Part shown: in pieces, positions 1-64,000 of the stretch
How positions within the stretch are numbered: position 1 is the stretch's first letter
How the letters are laid out: each line of letters opens with the position of its first letter
Assembly: GCF_000153045.1 (NCBI RefSeq)
Contig: NZ_CH724160.1
Coordinates: 311,142 to 375,141, forward strand
Length of the DNA stretch: 64,000 nt
From: Synechococcus sp. WH 5701
Lineage (GTDB): Bacteria; Cyanobacteriota; Cyanobacteriia; PCC-6307; Cyanobiaceae
Direction: 5' to 3'
Notes under the pieces: generated by a model
Databases searched by the model: none
The model's input: the letters and a program-made list of their open reading frames with translations, nothing else
Told to the model about the DNA's origin: nothing
Position numbers and translations under genes: made by a program

Positions 1-82
1 TCCAGCGTTCTCGCCCCAGACCCAGCAAGGTGATCGAGACACCCCCTCCCTGCAGCACCCACAGAAACAGTTCCACAGGCAC
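1..82 (-). CDS. Possible partial CDS running off the window edge
   Basis: A minus-strand frame starts at a GTG and reads 27 codons to the window edge without a stop, beginning VPVELFLWVLQGG, which looks like the hydrophobic start of a protein. The stop of the SprT-like gene lies 18 bases upstream in the same frame, so this could be the next gene of that transcription unit. No ribosome binding site stands out and too little is visible to name a family. Confidence 0.35.
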   Translation of the reverse strand, partial: MPVELFLWVLQGGGVSITLLGLGRERW

Positions 83-100
83 CGGCCGGTTGGCGGAACC

Positions 101-643
101 CTAAGCCGCACGCGCTTCGAACACCAGGGCACAGCTGGCATCCCAGCGGCCGCCATGCAGCCGCTCGCAGCAGAGCCGGCAGGCCAGACCCCGTACCCGC
201 CGGCGGTAGGCCGCGCTGACGCCACAGCAGGGGCAGCGGGCAATCCAGGGGGCCGACACCAGCGGCAGGGGGTAGTGGTGACGCAGGCTCACCTCGAACT
301 CCCCCTGGACGGCGTTGATCCGGGCCATGGCAGCACGGAAATGGGGGCCGTGCACCTCCCGGGCCTGCAGCACACGGTCGATCCAGGCGTGGATCATCTC
401 GTGGCAGAGGGTGCCCAGTGTGGCGTTGGTGGGCAGGGGGGCCAGGACTGGCCGCGAGAGAACGATTTCACAAAGGGCCGAGCCATCACGTCGGCGCCCG
501 CGGCGGTAGAGGCCGGCCGTGCGGCTCATGCGTCCGTCGCTCCAGCGCAAATCCAGGAGGGGCCGGCCGCCCGGTGCCAGGGCGCCGCCGAAGTGTTCCC
601 GGTCGAGGCGATGGAACAAGGGCAGCAGTGGCTCCAGAGGCAT
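101..643 (-). CDS. SprT-like zinc metalloprotease domain protein
   Basis: The 180-residue protein carries the SprT-family zinc-binding helix HEMIH at residues 81-85, followed by an HGPHF stretch near residue 98 that fits the downstream metal-binding part of the fold. A C-terminal zinc ribbon has two paired-cysteine knuckles (CPCC near 137 and CRLCC near 155). SprT-like proteins resemble the protease domain of the eukaryotic DNA-protein crosslink protease SPRTN, but the bacterial role is poorly defined. No signal peptide is visible, so it is probably cytoplasmic. It is divergent from the membrane protein at 739, with about 95 bases between them. The family assignment is firm; function is inferred. 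Confidence 0.8.
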   Translation of the reverse strand: MPLEPLLPLFHRLDREHFGGALAPGGRPLLDLRWSDGRMSRTAGLYRRGRRRDGSALCEIVLSRPVLAPLPTNATLGTLCHEMIHAWIDRVLQAREVHGPHFRAAMARINAVQGEFEVSLRHHYPLPLVSAPWIARCPCCGVSAAYRRRVRGLACRLCCERLHGGRWDASCALVFEARAA

Positions 644-738
644 GCCGCAGACGGGTGGATCAACCGTTCACCCAGTGTGAAGGGTTCGATCCCGGGGTGG
701 CGGGGCCGTCGGTCAGACTCTGAAACCTGAACGCGCGC

Positions 739-1170
739 ATGCAGACGATGGACTGGGGTCTGGCCCAAACGATCGGCACCAAGGCCCTGCTGGCCGGAGC
801 TGGGGCTCTGCTCCTCTACTGGACGTACACCGCCGTGCGCCTGGTGATCAGCGCCCGCGGCATCAACCCGCTGCTCAAGCAGTTCTTCACTCAGGTGGCC
901 TCCGGCCAGATCGACGGCGCCTATCTGCTCACCACCAAGAACTACCGCTCGCACGTGAACCGGCAGCAGTTCATCCGCTTCCTGGCGGGGCTGCAGCTCA
1001 ACAAGTACCGCAACCTCAAATCGGGCCGGCCGCGGCTGCAGGAGGGCCAGATCATTCTCACCGTGAAGCTCAAATCGGAAGCGAAGGACGAGTTGCCCCT
1101 GGATTTCACCTTCGTGAAGGTGGAAGACGCCTGGCGGGTGGAGCGGATCCAGAAACTGGCCGCGGCCTGA
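739..1170 (+). CDS. Conserved membrane-anchored hypothetical protein
   Basis: This 143-residue protein has one N-terminal membrane segment (around residues 15-33, LLAGAGALLLYWTYTAV) and then a soluble domain with alternating strands ending FVKVEDAWRVERIQ. That ending recalls NTF2-like or DUF4878-type domains, which often close with a W-R-V strand, but the match is weak. The gene stops six bases before the ligA start, so the two are probably cotranscribed. I do not recognise a specific function. Confidence 0.7.
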   Translation: MQTMDWGLAQTIGTKALLAGAGALLLYWTYTAVRLVISARGINPLLKQFFTQVASGQIDGAYLLTTKNYRSHVNRQQFIRFLAGLQLNKYRNLKSGRPRLQEGQIILTVKLKSEAKDELPLDFTFVKVEDAWRVERIQKLAAA

Positions 1171-3273
<2,103 letters not shown>

Positions 3274-3306
3274 CTGGGGCCACCCGCAGGGATTGGGACA
3301 AAACGA

Positions 3307-4032
3307 TCAGGGGGCTGGAAACAGCCGTTGCTTCAGCGCCTCCGCCAGCTGAGGGTTGCTGGCGGCCCACTCCACCAGACCGCGGTCCTGCAGATAGGCC
3401 TGCCAGTCGCCGCCATCGCTGGGGGAAGCGGCACTCCCTGCCAACGGCAACGGCTCATCCACCGGTCGGCGGGTTTCGCCCATGGCCAGCCCGCTCACCA
3501 TCGCCAAGGCGATGCGCACCTGACGGGCCGGCTTCTGGTTTACGAACTCGAACTGGTGCTCGATGGTCCGCCCGTCACGGCCCTGGCCCACCACCAGGAA
3601 GCGACGTGGTCCATCCTCCCCGTCGCGCTTGGAGCCTGCCCCGCGCAGCAGCCCACCGAGCAGACCCAGCGGTGCGCTGACGTAAATCGGCACCACAAAA
3701 GCCGCCGCCGATTTCATCGTGTTCATGGTGCTGGCGCCGACCACTTCCCCCAGGCCCGGGGGATCTCCCCCCGCTCCAGTGGTGACCCAGCGGCTGATGC
3801 TTGCGGCTGGGATGAAGCCAGCCGGCCCGGCGATCCCGCGCTCATCCAAAACAATGGTGCAGGGGCTGCCACTACAGAGGGCCTGAAAAAGGGTGGCCAG
3901 CGCCGGCGTGGGGCCGATGGCGGGAGAGGCAGCCACCAGAGGCTGATGAGGCAGTGCCGTCGCCAGAGACAGAGCCGTGCCCAATGCCGCGAAACCACCG
4001 GAAGGTCCTGAAGTCACGGGGCGAGCTGGCAC
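3307..4032 (-). CDS. Conserved hypothetical protein with a hydrophobic segment
   Basis: The 241-residue protein converges on ligA. It opens with an Ala/Pro-rich region that could include an export signal (GFAALGTALSLATALP). A middle hydrophobic stretch (AAAFVVPIYVSAPLGLLGGL) may cross or associate with the membrane, and the charged C-terminus ends with an Asp/Trp-rich helix. The opposite strand is also open, but the minus reading has better-balanced composition and a plausible fold. I recognise no family. The start is uncertain because no strong ribosome binding site is visible. Confidence 0.55.
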   Translation of the reverse strand: MPARPVTSGPSGGFAALGTALSLATALPHQPLVAASPAIGPTPALATLFQALCSGSPCTIVLDERGIAGPAGFIPAASISRWVTTGAGGDPPGLGEVVGASTMNTMKSAAAFVVPIYVSAPLGLLGGLLRGAGSKRDGEDGPRRFLVVGQGRDGRTIEHQFEFVNQKPARQVRIALAMVSGLAMGETRRPVDEPLPLAGSAASPSDGGDWQAYLQDRGLVEWAASNPQLAEALKQRLFPAP

Positions 4033-4474
4033 GGCCAGGGTTGAGCTGCCTTCATCCTCGCGCAGGCGGCGGCTGGTGCTGCCACCGGTTCCGATCGTCC
4101 CGCGGAGTTTCCGATCGCAGCAGTCCTGTGGCCTGGCTTCACTTGGACTGGCGCATGTTGATCGCCAGCCACTGCGGATGGCGGAAATAATAAAGCACCC
4201 CTAGCGCCGAGGAGCGCTCGGTGAATGTGATCGCTGCTTTTGATCAGAACTGGATGAATAGCCGCCTTGGCATTGTTTTCAGAGCAGGGAGTCCTGAGCA
4301 GCAATAAGGTGAATGAGCGAGCCAGACTCCACGAGGTTCAGGCCCTTGATGATGCCATCAGTGGTGCAGGCCATGCAGGTCAGAGCTGCACCAATTCAGA
4401 TCAATCTTGAGCCCATCATAAGCTCATCTTTACCAGTCCGTAACATCCCATCGGAGAGATGGTGAGACATTCAG
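4033..4474. other. Non-coding stretch with a short coding-like remnant
   Basis: No intact gene is visible in these 440 bases. On the minus strand from about 4243 to the TGA at 4139, one frame reads like the C-terminal end of a protein (LGVLYYFRHPQWLAINMRQS) and is preceded in frame by a stop. It may be the last piece of a lost gene. The rest shows short frames with no family resemblance, and no clear terminator or repeat. Confidence 0.3.
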
Positions 4475-6322
4475 GTGCCCGACACCGCATCCATGGCTGC
4501 TCCTTTTCCTTCTCCTTCGCAGGGACCACTGAAGCCCGGGCGTGGCAACGGCAGCGCGGGCAAAGGGAAGCCGATCGCACCTCCGCCCCAGGAGGCACCA
4601 GCTGATCCTCTTCTCGGCCGCATCGACCTCACCCCTTACGCCATCGACGCAACACCCGGCGAGGATGGCTTGGTGGCGGAAATCAGTGCATCTCTATACA
4701 TCGGCAACAAGCTCTACACGATCTCCAGCGGGGGCAGCAATCTCGTCACCCTCACCACCTGGAAAGATCCCTCAAACCCTCAATTCGTCCAGCAACTCGA
4801 CCTGAGCGGGTTCTTCACTACATCGGTGGCCAGCTTCGGCAACCTGATCGCGATCGCCGCCACACCGGAGAACTACGAGGACCCTGACATCGACACACCG
4901 GAGAGCCAGATCCGCTTCTACAAGCTCAATCCTTCGGGAAAGCTCTCCAAAGTGGCTGTGGTGAGCACCGGCTTCCTCACCGATGGCATGCGCTTCAGCG
5001 CAGATGGCCGCCAGCTGTTCATTGCCAATGAGGGCCAACCCAACTCTGATTTCAGTGCTGATCCAGTCGGCAGTGTGTCCATCATCAATCTCTCGGGCCA
5101 GGGCGGCAACATCAGCTTCGAGGAAGACGAAATCATCTTCCCCGATCTCAATGCCAGCGGCGTGGACCTGTTGGGAAGCGGCATCCGCTTCAGTGGCAAG
5201 ACCGGCGTCACGAGCAGCTTCGGCCAGGACGCTGAGCCCGAATACGTATCGGCCGCCGGCGGTTACCTGTTCGTGACCCTTCAGGAAAGCAACACGGTGG
5301 CCCGGATCGATCTGGCCACCAACCAGGTGGAGGCCTACATCGGCCTCGGCTGGGTGGATTACAGCCAGGTTTCGGTCGATCTGGACGACCGGGATGGTCC
5401 GCCAGCAAATGATCTGAGCTATAGCGCCATTTTCGACCCCCTCGAGGGCCAGAAGGTGGTGGGCCTTCGCATGGCCGACGGCATCGCTGCCTGGGAGCAG
5501 GGCAGCAACGTTTATTTCATCACTGCCAATGAGGGCGATGCGCGGGAGTACGACGGCTATCTCGATGAGCGACGCAACGGCTCCGGTGGGGCAAGCGCTC
5601 TCAATTATGAGTCCGTACCCGACCGCTACAAGCTGATTGTTGAGAATGCTGAGAACGATGCCCTTAGGACACAAGGCCTCGTGCTCAGCGACAAGCTTGC
5701 CGATGGGGACCCGAGTAATGATCTTGAGTTTGAACCTGCCCCTGACTCGCCATCAACCCGCACCGGCACGCCGGTGAGCTTCGGCTCCCGCAGCCTCAGC
5801 CTGTTCGACGGCCTCACCGGTGAGCTGGTCTGGGACAGCTGGATGGCCGACACCATCGAGGGCAAGGACTACAACACCAGCCTGCAGAACATCGCCCAGT
5901 TCGCCGGCATCTATGACGACGGCCGCAGCGACGACAAGGGAGTGGAGCCGGAATCGGTGGTTGTGCTCGAGTATGAGGGCCGCCGCTATGCCGTGGGTTC
6001 CATGGAGCGCACCACGGCTGGCGATAAAACGGGTGTCGCCATCGATCCGGTCACCCAGGGCGGCCTACTGGTGGTGTACGACATCACGGACGTCAATGAT
6101 GTGGACTTCGTCACCTATCAGCAGGTGAGCCGCAGTCCTGAGGGGCTGGAGGTGATCCGTGCCGCCCAGAGCCCCACTGGCCGGCTGCTGCTGGGGGTGA
6201 GCGCCGAGTTCGATTCCAACTCGGTGGAATTCCTCGACTTCGGCGCCGTGCTCAACAACGGCAATGGGGCTGCCTATCTGGCCAGCACCTACGCCGATCC
6301 AATGGAGTACGCCACCCTCTGA
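4475..6322 (+). CDS. Choice-of-anchor I family protein (beta-propeller, phosphatase-associated type)
   Basis: This 615-residue protein matches the choice-of-anchor I family, large secreted or surface proteins built on a YVTN/WD-like beta-propeller and often linked to extracellular alkaline phosphatase. Typical motifs are FIANEGQPNSDFSADPVGSV around residue 188, VYFITANEGDAREY around residue 347, and a late KGVEPESVVV segment. The start is a GTG at 4475, with an ATG alternative at 4493. No signal peptide is obvious; the N-terminus is Pro/Gly-rich, so export may use another route or the upstream end may be lost. No C-terminal anchor is visible. The family call is good; the substrate is unknown. 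Confidence 0.8.
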   Translation: MPDTASMAAPFPSPSQGPLKPGRGNGSAGKGKPIAPPPQEAPADPLLGRIDLTPYAIDATPGEDGLVAEISASLYIGNKLYTISSGGSNLVTLTTWKDPSNPQFVQQLDLSGFFTTSVASFGNLIAIAATPENYEDPDIDTPESQIRFYKLNPSGKLSKVAVVSTGFLTDGMRFSADGRQLFIANEGQPNSDFSADPVGSVSIINLSGQGGNISFEEDEIIFPDLNASGVDLLGSGIRFSGKTGVTSSFGQDAEPEYVSAAGGYLFVTLQESNTVARIDLATNQVEAYIGLGWVDYSQVSVDLDDRDGPPANDLSYSAIFDPLEGQKVVGLRMADGIAAWEQGSNVYFITANEGDAREYDGYLDERRNGSGGASALNYESVPDRYKLIVENAENDALRTQGLVLSDKLADGDPSNDLEFEPAPDSPSTRTGTPVSFGSRSLSLFDGLTGELVWDSWMADTIEGKDYNTSLQNIAQFAGIYDDGRSDDKGVEPESVVVLEYEGRRYAVGSMERTTAGDKTGVAIDPVTQGGLLVVYDITDVNDVDFVTYQQVSRSPEGLEVIRAAQSPTGRLLLGVSAEFDSNSVEFLDFGAVLNNGNGAAYLASTYADPMEYATL

Positions 6323-6331
6323 GGGACTGAG

Positions 6332-6973
6332 TCACTGGCCATCGGGAGGGGGTAGCGCCCGCCGCGCCGCCCGTCCCGCCACCCATACGGAAGCCACGGT
6401 GGCCAGCACGCCGACCAGTCGCAGTGCCCAGGTGCCGGCATCGGCCTCACCATGCAGCACCTCACCGAAGCGGGCCACATCCCCCGCCAGCTCCCCGAGG
6501 GCGCAGAACAGCACTGTGCCCGGCAGGATCGCGATCAGCCCGATCACGTAGTCGCGCAGGCTCACCTCGCTGAGGCCATAGGCGAGGTTGAGCAGGCTGA
6601 AGGGGAAGGCCGGCGAGAGCCTTGTGAGCAAGACCAGCTTCAGGCCCTCCTGGCTAACGGCCCGCTCGATCGCCAGCAGCTTCGGGAAGGACCGAAGGCG
6701 GCGGCGGCTCCAGCCGCGCAGCCAGTGGCGTCCCAGCAGGAAGACGACGAGGGCCCCGAGCGATCCACCGGTGAACACGACCACGCTGCCCCAGAGCGTG
6801 CCGTAGAGCGCCCCGGCCAGCATCGAGGCCCAGACCCCCGGCAGCAGCAGGGTCACCCAGAGGGCATAGAGCGGAACGAAGGCCACCGCCCCGGCGGGAG
6901 AGCGCAGAGCCGGCAAGAGCGGCTCAAGCCAGGGGGAGAGATCCAAACCAAGGGCACCCGAGGAGCCCAACAC
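6332..6973 (-). CDS. TVP38/TMEM64 family membrane protein
   Basis: The 213-residue integral membrane protein has the DedA/SNARE-associated-like pattern of the TVP38/TMEM64 family: several hydrophobic helices, the glycine-rich segment LAGALYGTLWGSVVVFTGGS, and the conserved region LTRLSPAFPFSLLNLAYGLS, which forms the family's re-entrant signature. These proteins are thought to act in lipid scrambling or membrane homeostasis, but the substrate is not established in cyanobacteria. It converges with the gene ending at 6322. The small membrane protein at 6986-7411 lies 12 bases upstream, so both are probably in one transcript. Confidence 0.85.
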   Translation of the reverse strand: MLGSSGALGLDLSPWLEPLLPALRSPAGAVAFVPLYALWVTLLLPGVWASMLAGALYGTLWGSVVVFTGGSLGALVVFLLGRHWLRGWSRRRLRSFPKLLAIERAVSQEGLKLVLLTRLSPAFPFSLLNLAYGLSEVSLRDYVIGLIAILPGTVLFCALGELAGDVARFGEVLHGEADAGTWALRLVGVLATVASVWVAGRAARRALPPPDGQ

Positions 6974-6985
6974 TGGCAGGACTGG

Positions 6986-7411
6986 TCAGGACTCCTGGGG
7001 GCTGAGCCGGGAGGGCCGGTTCAGCAGCAGCAAAACGATGCCCACCACAACCAAGGCTGGGATGTCACCGAGCATGTTGGCCCGCTCCGACGGATCGACG
7101 AGGGCCTGCACAAGCATCACCAATCCATGGACGAGGCTCGACCAGGCCGCAAAAGCGATCAGGCTGCGGTGCTGCGCAGGCTGCCGCGAGGCCAGCAGCA
7201 GAAACACACCCAGCACCGCGAAGGTGGCCAGGATCATCTGCTCGTATTCCGCCTGGCGGGGCATCCACATGAAGCCATCGGGCCAGAGCACGGTGAGGGG
7301 GTAGAGCCCGAAGGTGTAGGTGAGGCCCACCACGATCAGAGCGATACGCAGGGGAAGGGGGCCGCCCTGCTCCGCGTTGGGTTGAAGCAGGGAGGGGTCA
7401 TTCGACGGCAT
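6986..7411 (-). CDS. Small four-helix membrane protein, DUF6632-like
   Basis: A protein of about 141 residues with four predicted hydrophobic helices. The first (LRIALIVVGLTYTFGLYPLT) is followed by a WPDGFMW motif and a later SLVHGLVMLVQAL segment, a pattern seen in DUF6632-type proteins of unknown function. I chose the ATG at 7411 over an upstream start at 7471 because AGGAG lies eight bases in front of it. The gene precedes the TVP38-like gene on the same strand by 12 bases. Function unknown; the family name is tentative. Confidence 0.65.
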   Translation of the reverse strand: MPSNDPSLLQPNAEQGGPLPLRIALIVVGLTYTFGLYPLTVLWPDGFMWMPRQAEYEQMILATFAVLGVFLLLASRQPAQHRSLIAFAAWSSLVHGLVMLVQALVDPSERANMLGDIPALVVVGIVLLLLNRPSRLSPQES

Positions 7412-7543
7412 GAATCCAACTCCTGATTGGTACAACGACTGGATGGCGACCCTTGCAGGTCCGTTCAGCACAGCAGTGAATCCCCCAGGAGACCAGAGGC
7501 CATTCAGATGGAGGTCCCAGCATCTTCGGTCTGAGTGCCGAAT

Positions 7544-8263
7544 TCAGAGGCCCGCGAACCATTCGTAGCCCTGGTCTTCCCAGGTGCCACGGCGTACACC
7601 CAGATCTGAAACCACCCGCAGGCGCGTGACCCACTTGCTGAGCTTGTAGCCCAGCTTGATTGGGGTGGCGAGGCGCACGGGGGCCCCATTGGCCACTGGC
7701 AGGGGCGCCCCGTTCATGGCCGTGGCCAGGAGGGTCTGGGGGTGCATGGCGGAGGCCCGGTCCCAGCTTTCGAAGTACTGATCGGCCGACTCGATCTCCA
7801 CATAGCCGCCCAGGGGCGAGATCTCAGCCAGGGTGAGCACATCGGCCAGGCGCACGCCCGACCAGGCCACGATCGCCGCCCAGCCCTCCACACAGACGTG
7901 GCGCATGACCACGCCGTACTGCGGCAGGGCCGAGAGGGCCGTCAGATCGAGCTGGAGCGGCCGGCTGACCAGACCCTCCACCCGCAGCCGGTAGCTGGCC
8001 GGATCGAGGCGGGGCGTGCCGTTGAAGCTATTGATCAGCAGAGCCGCCGGGTCCACCTGATCGGGCCGGAACTCCGGCACCGGGCCGCGGCCCTGGAGCA
8101 GAACTTCGAGGCGCTGATTGAGGGGCTCGCTGGCCTGCCCCACCTGCTCGCTGAGGCCGTTGAGGGCGCAGCCACCGAGCAGCAGGCTCGAGCCGCCCGA
8201 CACCCCCAGGCCCAGCAGCCGGCGGCGGGAGAACTGGGGCGAGGGATCCGGGGAGCGGGTCAT
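7544..8263 (-). CDS. Molybdopterin-dependent oxidoreductase, sulfite oxidase-like, Tat-exported
   Basis: The protein of about 239 residues has the sulfite oxidase/MsrP-type molybdopterin fold. A twin-arginine signal with SRRRLLGLG lies near residue 12, and a lipobox-like LLGGC follows near residue 28, so it is exported folded and may be lipid-anchored. The motif RHVCVEGWAAI carries the conserved cysteine that binds molybdenum in this family. It probably reduces or oxidises a sulfur or nitrogen oxide or sulfoxide in the periplasm; the substrate is unknown. The ATG at 8263 avoids overlap with the cytochrome b gene, which ends at 8272 and is its likely electron partner. The moa/moe genes near 59-61.6 kb could supply its cofactor. 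Confidence 0.85.
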   Translation of the reverse strand: MTRSPDPSPQFSRRRLLGLGVSGGSSLLLGGCALNGLSEQVGQASEPLNQRLEVLLQGRGPVPEFRPDQVDPAALLINSFNGTPRLDPASYRLRVEGLVSRPLQLDLTALSALPQYGVVMRHVCVEGWAAIVAWSGVRLADVLTLAEISPLGGYVEIESADQYFESWDRASAMHPQTLLATAMNGAPLPVANGAPVRLATPIKLGYKLSKWVTRLRVVSDLGVRRGTWEDQGYEWFAGL

Positions 8264-8271
8264 GGCAAGGC

Positions 8272-8889
8272 TCAGGTGAACATCGAGCGCAGCAATCGCA
8301 ACCCGCCTATTCGCCACGACAGCAGCACGTGTGCGATCAACAGCAGAGCGATGGCGGGGATCGTGGCGAAGTGGCACACCCGCAGGGTCTGCCAGGCGGT
8401 GACACCAAAGGCCTCACCGAACGAGAACAGACCCGAGAGCCACCAGAACTGAGCCGGCTTATACATCGCCAGGCCGGTGATCAGGCTGAAGCCCAGCAGG
8501 ATCAGCATCAGGGTGTAGACCAGCCGGTGGCTGGCCAGCCGGCGCCTGGGCGCGTGGGCACTGGCCCTGATGGTGCTCAGATCACCGGTCTCCGCCAGCC
8601 GCCGGCGCCGCCGAGTGAGCAGCAGGGCCATCCAAAGGCCGAGGTTGAGGGCATAAAGCCCCATGAAGCCGAAGTGCCAGTCGCGTCCGCCGGCCAGCCA
8701 GCCGCCGAGGGTGAACAGCTCCGGAACCGTGGCGCCCTCCCGGCCGCCGAAGACCGGATTGGCGTTGTAGATCTGCAGACCACTGCCGGCCATCACCAGC
8801 AGCACCAGCAGGTTGAAGGCATGGAAGGCCCGGGTCCACCAGGGGGAATGGCGGATGGGGGCTGGCGGCGGGGCCATGGCCTGGGACAT
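8272..8889 (-). CDS. Cytochrome b561-type membrane subunit
   Basis: This membrane protein of about 205 residues has four hydrophobic helices and histidines placed as in di-heme cytochrome b561/thiosulfate-reductase b subunits: HSPWWTRAFHAFN at the start, DWHFGF, ASHRLVYT, RVCHFATIP and a final LLIAHVLLSW. It sits eight bases upstream of the molybdopterin oxidoreductase gene and should pass electrons between the quinone pool and that enzyme. A longer start at 8967 would overlap the divergent gene starting at 8966, so the ATG at 8889 is preferred, although no good ribosome binding site separates the two. Confidence 0.8.
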   Translation of the reverse strand: MSQAMAPPPAPIRHSPWWTRAFHAFNLLVLLVMAGSGLQIYNANPVFGGREGATVPELFTLGGWLAGGRDWHFGFMGLYALNLGLWMALLLTRRRRRLAETGDLSTIRASAHAPRRRLASHRLVYTLMLILLGFSLITGLAMYKPAQFWWLSGLFSFGEAFGVTAWQTLRVCHFATIPAIALLLIAHVLLSWRIGGLRLLRSMFT

Positions 8890-8965
8890 GGGGGAGGGCG
8901 GAGTCGTGAACGGGGTACCGGCGAAGCTGGCGGATGGATGGGGGAACCAACGCCAGGATGGCGCC

Positions 8966-9445
8966 ATGGAGAGCAGCGCCGTTCTCAGCCCCTGCCGCCT
9001 CTACCGCTATGAGCTCTGGCGGCGCTGGGATGGCAGCCGGGGTGTGGTGATGATCATCGGGCTGAATCCGAGCACGGCCGATGAGGCCCACGACGATCCC
9101 ACCGTGCGGCGTTGCATCACCTACGCCAGGGACTGGGGCTATGGCGGGCTCTGCCTGACCAACATGTTCGCCCTTCGCGCCACCCATCCCGCGGCCCTGA
9201 AAACGGCCACAGATCCCATCGGTTCCGATAACGACCTGCACCTGCGGACCGCGGCCCGGCTGGCCGACCTGCGTGTCGCCGCCTGGGGAGTGAACGGAGC
9301 TCACCGGGGGCGCGCCACCGCGGTTCTCTCCTCCCTCTGCAGCCTGCACTGCCTGCGTCTGAGCCGCAATGGCCACCCGATGCATCCGCTCTACCTGCCC
9401 CGTGGCCTGCGGCCGGAGCCCTGGCGGGCTTCGTTTTTCCGCTGA
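8966..9445 (+). CDS. DUF1643 domain protein
   Basis: The 159-residue protein matches DUF1643. The diagnostic stretch VVMIIGLNPSTADEAHDDPT (residues 29-48) is followed by the conserved segments RRCITYARDWGYGGL and LTNMFALRATHP. DUF1643 proteins are small, soluble and of unknown biochemical role. The ATG at 8966 gives the usual family N-terminus; an in-frame extension upstream would overlap the divergent cytochrome b gene and adds only low-complexity residues. No operon partner is visible. Confidence 0.85.
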   Translation: MESSAVLSPCRLYRYELWRRWDGSRGVVMIIGLNPSTADEAHDDPTVRRCITYARDWGYGGLCLTNMFALRATHPAALKTATDPIGSDNDLHLRTAARLADLRVAAWGVNGAHRGRATAVLSSLCSLHCLRLSRNGHPMHPLYLPRGLRPEPWRASFFR

Positions 9446-9523
9446 GCCCGTTGCTCAGACCAATGTTCGGCTGAGGAAATCAAGGCTATAACGCTTCATC
9501 AGTCTCGTCTGACTATCGCTGCC

Positions 9524-9904
9524 ATGGCCTCACGCCGCCCCGGCCTTCTCTCGGATTTCAAGGCCTTCATCAACAAGGGCAATGTGGTGGACCTGGCGGT
9601 GGCGGTGGTGATCGGCGGCGCTTTCGGCAAGGTGGTCGACGCGGTGGTGAGCTTGGTAATGACCAGCCTGCTGGAGCCCGCGCTCAAGGCCGCCCAGGTG
9701 GAGTCGATTCAGGCCTGGCCCGCCGGGGCGGTGCTCGTGGCCTTGATCAACTTCCTGGTGATCGCCTTCGTGGTGTTCCTGATCGTGCGCGCCATCGAAG
9801 CTTCCAAGCGCAAGGAGGAGGCGGTGGCGCCCCCCGACACCCAGGCGCAGCTGGCCTCGGCGGTGACGCGGCTGGCCGAGGCGCTGGATCGCAAGGGGCT
9901 TTAG
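9524..9904 (+). CDS. mscL: Large-conductance mechanosensitive channel MscL
   Basis: MscL opens a large pore when membrane tension rises after osmotic downshock. The 126-residue protein has the conserved first helix (KGNVVDLAVAVVIGGAFGKV, residues 19-38), a short periplasmic loop, the second helix (ALINFLVIAFVVFLIVRA) and a charged C-terminal helix. The loop is compact, as in other cyanobacterial forms. A second mechanosensitive channel of the MscS class is at 30511. The gene stands alone, followed by about 220 bases with a short palindrome. Confidence 0.93.
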   Translation: MASRRPGLLSDFKAFINKGNVVDLAVAVVIGGAFGKVVDAVVSLVMTSLLEPALKAAQVESIQAWPAGAVLVALINFLVIAFVVFLIVRAIEASKRKEEAVAPPDTQAQLASAVTRLAEALDRKGL

Positions 9905-10002
9905 GGGCCGAGGGCCGGGGGAGACAGAGGCCCGTTGTGGGGGGTGCCCCGTGGGTCCCCATTCCATCCCGTGAATGGAGGCCAATTGATGGAAGAGACC
10001 CC

Positions 10003-10018
10003 CCGATCGAACGATCGG
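10003..10018. repeat. Short perfect palindrome downstream of mscL
   Basis: CCGATCG, two A residues and CGATCGG form a seven-base-pair hairpin about 100 bases after the mscL stop. No T-run follows, so a rho-independent terminator is unlikely on sequence alone. It lies in the 224-base interval before the gene at 10129, which otherwise holds nothing recognisable. Confidence 0.4.
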
Positions 10019-10128
10019 AAAGACTTCTAAGCTGGCACCCTTGAGCCGGGGAAACGAGCGCCATCGCCCGCCGTGAGCGATCCACCTCTCCAGGTGCAAA
10101 CCGAGGCTTCAGGTCTGTTCCCCGCACC

Positions 10129-10608
10129 GTGGCAGCGCCCCCGGCGGGCCCGGAGGAGCAGCTGGTGGCGAAGCTGCGGCGGATCGAGGCCCTGTTCGCC
10201 AGGCCTGCCACTGACGGGGAGCGGGTTGCGGCCGAGCGGGCCCGCGAACGCATCCAGGTCCGCCTGCGGGAACTGGCTGCCGAGGAGCCACCGGTGGAGT
10301 TCCGCTTTTCCCTGTCCGACCAGTGGTCGCGACACCTGTTCGTGGCCCTGATGCGGCGCTACGGCATCCAGCCCTATCGGTATCGCGGCCAGCGGCGCAC
10401 CACAGTGATGGCGCGACTGAGCCGCCCTTTCGTGAACGAGACGCTCTGGCCGGAATTCCTGGAGCTGCAGCAGACCCTATCGGCCTACTTCGATGCGCTC
10501 ACCGACCGGGTGATCGAGCAGGTTCTGGAAGTGGAGGCCAGCGAAGCGGAGGAGCGGGCCGAGTCAGCGCAGCTGGAGCCGGTGGAGCATCAGGGGACGT
10601 TGTTGTAA
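10129..10608 (+). CDS. Conserved hypothetical soluble protein
   Basis: The 159-residue protein starts at a GTG. It begins with a charged helix (PEEQLVAKLRRIEALFARP) and contains FSLSDQWSRHLFVALMRRYG and PYRYRGQRRTTVMARLSRPF. The same layout occurs in a widespread bacterial family that I recall only as uncharacterised and sometimes attached to DUF2786. The C-terminus is a glutamate-rich helix. No signal peptide or membrane segment is visible. Function unknown. Confidence 0.65.
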   Translation: MAAPPAGPEEQLVAKLRRIEALFARPATDGERVAAERARERIQVRLRELAAEEPPVEFRFSLSDQWSRHLFVALMRRYGIQPYRYRGQRRTTVMARLSRPFVNETLWPEFLELQQTLSAYFDALTDRVIEQVLEVEASEAEERAESAQLEPVEHQGTLL

Positions 10609-10693
10609 TACGGACCGAAGCCACAGCGGGGCTCACTCCAGATCGGCTCACTGCCCTCCGAGTCCACGCGAACACGTCGAGTCTTTCAAAGAC

Positions 10694-10915
10694 TTACCCA
10701 GGCGGAAGCGAATCCAGCAGTCGGCCAGGATTATCAGGATCCCGACTCTTCGCCACAAAACGAGAGAAGCTATGCCATGAACTTTCACGATCGTCAGCCA
10801 GGGCCCAACAGGCAAAGGCTGGCTCAACATTCTTTATCTTGACCGGGAAGAAATAGCCATAACCCTGGGCCGCGTCCCTTTGCGTGGTGTAAATGCCGAG
10901 GCCCGAATTCCCTGA
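10694..10915 (-). pseudogene. 3' remnant of an unidentified gene
   Basis: A 73-codon minus-strand frame is bounded by an upstream in-frame TAA (10916-10918) and ends at a TAA (10694-10696). It reads like a protein C-terminus: GLGIYTTQRDAAQGYGYFFP, then VEPAFACWALADDRESSWHS, then RDPDNPGRLLDSLPPG. It has no ATG and no sensible start codon. I infer the 3' end of a gene whose 5' part was lost, perhaps through the neighbouring transposon. Family not recognised. Apart from this piece and the nested hairpins at 10934-11031, the 10609-11161 interval is empty. Confidence 0.45.
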
Positions 10916-10933
10916 TTATAGGGTAAACAGGGT

Positions 10934-11031
10934 GGAATGACTGGCTGTCATTCCGGAGGCGCAAGTACGCCTCGTAGATCCACGATGAATCGGGACGATT
11001 GACTTGTCAAGTCTTTCGTCAAATCGTGGAT
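10934..11031. repeat. Nested inverted repeats beside the IS256-type transposase gene
   Basis: Three dyads lie close together. GGAATGAC (10934-10941) pairs perfectly with GTCATTCC (10947-10954). ATCCACGAT (10978-10986) pairs perfectly with ATCGTGGAT (11023-11031). Inside that longer stem, GACTT/AAGTC at 11001-11013 makes a small hairpin. The block sits between a gene remnant and the 3' end of the transposase gene and may mark an element end or a palindromic repeat. I could not find a matching inverted copy on the other side of the transposase. Confidence 0.45.
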
Positions 11032-11161
11032 GTGTTGAGAGCGGCAGGAGTCTTCTATGCAGCCCAGGGGTTCCAGCACCGGCCCCCAGGCGGCGATCGA
11101 GGCCGCTGCGCCCTGAGGGGGCGCTGCAACCTCGACCACCTGGGGCCTGCGTGTGCCCTTC

Positions 11162-12436
11162 TCAGGTGCTGGAGGTCTGCAGGGCTGGGAGTGCCTCCAG
11201 ATCCGTGATGGCGGCCATGCTCTCGGCGGAGAACATGCGGCGGCCCTCCAGCTGCCAGTGCTCGTGCTGCTCCAGCAGCACCGCGCCCACCAGGCGGGTG
11301 ATGGCGGCATCGTTGGGGAAGATGCCGACGACGCGGGTGCGGCGTTTGATCTCCTCATTCACCCGCTCCAGCAGGTTGGTGCTCCAGACCTTGCGCCAGT
11401 GCTGCTGCGGGAAGTGGCGGAAGGCCAGCACGTCCTCCCGGGCCTCGTGCATCAGCTCAGCGGCTTTGGGAAAGCGCTCGATCAACGAGGCGGCCAGGTC
11501 ATCCCAGCGGCTGAGGATCTCGCCGGCGTTCTCCTGGGCGAACACACTGCGCAGGGCAGCGGTGACCATGCCCTGGTGGGCTACTCCTGCGGAGAAGGCT
11601 GCGCCTATGGGGACGCGCTGCAACAGGTTTCTGGCGAAATGAACGCGACAGCGCTGCCAGACGCAACCCTGCAGCTGCCTGCGGATCGCCTTGGTGAGCC
11701 CCACGTGGGCGTCGGAGATCACCAGTTTGACCCCAGTGAGGCCACGCTCTACTGCTTCGCAGAAGCCTGCGGCTATGAGCGAGGCAAGGAACTCACTCCA
11801 GAAGCCCTCAGTCTCACTGTCGCCCACCTTGAGGCCCAGCAACTCCCGGCGGCCATCGACATTGACGCCCATGGCGACGACCACGGCCCGAGAGCAGACC
11901 TGCAGAGCCTTGCCGAGCCGGCCCTTGAGGTAAGTGGCATCCAGGTAGACGTAGGCGTAGCCAGACTCCTGCAGCGGCCGGCTCAGGAACGCCTGCACCT
12001 GCTGGTCGATCTCCTGGCAGATCCGGCTCACCTGCGACTTGGAGATGCCGCTCTGGGAGCCCAGCGCCCCCACCAGGGCATCGAGCTTTCGGGTGGAAAC
12101 GCCGCCGATGTAGGCCTCCATGATCACGGCGTAGAGAGCCTGGTCGACCCGCCGGCGGGGCTCAAGGATCGAGGGCAGGAAGCTACCGGCCCGCAACTTG
12201 GGGATCAGCAGGTCGATGTCGCCCACCTGGGTGGTGAGGCTGCGAGACCGGTAGCCGTTGCGGTAGCCGAGCCGCTCCTCACTGCGCTCATGGAGGTCGG
12301 CACCCAGAACGGCGGCAGCCTCCAGCTCGATCAGCTGCTGCAGACCGTGCCGGGCCAGCTCGGGGATCAACTCCCCGGCTTTGCTGCCATCCAGTAGCGA
12401 TGCCAGGGCAGAGGCGTCAGAATCTCGCTTGGGCAT
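11162..12436 (-). CDS. IS256 family (Mutator-type) transposase
   Basis: The protein of about 424 residues is a full-length IS256-type DDE transposase. The first catalytic aspartate lies in YVYLDATYLKG, the second in KLVISDAHVGLTKA, and the glutamate in STNLLERVNEEIKRR, which is also the family signature. The ATG at 12436 gives the usual MPKRDSD-type start; an upstream extension lacks family character. The frame is intact, so the protein may be functional. I could not identify terminal inverted repeats or a target duplication, so the element limits are open. Confidence 0.92.
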   Translation of the reverse strand: MPKRDSDASALASLLDGSKAGELIPELARHGLQQLIELEAAAVLGADLHERSEERLGYRNGYRSRSLTTQVGDIDLLIPKLRAGSFLPSILEPRRRVDQALYAVIMEAYIGGVSTRKLDALVGALGSQSGISKSQVSRICQEIDQQVQAFLSRPLQESGYAYVYLDATYLKGRLGKALQVCSRAVVVAMGVNVDGRRELLGLKVGDSETEGFWSEFLASLIAAGFCEAVERGLTGVKLVISDAHVGLTKAIRRQLQGCVWQRCRVHFARNLLQRVPIGAAFSAGVAHQGMVTAALRSVFAQENAGEILSRWDDLAASLIERFPKAAELMHEAREDVLAFRHFPQQHWRKVWSTNLLERVNEEIKRRTRVVGIFPNDAAITRLVGAVLLEQHEHWQLEGRRMFSAESMAAITDLEALPALQTSST

Positions 12437-12576
12437 GGTTCGTCTGGTTGAGGTGGTACTCGAACCAGGGAAACGGGCCTGCCCACACCTCACATCGCCA
12501 GCCGTGGAGCCGATCGCCTGAGGAGCGTGGCTCGCAATTGCCTGTAGGTTAAAGGATTCTGTCTCCAATCTGAACA

Positions 12577-12858
12577 ATGACGGCATCAGCACGGTTGCTG
12601 GCCATCGCAGTTATCAGCTGCGGAACACTCGCCTGCTTCCCTTATGGAGCCAGTGCGCAGAACATGGAAGACGATCTGATTATGCATTACTGCACCAATG
12701 CCGTGAATGCTGAAGTTGCCCTCTCTGGTAAACCAGCTCCAGCTGGTCTGGCCACGTACACATGTCGTTGCGTGGTCAATCAGGTGAACCAACGCGTAAG
12801 CATCAGCAATGCCAAGACAATCTGCAAGCAGCAGGCTGCCACCAAGTACGGCCTCTGA
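12577..12858 (+). CDS. Small secreted cysteine-containing protein
   Basis: The 93-residue protein has a signal peptide (LLAIAVISCGTLACFPYG, probable cleavage after ASAQ) and a short mature part with three cysteines (HYCTNAV, YTCRCVVNQV) plus KTICKQQAATKYG near the end, so disulfides are likely after export. It starts just beyond the transposase region and is divergent from it. Small secreted proteins of this type are common and uncharacterised in Synechococcus-like genomes. No family name can be given. Confidence 0.65.
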   Translation: MTASARLLAIAVISCGTLACFPYGASAQNMEDDLIMHYCTNAVNAEVALSGKPAPAGLATYTCRCVVNQVNQRVSISNAKTICKQQAATKYGL

Positions 12859-12928
12859 TCTTTACGGAGGCTGGTCAGATCAGATAGCCTGATTCAGGCA
12901 CAGGATATCCAGGGTTGTCCTGGGTTAG

Positions 12929-13132
12929 TCAACCCGGCTCAAGAATGACCATTGATTCAGCGATTCCCACCTGCTTGGAGTGATAATCATCACAAGCGAA
13001 TGTTCCGAGCCCTTGGCCTCCGCTGTCGTTGCAGTAGTCCTCCATCGCGATTGAATCATTGGTTCCGCACGCTGTCAGGCCCAGAATGAGAACCAAGACC
13101 ATCGTGGTGATGAAGCTGAACATCGCTGTCAT
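12929..13132 (-). CDS. Small putative lipoprotein
   Basis: A protein of about 67 residues with a hydrophobic leader and lipobox (VLILGLTACG), so the mature part would be attached to the membrane by its cysteine. The mature portion is short and acidic with two further cysteines (EDYCND, TFACDDYH). The ATG at 13132 places the leader at the N-terminus. It lies downstream of the secreted protein at 13171 on the same strand. Function unknown. Confidence 0.55.
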   Translation of the reverse strand: MTAMFSFITTMVLVLILGLTACGTNDSIAMEDYCNDSGGQGLGTFACDDYHSKQVGIAESMVILEPG

Positions 13133-13170
13133 GGGTCCCCTGCGCGAAGTATTCAATGGGTCCGGCGACC

Positions 13171-13845
13171 TCAAACACCTGGGCCGTAGGCCACTTGGCA
13201 GACGGCATTAAGCAGCTGAGCCTGTTGGGCCGTCTGTGGAACCTGTCCGTTCAGAAGGCCCTGCTGACAGTTGGCGGCACCGAGCAGCGGAGTGCCGTTG
13301 AACTGATAGCTGAAGCTTGCACCATAGGTTCCCACCGCCTCCACGGAGCCATAGTTCAGCTGGTAGCTGGTCTGGGGTACCACGAACACTGGTGATTGCT
13401 GCATGGCAGCGGTATTGACCAGGCTTGTGATGGCCGCGCCGGTGGCCAGGCCTGCCAGCCCCCAGGTCGTGGCGTTTGGCCCCCACCAACTCCAGGTGGC
13501 TGGGGCCCATCGATACCAGCCCGCATTCCAGGGTCTTCTGCTCCAGTAGCCCCCATTGGCCCAGCCGGGGTGCCAGCCGTTGTAGGGCCGGTTGTAGAAA
13601 TTGGTATTGACATCGATGTTGCGGTTGAGATTGCCCCAGGCGGGGCGTGCTCCGGCGCCATAGAGGGGGTGGTAACCGTTGTATCCGCGGCGCCAGTCAT
13701 CAACGCCCCCGCCGAAGCGGTACCCACCACCTGCAAAACCACCGAATCGGCCCCAGGCCTGGGCTGGAGATACCAGCCCGGGGCTCACCAGTACCAGTAG
13801 GGCCAGAGCAAGGGGGGCTTTGAAGGGGGAGTTCACAGGGCTCAT
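13171..13845 (-). CDS. Secreted Gly/Trp-rich protein with a C-terminal two-cysteine domain
   Basis: The 224-residue protein has a signal peptide cleaved after SPAQA, a glycine/tryptophan/tyrosine-rich middle (GGGYRFGGGVDDWRRGYNGY), a short hydrophobic stretch (LAGLATGAAITSLVNTAA) and a C-terminal domain with NCQQGLLNGQVPQTAQQAQL followed by AVCQVAYG. The C-terminal part is clearly related to the protein at 48106-49134, where the matching motif is DCKQGTLNGRTPETAEEAQL then AACQVAYG. The two conserved cysteines probably form a disulfide outside the cytoplasm. Function unknown; the composition suggests an envelope or extracellular role. Confidence 0.7.
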   Translation of the reverse strand: MSPVNSPFKAPLALALLVLVSPGLVSPAQAWGRFGGFAGGGYRFGGGVDDWRRGYNGYHPLYGAGARPAWGNLNRNIDVNTNFYNRPYNGWHPGWANGGYWSRRPWNAGWYRWAPATWSWWGPNATTWGLAGLATGAAITSLVNTAAMQQSPVFVVPQTSYQLNYGSVEAVGTYGASFSYQFNGTPLLGAANCQQGLLNGQVPQTAQQAQLLNAVCQVAYGPGV

Positions 13846-13995
13846 CGCAGACGTTGATGATCAGGAACGCCGCGCCAGCCAACTCCAGCGCACCGCCTTG
13901 GTTTGGCTTGGTTGTAGCACCGGGGTAACGAGGGCGGCTGTGAAGGAAAAAGAAACGTCTTCGGAATCAATCGCATCGCGAACATTTGATATCCA

Positions 13996-14193
13996 TCACG
14001 AGCCAATGGTGACGGTATTGGGATGCTCCTGCGCGTTGACCAAAGGGAATGCCAACCCGGTCATCAGGGTCGTGTGGCCGTGGATGAAGGTGCCGCCAGT
14101 CCAGATCAGGAACAGCCATCCGTGCCATGGGCAAAGCTGAGCGCCGTTGGCAAGCTGTTCAAGACTCTGTTGGGTCGTTGAGGGCGCCGTCAT
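13996..14193 (-). CDS. Possible small membrane protein
   Basis: A 65-codon frame with one strongly hydrophobic segment (HGWLFLIWTGGTFIHGHTTL) flanked by a polar N-terminus. There is no convincing ribosome binding site and no recognised family. It is the only coding candidate between 13846 and 14296, which otherwise shows nothing I can name. Confidence 0.35.
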   Translation of the reverse strand: MTAPSTTQQSLEQLANGAQLCPWHGWLFLIWTGGTFIHGHTTLMTGLAFPLVNAQEHPNTVTIGS

Positions 14194-14296
14194 CGGATCG
14201 GTGGATTGATGTTATCTGTTTTGACGGCTTCCGGGCAAGGCATCCATCGAATCTCTCTCAACATTGAGTCTCCCGCATGGGTTGGTCTGGTCATCT

Positions 14297-14929
14297 TCAG
14301 AGCCTCAGAAGACCGCTGATGGCGAGGTAGATGCTGAACCCGAAGCAGAGAGCCGCATTGATCTGGCGCTGATGCCGCTCACTCCAGCTGCTGAGGGCCA
14401 CCAGACGGCGCCGCCCGGATGAACCCGCCAGCACCAGGGCCAGCAATGGGCCCAGAGCGGGCAGCAAGGTGATCAGGCTGACCAGCCCCACCATCAACCC
14501 CTGGGTGATGGTTGACGCGCCGGATCGGGCCACATCCTGAATCGCCGGCAGGAACAGAACCAGAGAGGTGAGATTGGCGGCCATGAGCCCCAGTCCGAGC
14601 AGGAAAGACCCGCGCAGGGGGTGGGCAACGGGCGCGGTGGGGGCGACCTTCTGGGGGGCGGGACGCTGCAGGATCTCGATCCCGATCACCAACAGGACGA
14701 TCGCCAGCACCAGATGCAGGCAAGCGGAAACCGGGTCGGGGCCTGAGCTTCTGGCCGGGAGGGCTGCTCCTGTGGCCAGACCCAGCACCGCCCAGACGAC
14801 CACCACCAGGGCCGAGCCGAAGGCAAAGCACCAGCCTCGACGCAGGCCGGAGCCTGGGCTGGTGAGGGTCAGCACCTGTCCCACCAACAGCAGTGGGCTC
14901 ACGGCTGCCCCCAAGGCCAGGGGCAGCAC
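14297..14929 (-). CDS. GAP (Sap/LysE-like) family membrane protein
   Basis: The 210-residue protein has six hydrophobic helices and the layout of GAP/Sap-type proteins, distant relatives of LysE exporters: an N-terminal ALGAAVSPLLLVGQVLTLTS, a loop carrying GLRRGWCFAFGSAL, and a later GLGLMAANLTSLVLFLPAIQ segment. Members are membrane proteins linked to export of lipids or small molecules, mostly studied in mycobacteria. The substrate cannot be told here. It is divergent from the FGE gene at 15023. Confidence 0.7.
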   Translation of the reverse strand: MLPLALGAAVSPLLLVGQVLTLTSPGSGLRRGWCFAFGSALVVVVWAVLGLATGAALPARSSGPDPVSACLHLVLAIVLLVIGIEILQRPAPQKVAPTAPVAHPLRGSFLLGLGLMAANLTSLVLFLPAIQDVARSGASTITQGLMVGLVSLITLLPALGPLLALVLAGSSGRRRLVALSSWSERHQRQINAALCFGFSIYLAISGLLRL

Positions 14930-15022
14930 TTCAAACGCGAGGGGAGGTTGGCGAAGGAGCCATGGTCAGAGGCTTTCGTCCATACTCTCAGGCTCTTGGA
15001 TACACCCCCCGGCGGAGACTTC

Positions 15023-16021
15023 ATGCCCCTGCGCCTGCTGGCCACGACCCTTCTCATCCTGGGTTTGCTGATTCAGCCGCTTGAGGCGGATGCCGTGCAG
15101 GCCCCTCCTTCCTGCCAGGCAGGCATGGAATGGATCCCCGGCGGCACGTTCCGCATGGGGTCGGATGATCACTACCCCGATGAGCTCTCAGCCGATGCGG
15201 TGACGGTGGAGGGTTTCTGCATCGACCGCCATGAAGTCACCAATGCCGAGTTCGATGCATTCGTGACGGACACGGGCTATGTCACCGTCGCGGAACGGCC
15301 GATCCCCAAGGATCAGTACCCCGACCTGGCTGAGGATCAGCGGGCACCGGGTGCCCTGGTCTTTGCCATGCCCCCTGCAGGAACCAAGGTCACCGAGGTC
15401 TCCTACCTGAGCTGGTGGCACTGGACTCCCGGGGCAAACTGGCGGCATCCGCAGGGCCCCGAAAGCGATCTGGAAGGCCTGGCCAACCATCCCGTCGTAC
15501 AGGTCGCCTTCAGGGATGCCGAGGCCTATGCGGCCTGGGCCGGCAAAGAGCTTCCCACCGAGGCCCAGTGGGAATTCGCCGCCAGGGGCGGCCTCAAGGA
15601 TCAGATCTTCAGCTGGGGGAAAACCTATTCAGCGAAGAAGGCCAACACCTGGCAAGGGGAGTTCCCCATCCACAACCAGGAGAAGGATGGCTACTTCGGC
15701 ACAGCCCCGGTTGGGAGCTTTCCGCCCAACGGCTACGGGCTCCAGGACATGACCGGCAACGTCTGGGAATGGACGCAGGACTGGTACCGACCCGGCCACC
15801 AGGGCATGGCCGATCATGTCAATCCAGCTGTGACAGAGCAGGAGCTGAGCTTCGATCCCCGCGAGCCTGGCATCGCCAAGCACGTGATCAAGGGTGGTTC
15901 CTTCCTCTGTGCGAAGAACTATTGCAGCCGTTACCGCCCGGCGGCCCGGGAGGCCCTCGAACCGGATACAGGCACGTCCCATATCGGCTTTCGACTGGTC
16001 ACCAGCCCCACTGAGGGGTAG
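15023..16021 (+). CDS. Formylglycine-generating enzyme (sulfatase-activating)
   Basis: FGE oxidises a cysteine in newly made sulfatases to C-alpha-formylglycine, which the sulfatase needs for catalysis. The protein of about 332 residues has a signal peptide (LLATTLLILGLLIQPL) and the FGE-sulfatase domain from CQAGMEWIPGGTFRMGSD onward, with NEYEVTN-type and TGNVWEWTQDW motifs. Near the end, GGSFLCAKNYCSRYRPAAR keeps both catalytic cysteines (296 and 301), as in true FGEs and unlike many domain relatives. The ATG at 15023 is preceded by GGAG. It lies directly upstream of the two sulfatase genes, its expected clients, and the exported location matches the lipobox of the first. Confidence 0.92.
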   Translation: MPLRLLATTLLILGLLIQPLEADAVQAPPSCQAGMEWIPGGTFRMGSDDHYPDELSADAVTVEGFCIDRHEVTNAEFDAFVTDTGYVTVAERPIPKDQYPDLAEDQRAPGALVFAMPPAGTKVTEVSYLSWWHWTPGANWRHPQGPESDLEGLANHPVVQVAFRDAEAYAAWAGKELPTEAQWEFAARGGLKDQIFSWGKTYSAKKANTWQGEFPIHNQEKDGYFGTAPVGSFPPNGYGLQDMTGNVWEWTQDWYRPGHQGMADHVNPAVTEQELSFDPREPGIAKHVIKGGSFLCAKNYCSRYRPAAREALEPDTGTSHIGFRLVTSPTEG

Positions 16022-16167
16022 TCGTTGCGACTCAGCTGGGCACGCCTGCTCAATTCGGGCAAAAAAGTCAGCTCCTCGGCCTCCTCCCCGCCATTTCTTG
16101 GAACTATGGATTCTTACCTGCGCTCCCGTCAGGGGTCGCGGCCCACTTCAGGTCCCAGGCTCGGCGC

Positions 16168-17972
16168 ATGGCCCCACTCGCACCAACGATCCGTCGGCTG
16201 ACCAGCCTGCTGCTGGCGCTGTTCTTGAGTGTTGCCCTGGTGGCCTGCGGCGCGAAAGGCCCAGACCTCAACAAGGCCTCCGCGAACCCCACGGCGATGC
16301 CCACCGGTCAGCCAGTGGCGCGGCCGATGGGCATGCCCACCGAGAAATTCGCCAACAAGCCCAACATTCTCTTCATCATGGGCGATGACATCGGCTGGAT
16401 GCAGCCGGGGGTCTACCACCGCGGCCTGATGGTGGGTGAAACCCCCAACATCGACCGGATCGGCAAAGAGGGCGCGATCTTCATGGATTACGTGGCCATG
16501 CAGAGCTGCACCTCGGGCCGCAATGCGTTCTTCACGGGCATGTACCCCCTGCGAACCGGCATGATCCCGCCCCAGCTGCCCGGCAGCCCCACTTACCTCA
16601 AGCCAGGAACGCCCGCACTGGCTAAGTTCCTTCGCGATCAGGGCTACACCACGGGAGAATTCGGCAAGAATCACCTGGGTGACCACACCGCCTCACTGCC
16701 CACGGCCCACGGTTTCGAGGAGTACTGGGGCTACCTGTATCACCTCGATGCCATGCAGCAGGTGAGCTTCCCCGACATCAACAGCTCGCCGACGCAACAG
16801 GCGATGCGCCCCCTTGCCAGAACACTCCTGTACCTGGGCTTCCTGCCGTGGCCGGTGCGGTGGATCCCAAGTCCACAACCTGCCTCACCCCGCCCCGCCC
16901 GGTGATCTGGTGCACGTCGTCCGACGGCACAGAAAAGAACCAGAGCTGCAAGGACGAGGGACCGCTGACCCTGGAGCGATCCAAGACCGTGGACGAGGAG
17001 ATCTCAGCCAAGGTGATCGACTTCCTCGACCGCAACGATCCCAAGAAAACCAACAAGCCGTTCTTCGTCTGGTACAACCCGGCCCGGATGCACGTCACCA
17101 CCGTGCTCTCGGACAAATACATGGATATGGTGTCGACAAAGGGCGGCAAGGATTGGGGAGTCAACGAAGCTGGCATGAAGCAGATGGATGACAACATCGG
17201 CTATGTGCTCAAGAAGCTGGATGACATGGGCCAGCTCGACAACACGCTGATCGTCTTCACCACCGACAACGGCGCCGAGAAGATCTCCTTCCCCGACGGC
17301 GGTGTTACCCCCTTCAAGGGCCAGAAGGGCGAAGCCTACGAAGGTGGGTATCGGGCCCCGATGGTGGTCCGCTGGCCCGGCCATATCGAGCCGGGCACCG
17401 TGAAAGACCAGCTGTTCGCCGCCCTGGACTGGGTGCCGACCCTGGTGGATATCGGCGGGGGAGCCAAGGGAGACGCCCTGAAGAAGCAGATCGAAGCCGG
17501 CAACTATCCCGGCATCGTCAAGACCACACTGGATGGCGTCAATCAGCGCGACTATCTCGAAGCCAAGTCTGACAAGTCGGCAAGAGATTATTTCTTCTAT
17601 TACTCCGGGGCCACACCATCAGCCGTGAGGTACAAGAACTGGAAGATGTACTACACCATGTCTGAGCCAGGAGCCGACGGCTGGATCATGCCCCTGATCC
17701 CCTTCCATTGGACACTGGTTCAGAACATCAAGCGCGATCCTTTTGAGCAGGCCGTCGGCGTCGCCCAGGAAACCGCGATGAGCATTGGCGGTGCCTTGGC
17801 CGGTCCGGTCACGGCCTACCAATACGACTGGAATATGTTGCCGATCGGCCAGCAGTTGTGGGAAGAACAGTTGATGTCCTACAAGACGTACCCACCGCTT
17901 CAATCCCCTGCCACCTACAACCTCGACGCAATCTTGGCGAAAGTCAAGGAAGCCGGCCATCCGAGCGAATAA
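16168..17972 (+). pseudogene. Arylsulfatase, frameshifted lipoprotein
   Basis: Two overlapping frames together encode one arylsulfatase of about 600 residues. The first frame (from 16168) has a lipobox leader ending LVACG, the metal-binding start NILFIMGDDIGW, the formylglycine motif SCTSGRNAF with Cys114, and GEFGKNHLGDH. It loses register near 16803-16813, where ATGCG precedes a run of five C. The second frame continues the protein with PPCQNTPVPGLPAVAGAVDP and includes VFTTDNGAEKISFPDGG. One missing base, for example a G after ATG, explains the change. Either the gene is inactive or this is a sequence error. Downstream residues look well preserved, so any loss is recent. Confidence 0.85.
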
Positions 17973-17988
17973 CTGGAGTACCCACACC

Positions 17989-18564
17989 ATGAGCAACATC
18001 ATGAGCGACTCTGATCACGCCTGGGCCCAGCGCTTGAAGACGTCAAGGTCCATGGGGATCCTGATCATCCTGCTGGGGGTGCTGGCCATTGTTTATCCCC
18101 TCTTCGCCACGATCTTCACGTTCAACGTGATCGGCTTCGTGCTGTTGCTGGTGGGGTTCCTGCAGCTGTTCCATGGCGTACAGCTCAGCAAGGGAAAGAC
18201 TGGCCAGCATCTACTGACCATCCTGATAGGCATCTTCTATCTGATCGTTGGCTTCTGGATCCTGCGCCATCCCGTCTTCTCGATCCTGGATCTCACCTTG
18301 GTGATCGGCATTCTCTTCTTCATCCAGGGAGCCATCCAAGTGATCCATGCCTTTGAGGGGAGAGAGGAGCATCGAAAGCTGTTGCTGATCAATGGAATTG
18401 CGGGCATTATTCTTGGCATCCTGATCTGGAGCAACTGGCCTTTCGACTCCCTCAGCCTGCTCGGGCTGCTGGTGGGCATCAATCTGATTCTCTCCGGCGT
18501 CAGCATTCTGAAGACCTTCAGGGCGGATCAGCAAAGCCCCTCGGCTGGCTCAGAATCCACTTGA
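17989..18564 (+). CDS. HdeD family (DUF308) membrane protein
   Basis: The 191-residue protein has six hydrophobic helices in paired repeats (ILIILLGVLAIVYPLFATIF; ILIGIFYLIVGFWILRHP; GIAGIILGILIWSNWP), the hallmark of HdeD/DUF308 proteins, first named for acid resistance in Escherichia coli. It begins 16 bases after the sulfatase and is probably cotranscribed. HdeD-like genes beside arylsulfatases may help tolerate acid released by ester hydrolysis, but that is inference. A glutamine/serine-rich tail follows the last helix. Confidence 0.8.
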   Translation: MSNIMSDSDHAWAQRLKTSRSMGILIILLGVLAIVYPLFATIFTFNVIGFVLLLVGFLQLFHGVQLSKGKTGQHLLTILIGIFYLIVGFWILRHPVFSILDLTLVIGILFFIQGAIQVIHAFEGREEHRKLLLINGIAGIILGILIWSNWPFDSLSLLGLLVGINLILSGVSILKTFRADQQSPSAGSEST

Positions 18565-18604
18565 CGTCTATGACTGATTCGGATCTGCAACGGCTTTAAG
18601 GTCG

Positions 18605-19675
18605 ATGAGCTATTCATCGACGATGCCACTGAGGCGCAGAACCATCATTCAGTCGCTGGGCACGCTGCTCTGCGCCACACTGCTGGCCGTTGTCTTTGGC
18701 CTGCCAGGAGTTTCTGCCAAGCCGCTGGATCCGCTGCCTTCCTGGAACCCTGGGGCTGCAAAAGACAGCATCCTCACCTTTGTCTCCCAGACCACCGATC
18801 CCAGCAGTCCTGAATTCGTTCCTGCAGAGAAGCGCATCGCCACCTTCGACCAGGACGGCACCCTCTGGGTGGAACACCCGATGTACACGCAAGTGATGTA
18901 CATCCTCGAACGGGTGCCTGAGCTGGTGAAAGCCAAGCCTGAGCTGGCCCGGGAGAAACCCTACGCCACCGTGCTCTCTGGGCTGTCCGGTGACAGAACG
19001 AGTCTGGAGAGCCTGACGGTGCCGGATCTTGAGAAACTGGCAGCCGCCACCCTCACCGGAATGCCGCTTGACACCTTCAATCAAGAGGTGAAACGTTGGC
19101 TCGCCACGGCGAAACATCCACGCTGGAAACGCCCCTACACCGAGCTCACCTATCAGCCGATGCAGGAGCTGCTCAAGCTGCTGCGCGCGAAGGGCTATCG
19201 CACCTACATCGCCACGGGTGGTGGCCAGGATTTTGTGCGTGTCTACGCGGAGGAGGTCTATGGAATCCCCCCTGAACAGGTGATCGGCACGGCCGGCAGC
19301 ACCCGCTACGGCTACACCAGCACGGGCAAGCCCTTTCTCACCAAGGAACCCAAGCTTCTGCTCGACAACAACAACGCTGGTAAGCCCGAGGGCATCCATC
19401 TGATGATCGGTCGCCGGCCCACGGCGGCATTCGGGAATTCCACCGGCGATCGGCAGATGCTCGAATACGCCAAGGCAGGGGGAGAAGCCAACCTGGCGAT
19501 GATCGTGCTGCACGATGATGCCAGCAGGGAGTATGCCTATGGCCCAGCCCAGGGGCTGCCGGACACCAAGGTGGGCACCTTCACCCAGGAGCTCTACGAC
19601 GAAGCCAAGCAGCAGGGATGGGTGGTGATCAGCATGAAGAACGACTGGAAACAGATCTTCTCGTTTGCGCGTTAG
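18605..19675 (+). CDS. Exported HAD-superfamily phosphatase
   Basis: The 356-residue protein begins with an arginine-rich signal peptide (PLRRRTIIQSLGTLL, cleavage near VSAKP). HAD motif I is in IATFDQDGTLWVEHP, motif II in RTYIATGGGQDFV, and motif IV in AFGNSTGDRQML, all consistent with an active phosphohydrolase resembling exported nonspecific acid phosphatases. It follows the HdeD-like gene closely and belongs to the sulfatase island. A decayed copy of its 3' end lies at 20840-20981, beyond the AraC gene. The substrate is unknown; a phosphate ester is likely. Confidence 0.85.
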   Translation: MSYSSTMPLRRRTIIQSLGTLLCATLLAVVFGLPGVSAKPLDPLPSWNPGAAKDSILTFVSQTTDPSSPEFVPAEKRIATFDQDGTLWVEHPMYTQVMYILERVPELVKAKPELAREKPYATVLSGLSGDRTSLESLTVPDLEKLAAATLTGMPLDTFNQEVKRWLATAKHPRWKRPYTELTYQPMQELLKLLRAKGYRTYIATGGGQDFVRVYAEEVYGIPPEQVIGTAGSTRYGYTSTGKPFLTKEPKLLLDNNNAGKPEGIHLMIGRRPTAAFGNSTGDRQMLEYAKAGGEANLAMIVLHDDASREYAYGPAQGLPDTKVGTFTQELYDEAKQQGWVVISMKNDWKQIFSFAR

Positions 19676-19812
19676 CCCCAGGTGAATCCGCTCAACGAGT
19701 AGCTCTGAAGGCCTTTTGATGCGGTGATGCCTGGCATCAACGCCCATGGGGCGCCCACAGCTGAGGCCAGAATGGTCAGAGACAAACCCGCAGACGATGC
19801 GACGTTGTTCAG

Positions 19813-20826
19813 ATGCCTCCCCTGCTGACCATTGACAGCGTCGAGTGCCTGCAGGCCAGGCTGGACGCCCTCGGCCTGTCCCTGAAGATCACTCAGCTCG
19901 CCGGGGGTGAGCTGAGCGGAACTTTGCTGCCCCTGCTGCTGGGTCCGCTGCGGCTGCTGCGCATCCGGGTCGACAGGTCGGTTCACTGTGCCGGCCCCAA
20001 GCCGCGTGGCAGCCAAATTGTGGCGATGGATCTGGACAGGGATCTGGACGGCGATGTGACCTCGCCAGCCCTGATGCGCAGCCATGGCCAGCCGCTGTTG
20101 CCCAGGGCCCTGTTCGGGCTCTCCTGCGCCGGCGAGGTCCATCTGACCACCTTTGGCCCGTGCGACATGGCCCTGCTGCTGATCCATCGGGAGGAGTTCC
20201 TCCATCGGGCCGACCGGCTCGGCTGCTCCGTGCTGGAGCAGGTCCTGCCCCGCAACTGGCTCACCCTGGATCCAGGCCGGTTTGCGCGGTTGCGGCGCTA
20301 CCTGCACCAGCTCTTCTCGACGCTCGAGACCGATCCCACCCTGCAACAGGTGGCTGGTTTCGACGAGCTGGTGAGCAACGATCTGATCCCTTTGATGCTG
20401 GAAGCCCTGATCCATGGCGGGCATGCCGGCGACAGCCTGCCCCGGGCCCCTTCGCGGATCGAGCTGGTGAAGGCGGCCCAGCGGTGGATGGAAGCCCATC
20501 CCAGACAGCCCATTCACCTGGAGGGCCTCTGCCGAGAGGTGCACACCAGCCGGCGGAGCCTGATTCAGGGATTCCGGGAGCACCTGGGGATGGGTCCGAT
20601 GACCTATCTGCGGCTTCATCGCCTGCACGGCATCCGCCAGGAACTGCTGGGGGCCGATCCAAGCCAGATGACGATCGGCTCCCGTGCCGCCGCATGGGGC
20701 TTTCTCAACCCGGGGCACTTCGCCCGGCAGTACGCCAACCTCTTCGGTGAGCAGCCCTCCGAAACTGTTGGCCGGCTCCGATCTTTACCTGGGTTGCTTC
20801 TCGATCGCCCCTCTCCTCCCGAGTAG
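19813..20826 (+). CDS. AraC family transcriptional regulator
   Basis: The 337-residue protein has a poorly conserved N-terminal sensing region and a C-terminal AraC DNA-binding domain with two helix-turn-helix units. The first is around residues 235-255 (IHLEGLCREVHTSRRSLIQG). The second follows FREHLGMGPMTYLRLHRLHG and contains WGFLNPGHFARQYANLFGEQ. The overall plan fits regulators similar to EutR/OruR-type AraC proteins. Its place between the two sulfatase blocks makes it a candidate local regulator. The effector cannot be inferred. Confidence 0.87.
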   Translation: MPPLLTIDSVECLQARLDALGLSLKITQLAGGELSGTLLPLLLGPLRLLRIRVDRSVHCAGPKPRGSQIVAMDLDRDLDGDVTSPALMRSHGQPLLPRALFGLSCAGEVHLTTFGPCDMALLLIHREEFLHRADRLGCSVLEQVLPRNWLTLDPGRFARLRRYLHQLFSTLETDPTLQQVAGFDELVSNDLIPLMLEALIHGGHAGDSLPRAPSRIELVKAAQRWMEAHPRQPIHLEGLCREVHTSRRSLIQGFREHLGMGPMTYLRLHRLHGIRQELLGADPSQMTIGSRAAAWGFLNPGHFARQYANLFGEQPSETVGRLRSLPGLLLDRPSPPE

Positions 20827-20839
20827 CCGCGTCCTTCGC

Positions 20840-20981
20840 CATGATCGGCAGATGCTGGAATACACCAAGGCAGGGGGAGAAGCCAACTTGGCGATGATCG
20901 TGCGGCACGATGATGCCAGGCAGCAGGGATCGATCGTGATCAGCATGAAGATCGACTGAAAACAGATCTTCTCGTTTGAGC
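20840..20981 (+). pseudogene. Decayed duplicate of the HAD phosphatase 3' end
   Basis: This stretch repeats the end of the gene at 18605-19675. HDRQMLEYTKAGGEANLAMI matches GDRQMLEYAKAGGEANLAMI, and DDARQQGSIVISMKID matches separate parts of the intact C-terminus. About 29 codons between DDA and the QQG motif are missing, and the intact Trp codon TGG is TGA here, although KQIFSF continues after the stop. It begins 14 bases after the AraC stop. It shows that a second HAD copy once stood upstream of the second sulfatase. Confidence 0.85.
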
Positions 20982-21119
20982 ATTTGGGGCAGAGCCCTGC
21001 CAAGCAGGATCAAGAGAAATGAATAGCCAGACCCGCAAGACAACCGCAAAGAGGTGATTGGATTTATCATTGATCTGGATTCCTGGCAATCCATCACCAC
21101 TCTCTGGAGGCTCTGGCCA

Positions 21120-22688
21120 ATGCCGAACAAGAAGCCAAACATCATTCTGCTTGTGACCGATGACACAGGCTATGGCGATCTTGGGCCATACGGCGGCGGC
21201 GAAGGGCGCGGGATGCCAACCCCAAACTTCGATCGACTGGCCGCTGAAGGCATGACCTTCTTCTCCTTTTATGCCCAACCGAGTTGCACTCCGGGTCGGG
21301 CAGCCATGGTCACGGGTCGCATCCCCAACCGCAGCGGCATGACCACCGTGGCCTTCCAGGGGCAGGGCGGCGGCCTGCCAGCAGCAGAATGGACCCTGGC
21401 CTCCGTGCTGAAACAGGGCGACTACCGCACTTTTTTCACGGGCAAATGGCACCTGGGTGAGGCTGATTACGCGCTGCCCAATGCCCAGGGCTATGACGAG
21501 ATGAAGTATGTCGGCCTCTATCACCTGAATGCCTATACCTATGCCGATCCCACCTGGTTCCCGGATATGGATCCAGAACTACGCACCATGTTCCAGAAGG
21601 TGACCAAAGGGTCGCTGTCTGGTAAGGCAGGTGAGGAGGCCAAGGAAGATTTCAAGATCAATGGTCAGTACGTCGATACACCTGAGCAAGGCGTTGTCGG
21701 GATTCCCTTCTTCGATGGCTATGTCGAAAAAGCAGCGACTGACTTTCTTGATGAAGCTGCCAAGGGCGACCAGCCCTTCTTTCTCAGCGTCAACTTCATG
21801 AAGGTGCACCAGCCCAACCTGCCGCACCCTGATTTCATCCACCAATCACCTTCGAAGAGTAAGTACGCCGACTCGATCGTCGAGCTGGATGCCAGGGTCG
21901 GGGCGATTATGGACAAGGTGCGTGAGCTTGGCCTGGAAGAGGATACGTTGATCTTCTGGACGACGGACAACGGAGCTTGGCAGGATGTCTATCCTGACGC
22001 CGGCTACACCCCGTTTCGAGGCACGAAGGGTACCGTCCGCGAGGGAGGCAACCGCGTCCCCGCCATTGCCTGGTGGCCAGGGAAGATCGCAGCAGGCGTC
22101 AAGAACCACGATATTGTGGGCGGCCTCGATCTGATGGCCACATTTGCAGCTCTTGCAGGGATATCCCTGCCCACCAAGGATCGCGAGGGGCAACCAACAA
22201 CTTTTGACAGCTATGACATGTCTCCGGTGCTGCTTGGCACCGGCAAATGTGAGCGCAAATCCTGGTTCTACTTCACCGAGAACGAACTGACACCAGGCGC
22301 CGTACGTGTAAACAATTACAAGGCCGTGTTTAACCTACGGGGTGACGATGGTGGAACGACCGGAGGTCTGGCCGTAGACTCCAACCTGGGATGGAAGGGA
22401 GCAGAGAGTTACGTCGCGGTGGTGCCGCAATTGTTTGATCTTTGGCAAGATCCACAAGAACGCTACGACATCTTCATGAATAACTACACGGAAAGGACCT
22501 GGATGTTGGTCACCATCGGCGAAGCGGTCAAAGAGTTGATGAAAACCTATGTGCAATACCCACCGCGCAAGATGCAGGGCGAGGGGTATGCTGGCCCGAT
22601 TACACTCACCCAGTACGAACGCTTCCAGCATGTCCGGGAAATGCTCTCGAAGGAAGGCATAAAAATACCATTGCCCACCGGAAACTAA
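21120..22688 (+). CDS. Arylsulfatase (second copy, different subtype)
   Basis: The sulfatase of about 522 residues has the metal-binding start NIILLVTDDTGYGDLGPYGG, the formylglycine motif PSCTPGRAAMVTG (Cys56), FTGKWHLGEADY and the later metal site FWTTDNGAWQDVYPDAGYTP. It hydrolyses sulfate esters once the local FGE has converted Cys56. The ATG at 21120 follows GGAGG at 21106-21110. No signal peptide is seen from that start, whereas the local FGE and first sulfatase are exported, so the route to the periplasm or its absence is unclear. The upstream in-frame ATG at 21054 adds only 22 non-signal-like residues. Confidence 0.92.
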   Translation: MPNKKPNIILLVTDDTGYGDLGPYGGGEGRGMPTPNFDRLAAEGMTFFSFYAQPSCTPGRAAMVTGRIPNRSGMTTVAFQGQGGGLPAAEWTLASVLKQGDYRTFFTGKWHLGEADYALPNAQGYDEMKYVGLYHLNAYTYADPTWFPDMDPELRTMFQKVTKGSLSGKAGEEAKEDFKINGQYVDTPEQGVVGIPFFDGYVEKAATDFLDEAAKGDQPFFLSVNFMKVHQPNLPHPDFIHQSPSKSKYADSIVELDARVGAIMDKVRELGLEEDTLIFWTTDNGAWQDVYPDAGYTPFRGTKGTVREGGNRVPAIAWWPGKIAAGVKNHDIVGGLDLMATFAALAGISLPTKDREGQPTTFDSYDMSPVLLGTGKCERKSWFYFTENELTPGAVRVNNYKAVFNLRGDDGGTTGGLAVDSNLGWKGAESYVAVVPQLFDLWQDPQERYDIFMNNYTERTWMLVTIGEAVKELMKTYVQYPPRKMQGEGYAGPITLTQYERFQHVREMLSKEGIKIPLPTGN

Positions 22689-22738
22689 TCTGGAGCTGGT
22701 GATATCCCGCCATACGACTTAACGGCCACACTAACCCT

Positions 22739-22785
22739 GAAGCAACGTACCTGCAAGTCTGGCATTCCAGCAGATACGTTGCTTC
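22739..22785. terminator. Possible terminator hairpin after the sulfatase
   Basis: GAAGCAACGTA (22739-22749) pairs perfectly with TACGTTGCTTC (22775-22785) around a 25-base loop, about 50 bases after the sulfatase stop, and is followed by a few T residues. The long loop makes it an imperfect terminator. The remaining bases up to 22968 contain a coding-like plus-strand tail (about 22806-22923, ending GFARHRR and a stop) that may be another remnant. Confidence 0.45.
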
Positions 22786-22968
22786 TTTCATTGATTCATA
22801 GTCCAGAGCAGGCTGGAAGCTCTGAAACCTCCAGAACTGATTCACCGTCAGGGCTCAGTCCTGGCGGCCGAGGCCTTCAAGGATCTGCGCATTGAAGCTG
22901 GCTTTGCCCGCCATCGTCGTTGAACGGCCGTGAGCAAGGGTCCACCTCAGATCACGACCATTCACGCT

Positions 22969-25818
22969 TCAGCCCAACCCCTCCAGCCGCCCCCGGGCCA
23001 GCGCCGCCTGGGCCTCGGCTTCGGCCAGGTTGGCGCGGCACTCGGCCACCACCTCCGGCGGCGCCTTGCCGGCGAAGTTGGGGTTGGCGAGGCGGCCGGC
23101 CAGGCCCTTGATCTCCTTCTCCGCCTTGGCGATGTCCTTCTCCAGGCGGCCGCGCAGGGCCTCGAGGTCGACCAGGCCCTCGATCGGCAGCAGCACCTGG
23201 AGCTCACCGCTCACGGCCGCGAGGCAGCGTTCATTCGCCGCCCCCCCCGGCTCGCGCACCTCCACCGAAGCCGCCCGGGTGAGGGCGGTGATGTCGCCGC
23301 TGCCCTCGTGCAGCACGGCCGCCAACTCTGGCCGGCTGGTGAGGAACACCACCGGGGCGCTCTGGGAAGGCTTGAGTCCGGCCACCGCCCGCAGGTTGCG
23401 CACCACCCGGATCGCCTCGATCAGTTCGGCGAACTGGGCCTCGAGGGCTTGATCCAGCGCGGCCTCGTTCACGGCGGGCCAGGGCTGCAGGGCCAGGAAG
23501 GTGCCTTCGGGGGCGCCAGTGAGCCCATGCCAGAGCTCCTCGCTCAGGTGGGGCATCAGCGGATGCAGCAGCACCAGCAGCTCACCGAGCACCTTGGCCA
23601 GCACCTGGCGGGCAACCCTCTGGTCGGCCAGGGCTTCGTTGCTGAGGGGCTCGCCTTCAGCGGCAGGGCGGGGATTGAGGCGCCGCTTGAGCAGCTCGAT
23701 CGTCCAGTCGCAGACCTCGTTCCAGGCGAACTCATAGAGCCCCTTAGCCGCCTCGCCCAGACCGTAGCTGCCGTAGCGCTCGGCTGTTTCGCGGTTCACC
23801 CTTGCCAGGCGCGAGAGGATCCAGCGGTCGGCCAGGGTCAGGGCCGCCGGATCGGGGTCTCCCAGGCTGGCGGGGGTTTCACCGCCCAGGTTGAGCAGGG
23901 CAAAGCGGGTGGCGTTCCAGAGCTTGTTGGCGAAGTTGCGGGCCGCCTCCACCGTGGCCGAGCTGCCGCTGGCGCGGTCGTAGTCGAGGCGGATGTCCTG
24001 GCCGGCGCCGGCCACTTCGCGCACCAGGGCGAAGCGCAGGGCATCGGCGCCGTAGCGCTCGATCAGGGGCAGGGGGTCGATGCCGTTGCCGGCCGACTTG
24101 CTCATCTTGCGGTTGTTTTCATCCCGCACCAGGCCGTGGATCATCACGTCGGCGAAGGGCATGCGGCCGGTGAAGGCGCCGGCCAGCATCGTCATCCGCG
24201 CCACCCAGAAAAAGATGATGTCGAAGCCGGTCACCAGCACGCTGGTGGGATACCAGGTGGCCAGATCGGCGGCGCTCTCATCGGGCCAGCCCAGGGTGGA
24301 GAAGGGCCAGAGGCCGCTGGAGAACCAGGTGTCGAGCACGTCGGGGTCCTGCTCCAGCTGCAGCTCCCGGCCGGCGGCGCGGGACCCCTCACCGAACTGT
24401 TGCTCGGCCTTACGGCGCGCCTCGGCGTCATCACGGGCCACCACATAGGGCGTGGCCTCGGTGATCACGCCGCCGGTTTCACTCACCACGAACCAGGCGG
24501 GGATGCGGTGGCCCCACCAGAGCTGGCGGCTGATGCACCAGTCGCGGATGTCGGTGAGCCAGTCGCGGTAGACCTTCTCCCAGCGCTGCGGCACGAAGCG
24601 TGGCTCGCCCCGATCGAGGGCCTCGCGGCAGCGGGCGGCCAGGGGCTCGGCTCGTGCGAACCACTGGGTGGAGAGCAGCGGCTCCACCGGCACCTTGCCC
24701 CGATCCGAAAACGGCACGCTGTGGCGGTGGGGCTCCACCTTCACCAGGAAGCCTTCGGCCTCCATCGCCGCCACCACGGCCTGGCGCGCCTCGAAGCGAT
24801 CCAGCCCGGCGAAGCGGCCTGCCTGGGCGTTCATGCTGCCGTCCTTGGCCATCACCGTGATCTGCGGCAGGCCGTGGCGGGTGCCGATGGCGAAGTCGTT
24901 GGGGTCGTGAGCGGGAGTCACCTTGACGCAGCCCGTGCCGAAGGCCGGATCCACGTGCCCGTCGGCCACGATCGGGATCTGACGGCCCACCAGCGGCAGC
25001 GTCAGCGTGCGGCCCACCAGTGCCGCATAACGGGGGTCGTCGGGGTGCACCGCCACGCCGGTGTCGCCCAGCATCGTTTCCGGGCGCGTGGTGGCCACCA
25101 CCAGATGGTCGGTGCCATCGGCGGCGGCACCGCCGCTGAGCGGATAGCGGAAGTGCCAGAGGTGCCCGTCGAGCTCCTTCATCTCCACCTCCAGATCGCT
25201 CACCGCCGATCCCGAGGCCGGGCACCAGTTCACCAGGTACTCACCCCGGTAGATCAGCCCATGCTCGTGCAGCCGCACGAAGGCCTCCACCACGGCTTTG
25301 TTGAGGCCGGGATCAAGGGTGAAGCGCTCGCGGCTCCAGTCCACCGAGTAGCCCAGCCGCCGCAGCTGGCCCACGATCGTGCCACCGCTGCCTGCCTTCC
25401 AGGCCCAGGCGCGCTCCAGGAAGGCATCACGGCCCAGGTCGTCCTTGCTGCCGCCCTCGGCCTTGATCTGCTTCTCCAGGATCGTCTGCACGGCGATCGA
25501 GGCGTGGTCGGTGCCGGGCAGACAGAGCACGTTCTTACCCTGCAGGCGCTGGAAGCGCACGATCGTGTCGATCAGGGCCGTCTCGAAGCCGTGGCCCATG
25601 TGCAGGCTGCCGGTCACGTTCGGCGGCGGGATCACGACGCTGAAGGGCTCGCCGAGAGCCTCCGGATCCGGATGAAAAGCACCCGCCGCTTCCCAGGCCG
25701 CCTGCCAGCGGGCTTCGGTGCCGGCCGGGTCGTAGGTCTTGGGCAGGGCGCCGTCGGGGCTGGGGGCAGCGGAGGCCTCGGTCACGGCGGGCTGGGGAAG
25801 GTCAGCCCATGCTCTCAA
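22969..25818 (-). CDS. valS: Valyl-tRNA synthetase
   Basis: ValS attaches valine to its tRNA and hydrolyses mischarged threonine. The protein of about 949 residues is full length. The HIGH motif appears as HMGH (residues 73-76) inside [21 protein letters not shown] is at 571-575, the editing domain includes [20 protein letters not shown], and the C-terminal coiled-coil arm ([20 protein letters not shown]) is typical of bacterial ValS. The true start may be the GTG 33 bases inside ([10 protein letters not shown]). An open frame of nearly 1,000 codons on the opposite strand is a shadow of this GC-rich gene. Confidence 0.98.
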
Positions 25819-25832
25819 AGGGGACGGTGGGC

Positions 25833-26456
25833 TCAGGCTGCTGCCAGCCGCGCGACATAGGCCTCCAGGGTGCCGGCATTGATCCAGCCGGTGGCGATCG
25901 TCTTGGCGTGGCTGGCGGAGACCCGCCCACGGTGGGTGTGGGAGGGGCTGGCCGGGAAGATCAGCAACTTGCCCCGCTCGGCCTCCTCGTGGTGCTCCTG
26001 CCAGTGGAACTCGGTGCCGCCATCGGGGAGGGTGTTGAGGTAAAGGATCCAGGCGAGCACGCGCCGGATCGGTTCGGTGGCCTCTTCGCTGGTGGTCCAG
26101 TCACAGTGCCAGCTGCGGAATCCCTCGCCTGGCGCGTAGTGCTGCAGGTTGAAGATCGGGTTCACGAACAGAGAACGCTCCGGGCACACCTCCAGCAGCA
26201 GCGGGCGCTCGCTCAAGTAGCGCTGCAACCCAGCCGACACGCCGCGCAGGATCACTTCCGCCAGGCCGTGGGCCTCGGGGTCGGAGCGGTCGATCGCGAC
26301 CAGGCTGATGTCGGTGGAGACCTTGGCGGGTTGGGAGGGATCGTGGCCGAAGGCAACCCCCGGGCGGCGCAGATCCGCCCGCCGCTCGTAGAAACCCAGG
26401 GCCGCATCGGCCAGGGCTTCATAGCCAGAATTTCGGTAGGTGCCGATCAGGCGCAT
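25833..26456 (-). CDS. Fe(II)/2-oxoglutarate-dependent oxygenase
   Basis: The protein of about 207 residues shows the prolyl-4-hydroxylase-like oxygenase pattern: iron ligands in [10 protein letters not shown] (H-x-D) and a distal histidine in [10 protein letters not shown], with a following basic region (HAKTIATGW) that may hold 2-oxoglutarate. [20 protein letters not shown] is the usual beta-strand core. It could hydroxylate a protein or small molecule; the target is unknown. The ATG at 26456 (MRLIGTYRN) is preferred over the longer start at 26480. It is in the same orientation as valS, 15 bases upstream. Confidence 0.82.
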
Positions 26457-26504
26457 CAGGTGCCTCCCAGAGGCGGGCACCGTAGGAACGGGCGCGCCTG
26501 ACGT

Positions 26505-26993
26505 TCAGACCGGCGAGGCCAGCCGCGACCAGGGAATGGCCACCGCAGAGTCATGGCGGACCCAGCTACGCGGATCGGTGCTCACCTGCTCTGCCAGGCC
26601 CACCTGCTCCAGGGCTTCAGCGAGGCTGGCGGCCGCCAGTCCGCCTTCCCCTGCGGCAGGTTCCAGGGGCAGCGCCAGCACCTGGGCTTCGGCGGGATCC
26701 GCCATCAGCTTGAGGTTGATCCCCTCCAGCTCCCGCTCGAAGAACAGCCGCCGCATCCGGGCCGTGGCGTGAGGGCCGATCGCGCCGGCGAACGCCTCGA
26801 GGCCCTCGCGGCTGCCGTCAGCGCCGCAGTTGAGCGCCAACCAGATCATCAGCTTGGCCCAGCTCTCGGTGGTCCACAGCGGCGGGAAGCTGGTGCGGTG
26901 CTGGCGCACCAGTTCGCCGAGGGCGAAGTCGAACAGGCCGGCCTGCAGCGCTGTGGCCTGGGCTGAGCTGGTGCCGGGTCCGGCAGGGGTCAC
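26505..26993 (-). CDS. Conserved hypothetical soluble protein
   Basis: The 162-residue protein is acidic and helical with no signal or membrane segment. The best-conserved-looking parts are FDFALGELVRQHRTSFPPLW, SWAKLMIWLALNCG and FFERELEGINLKLMADPAEA. The layout fits a cyanobacteria-restricted hypothetical family, but I cannot name it. It lies upstream of the oxygenase on the same strand and could share a transcript. Function unknown. Confidence 0.65.
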   Translation of the reverse strand: MTPAGPGTSSAQATALQAGLFDFALGELVRQHRTSFPPLWTTESWAKLMIWLALNCGADGSREGLEAFAGAIGPHATARMRRLFFERELEGINLKLMADPAEAQVLALPLEPAAGEGGLAAASLAEALEQVGLAEQVSTDPRSWVRHDSAVAIPWSRLASPV

Positions 26994-27139
26994 AGAAAGG
27001 GCCTGACGAGGGGAAACTCAGGCTGCCGCAAGCACGGGAGCTGATCAGGAGTTCCGCACAGGAGTGTCCCCTGATGCCCCTGAACCGTCGCAGGTCCGCC
27101 CTTGGGGGCAAACTGCATGAGCTTGCACAGGACACGCCC

Positions 27140-27400
27140 ATGGCCCTGGATCTGAACGACCCGGAGCTCGAGTTCTCCGATCTGGTCTACGCCTACCAGA
27201 GCTGGGTGATGGCGGTGATCAACGACGAGAAGCTCGGCGGTGAAGAGAAACTGCTCACCGACGACATCACCGAGGACGCGCTCAACTCCATGCGCTTCCT
27301 GCCGGGTGAGGTGACCTCGGCGATCGAAACCTCCCTGGCTCGCGTCTACGACGTGGACCCCGACGAGCTGGCCGAGCTGCTCTTCCCCGGCGAAGACTGA
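27140..27400 (+). CDS. Small acidic conserved cyanobacterial protein
   Basis: An 86-residue acidic protein, well conserved in my memory of marine and freshwater Synechococcus/Prochlorococcus: LNDPELEFSDLVYAYQSWVM, then LTDDITEDALNSMRFLPGEV, ending in an Asp/Glu-rich tail. The ATG at 27140 gives the usual start (MALDL); an upstream extension to 27074 is not family-like. No signal peptide or membrane helix is present. Function unknown. Confidence 0.75.
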   Translation: MALDLNDPELEFSDLVYAYQSWVMAVINDEKLGGEEKLLTDDITEDALNSMRFLPGEVTSAIETSLARVYDVDPDELAELLFPGED

Positions 27401-27441
27401 GCTCCGGGCCACACTGCCCTGAGCTCCCAGCCCGTTCCCCG

Positions 27442-28245
27442 GTGGCCACCGACACCTACCTGCTCGGCACCGATCCGATCGAACTTGAACGGCTGCGGCT
27501 TCAGCACGAGCTCTGGCTGCCGGAAGCTCGGCGAGCCTGGCACCGGGCGGGGTTGAAGCCTGGGGAGCGGGTGCTGGATCTGGGGGCCGGCCCGGGCTTT
27601 GTCGCCCTGGAGCTGGCCCGGGAGGTGGGACCCGAGGGCCGGGTGCTGGGCCTGGAGCTGAGTGCGGCCTACGCCGAAGCCGCCCGCAGGGCGGGGCTGG
27701 GGCTGAGCCAGCTGGAGGTGCGTCAACACGACCTGGTGAGCGATGCCTTTCCAGAGGAGTCGTTCGACCTGGTGTGGTGCCGCTGGGTGCTGATGTTCCT
27801 CGGCGAACTCGACCCCCTGCTCGATGGACTGGCCGCCCAGCTGCGACCTGGCGCCCGGCTGGTGGTCCACGAATACATCCACTGGAGCAGCTTCGCGTTG
27901 CATCCAGGCACCGAGGCGGTGGCGAGCTTCGGTCGTGCCGCCCACGCCAGCTTCCTGGCCGCCGGCGGCGATCCTGACGTGAACCGGCGGCTGCCGTCGC
28001 TGCTGAGCCAGCGGGGCTTCCGCATCGATGAGCTGCGGCCACTCACCGTGGTGGGGCGCCTCGGCGACGGGGTGGCGCGCTGGCTGGAGTGTTTCGTGAC
28101 CATCTACGGGCCGGAGCTGATCCGCCGGGGGCTGTGGAGCCATCAGGAGGCCGAGCGGGCCCGGGCCGAGATGGCGGCGGCGCGGCAGGATCCAGGCACC
28201 TTCTGGGTGGGGCCCACGGTGATGGAAACCCGCGCGACACGATGA
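27442..28245 (+). CDS. Class I SAM-dependent methyltransferase
   Basis: The 267-residue protein starts at GTG and carries the class I methyltransferase motif I VLDLGAGPGFVALELAREVG (about residues 50-69), the acidic loop LGLELSAAYAEAARR, and a motif IV-like FDLVWCRWVLMFL. Such enzymes methylate small molecules or proteins; the acceptor is unknown. It follows the small acidic gene by about 40 bases and precedes the SDR, so an operon is possible. Confidence 0.85.
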   Translation: MATDTYLLGTDPIELERLRLQHELWLPEARRAWHRAGLKPGERVLDLGAGPGFVALELAREVGPEGRVLGLELSAAYAEAARRAGLGLSQLEVRQHDLVSDAFPEESFDLVWCRWVLMFLGELDPLLDGLAAQLRPGARLVVHEYIHWSSFALHPGTEAVASFGRAAHASFLAAGGDPDVNRRLPSLLSQRGFRIDELRPLTVVGRLGDGVARWLECFVTIYGPELIRRGLWSHQEAERARAEMAAARQDPGTFWVGPTVMETRATR

Positions 28246-28270
28246 CTTTTGTGAGCTGATCGCCATCCCG

Positions 28271-29197
28271 ATGACCTGGACCACCGCCTCCATCCCCGAC
28301 CAGAGTGGCCGGATCGCCCTGATCACCGGCGCCAACAGCGGGCTGGGGCTGGAGTCCGCCCGGGCCCTGGCGAGCCATGGGGCCACGGTGGTGCTCGCCT
28401 GCCGCTCCCGCCGCCGGGGGGAGGAGGCCCGCGCCGAGCTGCTGCCCGCCGCGGTCGCCGGCCTGGAGGTGCTCGAGCTCGACCTGGCGGATCTGGCCAG
28501 CGTGCGCGCCGGGGCCCGCTGGATGCAGGAGCAGTACGGCCGCCTCGATCTGCTGCTCAACAACGCCGGTGTGATGGGCCCGCCGCGGCAGCTCACCCGC
28601 GATGGCTTCGAGCTGCAGTTCGGCACCAACCACCTGGGCCATTTCGCCCTCACCACAGCGCTGCTGCCCCTGATGGAGGGACGCGCCGATGCCCGGGTGG
28701 TGACGGTGACCTCCGGCGCCCAGTACTTCGGCAAGCTGGCCTTCGATGACCTGCAGTCGGAGCGGCGCTACGACCGCTGGGCGGCCTACAGCCAGAGCAA
28801 GCTGGCCAATGTGACCTTCGCCCTTGAGTTGCAGCAACGGCTGGCGGCAGCCGGCAGCACGGTGTCGTCGCTGGCTGCCCACCCCGGGCTGGCGCGCACC
28901 AACCTGCAGCCCGCCTCGGTGGCCTCGAGCGGCTCCCGCTTCGAGAGCCTGGCCTACCGATTGATGGATCCCCTCTTCCAGAGCGCCGCCATGGGGGCCC
29001 TGCCCCAGCTTTATGCCGCCACGGCCCCCGAAGCTCGGGGCGGAGAGCACTACGGGCCCGATCAGTGGGGGGGCATGCGCGGCGGGCCCACCCAGGTGCG
29101 CATCGCCCCAGCGGCCCTCGATCCCCAGATCCGCCAGCGCCTCTGGGAGGTGAGTGAGCAACTGGTGGGCCAGGCCGCGCCAGCCGAGGCCGCATGA
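28271..29197 (+). CDS. Short-chain dehydrogenase/reductase
   Basis: A classical SDR of 308 residues. The NAD(P)-binding motif is TGANSGLG near residue 20, NNAG occurs at about 98, and the catalytic Ser and Tyr-Lys are in VTSGAQYFG and AAYSQSKLAN. It resembles retinol dehydrogenase/WWOX-like SDRs that reduce carbonyls of lipophilic compounds and are close to light-dependent protochlorophyllide reductases in sequence. The last four bases overlap the start of the downstream lipoprotein gene. Substrate unknown. Confidence 0.9.
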   Translation: MTWTTASIPDQSGRIALITGANSGLGLESARALASHGATVVLACRSRRRGEEARAELLPAAVAGLEVLELDLADLASVRAGARWMQEQYGRLDLLLNNAGVMGPPRQLTRDGFELQFGTNHLGHFALTTALLPLMEGRADARVVTVTSGAQYFGKLAFDDLQSERRYDRWAAYSQSKLANVTFALELQQRLAAAGSTVSSLAAHPGLARTNLQPASVASSGSRFESLAYRLMDPLFQSAAMGALPQLYAATAPEARGGEHYGPDQWGGMRGGPTQVRIAPAALDPQIRQRLWEVSEQLVGQAAPAEAA

Positions 29198-30486
29198 CCG
29201 GCAGGAGCCCCATCGGCCGACGCCGCTGGCCGGGCGGTGGGGCGGCCCGATCCCTGCCGGCCGCCCTGGCCGCCATGCTGCTCTGCGGAGGCTGTCAGGG
29301 CTGGGGCGTACCCGACAGCCTCTTTCTGTACGTCGAGACCGATTCCACCAGAACCCCCCAGGTGGAGCTGGGTGACAGCGAACAGCGGGCCCGCAGGCTG
29401 ATCGACGAATTCCGTCAGGTGAACCCCGGCGTCAGCATCCATGTCCGTCACCTCCCCAGCGATGCCTTCCTGAGCTCCACCGCCTTCCGGTCCTCCAGGG
29501 GGCTGGGCCCCGACCTGATGGTCACCCGGGTGGTGACCGCCCTGCGCCTGCATCAGCAGGGATTGAGTGAAGCGGTGACGCTCGATCCCGAACGGCTCGA
29601 AGAACTCGAGCCCCGCTTCCTCAACGATTTCCGCCTCGGCCGCCAGCTGCTGGCCGTGCCGCTGCTGGCCCAGCCGGAGGTGGCCTGCTACAACCGCCGG
29701 CGCGTGCCCGAGCCACCGCGCGATCTGACGGATCTGATCAACCTGAGTGCCAAGGGTCTGAAGGTCGGTCTGCCCCTGCGGCTTGGCGATCTCTACTGGA
29801 CCAGCAGCGGCATGGAGGCCAACGGGGCTCTGGAGCGGCTGCTGGAGTCACCCAGCCCGAGAGGCGGCACGCTGGTGATCAGCACGAGCGATCGCCAGGA
29901 CCTGCTGCGCTGGCTGAACTGGCTCAACAACGCCAACCTCCAGCAGAACGTGGAGTTCTCGGAAGAGGCGGTGGATCTGGTGCATCAGCTGGAGCAGGGC
30001 AAGCTCGACTGGATCAGCTGCAACAGCCTCTGGCTGGAACGGCTCGGCAAGAGCATGGGCCCGTCCCTGGGGGTGTCGCAGCTGCCGGGCAGCCCCGGCC
30101 AGCCGGCTCGGGGGCTCACCCGGCTGAAGGTCTGGAGTTTCGGGACGCACTCCACACCACGGCAGCGGGAGCTGGCCAAGGAGTTCGTGCTCTTCACCCT
30201 CAATCGGCTCAACCAGAAGCGACTGATGCTGTTCGCTCCGGGCAACCTGCCGGTGAACCGTAATGTGCTGATTCCCAGCAAGAGCTCCGCTGTGTTCGCG
30301 GCCCTGGCGGACAGCCTCGACCGGGCGCAGCTGATCAGCTTCTCTGACCCCGACCGGATCGAAACCCGCCTGGCCTGGATGGACGACATCCTGGAGCGCG
30401 CGATCGTGAATGCGGCCTCGCCCGCCGACGTGATGAAGGACATCCAGGCGGGGCCACCCGCTGCGCCTCCCTCCAGCAAGCCCTGA
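29194..30486 (+). CDS. Extracellular substrate-binding lipoprotein (sugar-type ABC)
   Basis: The 430-residue protein has a lipoprotein leader ending LLCGGC (cysteine near residue 34) and a binding-protein domain with family-1 features, such as LIDEFRQVNPGVSIHVRHLP near the start and FVLFTLNRLNQKRLM late in the chain. It would deliver an unknown solute, possibly a sugar, to an ABC permease, but no permease or ATPase gene is nearby. Its ATG overlaps the SDR stop by four bases, which implies coupled translation. Confidence 0.8.
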   Translation: MTGRSPIGRRRWPGGGAARSLPAALAAMLLCGGCQGWGVPDSLFLYVETDSTRTPQVELGDSEQRARRLIDEFRQVNPGVSIHVRHLPSDAFLSSTAFRSSRGLGPDLMVTRVVTALRLHQQGLSEAVTLDPERLEELEPRFLNDFRLGRQLLAVPLLAQPEVACYNRRRVPEPPRDLTDLINLSAKGLKVGLPLRLGDLYWTSSGMEANGALERLLESPSPRGGTLVISTSDRQDLLRWLNWLNNANLQQNVEFSEEAVDLVHQLEQGKLDWISCNSLWLERLGKSMGPSLGVSQLPGSPGQPARGLTRLKVWSFGTHSTPRQRELAKEFVLFTLNRLNQKRLMLFAPGNLPVNRNVLIPSKSSAVFAALADSLDRAQLISFSDPDRIETRLAWMDDILERAIVNAASPADVMKDIQAGPPAAPPSSKP

Positions 30487-30510
30487 GCTCCGCCGTCCGC
30501 CCGATCGCCG

Positions 30511-31752
30511 ATGCGCCTCTTCCTCTACGAGATCTCCGGTTGGCTGGGCTACCTGGCCCGGCCCCAGGTGATGCTCCAGGTGCTCAGCGGGGCTGTGCTG
30601 TATGCCGTCTACGCCATCTGGATCCGTCCCCACCTGCTGGGTCGGGGCCACCGGCTGGAGTTCCTCGGCAGCCTGGGCCTGCTGCTGGGCCTGCGCCTCA
30701 ACGCCCTGGTGCTGGGCTGGCTGGGGTTCCCCAACGGCCTGGCCCATTACGTGGTCCAGCTGTTCACTCTCTGGATCGTTCTGGCTCTGGTGAAGCTGGT
30801 GGCTCGGCGCTGGTTCACCGCCGCGAGCATCGAGCGGTTCTACCGCCAGCTGGTGCGTCCACTGTTTGCGCTGGTGGTGGTTGGATCCCTGATCAACCAG
30901 CTGGATTCCCTGATCGATGTGGGCCGGATCCCCCTGATCACCCTGTTCGGCGAGCCGCTCACGGCCAGTGGCATCATCCTGATCCTGACCATCCCCTATT
31001 TCCTGGTGGTGGTGTCGGAATATGCGGTGGTGGGACTGGGGGACCTGCTGCAGCGGCTGCTGGGCTTCTCCAGCAGCACCCGGGTGGCGGTGGAGTTGGT
31101 CAGCCGTTACCTGGTGATCGCCTTGGGATCGCTGTGGGTGCTCAGGCGCATCGGGCTGAACAGCACGGCGATCGCCGCCGTGGCCGGTGGGTTGTCGGTC
31201 GGGCTCGGCTTCGGCATCAAGGAGGTGTTCTCCAACTTCGTGAGCGGCCTCTGGCTGCTGTTCGAGGGTTCCGTGCGCCCTGGCGAGATCCTCTTCATCG
31301 ATGGGGATCCCTGCGAGGTGCGCAGCCTGGGGCTGCGGGCGGCGGTGCTCTGGCGCGACCGCGACAATGCCGAACTGGTGATCCCCAACCAGGACTTCTT
31401 CACCACCACGACCACCACCTACACCGGCAGCGATCGGATGCGCCGCAGCCAGGTGGAGGTGTCGGCCGCCTACCGCCACGACCCCGACACGGTGATCCAA
31501 CTGCTGGAGGCGGTGGCCCGCTCCTCACCGAGGGTGCTGCTGCAGCCCCCGCCCAAGGCCCTGTTGCTGAGCTACGGCGACTCCAGCATCAACTACGCCG
31601 TGCGGTTCTGGATCGAGAATCCGATGAACAACGCCAGCATCAAGAGCGAGGTGAGCAGCGCCATCTGGCACCGCTTCAGCGAGGAGGGGATTGAGATTCC
31701 CTTCCCACAGCGGGTCGTTTCTATGCAGCCGGCCAAGCCTGATGAGCACTAG
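30511..31752 (+). CDS. MscS-family mechanosensitive channel
   Basis: The 413-residue protein has several N-terminal membrane helices and a pore helix followed by the MscS core: LNSTAIAAVAGGLSVGLGFG, then IKEVFSNFVSGLWLLFEGSV and the beta domain with VIPNQDFFTTTTTTYTG. The C-terminal alpha/beta domain follows. It would release solutes under osmotic downshock. It is 24 bases after the binding lipoprotein gene and likely cotranscribed with it. Confidence 0.9.
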   Translation: MRLFLYEISGWLGYLARPQVMLQVLSGAVLYAVYAIWIRPHLLGRGHRLEFLGSLGLLLGLRLNALVLGWLGFPNGLAHYVVQLFTLWIVLALVKLVARRWFTAASIERFYRQLVRPLFALVVVGSLINQLDSLIDVGRIPLITLFGEPLTASGIILILTIPYFLVVVSEYAVVGLGDLLQRLLGFSSSTRVAVELVSRYLVIALGSLWVLRRIGLNSTAIAAVAGGLSVGLGFGIKEVFSNFVSGLWLLFEGSVRPGEILFIDGDPCEVRSLGLRAAVLWRDRDNAELVIPNQDFFTTTTTTYTGSDRMRRSQVEVSAAYRHDPDTVIQLLEAVARSSPRVLLQPPPKALLLSYGDSSINYAVRFWIENPMNNASIKSEVSSAIWHRFSEEGIEIPFPQRVVSMQPAKPDEH

Positions 31753-31803
31753 CTGTTTAGTTGTGTAGTCCCACCAGGTTGTTCAGCTGACAAGAGGGTG
31801 TGA

Positions 31804-31974
31804 GGCCCCCAGGGTGGGGGTGTCGCCGACCAGAACGTGAGTCAGATCATCGCGCAGGTGAAGCCCTATGCCGTGGATGTGAACAGTGGGGTGAAGGGAC
31901 CAGATGGTTACAAGGACCCAGCCAGGCAGCAGGACTTCATGGCGGTAGGACGTCTCCCTGATGCAGTGGTGTGA
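31804..31974 (+). pseudogene. trpF-like 3' remnant (phosphoribosylanthranilate isomerase)
   Basis: A frame of 56 codons reads NVSQIIAQVKPYAVDVNSGV followed by KGPDGYKDPARQQDF and a terminal stop at 31972-31974. This is the C-terminal segment of TrpF, whose hallmark is a VDVSSGVE-type strand plus a KDP helix start. The frame opens just after an in-frame TGA at 31801-31803 and has no start, so only the last fifth of the gene survives. It sits about 40 bases ahead of the desulfinase-like pseudogene. The remaining bases from 31753 hold nothing recognisable. Confidence 0.75.
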
Positions 31975-32977
31975 GATCAACCGAAAGGAGTAACTACCCA
32001 GGGGAGAGATCACCATGACAACAACTGGACCAGAGGCAAGAAAGTCCAGCACGGTGCCCCTGCGCTGGGACGAGGTGTGGTTCACGAACTGCCCGATGGT
32101 GTCGGCGAACAACATCGATCAGGAGCTGGGCTGGTGCCGCGAGGAATTCAAGAAGATCGGCGTCGAGTACGCCTACTTCCGCCACGCGCCGGAGAACAAC
32201 TGGTACCCCCACTACATTCACAACCTCGACAACCTGATTCGCTTCGGCGGGCTGAATCCGGCCATCCACGTTCACGCGGACCTTCGCCGCACCGTGTTGC
32301 TCGGAGCCACATGGGTCTATGAGGGTGGTGTCATGCAGGTGCGTGCACGCGACGAGATCTTCCGAGTGCAAGACCTGAAGGGCAAAAAATTGGCATTACC
32401 AAGAGCCTGAATACCATCAAGAATGACTGGTGGCGCATTCAAGAGCATATGGGGATCCTGAACATCCTCAAGCTACACGGAATGACTATCGACGATGTCG
32501 AACTTGTCGAATTTCCTTATGCGGACGACTGGTACGACGATCCCGCAATGCTCGTGCCGCCAATGAACAACCCGTCCGAGCTTTGGCTACGGCGCGACCA
32601 CAAACACGACTACGCCTTTCGCCCACTGGAGAAAGCCCTGCTCGATGGGACCATGGACGCCATATACAACCAAATGGGACAGCTAGGGCAACTCTCGGAA
32701 GCAACAGGCAAGATCAAGGCTATCTACAATCTGGCTAACCACCCGGACTGGACGATGCAAGTGGCCAATACGCCGGCCGTCATCACCTGCACGGACGTGA
32801 TGGCCAAGGAGCATCCAGAACTGGTGCTGGCCTACATGCGCGCCATGTTGAACGTTGGACTCTGGGCCAACCGGAACAAGCACGCGGCGGGCGAAATCCT
32901 TAACCGGCAAACCTTCTACCTTGACGCCGAGCATACCTACGAAGGCATCAAGGACGTCGACATGGTGCCGAGCCTAA

Positions 32978-34206
32978 GGAACCTCTGATCAAGACGCCTT
33001 AATCCGAATAATCTAGTCTCATTCTCATCAATGAGACGATACTGAGCAGATTTAGCCCACTTTTCGCTCAGAGAAGCCCTTGAAAAGACTTCAGGCAGTT
33101 CCCACCATTCGTTTTGGCTTGATTTCTGGATGATTATCGGTCTTTAGACACACTATACCCTTGCTTTACGCTGAATCAGGTATCCGTTCCCGTACCATCC
33201 AGAGGTTTGCCAGGGCAAAGAGCAACTTCAGCTTGAGGTCGTTCTTGCGGATACCTCTGTAGAAGACCTTCCGGAAGCCGAACTGACATTTGATGATTCG
33301 AAAGGGATGTTCCACTTTGGCGCGGAAGTGGGCTTTCGCCGTCTCAATCAGATCAAGAAGCCTGCCCTCAGGTGTCTCTGGAAGCACTCTGCGCTGGCCG
33401 GGCTTCATCGCAATCCTGAACTCAGCCTCGCAGTCCTGGAAGTCGTTTCGTTTCTCGATGCCGATGTGGCCGGCATCGCCGTAGATGAGGCGTTCATCCC
33501 CATGGAGCCGTTCAGCTGCTGTGTTCAGCTCATGAACATTGGCGGCGGTGCTCTCAACAGAGTGGACCAGGCCAGATGCGGCATCAACTCCGATGTGGCA
33601 GCGCATTCCAAAGAACCACTGCTTGCCCTTGGCCACTGAGTGCATGTCAGGATCCCTCTCCTTGGCCTTGTTCTTGGTGGAGCTGGGGGCATTGATTATC
33701 GTGGCATCAAGGATCGTTCCTTCCCTCAGCATCACTCCTCTCTCGCTAAGCATCTGGTTCACACCCTCAAGAATCTGCTCCGCGATCCGGTGCTCTTCCA
33801 GCAGATGGCGAAAGTTGAGAATCGTCGTCTCATCAGGGATCCGGCCATCCATCGTCTCGATCCCTGCGAAGCGGCGGAAGCAGGGCGTATCGATCAGCAT
33901 CTCCTCCATCAATGGATCTGAAAGCGTGAACCACTGCTGCAGCAGATGGATCCGCAGCATCACCTCCAAAGGAATCGGCGGACGACCTCCTTTGCTGGAG
34001 GGCTTGTGATACACGGGCTCAATCAAGGCCAGAAACGCTTCCCAGGGAACCGTGGCCTCCATCTCATCCAAGAAGCGCTGGCGGCGCGTCCTCTTTTTGG
34101 CGTAGATCTGCTCGTAGTCCGTGAAGCCCAGCTGGAGAGGGTCGGCCATCCGTTCCAGTCTCAGTCTTGGATCTGGACTGATTTTAGCGGGTTTTTCAGG
34201 GGTTCC
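32978..34206 (-). mobile_element. IS5-family insertion sequence, 1,229 bp, with CTAA target duplication
   Basis: The element starts with GGAACCTCTGATCAA at 32978 and ends at 34206 with the matching inverted end (reading GGAACCCCTGAAAAA inward on the minus strand). CTAA flanks it on both sides, at 32974-32977 and 34207-34210. A four-base YTAR-type duplication is typical of the IS5 group. It carries one transposase gene (33166-34149, minus strand). Deleting the element plus one CTAA restores the host reading frame, which fixes both boundaries. Confidence 0.93.
33166..34149 (-). CDS. IS5-family transposase
   Basis: The 327-residue protein is a complete IS5-type DDE transposase. The N-terminal PHYDYLQ-like head reads MADPLQLGFTDYEQIYAKK. 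DDE residues fall in EGTILDATIINAPSSTKNK (first Asp), LIYGDAGHIGIEKRND (second Asp) and AKVEHPFRIIKCQFGFRKVF (Glu). The frame is intact and the element ends are well preserved, so recent movement is plausible. Its strand is opposite to the interrupted gene. Confidence 0.95.
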   Translation of the reverse strand: MADPLQLGFTDYEQIYAKKRTRRQRFLDEMEATVPWEAFLALIEPVYHKPSSKGGRPPIPLEVMLRIHLLQQWFTLSDPLMEEMLIDTPCFRRFAGIETMDGRIPDETTILNFRHLLEEHRIAEQILEGVNQMLSERGVMLREGTILDATIINAPSSTKNKAKERDPDMHSVAKGKQWFFGMRCHIGVDAASGLVHSVESTAANVHELNTAAERLHGDERLIYGDAGHIGIEKRNDFQDCEAEFRIAMKPGQRRVLPETPEGRLLDLIETAKAHFRAKVEHPFRIIKCQFGFRKVFYRGIRKNDLKLKLLFALANLWMVRERIPDSA

Positions 34207-34484
34207 CTAAGTGCTCAGAACCTCGAATGTATCCGGATCGGGAAGGATTTCATGTTTAAGCACGGTTACATCAAGAACGATTTTGATGTGGACGAATGGG
34301 CCCAGCCGAAGTTCCTCGAAGAAGCTGCTCATCAGGTTCTTGAAGAGGAATGGGAGCGCAGGAGTTGGAGCAAGATGGCCCACGGTAGCGGGCTCGAAGC
34401 GAAGGGTACGCAGTTGGGGTTGGGCTGACGGCAGGCAAGAGCAGAGCGTTGGGCCAGCAACACACTTTGGAGAGGCTGAACAGC

Positions 34485-34874
34485 ATGAGCATCACCGCCC
34501 ACGAGCTGGTTGAGCAGGCCCGCGCCCGGATCGAAGCTGTCACGCCGCAGCAGGCGTTCGAGGAGCTCTCCACCGGGAAGGCCGTCGCCCTGGATATACG
34601 GGAGCCCTCCGAGTGGGAGGAGCACATCGATGGCGCGGTGCAGGTGCCCAGGGGTCTGCTCGAGTTTGCCGCTGATCCCACCAGTGCGCGCCATCACGAT
34701 GCGCTGGATCCCAGCGCTCGGGTGATCGTCTACTGCCGCTCCGGCACGCGCGCGGCCCTTGCCGCACTGACGCTGCAGACCCTCGGCTTCACGCACGTCG
34801 CCAACCTCGAGGGCGGCTTCGTGGCCTGGAAGGAAGCGGGCCTGCCCTGGATCGAGCACCACGCTGATCTCTGA
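34485..34874 (+). CDS. Rhodanese-domain sulfurtransferase
   Basis: The 129-residue single-domain rhodanese has the catalytic cysteine in VIVYCRSGTRAAL (about residue 87) and the typical ALDIREPSEWEEHIDGA start. Rhodaneses move sulfane sulfur, for example from thiosulfate or persulfide to cyanide or a thiol. It lies about 55 bases after the broken desulfinase gene, and the two may have formed one organosulfur unit. It is equally close to the Nit1C cluster, where cyanide chemistry would suit it. The ATG at 34485 is preceded by GGAGAGG. Confidence 0.88.
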   Translation: MSITAHELVEQARARIEAVTPQQAFEELSTGKAVALDIREPSEWEEHIDGAVQVPRGLLEFAADPTSARHHDALDPSARVIVYCRSGTRAALAALTLQTLGFTHVANLEGGFVAWKEAGLPWIEHHADL

Positions 34875-35049
34875 AGCCCGGTCGGAGAACCTCCAAAGCA
34901 GTACAACAACACACCCAGGCCGCACGTGGCTCTTCGTAACGGGAGAGCGGTTGTGCGGTGGGCGGCCGTGGACTGGATCAGGGCACCCCGACGGATGGCA
35001 ACTGGGGGGTCACATCCACCAACGCGAAGGTGTCGTCGCCCATCCGTCG

Positions 35050-35538
35050 TCAGGGAGGAGAGCAGGAGCACTGGGACCCGGGGCCGCCCCCACCGGCACG
35101 GTTGGCGCTGGTGAGGAAGTTGCACTGGAGCACCCAGCGGAGGTTGCGGGTGGGGGGATCACGCAGGTCCTCGCAGGATTGGCTCAGCAGGGAGGCGCAG
35201 GGCCTGGCAACGGCCAGCTTGAGCACGGTGGTGGCTCCCCAGGATTGCCCCAGGGCCACCATCTGAAGCGGCTCGGGGCGATGCGAGACGGGGATGGGGA
35301 GGGGGGACTGCAGAAACCTGATCAGCCTGGCGTCGAACTGGCCATCGGTGGCCTAGTCGAGCTGGGCGAGGTCGCTGTTGCCCTGAAGGAGGCTCTGGGG
35401 GGACCGCAGTTCCGACACCCGAACGCTCAGATCGGTTTCCAGAATCGAGAGGTGAATCTCGATCAGGTCCAGATCCCTGGCAGGCGGCGCGAGGAGAAGT
35501 CCGAGCCCGAACAGGAAAAGCAGGCGCAGGAACGGCAC
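35050..35538 (-). pseudogene. Decayed alpha/beta hydrolase with DUF1400-like start
   Basis: The minus strand begins with a leader (LRLLFLFGLGLLLAPPARDL) and LRSPQSLLQGNSDLAQLD, which fits the N-terminal part of cyanobacterial DUF1400 alpha/beta hydrolases, then meets an in-frame TAG. The same frame continues with TDGQFDARLIRFLQSPLPIP and then jumps to VALGQSWGATTVLKLAVARP, the nucleophile elbow (G-x-S-x-G). The intervening several hundred residues' worth is missing. It ends in low-complexity sequence at 35050. A large internal deletion plus a stop makes it a dead gene. Confidence 0.65.
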
Positions 35539-35580
35539 TTTGGTGATGTCCGTAGCTCCCGGCAGTTGCGGCCCTCTCGC

Positions 35581-36093
35581 TCACCAGTACTTCGGGTAGC
35601 GGCTCTCGCGCACGGCGTTGTTGTAGATGAGGGCCACCAGGGTGACGACCAAAGCGCCGAGCAGGGTGGGCAGCAGCAGGAAGTCCCAGCCTGGCTGGAG
35701 CAGAAACACGATCACTGGGTTCGATCCCGCGGGGGGATGCACCGTGCCGGTGGCCATCATCAGGGCGATCGCGGTGGCCGCAGCCATCGCCATCGCCCAC
35801 CACGTCGGCCCGAACAACGTGAGGAACACCAGGCCCGTGGCGGTACTGAGGGTGTGGCCCAGCACGATGTTGCGGGGCTGGGAGAAGGGCACATCGGGAT
35901 AGCCGAAGGCCAGCACGCAGGTTGCGCCGAAGGAGCCGAGCACGAACGGCTGGGTGAGGCCCAGCCGCAACAGGGCCACCGCTGCGATCGCCAGCAGACC
36001 ACCGATCCAGGCCATGACGATGGCGCGTGTGGGAGGACGTGGGGGCAGCGGAGCCCGGTCGCCCAGGAACTTGCGCAGGTAGGGGCGGCTCAT
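35581..36093 (-). CDS. HPP-family integral membrane protein
   Basis: The 170-residue protein has four membrane helices and the namesake motif ATGTVHPPAGSNP (about residues 114-126). HPP proteins of cyanobacteria and chloroplasts have been connected with nitrite uptake. It is the last gene of the seven-gene minus-strand operon and overlaps its upstream neighbour by four bases, which supports a nitrogen role. It could also move another small nitrogenous anion. Confidence 0.85.
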   Translation of the reverse strand: MSRPYLRKFLGDRAPLPPRPPTRAIVMAWIGGLLAIAAVALLRLGLTQPFVLGSFGATCVLAFGYPDVPFSQPRNIVLGHTLSTATGLVFLTLFGPTWWAMAMAAATAIALMMATGTVHPPAGSNPVIVFLLQPGWDFLLLPTLLGALVVTLVALIYNNAVRESRYPKYW

Positions 36094-36365
36094 GGCGCGC
36101 TGATGTGCACCAGCTGATCGTCCGCGTAGACCGTGGCGGTCTGGAGCAGTTGGCGCTCCTCCTCATCGGCCCGGGTGCAGGCGAAGCCGTACCGCGCCCG
36201 CACCCTCTCGGAGGCCATGCGCAGGGCCTCCGTTCCGCGGCTAGCGAGCTCCGCTACCGCCAGGCTCTGGCCAGGCTGGAGGTAGTTCAGGATCACGGTG
36301 GAGGGTGAGTAGAGCACCGTGGTGCGGCCATCGGGCCACTCCACGTTCAGATGGACTTCGGGCAC
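36090..36365 (-). CDS. MSMEG_0570-family nitrogen-starvation protein
   Basis: A protein of about 91 residues with the family start PEVHLNVEWPDGRTTVLYSP and the middle segment VILNYLQPGQSLAVAELASR. MSMEG_0570-type proteins are small Nit1C-cluster members induced by nitrogen starvation in mycobacteria and of unknown biochemical role. I chose the GTG at 36365 because it aligns with the family start; an ATG at 36413 adds 16 unrelated residues. It overlaps the HPP gene by four bases. Confidence 0.85.
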   Translation of the reverse strand: MPEVHLNVEWPDGRTTVLYSPSTVILNYLQPGQSLAVAELASRGTEALRMASERVRARYGFACTRADEEERQLLQTATVYADDQLVHISAP

Positions 36366-36425
36366 GGTGCCTGAGGGAGGACTGGACCGGATCCTCCAGG
36401 ACGCAGCCAACACCGGTGGTAGGCG

Positions 36426-37412
36426 TCAACACAGGGCCCCGAATCCCGTGAGTGCCTCATCGCCAGACCAGAGCTGATGGCACTGCCCCGCCTGCCGCAG
36501 GCTGAGCCCCCCACCAACCGGACCGAACCGACCGATGCAGGCCAGCTGCAGATCGGCGAACGGCGCCACGGCTGCCGCCAGGGCCCCGGCCCGCTCGGGA
36601 CCTGCTGCCAGCAGATAGCCATAGCTGGGAAAGCAGCACAGCCAGTCGTCAAGGCTGACGCCAGCTGGCGGGGAGATGGCATCGAGATCGAGCTCCAGGC
36701 CGCAGCCCGAGGCCTCAGCGAACATCACGGCCGTGCCGATCAGCCCTCCCATGCTGATGTCCTTGGCCGCATGAACCGTGCCGGATTCCGCCAGCTCGGC
36801 CATCAGGGCCAGATGACGGCGCAGCAGCGCGGGCTCCGCTGTGGTGGCCGCATCCCAGAAGGGATAGGGATGGTGGACGTGGCCGCTGGTGTTGATCAGC
36901 AGATGGCAGTGATCGCCTGGGCGTGCGCAGCGGGCCGAGAGCACCGGGCCCTTAGCCACCCCCAGCACGGCCACCGAGAGGGCGTTGTAGGGGCTGTGCA
37001 GATTCGTGTGCCCTCCCACCACAGGCACCTGGAACGTCTCCGAGGCCACGCGCAGGCCATTGAGGATGAGATCGGCGTGGCTGGCATCACCACTCCAGAG
37101 ACTGTTGACCACCGCCAGGGGCCGCCCGCCCATGGCGGCGATGTCGCTGAGGTTCACCAGCACACCGCTCCAGCCCGCAAACCAGGGGTCCTGATCGACC
37201 AGATCGGGATGGAGACCCTCGCAGGCCAGCAGCAGGGAGCCTGTGGCGGCGGGCAGCAGGGCAGCGTCATCGCCAAGGGCCGCCGCCACGCCGAGAGCCG
37301 GGAAGGGGAGATGGGGGAAATGGGCCGCGGGCCGCTGGATGTCCGTTTTCCCGCGCCAGCCAGCCAGCTGTCGCAGGCGCGCGGCCAGGGCCTCCAGATC
37401 GGGCTCACTCAT
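36426..37412 (-). CDS. AIR synthase-related protein, Sll0787 family
   Basis: The 328-residue protein belongs to the PurM/SelD-like ATP-binding superfamily. AALGDDAALLPA holds the metal/ATP site, GVLVNLSDIAAMGGRPLAVV is the glycine-rich core, and VVGGHTNLHSPYNALSVAVL follows. Sll0787-type members occur in Nit1C clusters, where a phosphate-activating or kinase-like role on the pathway substrate is inferred. It overlaps the acetyltransferase gene by four bases. The exact reaction is unknown. Confidence 0.9.
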   Translation of the reverse strand: MSEPDLEALAARLRQLAGWRGKTDIQRPAAHFPHLPFPALGVAAALGDDAALLPAATGSLLLACEGLHPDLVDQDPWFAGWSGVLVNLSDIAAMGGRPLAVVNSLWSGDASHADLILNGLRVASETFQVPVVGGHTNLHSPYNALSVAVLGVAKGPVLSARCARPGDHCHLLINTSGHVHHPYPFWDAATTAEPALLRRHLALMAELAESGTVHAAKDISMGGLIGTAVMFAEASGCGLELDLDAISPPAGVSLDDWLCCFPSYGYLLAAGPERAGALAAAVAPFADLQLACIGRFGPVGGGLSLRQAGQCHQLWSGDEALTGFGALC

Positions 37413-38062
37413 GCCGCCTGAGGCAGAGGCAACTCGGGTGGCAACTCGGGTCGGCGCTCAATCGACGGGATGTAGTACTCGAGGTCGGCCTCCATCAGAT
37501 GGTGGCTGACACCGCGAATCTCCAGGGTCTCGACCGAACACCAGTGCAGGCGCCGGAAGAAGCGCACATTCTGGATCTGCACCGTGGCCAGAAACCGATG
37601 GCAGCCCCAGCCATGGGCCGTGGTGACGGCCTTCCAGATCAGGCCCTTGCCGATCTGGTTGTGGCGGCGGAAGTCGGCAGCCACCCCCAGTCGGCCGCCA
37701 TACCACAGGCCTGGGCTGGTCTCGAGGATGCGCACCACCCCCACCACCGAGCCAGCTGCGCTGCCGCCATGGGTCAGGGCCGCGATCGGGTAGGCCAGAT
37801 CATCGCTCGCATCGCGATCGGAGGCTTCGAACAGGTGCTGCTCCTCGCAGAAGATGCGGCTGCGCAGGCTCCAGTAACCCGCCAGCAGGGAGGAGCCGTG
37901 GCGCAGCAGGTGAAAGGAGAACTGATCGGAGCTGGCGCCCGGGGAGAGGCGGAAGTCGTCGGCATCGACACCGAGCCCCCAGCGCACCGAGGGCGTGTAG
38001 GCCGCCGGCGCGGAGCTGGGACTGCGGCCGATCTCGTGGCTGGAGGGGTCAATGAAGAACAT
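37409..38062 (-). CDS. GNAT-family N-acetyltransferase, MSMEG_0567/Sll0786 type
   Basis: The 217-residue protein has the GNAT-type acetyl-CoA binding segment GRLGVAADFRRHNQIGKGLI, with the R-x-x-x-x-G-K/I pattern, and a leading FEASDRDASDDLAYPIAALT region. It matches the acetyltransferase of the Nit1C cluster (Sll0786-like). It presumably acylates an intermediate made by the nitrilase or radical SAM enzyme. Ten bases separate it from the radical SAM gene, so cotranscription is near certain. Confidence 0.88.
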   Translation of the reverse strand: MFFIDPSSHEIGRSPSSAPAAYTPSVRWGLGVDADDFRLSPGASSDQFSFHLLRHGSSLLAGYWSLRSRIFCEEQHLFEASDRDASDDLAYPIAALTHGGSAAGSVVGVVRILETSPGLWYGGRLGVAADFRRHNQIGKGLIWKAVTTAHGWGCHRFLATVQIQNVRFFRRLHWCSVETLEIRGVSHHLMEADLEYYIPSIERRPELPPELPLPQAA

Positions 38063-38072
38063 CGCAGTCGGC

Positions 38073-39197
38073 TCAGGAGGGGCTGGGCCCGCTGGACTCG
38101 AACAGGGACAGGGCGGAGCAGGCGCCGCACTTGGCGCAGCCCGCCGTCATCGCGGCCGAGCTCAGATCGGAGACCTCCAGGAGCCCTCCCACCGCCGTGT
38201 AGACCTCCACCATGAAGTCGGTGCTGGGGGCTGGATGGTGCTCCAGCGGGGTGCCGGCGATCGGCACGAATGGCACCACGAAGGGGTAGACGCCCAGGGC
38301 GATCAAGCGCTCACTGCAGCTCACGATCGATTCCGCGCTGTCGCCCAGCCCGGCGAGCAGGTAGGTGGACACCTCACCCCGGCCGAAGACGGCCACCGCC
38401 TGCTCGAAGGCGGTGAAATAGCGCTCGAGGCTGAGCTCGGCCTTGCCGGGAAGGATGCGCCGGCGCACCTCGGGCTCCACCACCTCCAGGTGCATGCCGA
38501 GGCTGTCGACACCGGCCTCCTGCATGCGCCTGAACCAGATCGGATCGTCGGGGGGCTCGCACTGGGCCTGGATCGGCAAGGGCACCCTCGCCTTGACGGC
38601 GCGGGCCGTTTCAGCCATCAGCCGGGCACCACGGTCGTCGGTGTTGGGGGTGCCGGTGGTCATCACCAGCTGCTTCACACCATCAAGCCGCACGGCCGCT
38701 TCTGCCACCTCGGCCACCTGCTCTGGGGTCTTGCGCGCCAGGGTGCGTCCGTCGTCGAGCGATTGCTCGATCGCACAGAACTGGCACGACTCAGCACGGT
38801 CGCGAAAACGGATGCAGGTCTGCAGCAGGGTGGTGGCCAGCACATCGCGGCCATGCAGCAGGGCGATCGAGCGGTAAGGCGTGCCGTCGGAGGTGCTGAG
38901 CCCGTAGAAGCGGGGTTCAGGCGGGGTGTCCACCAATTGTCGGGAGCCGCTCTGGTCGCGGTGCCTCAGCCAGACCATGCCGTCGTCATGGCGTTCCAAG
39001 GCATAGGGGGAATCCTGGGAGGCGGTGTTGTAGACGGGCACCATCACGGTGGTGCCATCGACGCTGATGGCACGGTGATCGGAAGGGCCGGCCCCGCCAC
39101 GTCGGCCGGGATTGCCGCCAACGGCGGGCACCGCCACGCCATTCACCTGCAGCTCGGTGACCAGACGGCCCAGTGCGGCGGAAGCAGGCTCAGCCAT
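38073..39197 (-). CDS. Radical SAM protein, MSMEG_0568/Sll0785 type
   Basis: The 374-residue protein contains the cluster-binding cysteines in the unusual arrangement C-x9-C-x2-C ([19 protein letters not shown]), instead of the common C-x3-C-x2-C. A TIM-barrel-like body follows, with [17 protein letters not shown] and [10 protein letters not shown]. This is the radical SAM member of Nit1C clusters. The reaction is unknown; a carbon-centred radical step on the nitrile or its product is inferred. A C-terminal CAKCGAC stretch could bind another cluster. It overlaps the nitrilase gene by eight bases. Confidence 0.9.
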
Positions 39198-40197
39198 GGG
39201 CCGAAATCTCCAGCGGGGGCAACGAGGTTGCGGTGATGGGCAAGTCCAAAGGAGCCTGAAGTGGAAGCCCGGGCTGGTCCTCGATCAGACGGGCCGGTGT
39301 GCGATCGATGCGCAGACCGAGCAGATCAGGGCGGCTGTAGTGGCCCACGCTGTCCATCATTCGCTTGCGTTTGGTGATCAGTGACGGATCCAGCTCGGCG
39401 ATGGCCAACCCTTCGCCTTCAGGGAGCGGCCCGGCCAGATAACGGCCCTCGGGGCTGATCACTGCGGTGTGACAACCACCCTGGAAGGCCTTGTGCAGCG
39501 AGGCGTCCGGCGTGATCGTGGCCAGATCGGCGGGATCCAGCCAGGCCGTGGAGCTGATCACGAAGCATCCCGCCTCCAGGGCGTGGTGACGCAGGCTGAC
39601 GGCCGTCTGCTCGCTGAAGATCGGCCCCACCAGCGAGCCCGGGAACTGGGCGCAGTGGATCTCCTCCCCCTGGGCCATCAGGCTGAATCGCGCCAGGGGG
39701 TTGTAGTGCTCCCAGCAGGCCAGGGCACCGACCCGGCCGAGGGACGTGGGCACCACGGTCAGGCCGGCCCCATCACCCTGGCCCCACACCATCCGTTCGT
39801 GATACGTGGGAGTGATCTTGCGGCGCTTGAGCAGCACCGTGCCGGTGTCGTCGATCAGCAGCTGGGCGTTGTAGAGGCTGCCGCCGTCGCGCTCGTTGAT
39901 GCCCAGCAGCACGTACATCCGATGACGACGGGCCGCCTCCGCGATCCTGTCGATCGCCGGGCCGGGAACCACCACCGCTTGCTCATAGAGCAGCAGATGC
40001 GAGCGGCCCATCAGCACGGGCGGTTCGATGAAGGAGAAGTAGGGGTAGTAAGGGAGGAACGTTTCCGGAAAAACGATCAGCTGCACCGACGCTGCAGCCG
40101 CCTCGGCCATGGCCTCCAGTACCCGAGCCAGAGACCCGTCCAGGCTGTGAAGCACAGGACGGATCTGGGCGGCTGCAACAACGATCGGCGCCTCCAT
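39190..40197 (-). CDS. Nitrilase (Nit1 type)
   Basis: Nitrilases hydrolyse a nitrile to a carboxylic acid and ammonia. The 335-residue protein shows the full catalytic set: Glu in [15 protein letters not shown], Lys in [18 protein letters not shown], and Cys in [16 protein letters not shown], the signature of true nitrilases rather than amidases. It follows the Sll0783-like gene with no gap. In other bacteria the Nit1C nitrilase is needed to use cyanide as a nitrogen source, and the same is inferred here, possibly on a cyanide-derived nitrile. Confidence 0.95.
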
Positions 40198-40680
40198 TCA
40201 GAGCGTCCAGGTATCGAGAATGAAGGCACCCTCCTTGCGGTGCATCAGGATGATGTCAAGCACATCGAGGGGATTGATGGGACGAATACCCGGAATCAAG
40301 GCGCCTTCGCCATGGCCATAGAGCGCCTGAAGGGCAAATCGGCAGGCATACACTTTGCCGCCCTGATCCATGAACTTCTGAATGCGGGCATTGAAATTGA
40401 GATGGCCGTCGAAGGCGGCATCACCAAGCTTGGGGAAGCCCCGCTGCACACCGAGGGTGACACCAGGGCCATAAAGAAGGATTGAGGTCTCGAAGCCCTT
40501 GTTGATCAGACGGCTGGCCTGGAGCAGGTTCACCAGACCGATGGAGCCTTCGAAGGCCACCGTGTGAAAGGTGACCAGCGCCTTCTCGCCCGGCTCGGCC
40601 TTGACATCAGGAAAGACTTTCTCTTCGTAGTCAACAAGAAAATTTCCTGCTTGGTGAGCGGGATGGGTAACCTCGGGCAT
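40198..40680 (-). CDS. Sll0783/MSMEG_0572-family nitrogen-starvation protein
   Basis: The 160-residue protein begins [20 protein letters not shown] and contains [20 protein letters not shown] and [20 protein letters not shown], matching Sll0783-type proteins related to the DsrE sulfur-carrier fold. Sll0783 of Synechocystis is strongly induced by nitrogen starvation and is needed there for normal polyhydroxybutyrate accumulation. It is the first gene of the minus-strand operon, next to the divergent promoter region. Confidence 0.92.
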
Positions 40681-40983
40681 CGATGAAGGGCCTGGCTAAA
40701 AAGCAACAATCAAGACCCTTGCACAGCCCATGTTTCGTTCTGTGTAGCCACTGCCACAGAATCACCAGGCCACCAGGGAGAGCGGACTGTGGCGGGCCGT
40801 CACCCGCGATTCGTCACGATCGCTACCGTCAATCAACTCTGGATATCAGAGGATTTTGGACCAACCCAAGGGCGAACTCGTTCAAGGACGGGTTGCTTCA
40901 AGACGATCAGGGCAACGTCCGCGACATCGCCATGACCAGCGTGACGATCGAACCGTGACAGCCAGGACATTCAGCACGCGCCC
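40681..40983. promoter_or_regulatory. Divergent promoter region of the Nit1C cluster, possible NtcA half-sites
   Basis: These 303 bases separate the Sll0783-like gene from the flavin monooxygenase and must hold both promoters. Two near-matches to the NtcA consensus GTA-N8-TAC occur: GTA-N8-CAC at 40744-40757 (read on the minus strand as GTG-N8-TAC) and GTC-N8-TAC at 40813-40826. Each misses one base. No ideal -10 box is placed behind either one. NtcA control is expected for this cluster in cyanobacteria, but these sites are weak. Confidence 0.35.
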
Positions 40984-42324
40984 GTGAACCGAAGCCAGCG
41001 GACCAGCCTCATCACCAGCTCAGATCCTCCCCCGTCCGACGCCGCCGTCCTGCGCGTGCCGGTGGTGGTGATCGGTGCCGGCCAGGCCGGCCTGTCGGTG
41101 GCCAGCTGCCTCCAGCAGCAGGGACTGACGCCAGTGGTGCTCGAAAGGCACCGGGTCGCCCACTCCTGGCAGCACCAGCGCTGGGATTCCTTCTGCCTGG
41201 TCACCCCCAACTGGCAATGCCGCCTGCCGGAGTTCCCCTACGACGGCGACGATCCAGAGGGGTTCATGGGCCGTGACGCGATCGTCGACTACCTGCGCCG
41301 CTTTGCCTATCACGCCGCCGTGCCGGTGCGGGAAGGCATTGCCGTTGAACGCCTGCAACCCCTGGAAACCGGTGGTTACCGCCTGAGCACCAGCGACGGA
41401 GTGATCGAGACCCCGCAGGTGGTGATCGCCACCGGCGCTTACCACAGGCCCCGGCGCCACCCGCTGGCGGCCCGCCTGCCGGCCAGGCTGCTCCAGCTCG
41501 ACGCCCGTGACTACCGCCGCCCCGACCAGCTGCCCGACGGGCCCGTCCTGGTGGTGGGCAGCGGCCAGTCGGGCTGCCAGATCGCCGAAGACCTCTTCCT
41601 GGCCGGCCGTCGTGTTCACCTGAGCGTGGGTTCGGCTCCCCGTTCACCCCGTCGCTATCGCGGCAAGGACGTGGTCGACTGGCTCGATCGCATGAGCTAC
41701 TACGACACCCCGATCGAGCAGCATCCCGATCCCCGCTCGGTGCGTCGCAAGACCAATCACTACCTCACCGGCCGCGACGGTGGCCGGGAGATCGATCTGC
41801 GCCGTCGTGCCCTCGAAGGGATGGTCCTGCATGGCCGGTTGGAGGAGATCAGCGTCAGCGGCTTCCGCTTCGCGCCCGACCTGGCGGCCAACCTCGATGG
41901 TGCCGACGCGGTCTACCGCCGCATCCGCGCCAGCATCGACACCTACATCGAGTCCAACGGTCTCGAAGCACCCGAAGACCCCGCCTACGAACCCTGCTGG
42001 CAGCCGCCACCACAGGACCCACCCCTGGATCTTGGCGATGAACCACTGGCGGCCGTGATCTGGTGCACGGGCTACCGCTCCGACTTCCGCTGGGTGGAGG
42101 TCCCCATCTTCGATGGAGCCGGGGAGCCGGTGCATCAGCGCGGTGTGACCCCCGCGGCAGGCCTCTATGTCCTGGGGCTGCCCTGGCTGCACACCTGGGG
42201 CTCGGGCCGCTTCTGCGGCGTCGGCTCCGATGCGGCCTATCTGGCCGGCCTGATCCGCCGTCAGGTGGATCGTCGCGATGCCAACCAGGAACGGTTGGAA
42301 TGCACGGCGTTGCTGGGATCCTGA
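40984..42324 (+). CDS. Flavin-dependent oxidoreductase, MSMEG_0569 type
   Basis: The 446-residue flavoprotein has an N-terminal FAD site (VVVIGAGQAGLSVASCLQQQ, about residues 22-41), an NADPH-type second site (VLVVGSGQSGCQIAEDLFLA) and the monooxygenase signature ATGAYHRPR. It matches the flavoprotein member of Nit1C clusters. Oxygenation of a nitrogen compound, or of cyanide itself to a more reactive form, is inferred. A GTG start follows the divergent promoter region, and it heads the plus-strand unit. Confidence 0.92.
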   Translation: MNRSQRTSLITSSDPPPSDAAVLRVPVVVIGAGQAGLSVASCLQQQGLTPVVLERHRVAHSWQHQRWDSFCLVTPNWQCRLPEFPYDGDDPEGFMGRDAIVDYLRRFAYHAAVPVREGIAVERLQPLETGGYRLSTSDGVIETPQVVIATGAYHRPRRHPLAARLPARLLQLDARDYRRPDQLPDGPVLVVGSGQSGCQIAEDLFLAGRRVHLSVGSAPRSPRRYRGKDVVDWLDRMSYYDTPIEQHPDPRSVRRKTNHYLTGRDGGREIDLRRRALEGMVLHGRLEEISVSGFRFAPDLAANLDGADAVYRRIRASIDTYIESNGLEAPEDPAYEPCWQPPPQDPPLDLGDEPLAAVIWCTGYRSDFRWVEVPIFDGAGEPVHQRGVTPAAGLYVLGLPWLHTWGSGRFCGVGSDAAYLAGLIRRQVDRRDANQERLECTALLGS

Positions 42325-42329
42325 GGTCC

Positions 42330-43271
42330 GTGACCACGAGCCAACCGGCCATCAAGGCGGCCCCTGCCGAGCTGATTCCCGCAGAAACCCTGAGCGAGCT
42401 CAACCTGCGCAGGGATGGGGCCGGCTGGTGGCAACTGGCGGGCCATGGGGGGCTGATCCTGGTCAGCGGGCTGATCTGGGGGGATGCTCGTCTGCCCTGG
42501 GCGCTGCGGCTGCCGGCCCTGCTGCTGCTGGGCTGGGGCCTGGCCTTCGCCTTCTGCGCCATGCACGAATGCGGCCACCGCACCGCCTTCGCCAGCCGCC
42601 GCCTCAACGACGCCGTGGCCTGGTGGGCCGGAGTGCTGAGCTTCTACAACGCCGATTTTTACCGCCGCTACCACCAGTGGCACCACCGCCACACCCACCA
42701 GCCCGGCCTGGACCCGGAGCTGGAGGATCCGCCGCCCACCAGCCGCTGGGCCTACCTGCTGGAGTTGAGCGGCCTGCCCTGGTGGATCGGCAAGCTGCGG
42801 AGCCACGCCGCCGGCCTGCGCGGCGACTTCAGCGGCCGCCCCTACATCCCCGCCGAGGCCGCCCCGGCGCTGCGCCGCTCGATCCGCCTCCAGTTCGCTG
42901 TTTATGGGCTGGTGCTGCTGCTGTCGATTCCGGGGGGCAACGGCGTTCTGCTCTGGCAGTGGCTCCTGCCGCTGGCCCTGGGGCAGCCCCTGCTGCGCTT
43001 CGTGTTGCTGGCTGAGCACGGAGGCTGCAGCACCGCCGCCGACGTGCTGCGCAACACCCGCACCACCCGCACCCTGGCGCCGCTGCGCTGGCTGATGTGG
43101 AACATGCCCTTTCACGTCGAACACCACCTGATGGCTTCGATTCCCTTCCATGCCCTGCCGGCGGCCCACGGCTGGATCGCCGGGAGGCTGGAGCACAACG
43201 ATCCGGGCTACCTGGCGGTGCACAGGGCGTTCCTGGCCGATCCGTCGAGGCTGGCGCTGCCACCGGCATGA
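42330..43271 (+). CDS. Fatty acid desaturase-family membrane diiron protein
   Basis: The protein of about 313 residues has membrane helices and the three histidine boxes of the desaturase/hydroxylase family: HECGH, HQWHHRHTH and HVEHH (FHVEHHLMASIPFHALP), which bind two irons. It could desaturate or hydroxylate a lipid or a hydrophobic intermediate. Its place in a Nit1C unit between the flavoprotein and a hydrolase suggests an unusual pathway-specific oxidation. The start is GTG at 42330, with an ATG at 42300 as an alternative that overlaps the upstream stop. Confidence 0.87.
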   Translation: MTTSQPAIKAAPAELIPAETLSELNLRRDGAGWWQLAGHGGLILVSGLIWGDARLPWALRLPALLLLGWGLAFAFCAMHECGHRTAFASRRLNDAVAWWAGVLSFYNADFYRRYHQWHHRHTHQPGLDPELEDPPPTSRWAYLLELSGLPWWIGKLRSHAAGLRGDFSGRPYIPAEAAPALRRSIRLQFAVYGLVLLLSIPGGNGVLLWQWLLPLALGQPLLRFVLLAEHGGCSTAADVLRNTRTTRTLAPLRWLMWNMPFHVEHHLMASIPFHALPAAHGWIAGRLEHNDPGYLAVHRAFLADPSRLALPPA

Positions 43272-44287
43272 GCGTGGCTGCGGCGACCCAGGGCCGGGAT
43301 GCTGTGTTTGAGCTGGGGTCCTTTGCGCTCAGCTGCGGCAGGGATCTGCCCAACGCCCGCCTGGCCTACAGGGTGTTCGGCGAACTCAACGCAGAACGCT
43401 CCAACCTGGTGCTCTACCCCAGCTCCTACGGCGCCTGGCCCGAGGACATCGACTGGGTGGTGGGCCCGATTCTCGATCCAGCCCGTTTCTGCGTGCTGCT
43501 GGTGAGCCAGTTCGGCAACGGCCGCTCCAGCAGCCCGAGCACCAGCGCCATGGGGCTGGCCGAGCAGGGCTGGATCTTCCGCCATACCGACAACGTGACC
43601 GCCCAACAACGCCTGATCCAGGAGGTGTACGGGGTGGAGCGTCTCGCCCTGATCTACGGCTGGTCGATGGGGGCACAGCAGGCCTACCACTGGGCGGCCC
43701 TGAAGCCCGAGGCGGTGGAGCGGATCTGCTGCCTCTGCGGCACAGCCCGCACCACGCCCCACAACCGCCTGTTCCTGCTCAGCCTGCGCCAGGCCCTCAC
43801 CGCCGATCCCGCCTGGGATGGGGAGCGCTTCAGGGCCACCCCCGAGCAGGGGCTGCGCAGCTTCGCCCTGATCTACGCCAGCTGGGCCGCCAGCCAGGCC
43901 TACTACCGGCAGGGCAGGCACGAGGCGCTGGGCTACGGCAGCGTGGAGGAGTATGTGGAGCGCAGCTGGTTACCCGCCTACAGCCGCCACGATCCCCGCG
44001 ATCTGCTGGCGATGCTCGACACCTGGCTGGCCAACGATCTCGGCGCCGCCATGGGGAGTTCCCTGGCCGACGCCCTGGGGCGGATCACGGCCCGCACCAC
44101 CGTGATCGCCGGCTCCCACGACCTCTATTTTCCACCCGACGACTGTGCCGAGGAAGCCGCCTGCATCCCCGGTGCCCGCTTCGAGCGGCTGGAGTCGGTG
44201 CTCGGGCACCGGGCCGGCAATCCCCGCAACGCGCCGGCCGAGCAGGCCCTGATCCGGGCCGCCCTCGAAGGCCTGCTGATGGATTGA
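43268..44287 (+). CDS. Alpha/beta hydrolase, homoserine acetyltransferase-like
   Basis: The 339-residue protein has the MetX-like alpha/beta fold: NARLAYRVFGELNAERSNLV near the start, the nucleophile elbow ALIYGWSMGAQQAYHWA with the active serine, and a late HDLYFPPDD aspartate region followed by a histidine in VLGHRAGNP. MetX relatives include acyltransferases and hydrolases, so either role is possible. The ATG overlaps the desaturase stop by four bases. As GlnT follows 73 bases later, it probably acts in the same nitrogen pathway. Confidence 0.88.
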   Translation: MSVAAATQGRDAVFELGSFALSCGRDLPNARLAYRVFGELNAERSNLVLYPSSYGAWPEDIDWVVGPILDPARFCVLLVSQFGNGRSSSPSTSAMGLAEQGWIFRHTDNVTAQQRLIQEVYGVERLALIYGWSMGAQQAYHWAALKPEAVERICCLCGTARTTPHNRLFLLSLRQALTADPAWDGERFRATPEQGLRSFALIYASWAASQAYYRQGRHEALGYGSVEEYVERSWLPAYSRHDPRDLLAMLDTWLANDLGAAMGSSLADALGRITARTTVIAGSHDLYFPPDDCAEEAACIPGARFERLESVLGHRAGNPRNAPAEQALIRAALEGLLMD

Positions 44288-44360
44288 TCCACCGGGCTGC
44301 TTACGCCGCCCTGATCCGACCGACCAAATCCCTCTATTCCGCCCACCCCCCGCTGAGCCC

Positions 44361-45617
44361 ATGACCGACCTGGCCCGCTACGCCGCCGACCACGGACTCC
44401 GCCATTTCCTCTTCTCCTTCTCGGATCTGTTCGGGGTGCAGCGCGCCAAGCTGGTGCCGGCGAGTGCCGTGAACCAACTGGCCCGCGATGGCGCCGGCTT
44501 CGCGGGCTTCGCCGCCTGGCTGGCGATGACCCCGGCCGATCCCGATGTGCTCGGCCTGCCCGATCCCGCCAGCCTGGCGGTGCTGCCCTGGCAGCGCAGC
44601 GTGGCCTGGGTGGCCACCGATCTGCAGGTGGAGGGCCGGCCACTGGAGCAGTCGCCGCGCTGGGTGCTGCGCCGCCAGCTGGAACGGGCAACGCAGCTGG
44701 GCTACAGCTTCCGCACAGGAGTGGAAGCCGAGTTCTTTCTGCTGCAGCCCGGCGGCACGGCGATCGCCGATGTCCACGACACCCAGAGCAAACCCTGCTA
44801 CGACCAGCTGGCGCTGATGCGCCAGTTCGAGCTGATCGGCGGCCTGCTCGAAGCGATGGAGGAGCTGGGCTGGGGGCCCTACCAGGCCGATCACGAGGAT
44901 GCCAACGGCCAGTTCGAGATCAACTGGACCTTTGCGGATGCCCTGGTGACCGCCGACCGCCACGCCCTCTTCCGGGTGATGGCCCAGTCGATGGCGGAAC
45001 CGCTGGGCGCTCGGGTGAGCTTCGGGCCCAAGCCCTTCCCCCAGCTCACCGGCAGCGGCGCCCACCTGCACCATTCCCTCTGGGACGACTCGGGCCGCAA
45101 CCTCTTCCACGACCCCCGTGGCGAGCTGGGTCTCTCGCGGCTGGCCTACCACTTTCTGGGGGGGCTGCTGGAGCACGCCCCGGCCCTGTGCGCCATCACC
45201 AATCCCACAGCCGAGAGCTACGCACGCCTGGGGGGCCAGACCACCAACTCAGGCGCCACCTGGTCACCGGGCTGGATCAGCTACGGCGGCAACAACCGCA
45301 GCCACATGGTGCGCATCCCCGACGACCAGCGCCTGGAGCTGCGCCTGGCCGACAGTGCCGCCAACCCCTACCTGCTGCCGGCGGCGGTGCTGGCCGCCGG
45401 TCTCGACGGCCTTGAGCGGCAGCTCGACCCCGGCCCCCGCAACGACGCCAACCTCTACACCGACCCGCCGGCTCCCGGCACCGCGACTCCGCTGCCCGCC
45501 ACCCTCAAGGAGGCCCTCGCCGCCTTCGCCGCCGACACGGTGCTGCGCGAGGCCCTGGGGGAGTCCTTCTGCCAGGCCTACGAAAGCCTCCGCGCCCGCC
45601 ATTCCGCCTCGCTGTAG
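44361..45617 (+). CDS. glnT: Type III glutamine synthetase-like protein (GlnT)
   Basis: The 418-residue enzyme of the GS superfamily, shorter than GlnA, has FRTGVEAEFFLLQPGG with the metal-binding glutamates, QADHEDANGQFEINWTFADA, the ATP/ammonia region GSGAHLHHSLWDD, and NRSHMVRIPDDQRLELRLAD near the end. The GlnT subfamily assimilates ammonium in several bacteria, and relatives make N-modified glutamates such as gamma-glutamyl amides. Placed at the end of the plus-strand Nit1C unit, it would capture ammonium released by the nitrilase or make a glutamyl conjugate. Its last 40 bases overlap the convergent gene. Confidence 0.9.
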   Translation: MTDLARYAADHGLRHFLFSFSDLFGVQRAKLVPASAVNQLARDGAGFAGFAAWLAMTPADPDVLGLPDPASLAVLPWQRSVAWVATDLQVEGRPLEQSPRWVLRRQLERATQLGYSFRTGVEAEFFLLQPGGTAIADVHDTQSKPCYDQLALMRQFELIGGLLEAMEELGWGPYQADHEDANGQFEINWTFADALVTADRHALFRVMAQSMAEPLGARVSFGPKPFPQLTGSGAHLHHSLWDDSGRNLFHDPRGELGLSRLAYHFLGGLLEHAPALCAITNPTAESYARLGGQTTNSGATWSPGWISYGGNNRSHMVRIPDDQRLELRLADSAANPYLLPAAVLAAGLDGLERQLDPGPRNDANLYTDPPAPGTATPLPATLKEALAAFAADTVLREALGESFCQAYESLRARHSASL

Positions 45618-46093
45618 CGGGGGGTGATGTGCTGGGGGCAGTTCCAGTCGTAGCCGCTGACGCGGATGCGGATCACCCGCTCGACCTGGTCGGACTCGGA
45701 CTCGCCTGCGGGGAGGCTGATGGCGTCGCCATCGATCTTGAGGCGACGGCGAGCGGGGTAATCCATCAGGAACAGCGCCACCCGGGGATCCTTGCTCAGA
45801 TGTCCCACGGTGAGCAGCTGGCGGTTGCCGCCGAAATCGGCGAAGGCCAGGGTGTGCGCATCGAGCAGGCGCAGGAAGCCCACGGGGCCGCCCCGGTGCT
45901 GGATGTAGGGGGCGCCGTCCTCGGTGAGGCTGGCGATGTAGAAGCTGTCGCGTGCGGCGATGAAGGCCGCCTCCTGCGGGCCGAGCGGATCCGGTCCCGC
46001 GGCGGCCGGCACCGGCTGAGCACGGCCATAGGCCCGCTTCTGCTCGGCAAGCACGGCGGGGGTGAAGTGACGCTGCAGGTAGTGCTCCGCCAT
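45578..46093 (-). CDS. Pyridoxamine phosphate oxidase-like flavin-binding protein
   Basis: The 171-residue protein contains a PNPOx-type split barrel: FYIASLTEDGAPYIQHRGGP, LAFADFGGNRQLLTVGHLSK and RVALFLMDYPARRRLKIDGD, as in FMN-binding proteins related to pyridoxamine phosphate oxidase. The reaction is not known. It overlaps the convergent glnT end by 40 bases and is directly followed (no gap) by the GST gene upstream on the same strand, forming a two-gene unit downstream of the TetR operators. Confidence 0.83.
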   Translation of the reverse strand: MAEHYLQRHFTPAVLAEQKRAYGRAQPVPAAAGPDPLGPQEAAFIAARDSFYIASLTEDGAPYIQHRGGPVGFLRLLDAHTLAFADFGGNRQLLTVGHLSKDPRVALFLMDYPARRRLKIDGDAISLPAGESESDQVERVIRIRVSGYDWNCPQHITPRYSEAEWRARRLS

Positions 46094-46690
46094 CTAGGCC
46101 CCCATGGCGCGGAAGCCAGCCAGCGCTTCAATCCGCCCCAGCCAGGCGTTCACGTGTTCATAGGGGCTCAGATCGATCTGGCCGTCGGGGGCGAGATGGA
46201 TGTAGGGGTAGACGGCCACATCGGCGATGGTGGGGCGGCCGAGCGCCAGCCAGGGCTGGACGGCGAGATGCCCATCCAGCAAGCGCAGCACCGCCTCCGA
46301 CTTCTGCCGGGCGCGCTCGATGTTGATGCTGCTCACCCCCAGCAGGTGATGGAGGCGGGCATGTTCAGGGCCCTGTTTGATCTCACCGGCGGAGAAGGCC
46401 AGCCAGCGCACCACTTCCGCGAGGCCGACGGCGTCGAGGGGCAGCCAGGCGTCACCGCCGTAGCGCCGGGCCAGGTACACCAGGATCGCGTGGGAGTCGG
46501 CGAGGGTGAACTCCCCATCCACCAGCACCGGCACCTGGGCGGCCGGGTTGAGAGCCAGGAAGGCGTCCTGCTTGTGCTCCCCTGCCATCAGGTCAACCCG
46601 GATCCAGCGGTACTCGAGCTGCAGCAGGTGAAGCAGCAGGCGTGGGCGGTAACTGTTGCCGGAGATCTCGTGGCCGTAGAGGGTGATCAT
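46094..46690 (-). CDS. Glutathione S-transferase
   Basis: The protein of about 198 residues has the thioredoxin-like GST N-domain (ITLYGHEISGNSYRPRLLLH; AAQVPVLVDGEFTLADSHAI with the cis-Pro and glutathione site) and an all-helical C-domain (LGRPTIADVAVYPYIHLAPD). GSTs conjugate glutathione to electrophiles. The ATG at 46690 lies just inside the first TetR operator. With the flavin-binding protein it probably detoxifies a ligand sensed by the TetR repressor. Confidence 0.88.
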   Translation of the reverse strand: MITLYGHEISGNSYRPRLLLHLLQLEYRWIRVDLMAGEHKQDAFLALNPAAQVPVLVDGEFTLADSHAILVYLARRYGGDAWLPLDAVGLAEVVRWLAFSAGEIKQGPEHARLHHLLGVSSINIERARQKSEAVLRLLDGHLAVQPWLALGRPTIADVAVYPYIHLAPDGQIDLSPYEHVNAWLGRIEALAGFRAMGA

Positions 46691-46694
46691 GGGG

Positions 46695-46740
46695 TAGACC
46701 GAACGGTCGATACAGCACAACACTACAGACCGTTCGGTCT
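46695..46740. promoter_or_regulatory. Paired TetR-type operators between GST and tetR-family genes
   Basis: AGACCGAACGGTC at 46696-46708 and the mirror-image AGACCGTTCGGTCT at 46727-46740 fit an AGACCG-NN-CGGTCT consensus. One ends five bases before the GST start and the other 12 bases before the regulator start, so a bound repressor could shut both genes. This 61-base interval holds both promoters. Confidence 0.8.
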
Positions 46741-46798
46741 AGCAAGTACCCTTGATTGAGCCTTCGTCACATCCAGTGGCTCCAGCGCCCGTCAGCTC
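46717..46798 (+). repeat. Copy 1 of a direct repeat (tetR promoter and start)
   Basis: This segment includes the second operator and the first 16 codons of the TetR gene. A diverged second copy lies at 47596-47676. Both share CAnCACTACAGACCGTT near the front and an identical 25-base core (46762-46786 and 47638-47662) covering the codons for SSHPVAPAP. The repeat therefore came from a duplication of the regulator's 5' region. Confidence 0.8.
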
Positions 46799-47405
46799 CA
46801 GCACCACCACCAGCTCCGGTAAGCGCGAGCAACTGGTGGACGCGGCCCTGGAACTCTTCGGACGAGACGGCTACCGGGCGGTGGGCATCGAGGCGGTGCT
46901 GCAGCGGGCCGGGGTCGCCAAGATGACCCTTTACAAGCACTTCCGCTCCAAAGAAGACCTGATCGCGGCGGCGTTGAACCGTCGGGCCGCGGAGATCAGC
47001 GCCGAAATCAGCGCCAAGGTGGCCGCCGCCTCCAGCCCCACGGAGCGGATCCTGGCGCTGTTCGACTGGCTCGAGAGCTGGTTCCGCTCCCCCGGGTTCC
47101 ATGGCTGCCTGTTCCTCAAGGCCGCCAGCGAGTACCCCAATCCCGGCGATCTGCCGCGGCAGGCGGCGGAAGCGTTCAAGTCCTCCTGCCGTGAGCTGCT
47201 GCTTGAGCTCTGCAGCGCCCTGCCAGGGGCGGTACCGGCGGCTACCACTCAGCTGGCAGCACAACTGGAGCTATTGATCGAGGGCGCCACCGTGGTGGCC
47301 TTTCTGCAACGTCAGCCGGATGCGGCCACCACGGCCCGCCGGGCAGCGGCGCTGCTGATCAACGCCAGTCCAGGCGGCAGCTCAGTGCTATCGAGCCGAG
47401 GATGA
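46752..47405 (+). CDS. TetR family transcriptional repressor
   Basis: The 217-residue protein has a TetR DNA-binding domain at about residues 24-70 (KREQLVDAALELFGRDGYRA, then VLQRAGVAKMTLYKHFRSKE) and a helical ligand domain. TetR proteins repress nearby genes until a ligand binds. It is divergent from the GST and PNPOx-like pair across two palindromic operators, so it should regulate both them and itself. The ATG follows the operator at 46727-46740 closely. Confidence 0.92.
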   Translation: MIEPSSHPVAPAPVSSSTTTSSGKREQLVDAALELFGRDGYRAVGIEAVLQRAGVAKMTLYKHFRSKEDLIAAALNRRAAEISAEISAKVAAASSPTERILALFDWLESWFRSPGFHGCLFLKAASEYPNPGDLPRQAAEAFKSSCRELLLELCSALPGAVPAATTQLAAQLELLIEGATVVAFLQRQPDAATTARRAAALLINASPGGSSVLSSRG

Positions 47406-47447
47406 CGGTCAAAGCCCTTCCATTACCGTGATCTCCCAGCCGCCCCG

Positions 47448-47676
47448 GTGAACCGCGCCGAGAAGCTGGTGATCGATGACATCCGCTACGTCAGCAAGGA
47501 CGGGGCCGAAACCTCGGTGATGTTCGAGGTGGTGATGTACCGCTACATCGACGAAGTCGGCCGGAAGCCATACAGAAATCCCGGCTGGTGGACCACAGCA
47601 CTACAGACCGTTTGGCCTTCAAGCACGCTGGCTTCAGCTTCGTCACATCCAGTGGCTCCAGCCCCCCTCAGCACCG
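47448..47676 (+). pseudogene. Truncated CDS joined to a decayed copy of the tetR start
   Basis: A GTG-started frame encodes MNRAEKLVIDDIRYVSKDGA then VMFEVVMYRYIDEVGRK, a protein-like start I cannot assign. After about 45 codons it enters a copy of the tetR promoter and start, seen as ASSHPVAPAPL in the translation. The first gene was probably truncated when that piece inserted or recombined. The chimaeric frame continues to 47768, ending in unrelated sequence. Function unlikely. Confidence 0.5.
47596..47676 (+). repeat. Copy 2 of the tetR-start direct repeat (degenerate)
   Basis: This copy keeps CACTACAGACCGTTTGG, a damaged operator, and the identical 25-base core at 47638-47662. It lies about 880 bases from copy 1 in the same orientation. 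The operator arms are mutated (GGCCT in place of GGTCT), so binding is doubtful. Confidence 0.75.
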
Positions 47677-48105
47677 GCGGCGGTCCTGCAGATTGCTGCC
47701 TTCACAATGGCTTTGTTGTCCCTGTTGTGCGCTGGTGCAAACGCCCCATCCCTGAGCTCTGCTGCTGACCCTGGCGGCCGTCGTGGCTGGCTGTCAGGGC
47801 GTACCCACGCCTCAGGCCAAGGCTGTGACTAGCAAACAACCGTAGTGAGAGCGGGGTTGCGGAGGAAGCGGCAGGAAAGGCTCACGGTAGATCACGTCCA
47901 GCGCAGAGCCTAGAACTTACCAGGCAATGAAGCAGCTGCAAGCATAACAATCATCCTGGCTTACGACAATTTCTTGCAGAACAGCTCTCTGGCCTCATGC
48001 AGCGGCAAACAGGTGAATAGTGAATTCCCTGCTCCGGCATTCGTCAGTCCCAGGCCTGCGTTGGGGCTCAGTTGAGCTCCGCAAGAAAGGAGGCCTCAGA
48101 GACGA
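47677..48105. other. Intergenic region with a small lipoprotein-like fragment
   Basis: From about 47762 the plus strand reads LLLTLAAVVAGCQGVPTPQA and ends at a TAG (47843-47845). LAAVVAGC is a good lipobox, but an in-frame stop just upstream removes any start, so it looks like a broken small lipoprotein gene. The rest, up to 48105, shows no gene, repeat or terminator I can support. Confidence 0.35.
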
Positions 48106-49134
48106 TCAATCTCCATAGGCAACTTGACAGGCTGCATTCAGCAGCTGAGCCTCCTCAGCTGTTTCAGGTGTGCGCCCATTGAGGGTGCCCTGCTTACAGT
48201 CGGCTGTGAACTCCACCAGATTTGAGCCGCTGTTGGCAGCAAAGGTAATGCTGTCGGTGCCGACAGGCTCAACACTGGGGTAGTACAGCTCGTAGCTCGT
48301 CTCGGGCACCTCGATGTAGGTGACCTGATTGTCAATGGCATCATCCACCAAGCTGGTGATGGCGGCGGTGGTGGCCAAAGCGCCGACACCCCAGGCCACG
48401 GATCGGGCACCCCACCAGCCCCAGGGCGGAGAACTCCAGCCGCCATACCAGCCGTAGGTCCAGGGGCGAGCAGCGCCCCAGCCAGGTCGGGCCCATCCGG
48501 ACCAGGTGTTGTCCCAGCGGTTGTCGGCACGATCCCCCCTCAGGTCGGTGCGATCCGAGACCCGATCACTGCGGTTGTCCTGCCGGTCAGTGCTGCGGTC
48601 TGTTCGGCTCGACTGGCGGGTATCGGTGCGGTCGGTGCGCTGGTCCTGGCGGCCGCCGGCGTTGTCCTGGCGCCCCTGCTGACGGGAGGTCGAGGCATCA
48701 CGGCGATCTGCCTGGGTGGTGCTGCGATCGCTCTGCCGGGCCCCGGCATTGGTCTGACGCTGGCCTTGTCCGCTGACGGACCGCGAGCTGCCCGTGGACG
48801 TTGACCGCGGCGAGGAGGACCGTGACGAGCCGCTGCTCCAGCCACCGGAAGGTTTCTGACTGCCGCGGAACGAACTGCCACCGCCGCTGTATGTGCTGAA
48901 ACCGGTACGACCACTGGAGCCTCCGCTGCGCCCGCCACCAGAGCTGCGGCCACCTCCACCACCGCCGCGACTTCCGCCGCCGCCGCGTCCGCCGCCACCC
49001 CGGGCGATCTGGAACTCATCAACGCTGGCGGCATCAGCCGAGTTGAGCCCTGAGGCAGCCGCGGAGTCAATCGGCGGTAATGCCAGCGCAAACCCAAGGC
49101 ATGCAGCGGTACCCAGTCGAAGGAATCGTTTCAT
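48106..49134 (-). CDS. Secreted Gly/Ser/Arg/Asp-rich protein with a C-terminal two-cysteine domain
   Basis: The protein of about 342 residues has a signal peptide (FLRLGTAACLGFALALPP, cleavage near AAASG), then low-complexity Gly/Ser and later alternating Arg/Asp blocks (RTDRTDTRQSSRTDRSTDRQ), and ends in a domain with DCKQGTLNGRTPETAEEAQL and AACQVAYG shared with the protein at 13171. The Arg/Asp region resembles disordered, charge-balanced linkers. ATGA overlap with the gene at 49131 shows translational coupling. Surface or extracellular role inferred. Confidence 0.72.
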   Translation of the reverse strand: MKRFLRLGTAACLGFALALPPIDSAAASGLNSADAASVDEFQIARGGGGRGGGGSRGGGGGGRSSGGGRSGGSSGRTGFSTYSGGGSSFRGSQKPSGGWSSGSSRSSSPRSTSTGSSRSVSGQGQRQTNAGARQSDRSTTQADRRDASTSRQQGRQDNAGGRQDQRTDRTDTRQSSRTDRSTDRQDNRSDRVSDRTDLRGDRADNRWDNTWSGWARPGWGAARPWTYGWYGGWSSPPWGWWGARSVAWGVGALATTAAITSLVDDAIDNQVTYIEVPETSYELYYPSVEPVGTDSITFAANSGSNLVEFTADCKQGTLNGRTPETAEEAQLLNAACQVAYGD

Positions 49135-49631
49135 TGCTCGATCGCCTCCCGGAGACGACGGCATCCCTCATCAAAACAGACAATATCGACTCGTCCATTG
49201 GTGCCGAAGCTGAGGCCCACCAGATCTCGACCGGCGTAGGTCCGCCCGGCTTCCTCACGAACACTGTTGAGGTAGTTGGGATTGACCACACAGAAGGCGC
49301 GGTCGTTGAAGCAGAGTTGGTTGGTGTTGAAGCGGATGGAAGCGTTGCGGGCCGGGGTCCAGGCGCCAGTGGCAGGATTCAGGCCCTCAATCCGCACATA
49401 AGGATCATCGAAGACCCGGTAGGTCACCTTGGTGGCCCCGATCTTGTGGCGATACTCAGTGGACTCTCCCACGTCCACGGCCTCCACCGTGCAGGGGACG
49501 GGGGCAGCGCCCTTGAGGGAGCACGTGGTGGTGATGGTATAAAGCGACTGGGCCATGACGGCGCCAGGCAAGGCAACGCCCCCCAACAAGACCGCACTGC
49601 CGAAGGGAATCAGAAATCGAAACCGGGTCAT
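49131..49631 (-). CDS. Secreted protein with conserved cysteines, unknown family
   Basis: The protein of about 166 residues has a signal peptide (FRFLIPFGSAVLLGGVALPG, cleaved near VMAQS) and a mature domain with cysteines in TTTCSLKGAAPVPCTVEAV, NQLCFNDRAFCVVNPNY and DIVCFDEGCRRLREAIEQ, giving three likely disulfides. The ATG at 49631 fits the signal peptide; the longer frame to 49799 does not. It is upstream of, and coupled by ATGA to, the Gly/Arg-rich secreted protein gene. Function unknown. Confidence 0.7.
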   Translation of the reverse strand: MTRFRFLIPFGSAVLLGGVALPGAVMAQSLYTITTTCSLKGAAPVPCTVEAVDVGESTEYRHKIGATKVTYRVFDDPYVRIEGLNPATGAWTPARNASIRFNTNQLCFNDRAFCVVNPNYLNSVREEAGRTYAGRDLVGLSFGTNGRVDIVCFDEGCRRLREAIEQ

Positions 49632-49824
49632 GGAGGGAGCAGGGGAGTGGGTGGGCAGGGCTGATGGTTTCAAGGTGGGATGCCGTGGCGCCCCGATCAC
49701 CATTCCGTCACCGATCGCCATGGTGAGTACACGCCCAACCGTCATCAGCCCATGGCGGGCATGCTTCTCATGGGCATGCAGCTCAATGACGGGCACCAAC
49801 AGCGAGGTCGGCCAGCGGCGACGG

Positions 49825-50550
49825 TCAGGCCGAATCGAAGGTGTCCCTGAGCACGCCAGCCAGATCGCTCAGTAGCTGATCACTCCTGCCGACAAAGGAC
49901 GAGCCGTGCATGACGGCCAGGGCCTCCGGCCTGAGCTCAGCCAGTGCCTGCAGCACAGATTCCGTATGCCTGGTGTAGGGCATATAGGACGCCAGGGGAC
50001 CTTGCTGCATCTGCTCCATGCCCTGAAGTGTTGGCCCGATCAGGTCGGAGGAGGTGAGCGGAGCCACATCCCCGAAGTGATGGAACAGATCAGAACAGAA
50101 CAAGGTTTTGCTCGTCTCTTCGAACAGCAAACCGGCGTCCCACCCGTGGGGCAGGTGCGGGGAAGGGTAGAAGCGGTAGCGATACCGACCGGTGCTCAGC
50201 ACATCATCAGGGAGCATGCCGCGGGCAGGTCGTATCGAAAAGTCGTCGACACTCACGAGTTTGCCCACGAGCGTGCAGACAGGCTGGGCCTCAGGTGCCA
50301 GCTCCAGCCAATTGTTGAGGCCGCCGATCTCATCGGATTCGAAATGGCTCCAGGCGATGTACTGAAGCTTGGCGGGATCCATCAAGGTGGCCACCGCATC
50401 CCGCAGGGCAGGGAACATCCCCTTCAAGCCGGCGTGGAACAGCAATGGCTGCTCATCGCGCACCAGGAAATGGTTGAACTGCATGTCAAAGTCCGGAACA
50501 TAAATCGAAAGCCGGAACAGGTCTGGAGCAATTTCAGCAATGCTGGTCAT
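49825..50550 (-). CDS. Metallo-beta-lactamase-fold protein with a flavodiiron-type metal site
   Basis: The 241-residue protein has an MBL fold in which the usual HxHxDH reads HFESDE (AWSHFESDEIGGL), as in flavodiiron and related ODP-type domains (H-x-E-x-D). Later histidines occur in PSPHLPHGWDAGL and in LFHHFGDVAPLT. Flavodiiron proteins reduce oxygen or NO, but this one lacks the C-terminal flavodoxin domain, so its partner is unknown. It is an ODP-only protein, perhaps a diiron sensor or reductase. Confidence 0.8.
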   Translation of the reverse strand: MTSIAEIAPDLFRLSIYVPDFDMQFNHFLVRDEQPLLFHAGLKGMFPALRDAVATLMDPAKLQYIAWSHFESDEIGGLNNWLELAPEAQPVCTLVGKLVSVDDFSIRPARGMLPDDVLSTGRYRYRFYPSPHLPHGWDAGLLFEETSKTLFCSDLFHHFGDVAPLTSSDLIGPTLQGMEQMQQGPLASYMPYTRHTESVLQALAELRPEALAVMHGSSFVGRSDQLLSDLAGVLRDTFDSA

Positions 50551-51055
50551 GGCTCAAGGAATGACAATGAAAACGCTGGCATAAGTGGGCTATAGCCTCG
50601 CCATTGAGAGAGCCCAATCCTGATCTTTAGGCTAGACCCAAGAGAAGCTCATGCCCGCTGATTGTGATCAACGGGCATGAAGCTCAGAGCCTGATTGGCA
50701 CGCAAGCCCCGCCCAGGGTCGGCCGCCGCCAACACGAGCAATCCTGAACTTGCCGTGAAGTGGAGCGGAGGACAGGTCTGCAGATTCCCCTGGCAGCTCA
50801 CCGGGCAGCGCCGGAAAAGGCCCATGGGGTCGGCGACACCAGATCCGTCTTCAGGACTCTTTCAGCCGCCAGTTCCGCCTGCAGATCCAGGAGGCTGATC
50901 AGCAGTCCATCTGGGTGGTGCCTGGCCATGCCCATCGCCCGGCAGAACCCTCCCTTGCGGGTGTGGTGAGCTGCCGCTGACATCGGTGGCCTGAACTGGC
51001 ACAGGAGAGGGGGAGAGAGGCAGCGCTCCGGCGCCTGATGAAAGATCTGAAAATC
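50551..51055. other. Intergenic region with a stem-loop and no supported gene
   Basis: A perfect nine-base stem, TCATGCCCG (50649-50657) with CGGGCATGA (50672-50680), surrounds a 14-base loop; it could terminate or regulate a transcript, but no T-run follows. Short frames across 50695-50983 do not resemble known families. Nothing else stands out in these 505 bases. Confidence 0.5.
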
Positions 51056-51357
51056 ATGCGTCCTCCATCATTCCTGTTCGCTTCTGCCGTTCTCCTTGCC
51101 ACCTCAGGCCTTGGGTTATCGGCACAAGCCAAGGAGAGCCGGCCCAACATCGAAGTTTCAAGCATGATGCACGATTGCCATGGCGAAGTTGCCGCCAAGG
51201 AACGCGTCATGGTGGAGGACCGGCATGCGATTGCACCGGCTTGGCGGCCGAAAAGTTCAAGCGAAGCCCTCGCTTCATCACCACAAACCAGCCCAGCCGT
51301 CAGTCGAACGGCACCTACAACCCCAGTGGTGTGTTCAAGGGCATCGTCAAGAACTGA
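51056..51357 (+). pseudogene. Frameshifted small secreted protein
   Basis: The first frame has a clear signal peptide (SFLFASAVLLATSGLGLSAQ) and runs on with SSMMHDCHGEVAAKERVMVE. Around 51225-51245 the protein-like reading moves to another frame, giving DCTGLAAEKFKRSPRFITTN and ending GVFKGIVKN at 51357. A one-base loss would explain the shift. Together they would make a secreted protein of about 100 residues with two or more cysteines. Family unknown. Confidence 0.5.
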
Positions 51358-51384
51358 GCAGACTCCAGCCCTGGCAGCCCGCGG

Positions 51385-52551
51385 TCACTGCGGCACCAGC
51401 TTGATACTGGCGAGGGGCTGTTCCCGTTCCTGATCCACCGCCAGGCGATAGGCGCTAATGAAGTGGTTCGGGCCGATGTCTCCGGAAGCGCTCGTGAAGC
51501 CCCAGGGCTCACCAAGGTGGACGTAGATGATGTCCCTCGTTCTGGTCGGTGGCAGGGTGGGCACCAGGTCGGCCTGGTTCACAATGCGGTAGCTGTTGGG
51601 CACGAGCCGGCTGAAGGCTTCAGCGAAGGCAGGGTTGCCCAGCCGCGGTCCGGCATAGGTGTAGAGCCTCAGATTGTCTCGGAAGCTGGGGATTTTCTGG
51701 GCGATGTCGAGGGCGGCCAGGCTGGCCAGGGGTGAACCAAGACTGTGGCCGGAAACGAACAACGGCTTGGTCGGATCGAGGTGTCGCGCGGCGTCGATCA
51801 CGGGCCGGGACAGACGGGCATAGATGCTGGCGAATCCATCGTGGATGGAGCCGGCAAACTCAAGCTCCGGCACCTCCCGGGCGACCACCTGATTGGCGCG
51901 GAGGGTCTGGAACCATTCATATCCCCGCTGCGTTCCCCGCAGAACCAGCAGGTGATGGCTGGGGCCGCTCAGCACGAAGCCCCAGTACACAGGAAAGCTC
52001 CAACGGATGACCATGGCCGGGCCGGTCCGGCCGGCAAAGCCGGTGATCAACCTGCTGAGGCGATGGCTTCCTGCCAGAAGCGGATCGCGCCCACTCCTTT
52101 GATCGAGATCGATGCGCTGCTCGGCATTCACCGTTTCTGGCCCCTTGATGGAGGCAAACTGCGTGTAGCCAGAAAACCGGTCGCTATAGGTGGGCAGTCC
52201 CCGGATGGAGCCATCAAACGAAAGATTGAACTTCCCCGTGAGGTACTGTTCGGTCGCCAGCCGGCTGGCCTGGATCAACGTCTTCGAGATGGATCGATCG
52301 TAGGGGAGGTTGGGGGCTTGAAGATTCAGCCCCGCAAGGATTCGTTCCACTTCGGCCGTGGCTTCCTTGTCACCTTCGATCGCATTCGTCACGGCACGGT
52401 TCACCACATCCGGACTGTTGAGGAGCTGATCGGTGAGATCTGCCTGCTCGTATTGGAAGGACCGGCGGCGCAGGAATTCGCTCACGCCGGAGGCCGCTCC
52501 GGTGATGGCTAGCCCAGCCAGGAGCACTCGCCGTCGGCTCCACTCAGCCAT
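51385..52551 (-). CDS. Class 3 lipase-like hydrolase, Tat-exported
   Basis: The 388-residue protein starts with a twin-arginine signal (SRRRVLLAGLAITGAASG). The lipase nucleophile is in PLFVSGHSLGSPLASLAALD, and YTYAGPRLGNPAFAEAFSRL, NQADLVPTLPP and a final HFISAYRLA give the remaining catalytic and fold features of class 3 (fungal-type) lipases. It probably cleaves acylglycerols outside the cytoplasm. Its start overlaps the end of the upstream gene by eight bases. Confidence 0.88.
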   Translation of the reverse strand: MAEWSRRRVLLAGLAITGAASGVSEFLRRRSFQYEQADLTDQLLNSPDVVNRAVTNAIEGDKEATAEVERILAGLNLQAPNLPYDRSISKTLIQASRLATEQYLTGKFNLSFDGSIRGLPTYSDRFSGYTQFASIKGPETVNAEQRIDLDQRSGRDPLLAGSHRLSRLITGFAGRTGPAMVIRWSFPVYWGFVLSGPSHHLLVLRGTQRGYEWFQTLRANQVVAREVPELEFAGSIHDGFASIYARLSRPVIDAARHLDPTKPLFVSGHSLGSPLASLAALDIAQKIPSFRDNLRLYTYAGPRLGNPAFAEAFSRLVPNSYRIVNQADLVPTLPPTRTRDIIYVHLGEPWGFTSASGDIGPNHFISAYRLAVDQEREQPLASIKLVPQ

Positions 52552-53029
52552 GGTTCAGACCGGCGTCCTGCCGGCGAAAACGACGCAGAAATCCGTTCAT
52601 GAAGAACTGGTTGGCCCCGGCCCCCAGAGTCCAGCCACCGCTCATCAGGGCGGCGGATAGGGCGTAGTGATCAATCATCGGAAGCCAGGCACCCAGGAAA
52701 ACAAGCGTCGTCCAGGCGAGAATCGCAACCGCACAGGCACCCAGACCATTCATGACCCACCCCCCGATCGCGATGGGATTGGCGGTGAGGCTGAATTGCC
52801 AGTTTCGGGCGATGTCCCACAGCAGCTTCATCAACAGAACCACCGCGATCACCAGGACCGGCGTGAGGAAGGCAGGAAACATCCCCACAATCGCCAGACC
52901 GATCGCGTAATCCACCACCATTCCCTGGGCGCAGTGATAGCGGCGCGCCAGGCCTGCGGCGTCGGGAGTCCAGGAACTGGACTCTGGAGTGGCGGGGGGC
53001 ATCGACGGGATCGGGGGCATGGATGGCAT
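52544..53029 (-). CDS. Small multi-helix membrane protein
   Basis: The 161-residue protein has a proline/methionine-rich start (MPSMPPIPSMPPATP) and about three hydrophobic helices (IGLAIVGMFPAFLTPVLVIA; WVMNGLGACAVAILAWTTLV). No recognised family. It overlaps the lipase start by eight bases and lies 85 bases after the cupredoxin gene, possibly at the end of the copper operon transcript. Function unknown. Confidence 0.6.
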   Translation of the reverse strand: MPSMPPIPSMPPATPESSSWTPDAAGLARRYHCAQGMVVDYAIGLAIVGMFPAFLTPVLVIAVVLLMKLLWDIARNWQFSLTANPIAIGGWVMNGLGACAVAILAWTTLVFLGAWLPMIDHYALSAALMSGGWTLGAGANQFFMNGFLRRFRRQDAGLNHG

Positions 53030-53114
53030 GGTGTGGGGGGATCAGGCCCAGGAGATCCAGGCGACTGCGCAGGATGCTGGCGGTGGAGGGATTACGCAAG
53101 CCCGAGTACCACAA

Positions 53115-53578
53115 CTACGACGCCCTTGTTGCGCTCTGATCCACCACCTCCAGGACTCCGCGCACCATGTTCATGCCGCAGTGGAAGGGATAGACGCCAG
53201 CCTCCGTGGGCGGCAACTCCAGGCTGGTGGTGGCATCAAGGGGCAGATCAAGGGTTTTGTGGAAATCGGGGAAGATCACCTGGGCCACACAGCCGCTCGG
53301 ATCGATCCGGTGAAACGCCAGCCGCAGCGGCCGGCCGGCCTTCACTTTGATTCTTGAGGGCGCATAGCCGCCATCCACGGTGATGGTGATTTCCTGCACG
53401 CCAGCCTCGCCATCGCGGGCCGCCACACCACCGCCATGGCCGCCCAGGAACCACCACAGTTCCCAGGCGATCAGCACCACACCAACGCCGGCGACCAGGG
53501 CCTTCAGCACCACGGGCTGGTCGATGGTGCGCCAGAGCGGTTCGGCATTGATCAGCTCGGCAGCAAAGAGATTGGTCA

Positions 53579-53579
<1 letters not shown>
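53115..53579 (-). CDS. Membrane-anchored cupredoxin
   Basis: The 154-residue protein has one membrane helix (VLKALVAGVGVVLIAWELWW) and an external cupredoxin domain: GQPLRLAFHRIDPSGCVAQV-like motif (here LRLAFHRIDPSGCVAQVIF) and YPFHCGMNMVRGVLEVV with His-Cys-x-Met-type copper ligands. It would bind or hand over copper in the periplasm. Its start overlaps the CopA-like ATPase stop, so the two are coupled, suggesting a copper chaperone or acceptor role. Confidence 0.85.
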
Positions 53580-55678
<2,099 letters not shown>

Positions 55679-55684
55679 TCCTTC

Positions 55685-55717
55685 AAGCTAGGGGTGTCCA
55701 GTTAGCTGGAGAGTCAT
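55685..55717 (-). promoter_or_regulatory. MerR-type promoter candidate for copA
   Basis: On the minus strand, ATGACT, the dyad CTCCAG-CTAA-CTGGAC and TAGCTT stand in a -35/spacer/-10 arrangement with a 20-21-base spacer, like MerR-family operators. It resembles the stronger site at 56477-56508 and would let the same regulator act on copA. The -35 is weak and the second arm is imperfect. Confidence 0.5.
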
Positions 55718-55854
55718 GTCCCGTCATTTTCGTATCCTGGTTCCTGATTGTTCGCCTTTGAGCTCAGTGATGTTGGTCGCTTGCGGCGGCCGCCGAGCAT
55801 CAGGCCGACGCCGGAGATGGCAATTATCAACGTGAGAATTCCGGCAGAAGGCAT
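55714..55854 (-). CDS. Possible 46-residue single-helix protein
   Basis: An ATG-started frame encodes PSAGILTLIIAISGVGLMLGGRRKR then a polar tail. The helix plus basic stop-transfer resembles a short membrane anchor. A related hydrophobic segment (RAGILLIITALSGSIYGLML) lies just upstream in another frame, so this might be the end of a frameshifted gene. It overlaps the promoter-like site before copA. Low support. Confidence 0.3.
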   Translation of the reverse strand: MPSAGILTLIIAISGVGLMLGGRRKRPTSLSSKANNQEPGYENDGT

Positions 55855-55932
55855 CGATGTTGTTCGCCAACATCAGTCCATAGATCGAGCCCGACAGCGC
55901 GGTGATGATCAGGAGGATCCCCGCGCGTGGAG

Positions 55933-56187
55933 TCAGTTGTTCCGCAGGGCCTTGTGGAGCGCCTGCTCATTCGCACAGGGCATCCACAACGAGCCCATTG
56001 AAAAAGTGCCCTTGCACTTGAGCTCGGCGGCACGTTGTTCAGCTTCCTGCTTGGTCTTGAACATGCCCTTCACATGGGCCTCGGCGGCTGAGCTGGTGAG
56101 CAACGGGGCGAAGGCCGCCGCTGCCAGGGCCGCCAGAAGAGCCCAACGGCTGGGCTGCGGGAAGGGGCTGCTGGAGTGCGTGGTCAT
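55933..56187 (-). CDS. Secreted DUF3721 protein (a)
   Basis: The 84-residue protein has a signal peptide (RWALLAALAAAAFAPLLTSS, cleaved near AEAH) and the DUF3721 pattern MFKTKQEAEQRAAELKCKGT with FSMGSLWMPCANEQALHKAL. Two conserved cysteines flank a G-W-M-P motif. The function is unknown, but the family is repeatedly found with copper-resistance genes. It follows the second DUF3721 gene within the MerR-promoter transcript. Confidence 0.82.
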   Translation of the reverse strand: MTTHSSSPFPQPSRWALLAALAAAAFAPLLTSSAAEAHVKGMFKTKQEAEQRAAELKCKGTFSMGSLWMPCANEQALHKALRNN

Positions 56188-56233
56188 CGAGTTTGCGCGG
56201 GAATGGTCAGAGACAGCCAAGGAAACGCTGGTG

Positions 56234-56467
56234 TCACTTCTCCCGGGAGACAGCCTTCTCGTACAGATCGAAGTTCTGGCAGGGCATCCATTCCTTCCCC
56301 ATCGCGAAGGCACCGCTGCACTTGAGTTCCTTGGCTCGCTTTTCCGCAGCGGCCTGGCTCGGAAACATGTTGTTGGCCTGGGCACGGGCTGCGCTGGTAC
56401 CCAGGCAGACGCCAGCCGACAGGAGGAGAGCCAGAGCGCTGCGGTTCACGGAGTGATGGTGGAGCAA
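56234..56467 (-). CDS. Secreted DUF3721 protein (b)
   Basis: A 77-residue paralogue of the gene at 55933. The signal peptide reads SALALLLSAGVCLGTSAARA, and the mature part has MFPSQAAAEKRAKELKCSGA then FAMGKEWMPCQNFDLYEKAV. The start may be a GTG five codons inside (VNRSALALL). As the first gene after the MerR-type promoter, it is likely metal-induced. Two adjacent copies suggest a local tandem duplication. Confidence 0.82.
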   Translation of the reverse strand: MLHHHSVNRSALALLLSAGVCLGTSAARAQANNMFPSQAAAEKRAKELKCSGAFAMGKEWMPCQNFDLYEKAVSREK

Positions 56468-56476
56468 GCCTGAGTC

Positions 56477-56508
56477 AGCCTAGAGTCTCCCCAAGGGAGG
56501 AGAGTCAA
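56477..56508 (-). promoter_or_regulatory. MerR-type promoter driving the metal operon
   Basis: The minus strand carries TTGACT (-35, 56508-56503), a 20-base spacer with a near-perfect dyad (CTCTCC...GGGGAGA) and TAGGCT (-10, 56482-56477). An overlong 19-20-base spacer is the hallmark of promoters activated by MerR proteins, which twist the DNA to align the boxes. It faces the DUF3721 genes and lies four bases before the MerR gene start, so one site could serve both. Confidence 0.82.
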
Positions 56509-56512
56509 GCCC

Positions 56513-56917
56513 ATGACAGCCGTTGGCATGAAGATCGGGGCCCTCGCCATCCGCAGTGGCCTGCCGATCAAGACCCTCCGCTACTACGAAGATCTCGGCC
56601 TCCTGCCGGCGGTGGGCCGCAGCGAAGGCGGTTACCGCCTGTTCGGTGAGGAGAGCCTGCGGCGCCTGGACTTCATCCGGCGGCTCAAGAGCCTCGGTCT
56701 GACTCTTGATGAAATTCAGGAGTGTCTGGCGGTCCACGATGCCGGTGAGCTCCCCTGCGGCGACATCCAGCGGCAGCTGCAACGGCAGATCGATCTGGTG
56801 GACGAAAGGCTGCGGGAACTGCGTCTGTTCAGAAGGGAACTGCAAAGCCTGCTGAAGAACTGGCAAAGCGATCCAGCGCCTAACACGTCCGTGATCTGCC
56901 CGAATCTCAACGTCTGA
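56513..56917 (+). CDS. MerR-family metal-responsive regulator
   Basis: The protein of about 134 residues has the MerR winged helix-turn-helix (MKIGALAIRSGLPIKTLRYY, EDLGLLP) and a dimer helix (RQIDLVDERLRELRLFRREL). One cysteine sits in ELPCGDIQRQL, at the place that is Cys79 in ZntR and Ser77 in CueR, and a second in SVICPN near the end. The CueR-type C-x7-C loop is absent, so the metal is uncertain. It overlaps the divergent promoter and should regulate the metal operon. Confidence 0.92.
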   Translation: MTAVGMKIGALAIRSGLPIKTLRYYEDLGLLPAVGRSEGGYRLFGEESLRRLDFIRRLKSLGLTLDEIQECLAVHDAGELPCGDIQRQLQRQIDLVDERLRELRLFRRELQSLLKNWQSDPAPNTSVICPNLNV

Positions 56918-57025
56918 GCAGCCCCCGGCTGGCGGAGGTCGCGTGAACATTCGGCTGAATTGTCAAGCCACTGGCTAGCCCATGGCCACCGTGGAGATGG
57001 ACGGTAAGCGAGCGGTCTTGAAACG

Positions 57026-57757
57026 ATGGCCAACAACGATCCACGCCGAAGACTCTTCGGGCGGCCAGCCCTGCTGCTGCTGGCCACAGGAGGCATCATC
57101 ACGGTCTCCCTTTGGGCTGGTACCCAGTGCCTGTCCCAGGGTTGGGGCGGTGCAGGCATGCATGGAACTGGAGGAGGACCAGGCATGCCCGGGTATGGAG
57201 GAGGCGTGGGTGGCCCTGGCCAGATGGGGATGGGTTATTCGGATCAGCAGTTCATCGTGATGATGATCCCCCACCACGACGGGGCGATCGCCATGGCCGA
57301 TCTCGCCCTCACCCGCGCGCAGCGGCCCGAGATCAAGGCCCTGGCCAAGAGCATCAAGGCCAGTCAGACCCGTGAGAACGCCCAGATGCGTGCCTGGTAC
57401 AAGCAGTGGTACGGCAAAGATGTGCCCAGTTGGGGACCGGGCACAGGCTGGGGCTGGCAGAACGGCATGGGGATGGGCATGGGGATGGGGATGGGGATGG
57501 GGATGGGCATGGGTGGAGGTATGGGTGGGGGCGCCATGGGCGGGTGGACGAACCTCTCTGCCCTGAGCGCAGCCCCGGACTTCGACCGTGCCTTCATCGA
57601 GCAGATGATTCCCCACCACCAGATGGGCGTGATGATGGCCTCGATGGCCCAGACCAATTCCCAGCACCCGGAGCTTCGTCAGTTGCAGCAGGCCATGGTG
57701 CGGGTGCAGAGCGATGAAATCCAGCAGATGGCCCAGTGGTACCGCAGCTGGTACTGA
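57026..57757 (+). CDS. Tandem DUF305 protein with Gly-Met linker
   Basis: The 243-residue protein has an N-terminal membrane anchor or signal (RPALLLLATGGIITVSLWAG) and two DUF305 (ferritin-like) motifs: MIPHHDGAIAMADLAL (residues 80-95) and MIPHHQMGVMMASMAQ (residues 194-209). A Gly-Met repeat linker (57467-57512 in DNA) joins them. The methionine-rich linker and MM/HH motifs fit periplasmic copper or silver binding. It follows the MerR gene by about 110 bases. Confidence 0.88.
   Translation: MANNDPRRRLFGRPALLLLATGGIITVSLWAGTQCLSQGWGGAGMHGTGGGPGMPGYGGGVGGPGQMGMGYSDQQFIVMMIPHHDGAIAMADLALTRAQRPEIKALAKSIKASQTRENAQMRAWYKQWYGKDVPSWGPGTGWGWQNGMGMGMGMGMGMGMGMGGGMGGGAMGGWTNLSALSAAPDFDRAFIEQMIPHHQMGVMMASMAQTNSQHPELRQLQQAMVRVQSDEIQQMAQWYRSWY
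57467..57512 (+). repeat. GGGATG/GGCATG hexamer array in the DUF305 gene
   Basis: Eight near-identical six-base units encode an alternating Met-Gly run. Units vary between GGGATG and GGCATG. Such arrays change length easily by replication slippage in whole-codon steps, so the linker length may differ between strains without loss of frame. Confidence 0.85.
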
Positions 57758-57763
57758 GCCGCC

Positions 57764-58099
57764 ATGACAGCCGACGAGGAAGTCCTGCTCGCCGTTCACA
57801 CCACGGTGGCGAGCCAAGACGACGCCAGACGGCTGGCACGGGAGGTGATCAGGGCCGGGCTGGCGGCCTGTGCCCAGCTGGAGCCGATCGAGAGCCTCTA
57901 CATCTGGAAGGGCGAGCTGGTGGAGGAGCCAGAAATCCGGATCACCTTCAAGACCACCCGGCAGCGCCTGCAGTCGCTGATGAAGGTGATTCGTGAGGCT
58001 CACCCTTACGAGATCCCGGCAATCACGGCCACGCCCCTGCAGGATCCGGATCCCGCCTATCTGAGCTGGGTGGTCGGGCAAACGCACCCCAAAGCCTGA
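57764..58099 (+). CDS. cutA: Divalent-ion tolerance protein CutA
   Basis: The 111-residue CutA1 protein forms trimers and affects tolerance to copper and other divalent ions. The core motif is GLAACAQLEPIESLYIWKGE (residues 32-51), and the C-terminal YEIPAITATPLQ segment forms the trimer sheet. It begins seven bases after the DUF305 gene, consistent with shared metal-related transcription. Its exact metal role in cyanobacteria is debated. Confidence 0.93.
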   Translation: MTADEEVLLAVHTTVASQDDARRLAREVIRAGLAACAQLEPIESLYIWKGELVEEPEIRITFKTTRQRLQSLMKVIREAHPYEIPAITATPLQDPDPAYLSWVVGQTHPKA

Positions 58100-58146
58100 A
58101 CTGGGGGCGTCAGGATGGCAGCCTCGCCGCCCATCCCAGCGCCCCG

Positions 58147-59130
58147 ATGAACATCAGCGCCATCAGCTCCGGCCCGGTGATCAGCTCGCCGCCGCCACCT
58201 CCCTGGGTGGATGCGCGCACGCCGCTGGGCCGACTGATCGCTGCGGTTCTGGCGGTGGAGCCCATGCGGCAGCTGCTGTTCCTGCAGGCCCGGCGGATGA
58301 TGATCCGGACGGCCGAAACCCGGGGCATCCCCTGGCGCCATCGCCGTGAGCAGTTGCGCCAGCAGGCGGAGCCGCTGCTGGCCAGCAGCACCGAGGCGGC
58401 CGTTGTGACCCCGCCCTACTACCGGGCCCGCTTCCACGCCTATGCCCAGGGCAACCTCTGCTGGGATGCCGCCTGTGAGGCGGAGCAGGCCACCGATTCG
58501 GTGGCGCTGCGGGTCTGGAAAGAGGAGAAGCAACTCAGCCCGGAAGCCGCCCAGCAGCGCATGCGCAACGGCATCTATGCCGCGATCGAACCCAGCCTCA
58601 GCGGCCCGGTGCGCAACGTCCTCGACATCGGCTGCTCGGTGGGGGTGGGCACCCTGGCGCTGACCGACTGGCTGGAGCAGCACGGCCACAGCGGCGTGCA
58701 CGTGAGCGGCCTCGACCTCTCCCCCCAGATGCTCGCGGTGGCGAAGGTGCGCGATGCCGGCGGCCGCATCAAGGCCTGGCACCACCGCGCCGCCGAGGCC
58801 AGCGGCCTGCCGGCGGCGAGCTTCGATCTGATCACCGCCCAGTTCCTTTGCCATGAACTGCCGGGTGACGCCAGCCGCGCGGTGCTCAGGGAAGCGAAGC
58901 GGCTGCTGCGGCCCCAAGGCGTGCTGGCCCTGGTGGACCAGGACCCGGAAGCGGAGGTGATCCGCGCCATGCCGCCGGCCCTGGCCACCCTGCTCAAGGC
59001 CACAGAGCCCTACCTCGAGGACTACTTCCGTCTGGATCTGCCTGCCGCCCTGGCCGAGGCAGGCTTCGCTGCCATCCGCCGGGTGGCCTCCGACCACCGC
59101 CACCGGGTGCTGGTGGCCACCTGTCCGTGA
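58147..59130 (+). CDS. Class I SAM-dependent methyltransferase
   Basis: The 327-residue protein has motif I in NVLDIGCSVGVGTLALTDWL (about residues 157-176), VSGLDLSPQMLAVAKVRDAG, and FDLITAQFLCHELPG as the motif IV region. The N-terminal ~140 residues precede the methyltransferase fold and may hold the substrate. A GTGA overlap couples it to moaD. The acceptor is unknown. Confidence 0.85.
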   Translation: MNISAISSGPVISSPPPPPWVDARTPLGRLIAAVLAVEPMRQLLFLQARRMMIRTAETRGIPWRHRREQLRQQAEPLLASSTEAAVVTPPYYRARFHAYAQGNLCWDAACEAEQATDSVALRVWKEEKQLSPEAAQQRMRNGIYAAIEPSLSGPVRNVLDIGCSVGVGTLALTDWLEQHGHSGVHVSGLDLSPQMLAVAKVRDAGGRIKAWHHRAAEASGLPAASFDLITAQFLCHELPGDASRAVLREAKRLLRPQGVLALVDQDPEAEVIRAMPPALATLLKATEPYLEDYFRLDLPAALAEAGFAAIRRVASDHRHRVLVATCP

Positions 59131-59366
59131 TCCGCGTGCGCCTGTTCGCCTCCCTGCGGGAGCAGGCGGGCTGGGGGGAGCGAAGCCTCGCCATCTCGAC
59201 GGAATCCCCGGCCCCCACACCGGCCAGCCTCTGGCAGCAGCTGGGTCTGGGTGAGGCCGTCCCGCCCCAGGTGCGGGTGGCGGTGAACCAGGCCTTCGCT
59301 GCACTCGATGAGCCGCTCCAGCCCGGCGATGTGGTGGCCTTCCTGCCCCCCATCAGTGGTGGCTGA
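59127..59366 (+). CDS. moaD: MoaD, small subunit of molybdopterin synthase
   Basis: The 79-residue ubiquitin-like protein begins MIRVRLFASLREQAGWGE and ends PPISGG; the terminal Gly-Gly is thiocarboxylated to donate sulfur for the dithiolene of molybdopterin. Its GTG start overlaps the methyltransferase stop, and moaE follows after five bases, so the three are one transcription unit. Confidence 0.93.
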   Translation: MIRVRLFASLREQAGWGERSLAISTESPAPTPASLWQQLGLGEAVPPQVRVAVNQAFAALDEPLQPGDVVAFLPPISGG

Positions 59367-59370
59367 ACTG

Positions 59371-59835
59371 ATGGCTGACCCACAACCGGACTTGGTTCTG
59401 CAGCTCCACCCCGAGCGCTTCGATCCCCTCGCGGCCCTGGCGGACTGGCAGCGGGGCTTCGCGGCCCGCGGCGCCGAAGCACCCGCGGCGGAAGCCCATT
59501 TCATCGGCCGTGTGCGCGGCCGCACCGCCAGCGGCGCGCCGCTTGAAGCCCTGGAGCTGGAGCATTACCCCGGCATGACCGAAGCCCAGATCGAGCGGAT
59601 CGCCGCCGCCATCAGCCGCCGCCATGGCCTGCTGGCGCTGCGGGTGGATCACCGGGTGGGGCGGGTGCTGCCGGGGGAGGCGATCGTGCTGGTGGCGGTG
59701 GCGGCCGATCGCCGCGGTCCGGCCCAGCGCGGTGGCCAGGAGCTGCTCGAAGCCCTCAAGCACGACGCCCCCTTCTGGAAGCGCGAATGGTGCGGCGGCG
59801 TGGGCACCTGGGTGGAGGGCAACACCGCCTACTGA
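59371..59835 (+). CDS. moaE: MoaE, large subunit of molybdopterin synthase
   Basis: The protein of about 154 residues has FIGRVRGRTASGAPLEALEL with the family's N-terminal strand, LRVDHRVGRVLPGEAIVLVA, and KHDAPFWKREW containing the conserved lysine that contacts MoaD. With MoaD it inserts two sulfurs into precursor Z. The ATG at 59371 is five bases after moaD; a GTG at 59359 is an alternative. Confidence 0.94.
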   Translation: MADPQPDLVLQLHPERFDPLAALADWQRGFAARGAEAPAAEAHFIGRVRGRTASGAPLEALELEHYPGMTEAQIERIAAAISRRHGLLALRVDHRVGRVLPGEAIVLVAVAADRRGPAQRGGQELLEALKHDAPFWKREWCGGVGTWVEGNTAY

Positions 59836-59870
59836 CCACCGGCTGAACCACTGGGGCCCAGCGGCGGCCC

Positions 59871-61124
59871 TCAGAAGATCGGAAGCCGCAGCAGCTGCGC
59901 CCACAGCTCCGTGCCCGCCGCCAGGGTGCCCAGCTCCGCCGGAATCTCCAGCAGCAGGTCGGCCCTCTGCAGCGAACCGATGCGCGAGGAGGCCTGGCTG
60001 CCGTCCACCAAGGCCAGCAGCTCCCCTTCGGCTCCCACCTGCAGACGGGCGCGGGCCAGCTCGGGGCGGCCTGCACCACGCCGAAGCTCGGCCGCCAGGC
60101 GCACTTTCAGGCGCGGCAGCGGCTCCACCGGCGCCCCCTCCAGCCGCTGCAGAGCCGGCACCAGCAGCTGCAGGGCCGTGATCGCCACCGCCACCGGATT
60201 GCCCGGCAGCCCGAAAAACGGCGTGCCCAGCAGCTCCCCGAAGGCGAAGGGCCTCCCGGGCTTGAGGAACAACTTCCAGAAGGCCACCGATCCAAGCTCC
60301 GCCAGCAGCGGCCGGATCCAGTCGCTGTCGCCCGCCGACACACCGCCGGTGCTTGCCACCAGATCACAGCCGGCCGCCAGCTCCAGCAACGCCGCGCGCA
60401 GAGCGGCGGGCTGATCGGCCACCAGCCGCCGCTCGGCCACCACCACCCCCAGCCGCTCCAGCAGCGCCACCAACAGCGTGCCGTTGCTCTCCCAGATCTG
60501 CCCTGGCCCGCGGGCGCTTCCCGCCGGCACCAGCTCATCGCCGGTGATCAGCAGCCCCAGCCGGGGCCGCGGCCGCAGCGCCAGCTCCGCCACTCCGCAG
60601 CTGGCCAGCCTGCCCAGATCGGCGGGCCCCAGGCGCACTCCGGCGCCCAGCAGCTCCTGGCCGGCGCCGGCCTCCTCGTCGGCGGCGCGGATCCAGGGGT
60701 TGGGCCCAGCCTCGCGGCTGAGGCGCAGGCGCTCACCATCGGCTTCCACCAGCTCCTGGGGCAGCACCCTGGTGGCCCCCTCGGGCAGGGGCGCGCCGGT
60801 GAGGATGCGGATCGCCTCCCCCTCAGCCAGGGGCCGTGGGTAGGGAGCGCCGGGGGCCGAGCGGCCCATCAGCGGCCACGAGTGTCCCACCTGCGGGACA
60901 CTCGTGGCCGCCAGGGCATAGCCATCCATGATCGAGGCGCGAAAGCCGGGCACCGCCTCCGTGGCCACCACCGACTCGGCAGTCACCCGGCCCAGGGCCT
61001 GCTGCAACGGCAGGCTCTCGCTGCCGGCCAGGGGTGTGAGGGCGGCGAGCACCTGGCGGCGGGCCTCCTCCAGGGGCAGGCCTTCGCGGGGATAGGGCTC
61101 AAGCGATGCAGCGCTGGTGCTCAT
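59871..61124 (-). CDS. moeA: Molybdopterin molybdenumtransferase MoeA
   Basis: MoeA inserts molybdate into adenylated molybdopterin. The 417-residue protein has the family core VPGFRASIMDGYALAA near residue 58, VASTGGVSAGDSDWIRPLLA with the molybdate/nucleotide site, and PFFGLPGNPVAVAITALQLL. It is divergent from nothing close and faces moaE, with moaC immediately upstream on the same strand. A perfect 17-base-pair inverted repeat lies inside its coding sequence at 60872-60911. Confidence 0.95.
   Translation of the reverse strand: MSTSAASLEPYPREGLPLEEARRQVLAALTPLAGSESLPLQQALGRVTAESVVATEAVPGFRASIMDGYALAATSVPQVGHSWPLMGRSAPGAPYPRPLAEGEAIRILTGAPLPEGATRVLPQELVEADGERLRLSREAGPNPWIRAADEEAGAGQELLGAGVRLGPADLGRLASCGVAELALRPRPRLGLLITGDELVPAGSARGPGQIWESNGTLLVALLERLGVVVAERRLVADQPAALRAALLELAAGCDLVASTGGVSAGDSDWIRPLLAELGSVAFWKLFLKPGRPFAFGELLGTPFFGLPGNPVAVAITALQLLVPALQRLEGAPVEPLPRLKVRLAAELRRGAGRPELARARLQVGAEGELLALVDGSQASSRIGSLQRADLLLEIPAELGTLAAGTELWAQLLRLPIF
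60872..60911. repeat. Perfect inverted repeat inside moeA
   Basis: GCGGCCACGAGTGTCCC (60872-60888) pairs over all 17 bases with its complement at 60895-60911, around the six-base loop ACCTGC. It lies in moeA codons for SVPQVGHSWP. Such a strong stem is unusual inside a coding gene; it may be an inserted palindromic repeat kept in frame, or a structure that slows translation. Confidence 0.85.
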
Positions 61125-61137
61125 CGGGGCTCACGGC

Positions 61138-61653
61138 TCAGGAGGGCACGGCGCTGGGATGGATCCAGTCGCCGTGGCGTCCCCCCGTTTTGCTCAGCAG
61201 CCGCACCGGGCCGATGGTCATGGCCGGATCAGCGGATTTCACCATGTCGTAGAGGGTGAGCAGACCCACCTGCACGGCGGTGAGTGCCTCCATCTCCACA
61301 CCGGTGGGACCGGTGCTGCGCGCGCTGGCCTCGAGGCGCAGGCCACAGCCATCGGCGCTGGGCTCGATGCGCACCTCCAGGCCCGTGAGCGCGATCGGAT
61401 GGCACAGAGGGATCAGCTCCCAGGTGCGCTTGGCCCCCTGGATCGCCGCCACCCGTGCCACAGCCAGCACATCGCCTTTGGGGGCCCGGCCTTCCAGCAC
61501 CAGGGCCAGCACCGAAGCCTCCATGCTGAGGAAGCCTTCGGCCACGGCGCGGCGGTCTGTGGCGGGGCGATCGCCCACCTCCACCATGTGCACCTCACCG
61601 CTGGCGTTGAGGTGGCTGAGCCGGCCCGGGGCTGAATCCATGCCGGCGATCAT
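61138..61653 (-). CDS. moaC: Cyclic pyranopterin monophosphate synthase MoaC
   Basis: The 171-residue protein catalyses the second step of molybdopterin synthesis. [39 protein letters not shown] and [23 protein letters not shown]-type segments (the catalytic lysine is in [10 protein letters not shown]) match the family. It lies 13 bases upstream of moeA on the same strand and is cotranscribed. Confidence 0.95.
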
Positions 61654-61665
61654 GGCGGGTCGAGA

Positions 61666-62139
61666 TCACTTCATCATCGAATCCTTCACCTTGGAGTCGT
61701 GCTGGATGGGCGCCCAGGCCATGGTGGCGTTGAACTTCTGGCACCAGATCAGCACCGACTTCTGCTTGCTCAGATCGATCGAGGCGGGGATCACGTACCT
61801 CTGGGCTCCCTTGCTCGACTTGAGCGGCGCGAGCACGGTGTAGCTGCCGGCCTTGAGCTCGTACTTGGGAGGCTTGCTCATCGCCAGCGGCTTGGCCGAT
61901 GGGCTGAAGGCCACCTTCAGATCAGGAGCACTGTCGTTGGTCTTGAAATCACTGCTGAGCACGAGCACCTGCTTGCCCGCTTCGGTCTTGATCATGAAGC
62001 TGCCACTCACCGGGGCTTCGGCCTTCTGAAACATGCCGCTGTGGGCACCCATCTCGGCGGCCTGGACTGCCAGCACGGTGGATGCGCCCAGGGCCAGGGC
62101 GGCGAGGCCGCGGCCAACGGTTTGATTGGAGAACAACAT
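61666..62139 (-). CDS. Secreted DM13-domain protein
   Basis: The protein of about 157 residues has a signal peptide (VGRGLAALALGASTVLAVQA) and a DM13 domain (SGSFMIKTEAGKQVLVLSSD; then APDLKVAFSPSAKPLAMSKP; IDLSKQKSVLIWCQKFNATM). The single conserved cysteine in VLIWCQKF is typical of DM13, which is proposed to take part in redox reactions. It is divergent from an ECF sigma factor, its likely regulator. Confidence 0.88.
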   Translation of the reverse strand: MLFSNQTVGRGLAALALGASTVLAVQAAEMGAHSGMFQKAEAPVSGSFMIKTEAGKQVLVLSSDFKTNDSAPDLKVAFSPSAKPLAMSKPPKYELKAGSYTVLAPLKSSKGAQRYVIPASIDLSKQKSVLIWCQKFNATMAWAPIQHDSKVKDSMMK

Positions 62140-62272
62140 GACGGGTGGGTGGTGTGAGACCCCTTCCATACCGGCGGGGGCAGCCATCGGATTGCCCCGC
62201 TCCCCTGGCCAATCCGATCCGCATGCTCAGCGGTACACCATCTGTTCCAGACCGTTCGGCTCCCCGTTGCGC

Positions 62273-62848
62273 GTGACCAACCCCGAGCCCAACGCCACCG
62301 CACCCCCCGGGGCCAGGCTCCAGGACAACCACCCAGCGGGGTACCCCGATCTGGCCGGCCTCTACGACGCCTGCGGCGCCCCGGTGTTCCGCCTGGCTCT
62401 GAGGCTCAGTCAGTCCCATCAGGAGGCGGAAGACCTCTGCCACGACGTCTTCCTGCGTTACTGGCAGCAGGGCCGCTACGACCCGAGGCGGGGGCCGGTG
62501 CTGGCCTACCTGCTGATGATGACCCGCTCGATGGCGTTCAACCGCATCGAGCAGCGCCGCAACCGCTGGCAGCTGGTGCAACGCTGGTCGCAGCAGCTGT
62601 TTCCCTCGGCCGTGCGCAGCCCCCAGGAAGCCGCCGAGGCCGATGACCTCTCCCAGCGGGTGCGCCTGGCCCTCGAGGCGATCCCCGCCAACCAGCGCCA
62701 GGTGCTGGAGATGGCCTACTACGAGGGCCTGAGCCAGTCGGCGATCGCCGAACGGCTGCAACTGCCCCTCGGCACCGTCAAGACCCGCTCCCGCCAGGGT
62801 CTGATTCGCCTGCGCGACCAGCTGATCGACGACCGCCCGCAATCATGA
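62273..62848 (+). CDS. ECF-type RNA polymerase sigma factor
   Basis: The protein of about 191 residues has sigma region 2 (LYDACGAPVFRLALRLSQSH; EDLCHDVFLRYWQQG) and region 4 (YYEGLSQSAIAERLQLPLGT; VKTRSRQG), lacking regions 1 and 3 as in ECF sigmas (SigK/RpoE-like). The GTG at 62273 is a likely start. It overlaps the downstream anti-sigma gene by an ATGA and is divergent from the DM13 gene, which it probably transcribes. Confidence 0.92.
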   Translation: MTNPEPNATAPPGARLQDNHPAGYPDLAGLYDACGAPVFRLALRLSQSHQEAEDLCHDVFLRYWQQGRYDPRRGPVLAYLLMMTRSMAFNRIEQRRNRWQLVQRWSQQLFPSAVRSPQEAAEADDLSQRVRLALEAIPANQRQVLEMAYYEGLSQSAIAERLQLPLGTVKTRSRQGLIRLRDQLIDDRPQS

Positions 62849-63570
62849 GCATCCGCGACCCCCATACCCACGAAACCGGACCTGAGGCGGAGGCCGATCT
62901 CGACCTGCTGCTGGCCGGCCATGCCCTCGGCGACCTCGACGAACAGGAGCGCCAGCGGCTGGCGGCGCTCTTGCAGGAGCGCCCTGAGCTGCGCCAGCGC
63001 CTCGATGAGTTCAGCACCACCCTCGAACTGCTGCCCCTCGCCCTCCCCGCCGCCGCCAGTCCGCCGCAGCGCCTGCGCCAACGCCTGCTGGCTCAGCCTC
63101 CACCGCGGCGGGCGATCCTCCCCTGGCTGCTGCCGGCAGTGATGGGACTGGGGGTGCTGGTGCTGGGCAGCCAGCTGCACCAGACCCGCCAGCAGCTGGC
63201 GCGGGTGCAGCAGCAGGCCGGCACAAACGGCACCCTCACCCCCGCCAGCCGGGAGATGCCTCTCCAGGCCATGGGCGGCGAGGGCGGCGCCAGCGGCAAG
63301 GTGCTGGTCACGGGCAACCCCACCCACAACATGCTGATGCTCGACGGGCTGCCGCCGCCACCGCCCAACAGCACCTACCGGCTCTGGGCCCGCGTCAATG
63401 GCCGCGAGGTGGGCTGCGTTCCCTTCGTTCCCGACGGCAAGGGTCATGTGGCCATGCCGATCCCCACCTACCCCACCAGCGCCGCCAGCAGCGTCAGCGT
63501 CAGCATCGAATCGCTGGGGGGCCTGGGGGCCCAGCCCGCCGGACGCCGCATTCTCACCAGCACGATCTGA
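62845..63570 (+). CDS. Anti-sigma factor, RskA-like
   Basis: The 241-residue protein has a cytoplasmic N-domain (DLLLAGHALGDLDEQERQRL) that binds the sigma factor, one membrane helix (PWLLPAVMGLGVLVLGSQLH) and an external domain resembling the RskA/anti-sigma-K C-terminal part (NSTYRLWARVNGREVGCVPF; HVAMPIPTYP). The cell-surface part would sense a signal and release the sigma factor. ATGA overlap with the sigma gene fixes their stoichiometry. Confidence 0.88.
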   Translation: MSIRDPHTHETGPEAEADLDLLLAGHALGDLDEQERQRLAALLQERPELRQRLDEFSTTLELLPLALPAAASPPQRLRQRLLAQPPPRRAILPWLLPAVMGLGVLVLGSQLHQTRQQLARVQQQAGTNGTLTPASREMPLQAMGGEGGASGKVLVTGNPTHNMLMLDGLPPPPPNSTYRLWARVNGREVGCVPFVPDGKGHVAMPIPTYPTSAASSVSVSIESLGGLGAQPAGRRILTSTI

Positions 63571-63578
63571 TCTCCACC

Positions 63579-64000
63579 GTGACCACTGCCCCCCACCTGA
63601 CCACCCCAAGGCGCAGCCGACAGGAGCCCACCCAGGCCTTCCCGCCAATCAACCGCGGCCGCCTGGACACCCTGCAGGTGAACCTCACCTACCGCTGCAA
63701 CCAGGCCTGCGTGCACTGCCACGTGAATGCCGGGCCGACCCGCACGGAAAGCATGGAGGCCACCACCCTGGCCCTGATCCCCGAGGTGCTGGCCGCCAGG
63801 GGTCTGCGCTGCCTCGACCTGACCGGTGGGGCACCGGAGCTGCACCCTCAGTTCCGGGAGCTGGTGCGAGAGGCCCGCGCCCTGGGGGTGGAGGTGATCG
63901 ATCGCTGCAACCTCACGATTCTGCAGGAACCGGATCAGGAAGATCTGGCCGCCTTTCTCGCCGAGCAGGGGGTCACGGTGGTGGCCTCACTGCCCTGCTA
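63579..64000 (+). CDS. ArsS-like radical SAM protein (3' end beyond window)
   Basis: A GTG-started frame runs to the window end (about 140 codons). It holds the radical SAM cluster motif VNLTYRCNQACVHCHVNAGP (C-x3-C-x2-C) and DLTGGAPELHPQFRELVREA. This pattern matches ArsS-type radical SAM/Cys-rich proteins linked to arsenosugar synthesis and related selenosugar or peptide modification. It begins eight bases after the anti-sigma gene. The missing C-terminus would carry the Cys-rich domain that decides the subtype. Confidence 0.82.
   Translation, partial: MTTAPHLTTPRRSRQEPTQAFPPINRGRLDTLQVNLTYRCNQACVHCHVNAGPTRTESMEATTLALIPEVLAARGLRCLDLTGGAPELHPQFRELVREARALGVEVIDRCNLTILQEPDQEDLAAFLAEQGVTVVASLPC

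Follow-up and report, generated by a model that had tools for sequence, protein, structure and literature searches.

A one-base frame break in a sulfatase gene of Synechococcus sp. WH 5701, probably an error in the assembled sequence

A sulfatase gene divided between two frames

The window, a stretch of 64,000 nucleotides from the genome of Synechococcus sp. WH 5701, contains on its plus strand a sulfatase-family gene (16168-17972) that starts at the ATG at 16168 and is laid out in two frames that are out of register with each other. ORF A (16168-16905) encodes 245 amino acids and ends at the stop codon at 16903-16905, while the conserved continuation of the protein lies in the next frame, opens with PPCQNTPVPGLP and comprises 387 codons; where this second frame and ORF A overlap, they are out of register. 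Compared with its relatives, the conserved protein switches between the two frames after about residue 212. Specifically, the first frame carries it as far as about 16803 and the other takes it up again from 16809, and the frame switch proposed in the original prediction is therefore real in the sequence. No premature stop interrupts the 387 codons 3' of the break, and this frame is open to its natural end (Table 1).

Table 1. Positions in the window of the two sulfatase parts, the break between them and the adjacent FGE-type gene
Feature	Position	Strand	Basis or remarks
FGE-sulfatase domain gene (PF03781)	15023..16021	+	intact open frame, hydrophobic N-terminus, GGSFLC...YC.RYR motif
First, in-frame sulfatase part	16168..16803	+	PF00884 N-terminal half, CTSGR, lipoprotein-like signal LFLSVALVAC read by eye
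Net one-base loss relative to intact relatives, plus one substitution relative to the Cyanobium orthologue (L009)	16803..16806	+	DNA alignment
Out-of-frame tail of ORF A, up to its stop	16804..16905	+	
C5 run named in the original prediction; of equal length in the intact Cyanobium orthologue (L009), not the site of the loss	16809..16813	+	
Second sulfatase part, in the shifted frame, with TTDNG motif and C-terminal region	16809..17972	+	

Both halves are matched by the Pfam sulfatase profile PF00884, profile positions 1-140 by the first and 126-299 by the second, and their scores of 71.1 and 83.2 bits against a cut-off of 25 place the gene in this family. Sulfatases carry a formylglycine motif of the form C-x-[S/P/A]-x-R, and a motif of this type, CTSGR, is present at residues 114-118 of the first half. 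Across the homologue loci (the best 80 of 201), the same place is occupied by CTSGR in 40, by CTAGR in 39 and by CTS followed by an alignment gap in one. The DNG region of sulfatases, which is metal-binding, lies in the shifted frame, and consequently it is not in the same polypeptide as CTSGR in the assembled sequence; in all of the best 80 of 201 homologue loci, TTDNG was found in a forward frame. The first half also gave an LptM lipoprotein match of 20.5 bits, below the cut-off of 27.7.

The gene that precedes the sulfatase on the same strand, of the FGE type, combines a signal-like hydrophobic N-terminus with the two-cysteine motif GGSFLCAKNYCSRYR, suggesting that a putative exported sulfatase-activating enzyme lies beside an exported sulfatase. 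Among the best 80 of 201 homologue loci, 17 have an FGE match 1.3-1.9 kb upstream of the second half in the same orientation, and 23 have one anywhere in the fetched stretch. Farther downstream, the translation of an ORF at 20684-20959 (DRQMLEYTKAGGEANLAMIV.HDDA) repeats the terminal part of the HAD-like gene (18605-19675), of which this ORF is apparently a partial duplication.

Intact relatives and the exact place of the break

A search with the second half in 149 genomes, including that of the window itself (E <= 1e-60), gave matches in three, all from the same genus: the window's own genome, Cyanobium sp. CZS48M (G007) and Synechococcus sp. RedBA-s (G005). Thus, within the genus the sulfatase is present in the window's own genome and in two of the eight other listed genomes. 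The closest relative found is the intact orthologue in Cyanobium sp. CZS48M (L009; JAUCZK010000015.1), which is 95% and 92% identical at the protein level in the two halves, has the same neighbours as the window (FGE, DUF308 and HAD) and forms one continuous frame, whereas the window is one base short. The locus of Synechococcus sp. RedBA-s is referred to below as L010. Outside the genus, Alphaproteobacteria and a Myxococcaceae MAG supply the nearest homologues (82-84%) among the best 80 of 201; together with the patchy presence within the genus, these homologues hint that the sulfatase region (window 14948-19675) may have been acquired by horizontal transfer.

A scan of genome contigs yielded 201 relatives, and the analysis used the best 80. 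Every one of these 80 loci reads through the junction without a change of frame between the halves, and 77 of them have neither a stop nor a shift anywhere in the compared stretch. The remaining three are broken elsewhere, by a frame change in two (L011, L049) and by one stop in the third (L012). The shift at the junction is private to the window within this set of 80 loci. In the window's own assembly, no second intact allele was found: besides its one full match, the region had a single 114-base match at 72%, and the protein of the second half gave three other matches at 32-46% identity. Viral relatives of the second half were also sought, and while seven stretches fit a pattern, none encoded a relative.

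In the Cyanobium orthologue, the two halves are separated by three bases and share one frame, while in the window they are separated by two bases and are out of frame. The window is therefore one base short, and the proposal that a single base would repair the gene is correct. By contrast, the break had been assigned to the C-run, and this does not hold: the run (16809-16813) has five bases in the window as in the Cyanobium orthologue, and the DNA alignment places the gap 5' of it, beside the substitution at 16803-16806. In L010 the C5 run is absent because a G interrupts it. The break site itself is not a homopolymer. Stretches of at least five C or G abound in the window (187 in 64 kb), so that a C-run near the break is expected by chance and is uninformative.

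Constraint on the gene and other flaws on the contig

Relative to the Cyanobium orthologue, dN/dS (Nei-Gojobori) is 0.095 5' of the break and 0.140 3' of it; the corresponding values for the neighbours are 0.153 for FGE, 0.106 for DUF308, 0.145 for HAD and 0.039 for the second sulfatase (the last over 281 codons). Because coding constraint appears normal on both sides, the break is either very young or absent from the cell. Using L010 as the third sequence, we assigned the changes 3' of the break to branches, which gave the window branch 16 amino-acid changes and 18 synonymous ones, and the Cyanobium branch 9 and 14, respectively. Nine of the 16 amino-acid changes are in the last 35 residues. 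Two residues stand out among the aligned sequences (the window and 79 loci): a Ser at 17133 that is found only in the window, where 79 of 80 sequences have Gly, and a window-only Glu at 17769, where 74 of 80 have Lys. The C-terminal crowding and the two changes at nearly invariant sites could reflect an early relaxation of constraint.

For a census of frame breaks, the 1,068,361-base contig C8 of the window's genome was set against about 1.72 Mb of the Cyanobium sp. CZS48M genome (G007), and a strict filter admitted an ORF only if the sequence on either side of its frame-breaking gap looked coding. As raw counts, five of 468 aligned C8 ORFs had one frame-breaking event each, and two of 451 did in the reverse direction. 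Without the filter, the DNA census gave 48 events with a net change of frame for one direction of comparison and 37 for the other; by our reading of part of the events, these and the events of two earlier censuses were for the most part larger indels, shadow ORFs and non-coding sequence at the upstream end of stop-to-stop ORFs. The strict filter also drops at least one case that we judged to be real, namely one extra base in a G-run of the 1103-aa ORF at C8:203,152. With so low a rate of breaks, and one of similar magnitude in G007, the assembly is not poor overall. We note separately that a minus-strand ORF of 476 aa (window 11162-12592), which we take to be of a transposase-like family, is open in the window, and that the matching copy in contig C15 of G007 is one base short.

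The five C8 events that were kept include the sulfatase, thiC and the gene for sucrose-phosphate synthase, as well as sites near 728 kb and 945 kb. The thiC gene (named by NCBIfam), which is needed by a free-living cyanobacterium and of which this is the sole copy found in the genome, consists of two overlapping out-of-frame pieces with a one-base break (G000:C8:217,294-218,639; L231, L232), and its gap adjoins a substitution, as at the sulfatase. In the sucrose-phosphate synthase gene, a scrambled, homopolymer-rich patch of ~200 bases has ten gaps relative to G007 (G000:C8 about 818,200-818,400, corresponding to L211 about 18,200-18,400; also L233, L234), and despite this patch the gene is 95% identical over the whole alignment; the patch looks like poor sequence in the assembly. 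No other near-identical copy of either gene was found. The breaks in thiC and the sucrose-phosphate synthase gene are hard to accept as biology. It is important to note that these flaws show that errors occur on C8 and not that the sulfatase site is one of them.

Causes of the break

Our working hypothesis is that the sulfatase gene is probably intact in the living cell, where it would be read as an unbroken single frame, and that a sequencing or consensus error would have dropped one base near 16803-16806 of the assembled sequence. Because the flaws in thiC and the sucrose-phosphate synthase gene are on the same contig, we favour such an error over a real null mutation, and we infer that the break in the sulfatase gene shares its cause with the other flaws on the contig. 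According to Antonov et al. (2013; PMC3711429), whose set comprised 1106 genomes complete at that time, BLAST-validated singleton frameshifts are expected to stem from sequencing errors and not from true indels. The sulfatase resembles those singletons in having a shift in mid-gene that is validated by homologues on both sides and is not shared by the relatives examined, and we found nothing that sets it apart from them. A systematic error linked to HIP1 (GCGATCGC) was considered and dropped; the first 400 kb of C8 contain 60 copies of HIP1, and there is none at the site in the closest relative.

It is possible, although less likely in our view, that the break is instead a real and very recent one-base deletion that has inactivated an accessory sulfatase and left a fresh pseudogene with a truncated protein of 245 residues. 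Because the truncated protein retains CTSGR and would be without the TTDNG region, it is predicted not to be an active enzyme. Frame breaks are common in bacterial accessory genes, and because this gene is accessory, as its patchy presence in the genus indicates, and the genome contains further sulfatase-like genes, its loss would be tolerated. That the site is not a homopolymer, on a contig of more than 1 Mb with a low rate of breaks, is likewise in favour of a genuine deletion, as are the larger number of amino-acid changes on the window branch 3' of the break, their concentration near the C-terminus and the two changes at nearly invariant residues. However, the counts of 16 and 9 do not differ significantly (binomial p 0.23; Fisher p 0.60 when the synonymous changes are included), the second part has yet to acquire an early stop, and errors do occur on this contig.

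We also considered explanations in which both frames are translated from the sequence as assembled. Some full-length protein could arise if ribosomes slipped by -1 on the C-run, in a programmed or a tolerated manner: CCC at 16810-16812 would re-pair with CCC at 16809-16811, and reading would enter the conserved frame. The C5 run is well placed for this and both frames are open across it, and as in the -1 frameshifting known from dnaX and transposases, the two frames would be connected by a step of -1. Unlike those systems, the sulfatase has no X_XXY_YYZ heptamer (the zero-frame codons are CGC CCC CTT), no conserved shift, since none of the best 80 of 201 loci is shifted at the junction, and no notable structure: in pseudoknot-free folds the downstream sequence has a z of 0.23, with 114 of 200 shuffles folding at least as well. 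Moreover, the run is also present in the Cyanobium orthologue, where a shift is unneeded and a closely similar fold is predicted (z 1.06); the downstream fold of L010 differs (z -1.29, 22 of 200 shuffles at least as good). With no conserved shift, no heptamer and no structure beyond that of shuffles, slippage on the C-run was rejected and we regard it as very improbable. Equally improbable in our view is a variant in which the cell does carry the break but gets past it at low frequency when the proline tRNA slips by -1 on the C5 run, a lineage-private, non-conserved rescue; by reading of the sequence, the full-length sulfatase would in that case differ from the Cyanobium orthologue at only two residues just before the slip. 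Finally, the two parts might be separate genes, with the second half translated alone from an internal start such as GTG 16848. An ORF from this codon exists, but without the first half the CTSGR motif is missing, and 77 of the best 80 of 201 loci are open in a single frame throughout the compared stretch, which makes this the least credible of the explanations considered, with hardly any probability.

Two of the three causes put forward in the original prediction, namely a new break or an assembly error, agree with the open downstream frame, the normal dN/dS and the other breaks on the contig, while a slippage site at the C-run finds no support, given that the run is not shortened, that all 80 of the best 80 of 201 loci are in frame, that a heptamer is lacking and that folding is no better than in shuffles. 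We conclude that the earlier observation was correct in substance, that its location was slightly off and that its explanation is ordinary. Arylsulfatases of freshwater picocyanobacteria are treated in PMC9361551; in the literature, including that on Cyanobium and sulfatase, no description of the gene or of the break was found among the matches listed.

With a sequence error as the favoured explanation, the main meaning of the break is one of caution about the assembly. If the gene calls of C8 are taken unchanged, the sulfatase, thiC and sucrose-phosphate synthase genes would count as lost or split, and this organism could be wrongly taken for a thiamine auxotroph or for one that has lost sucrose synthesis.
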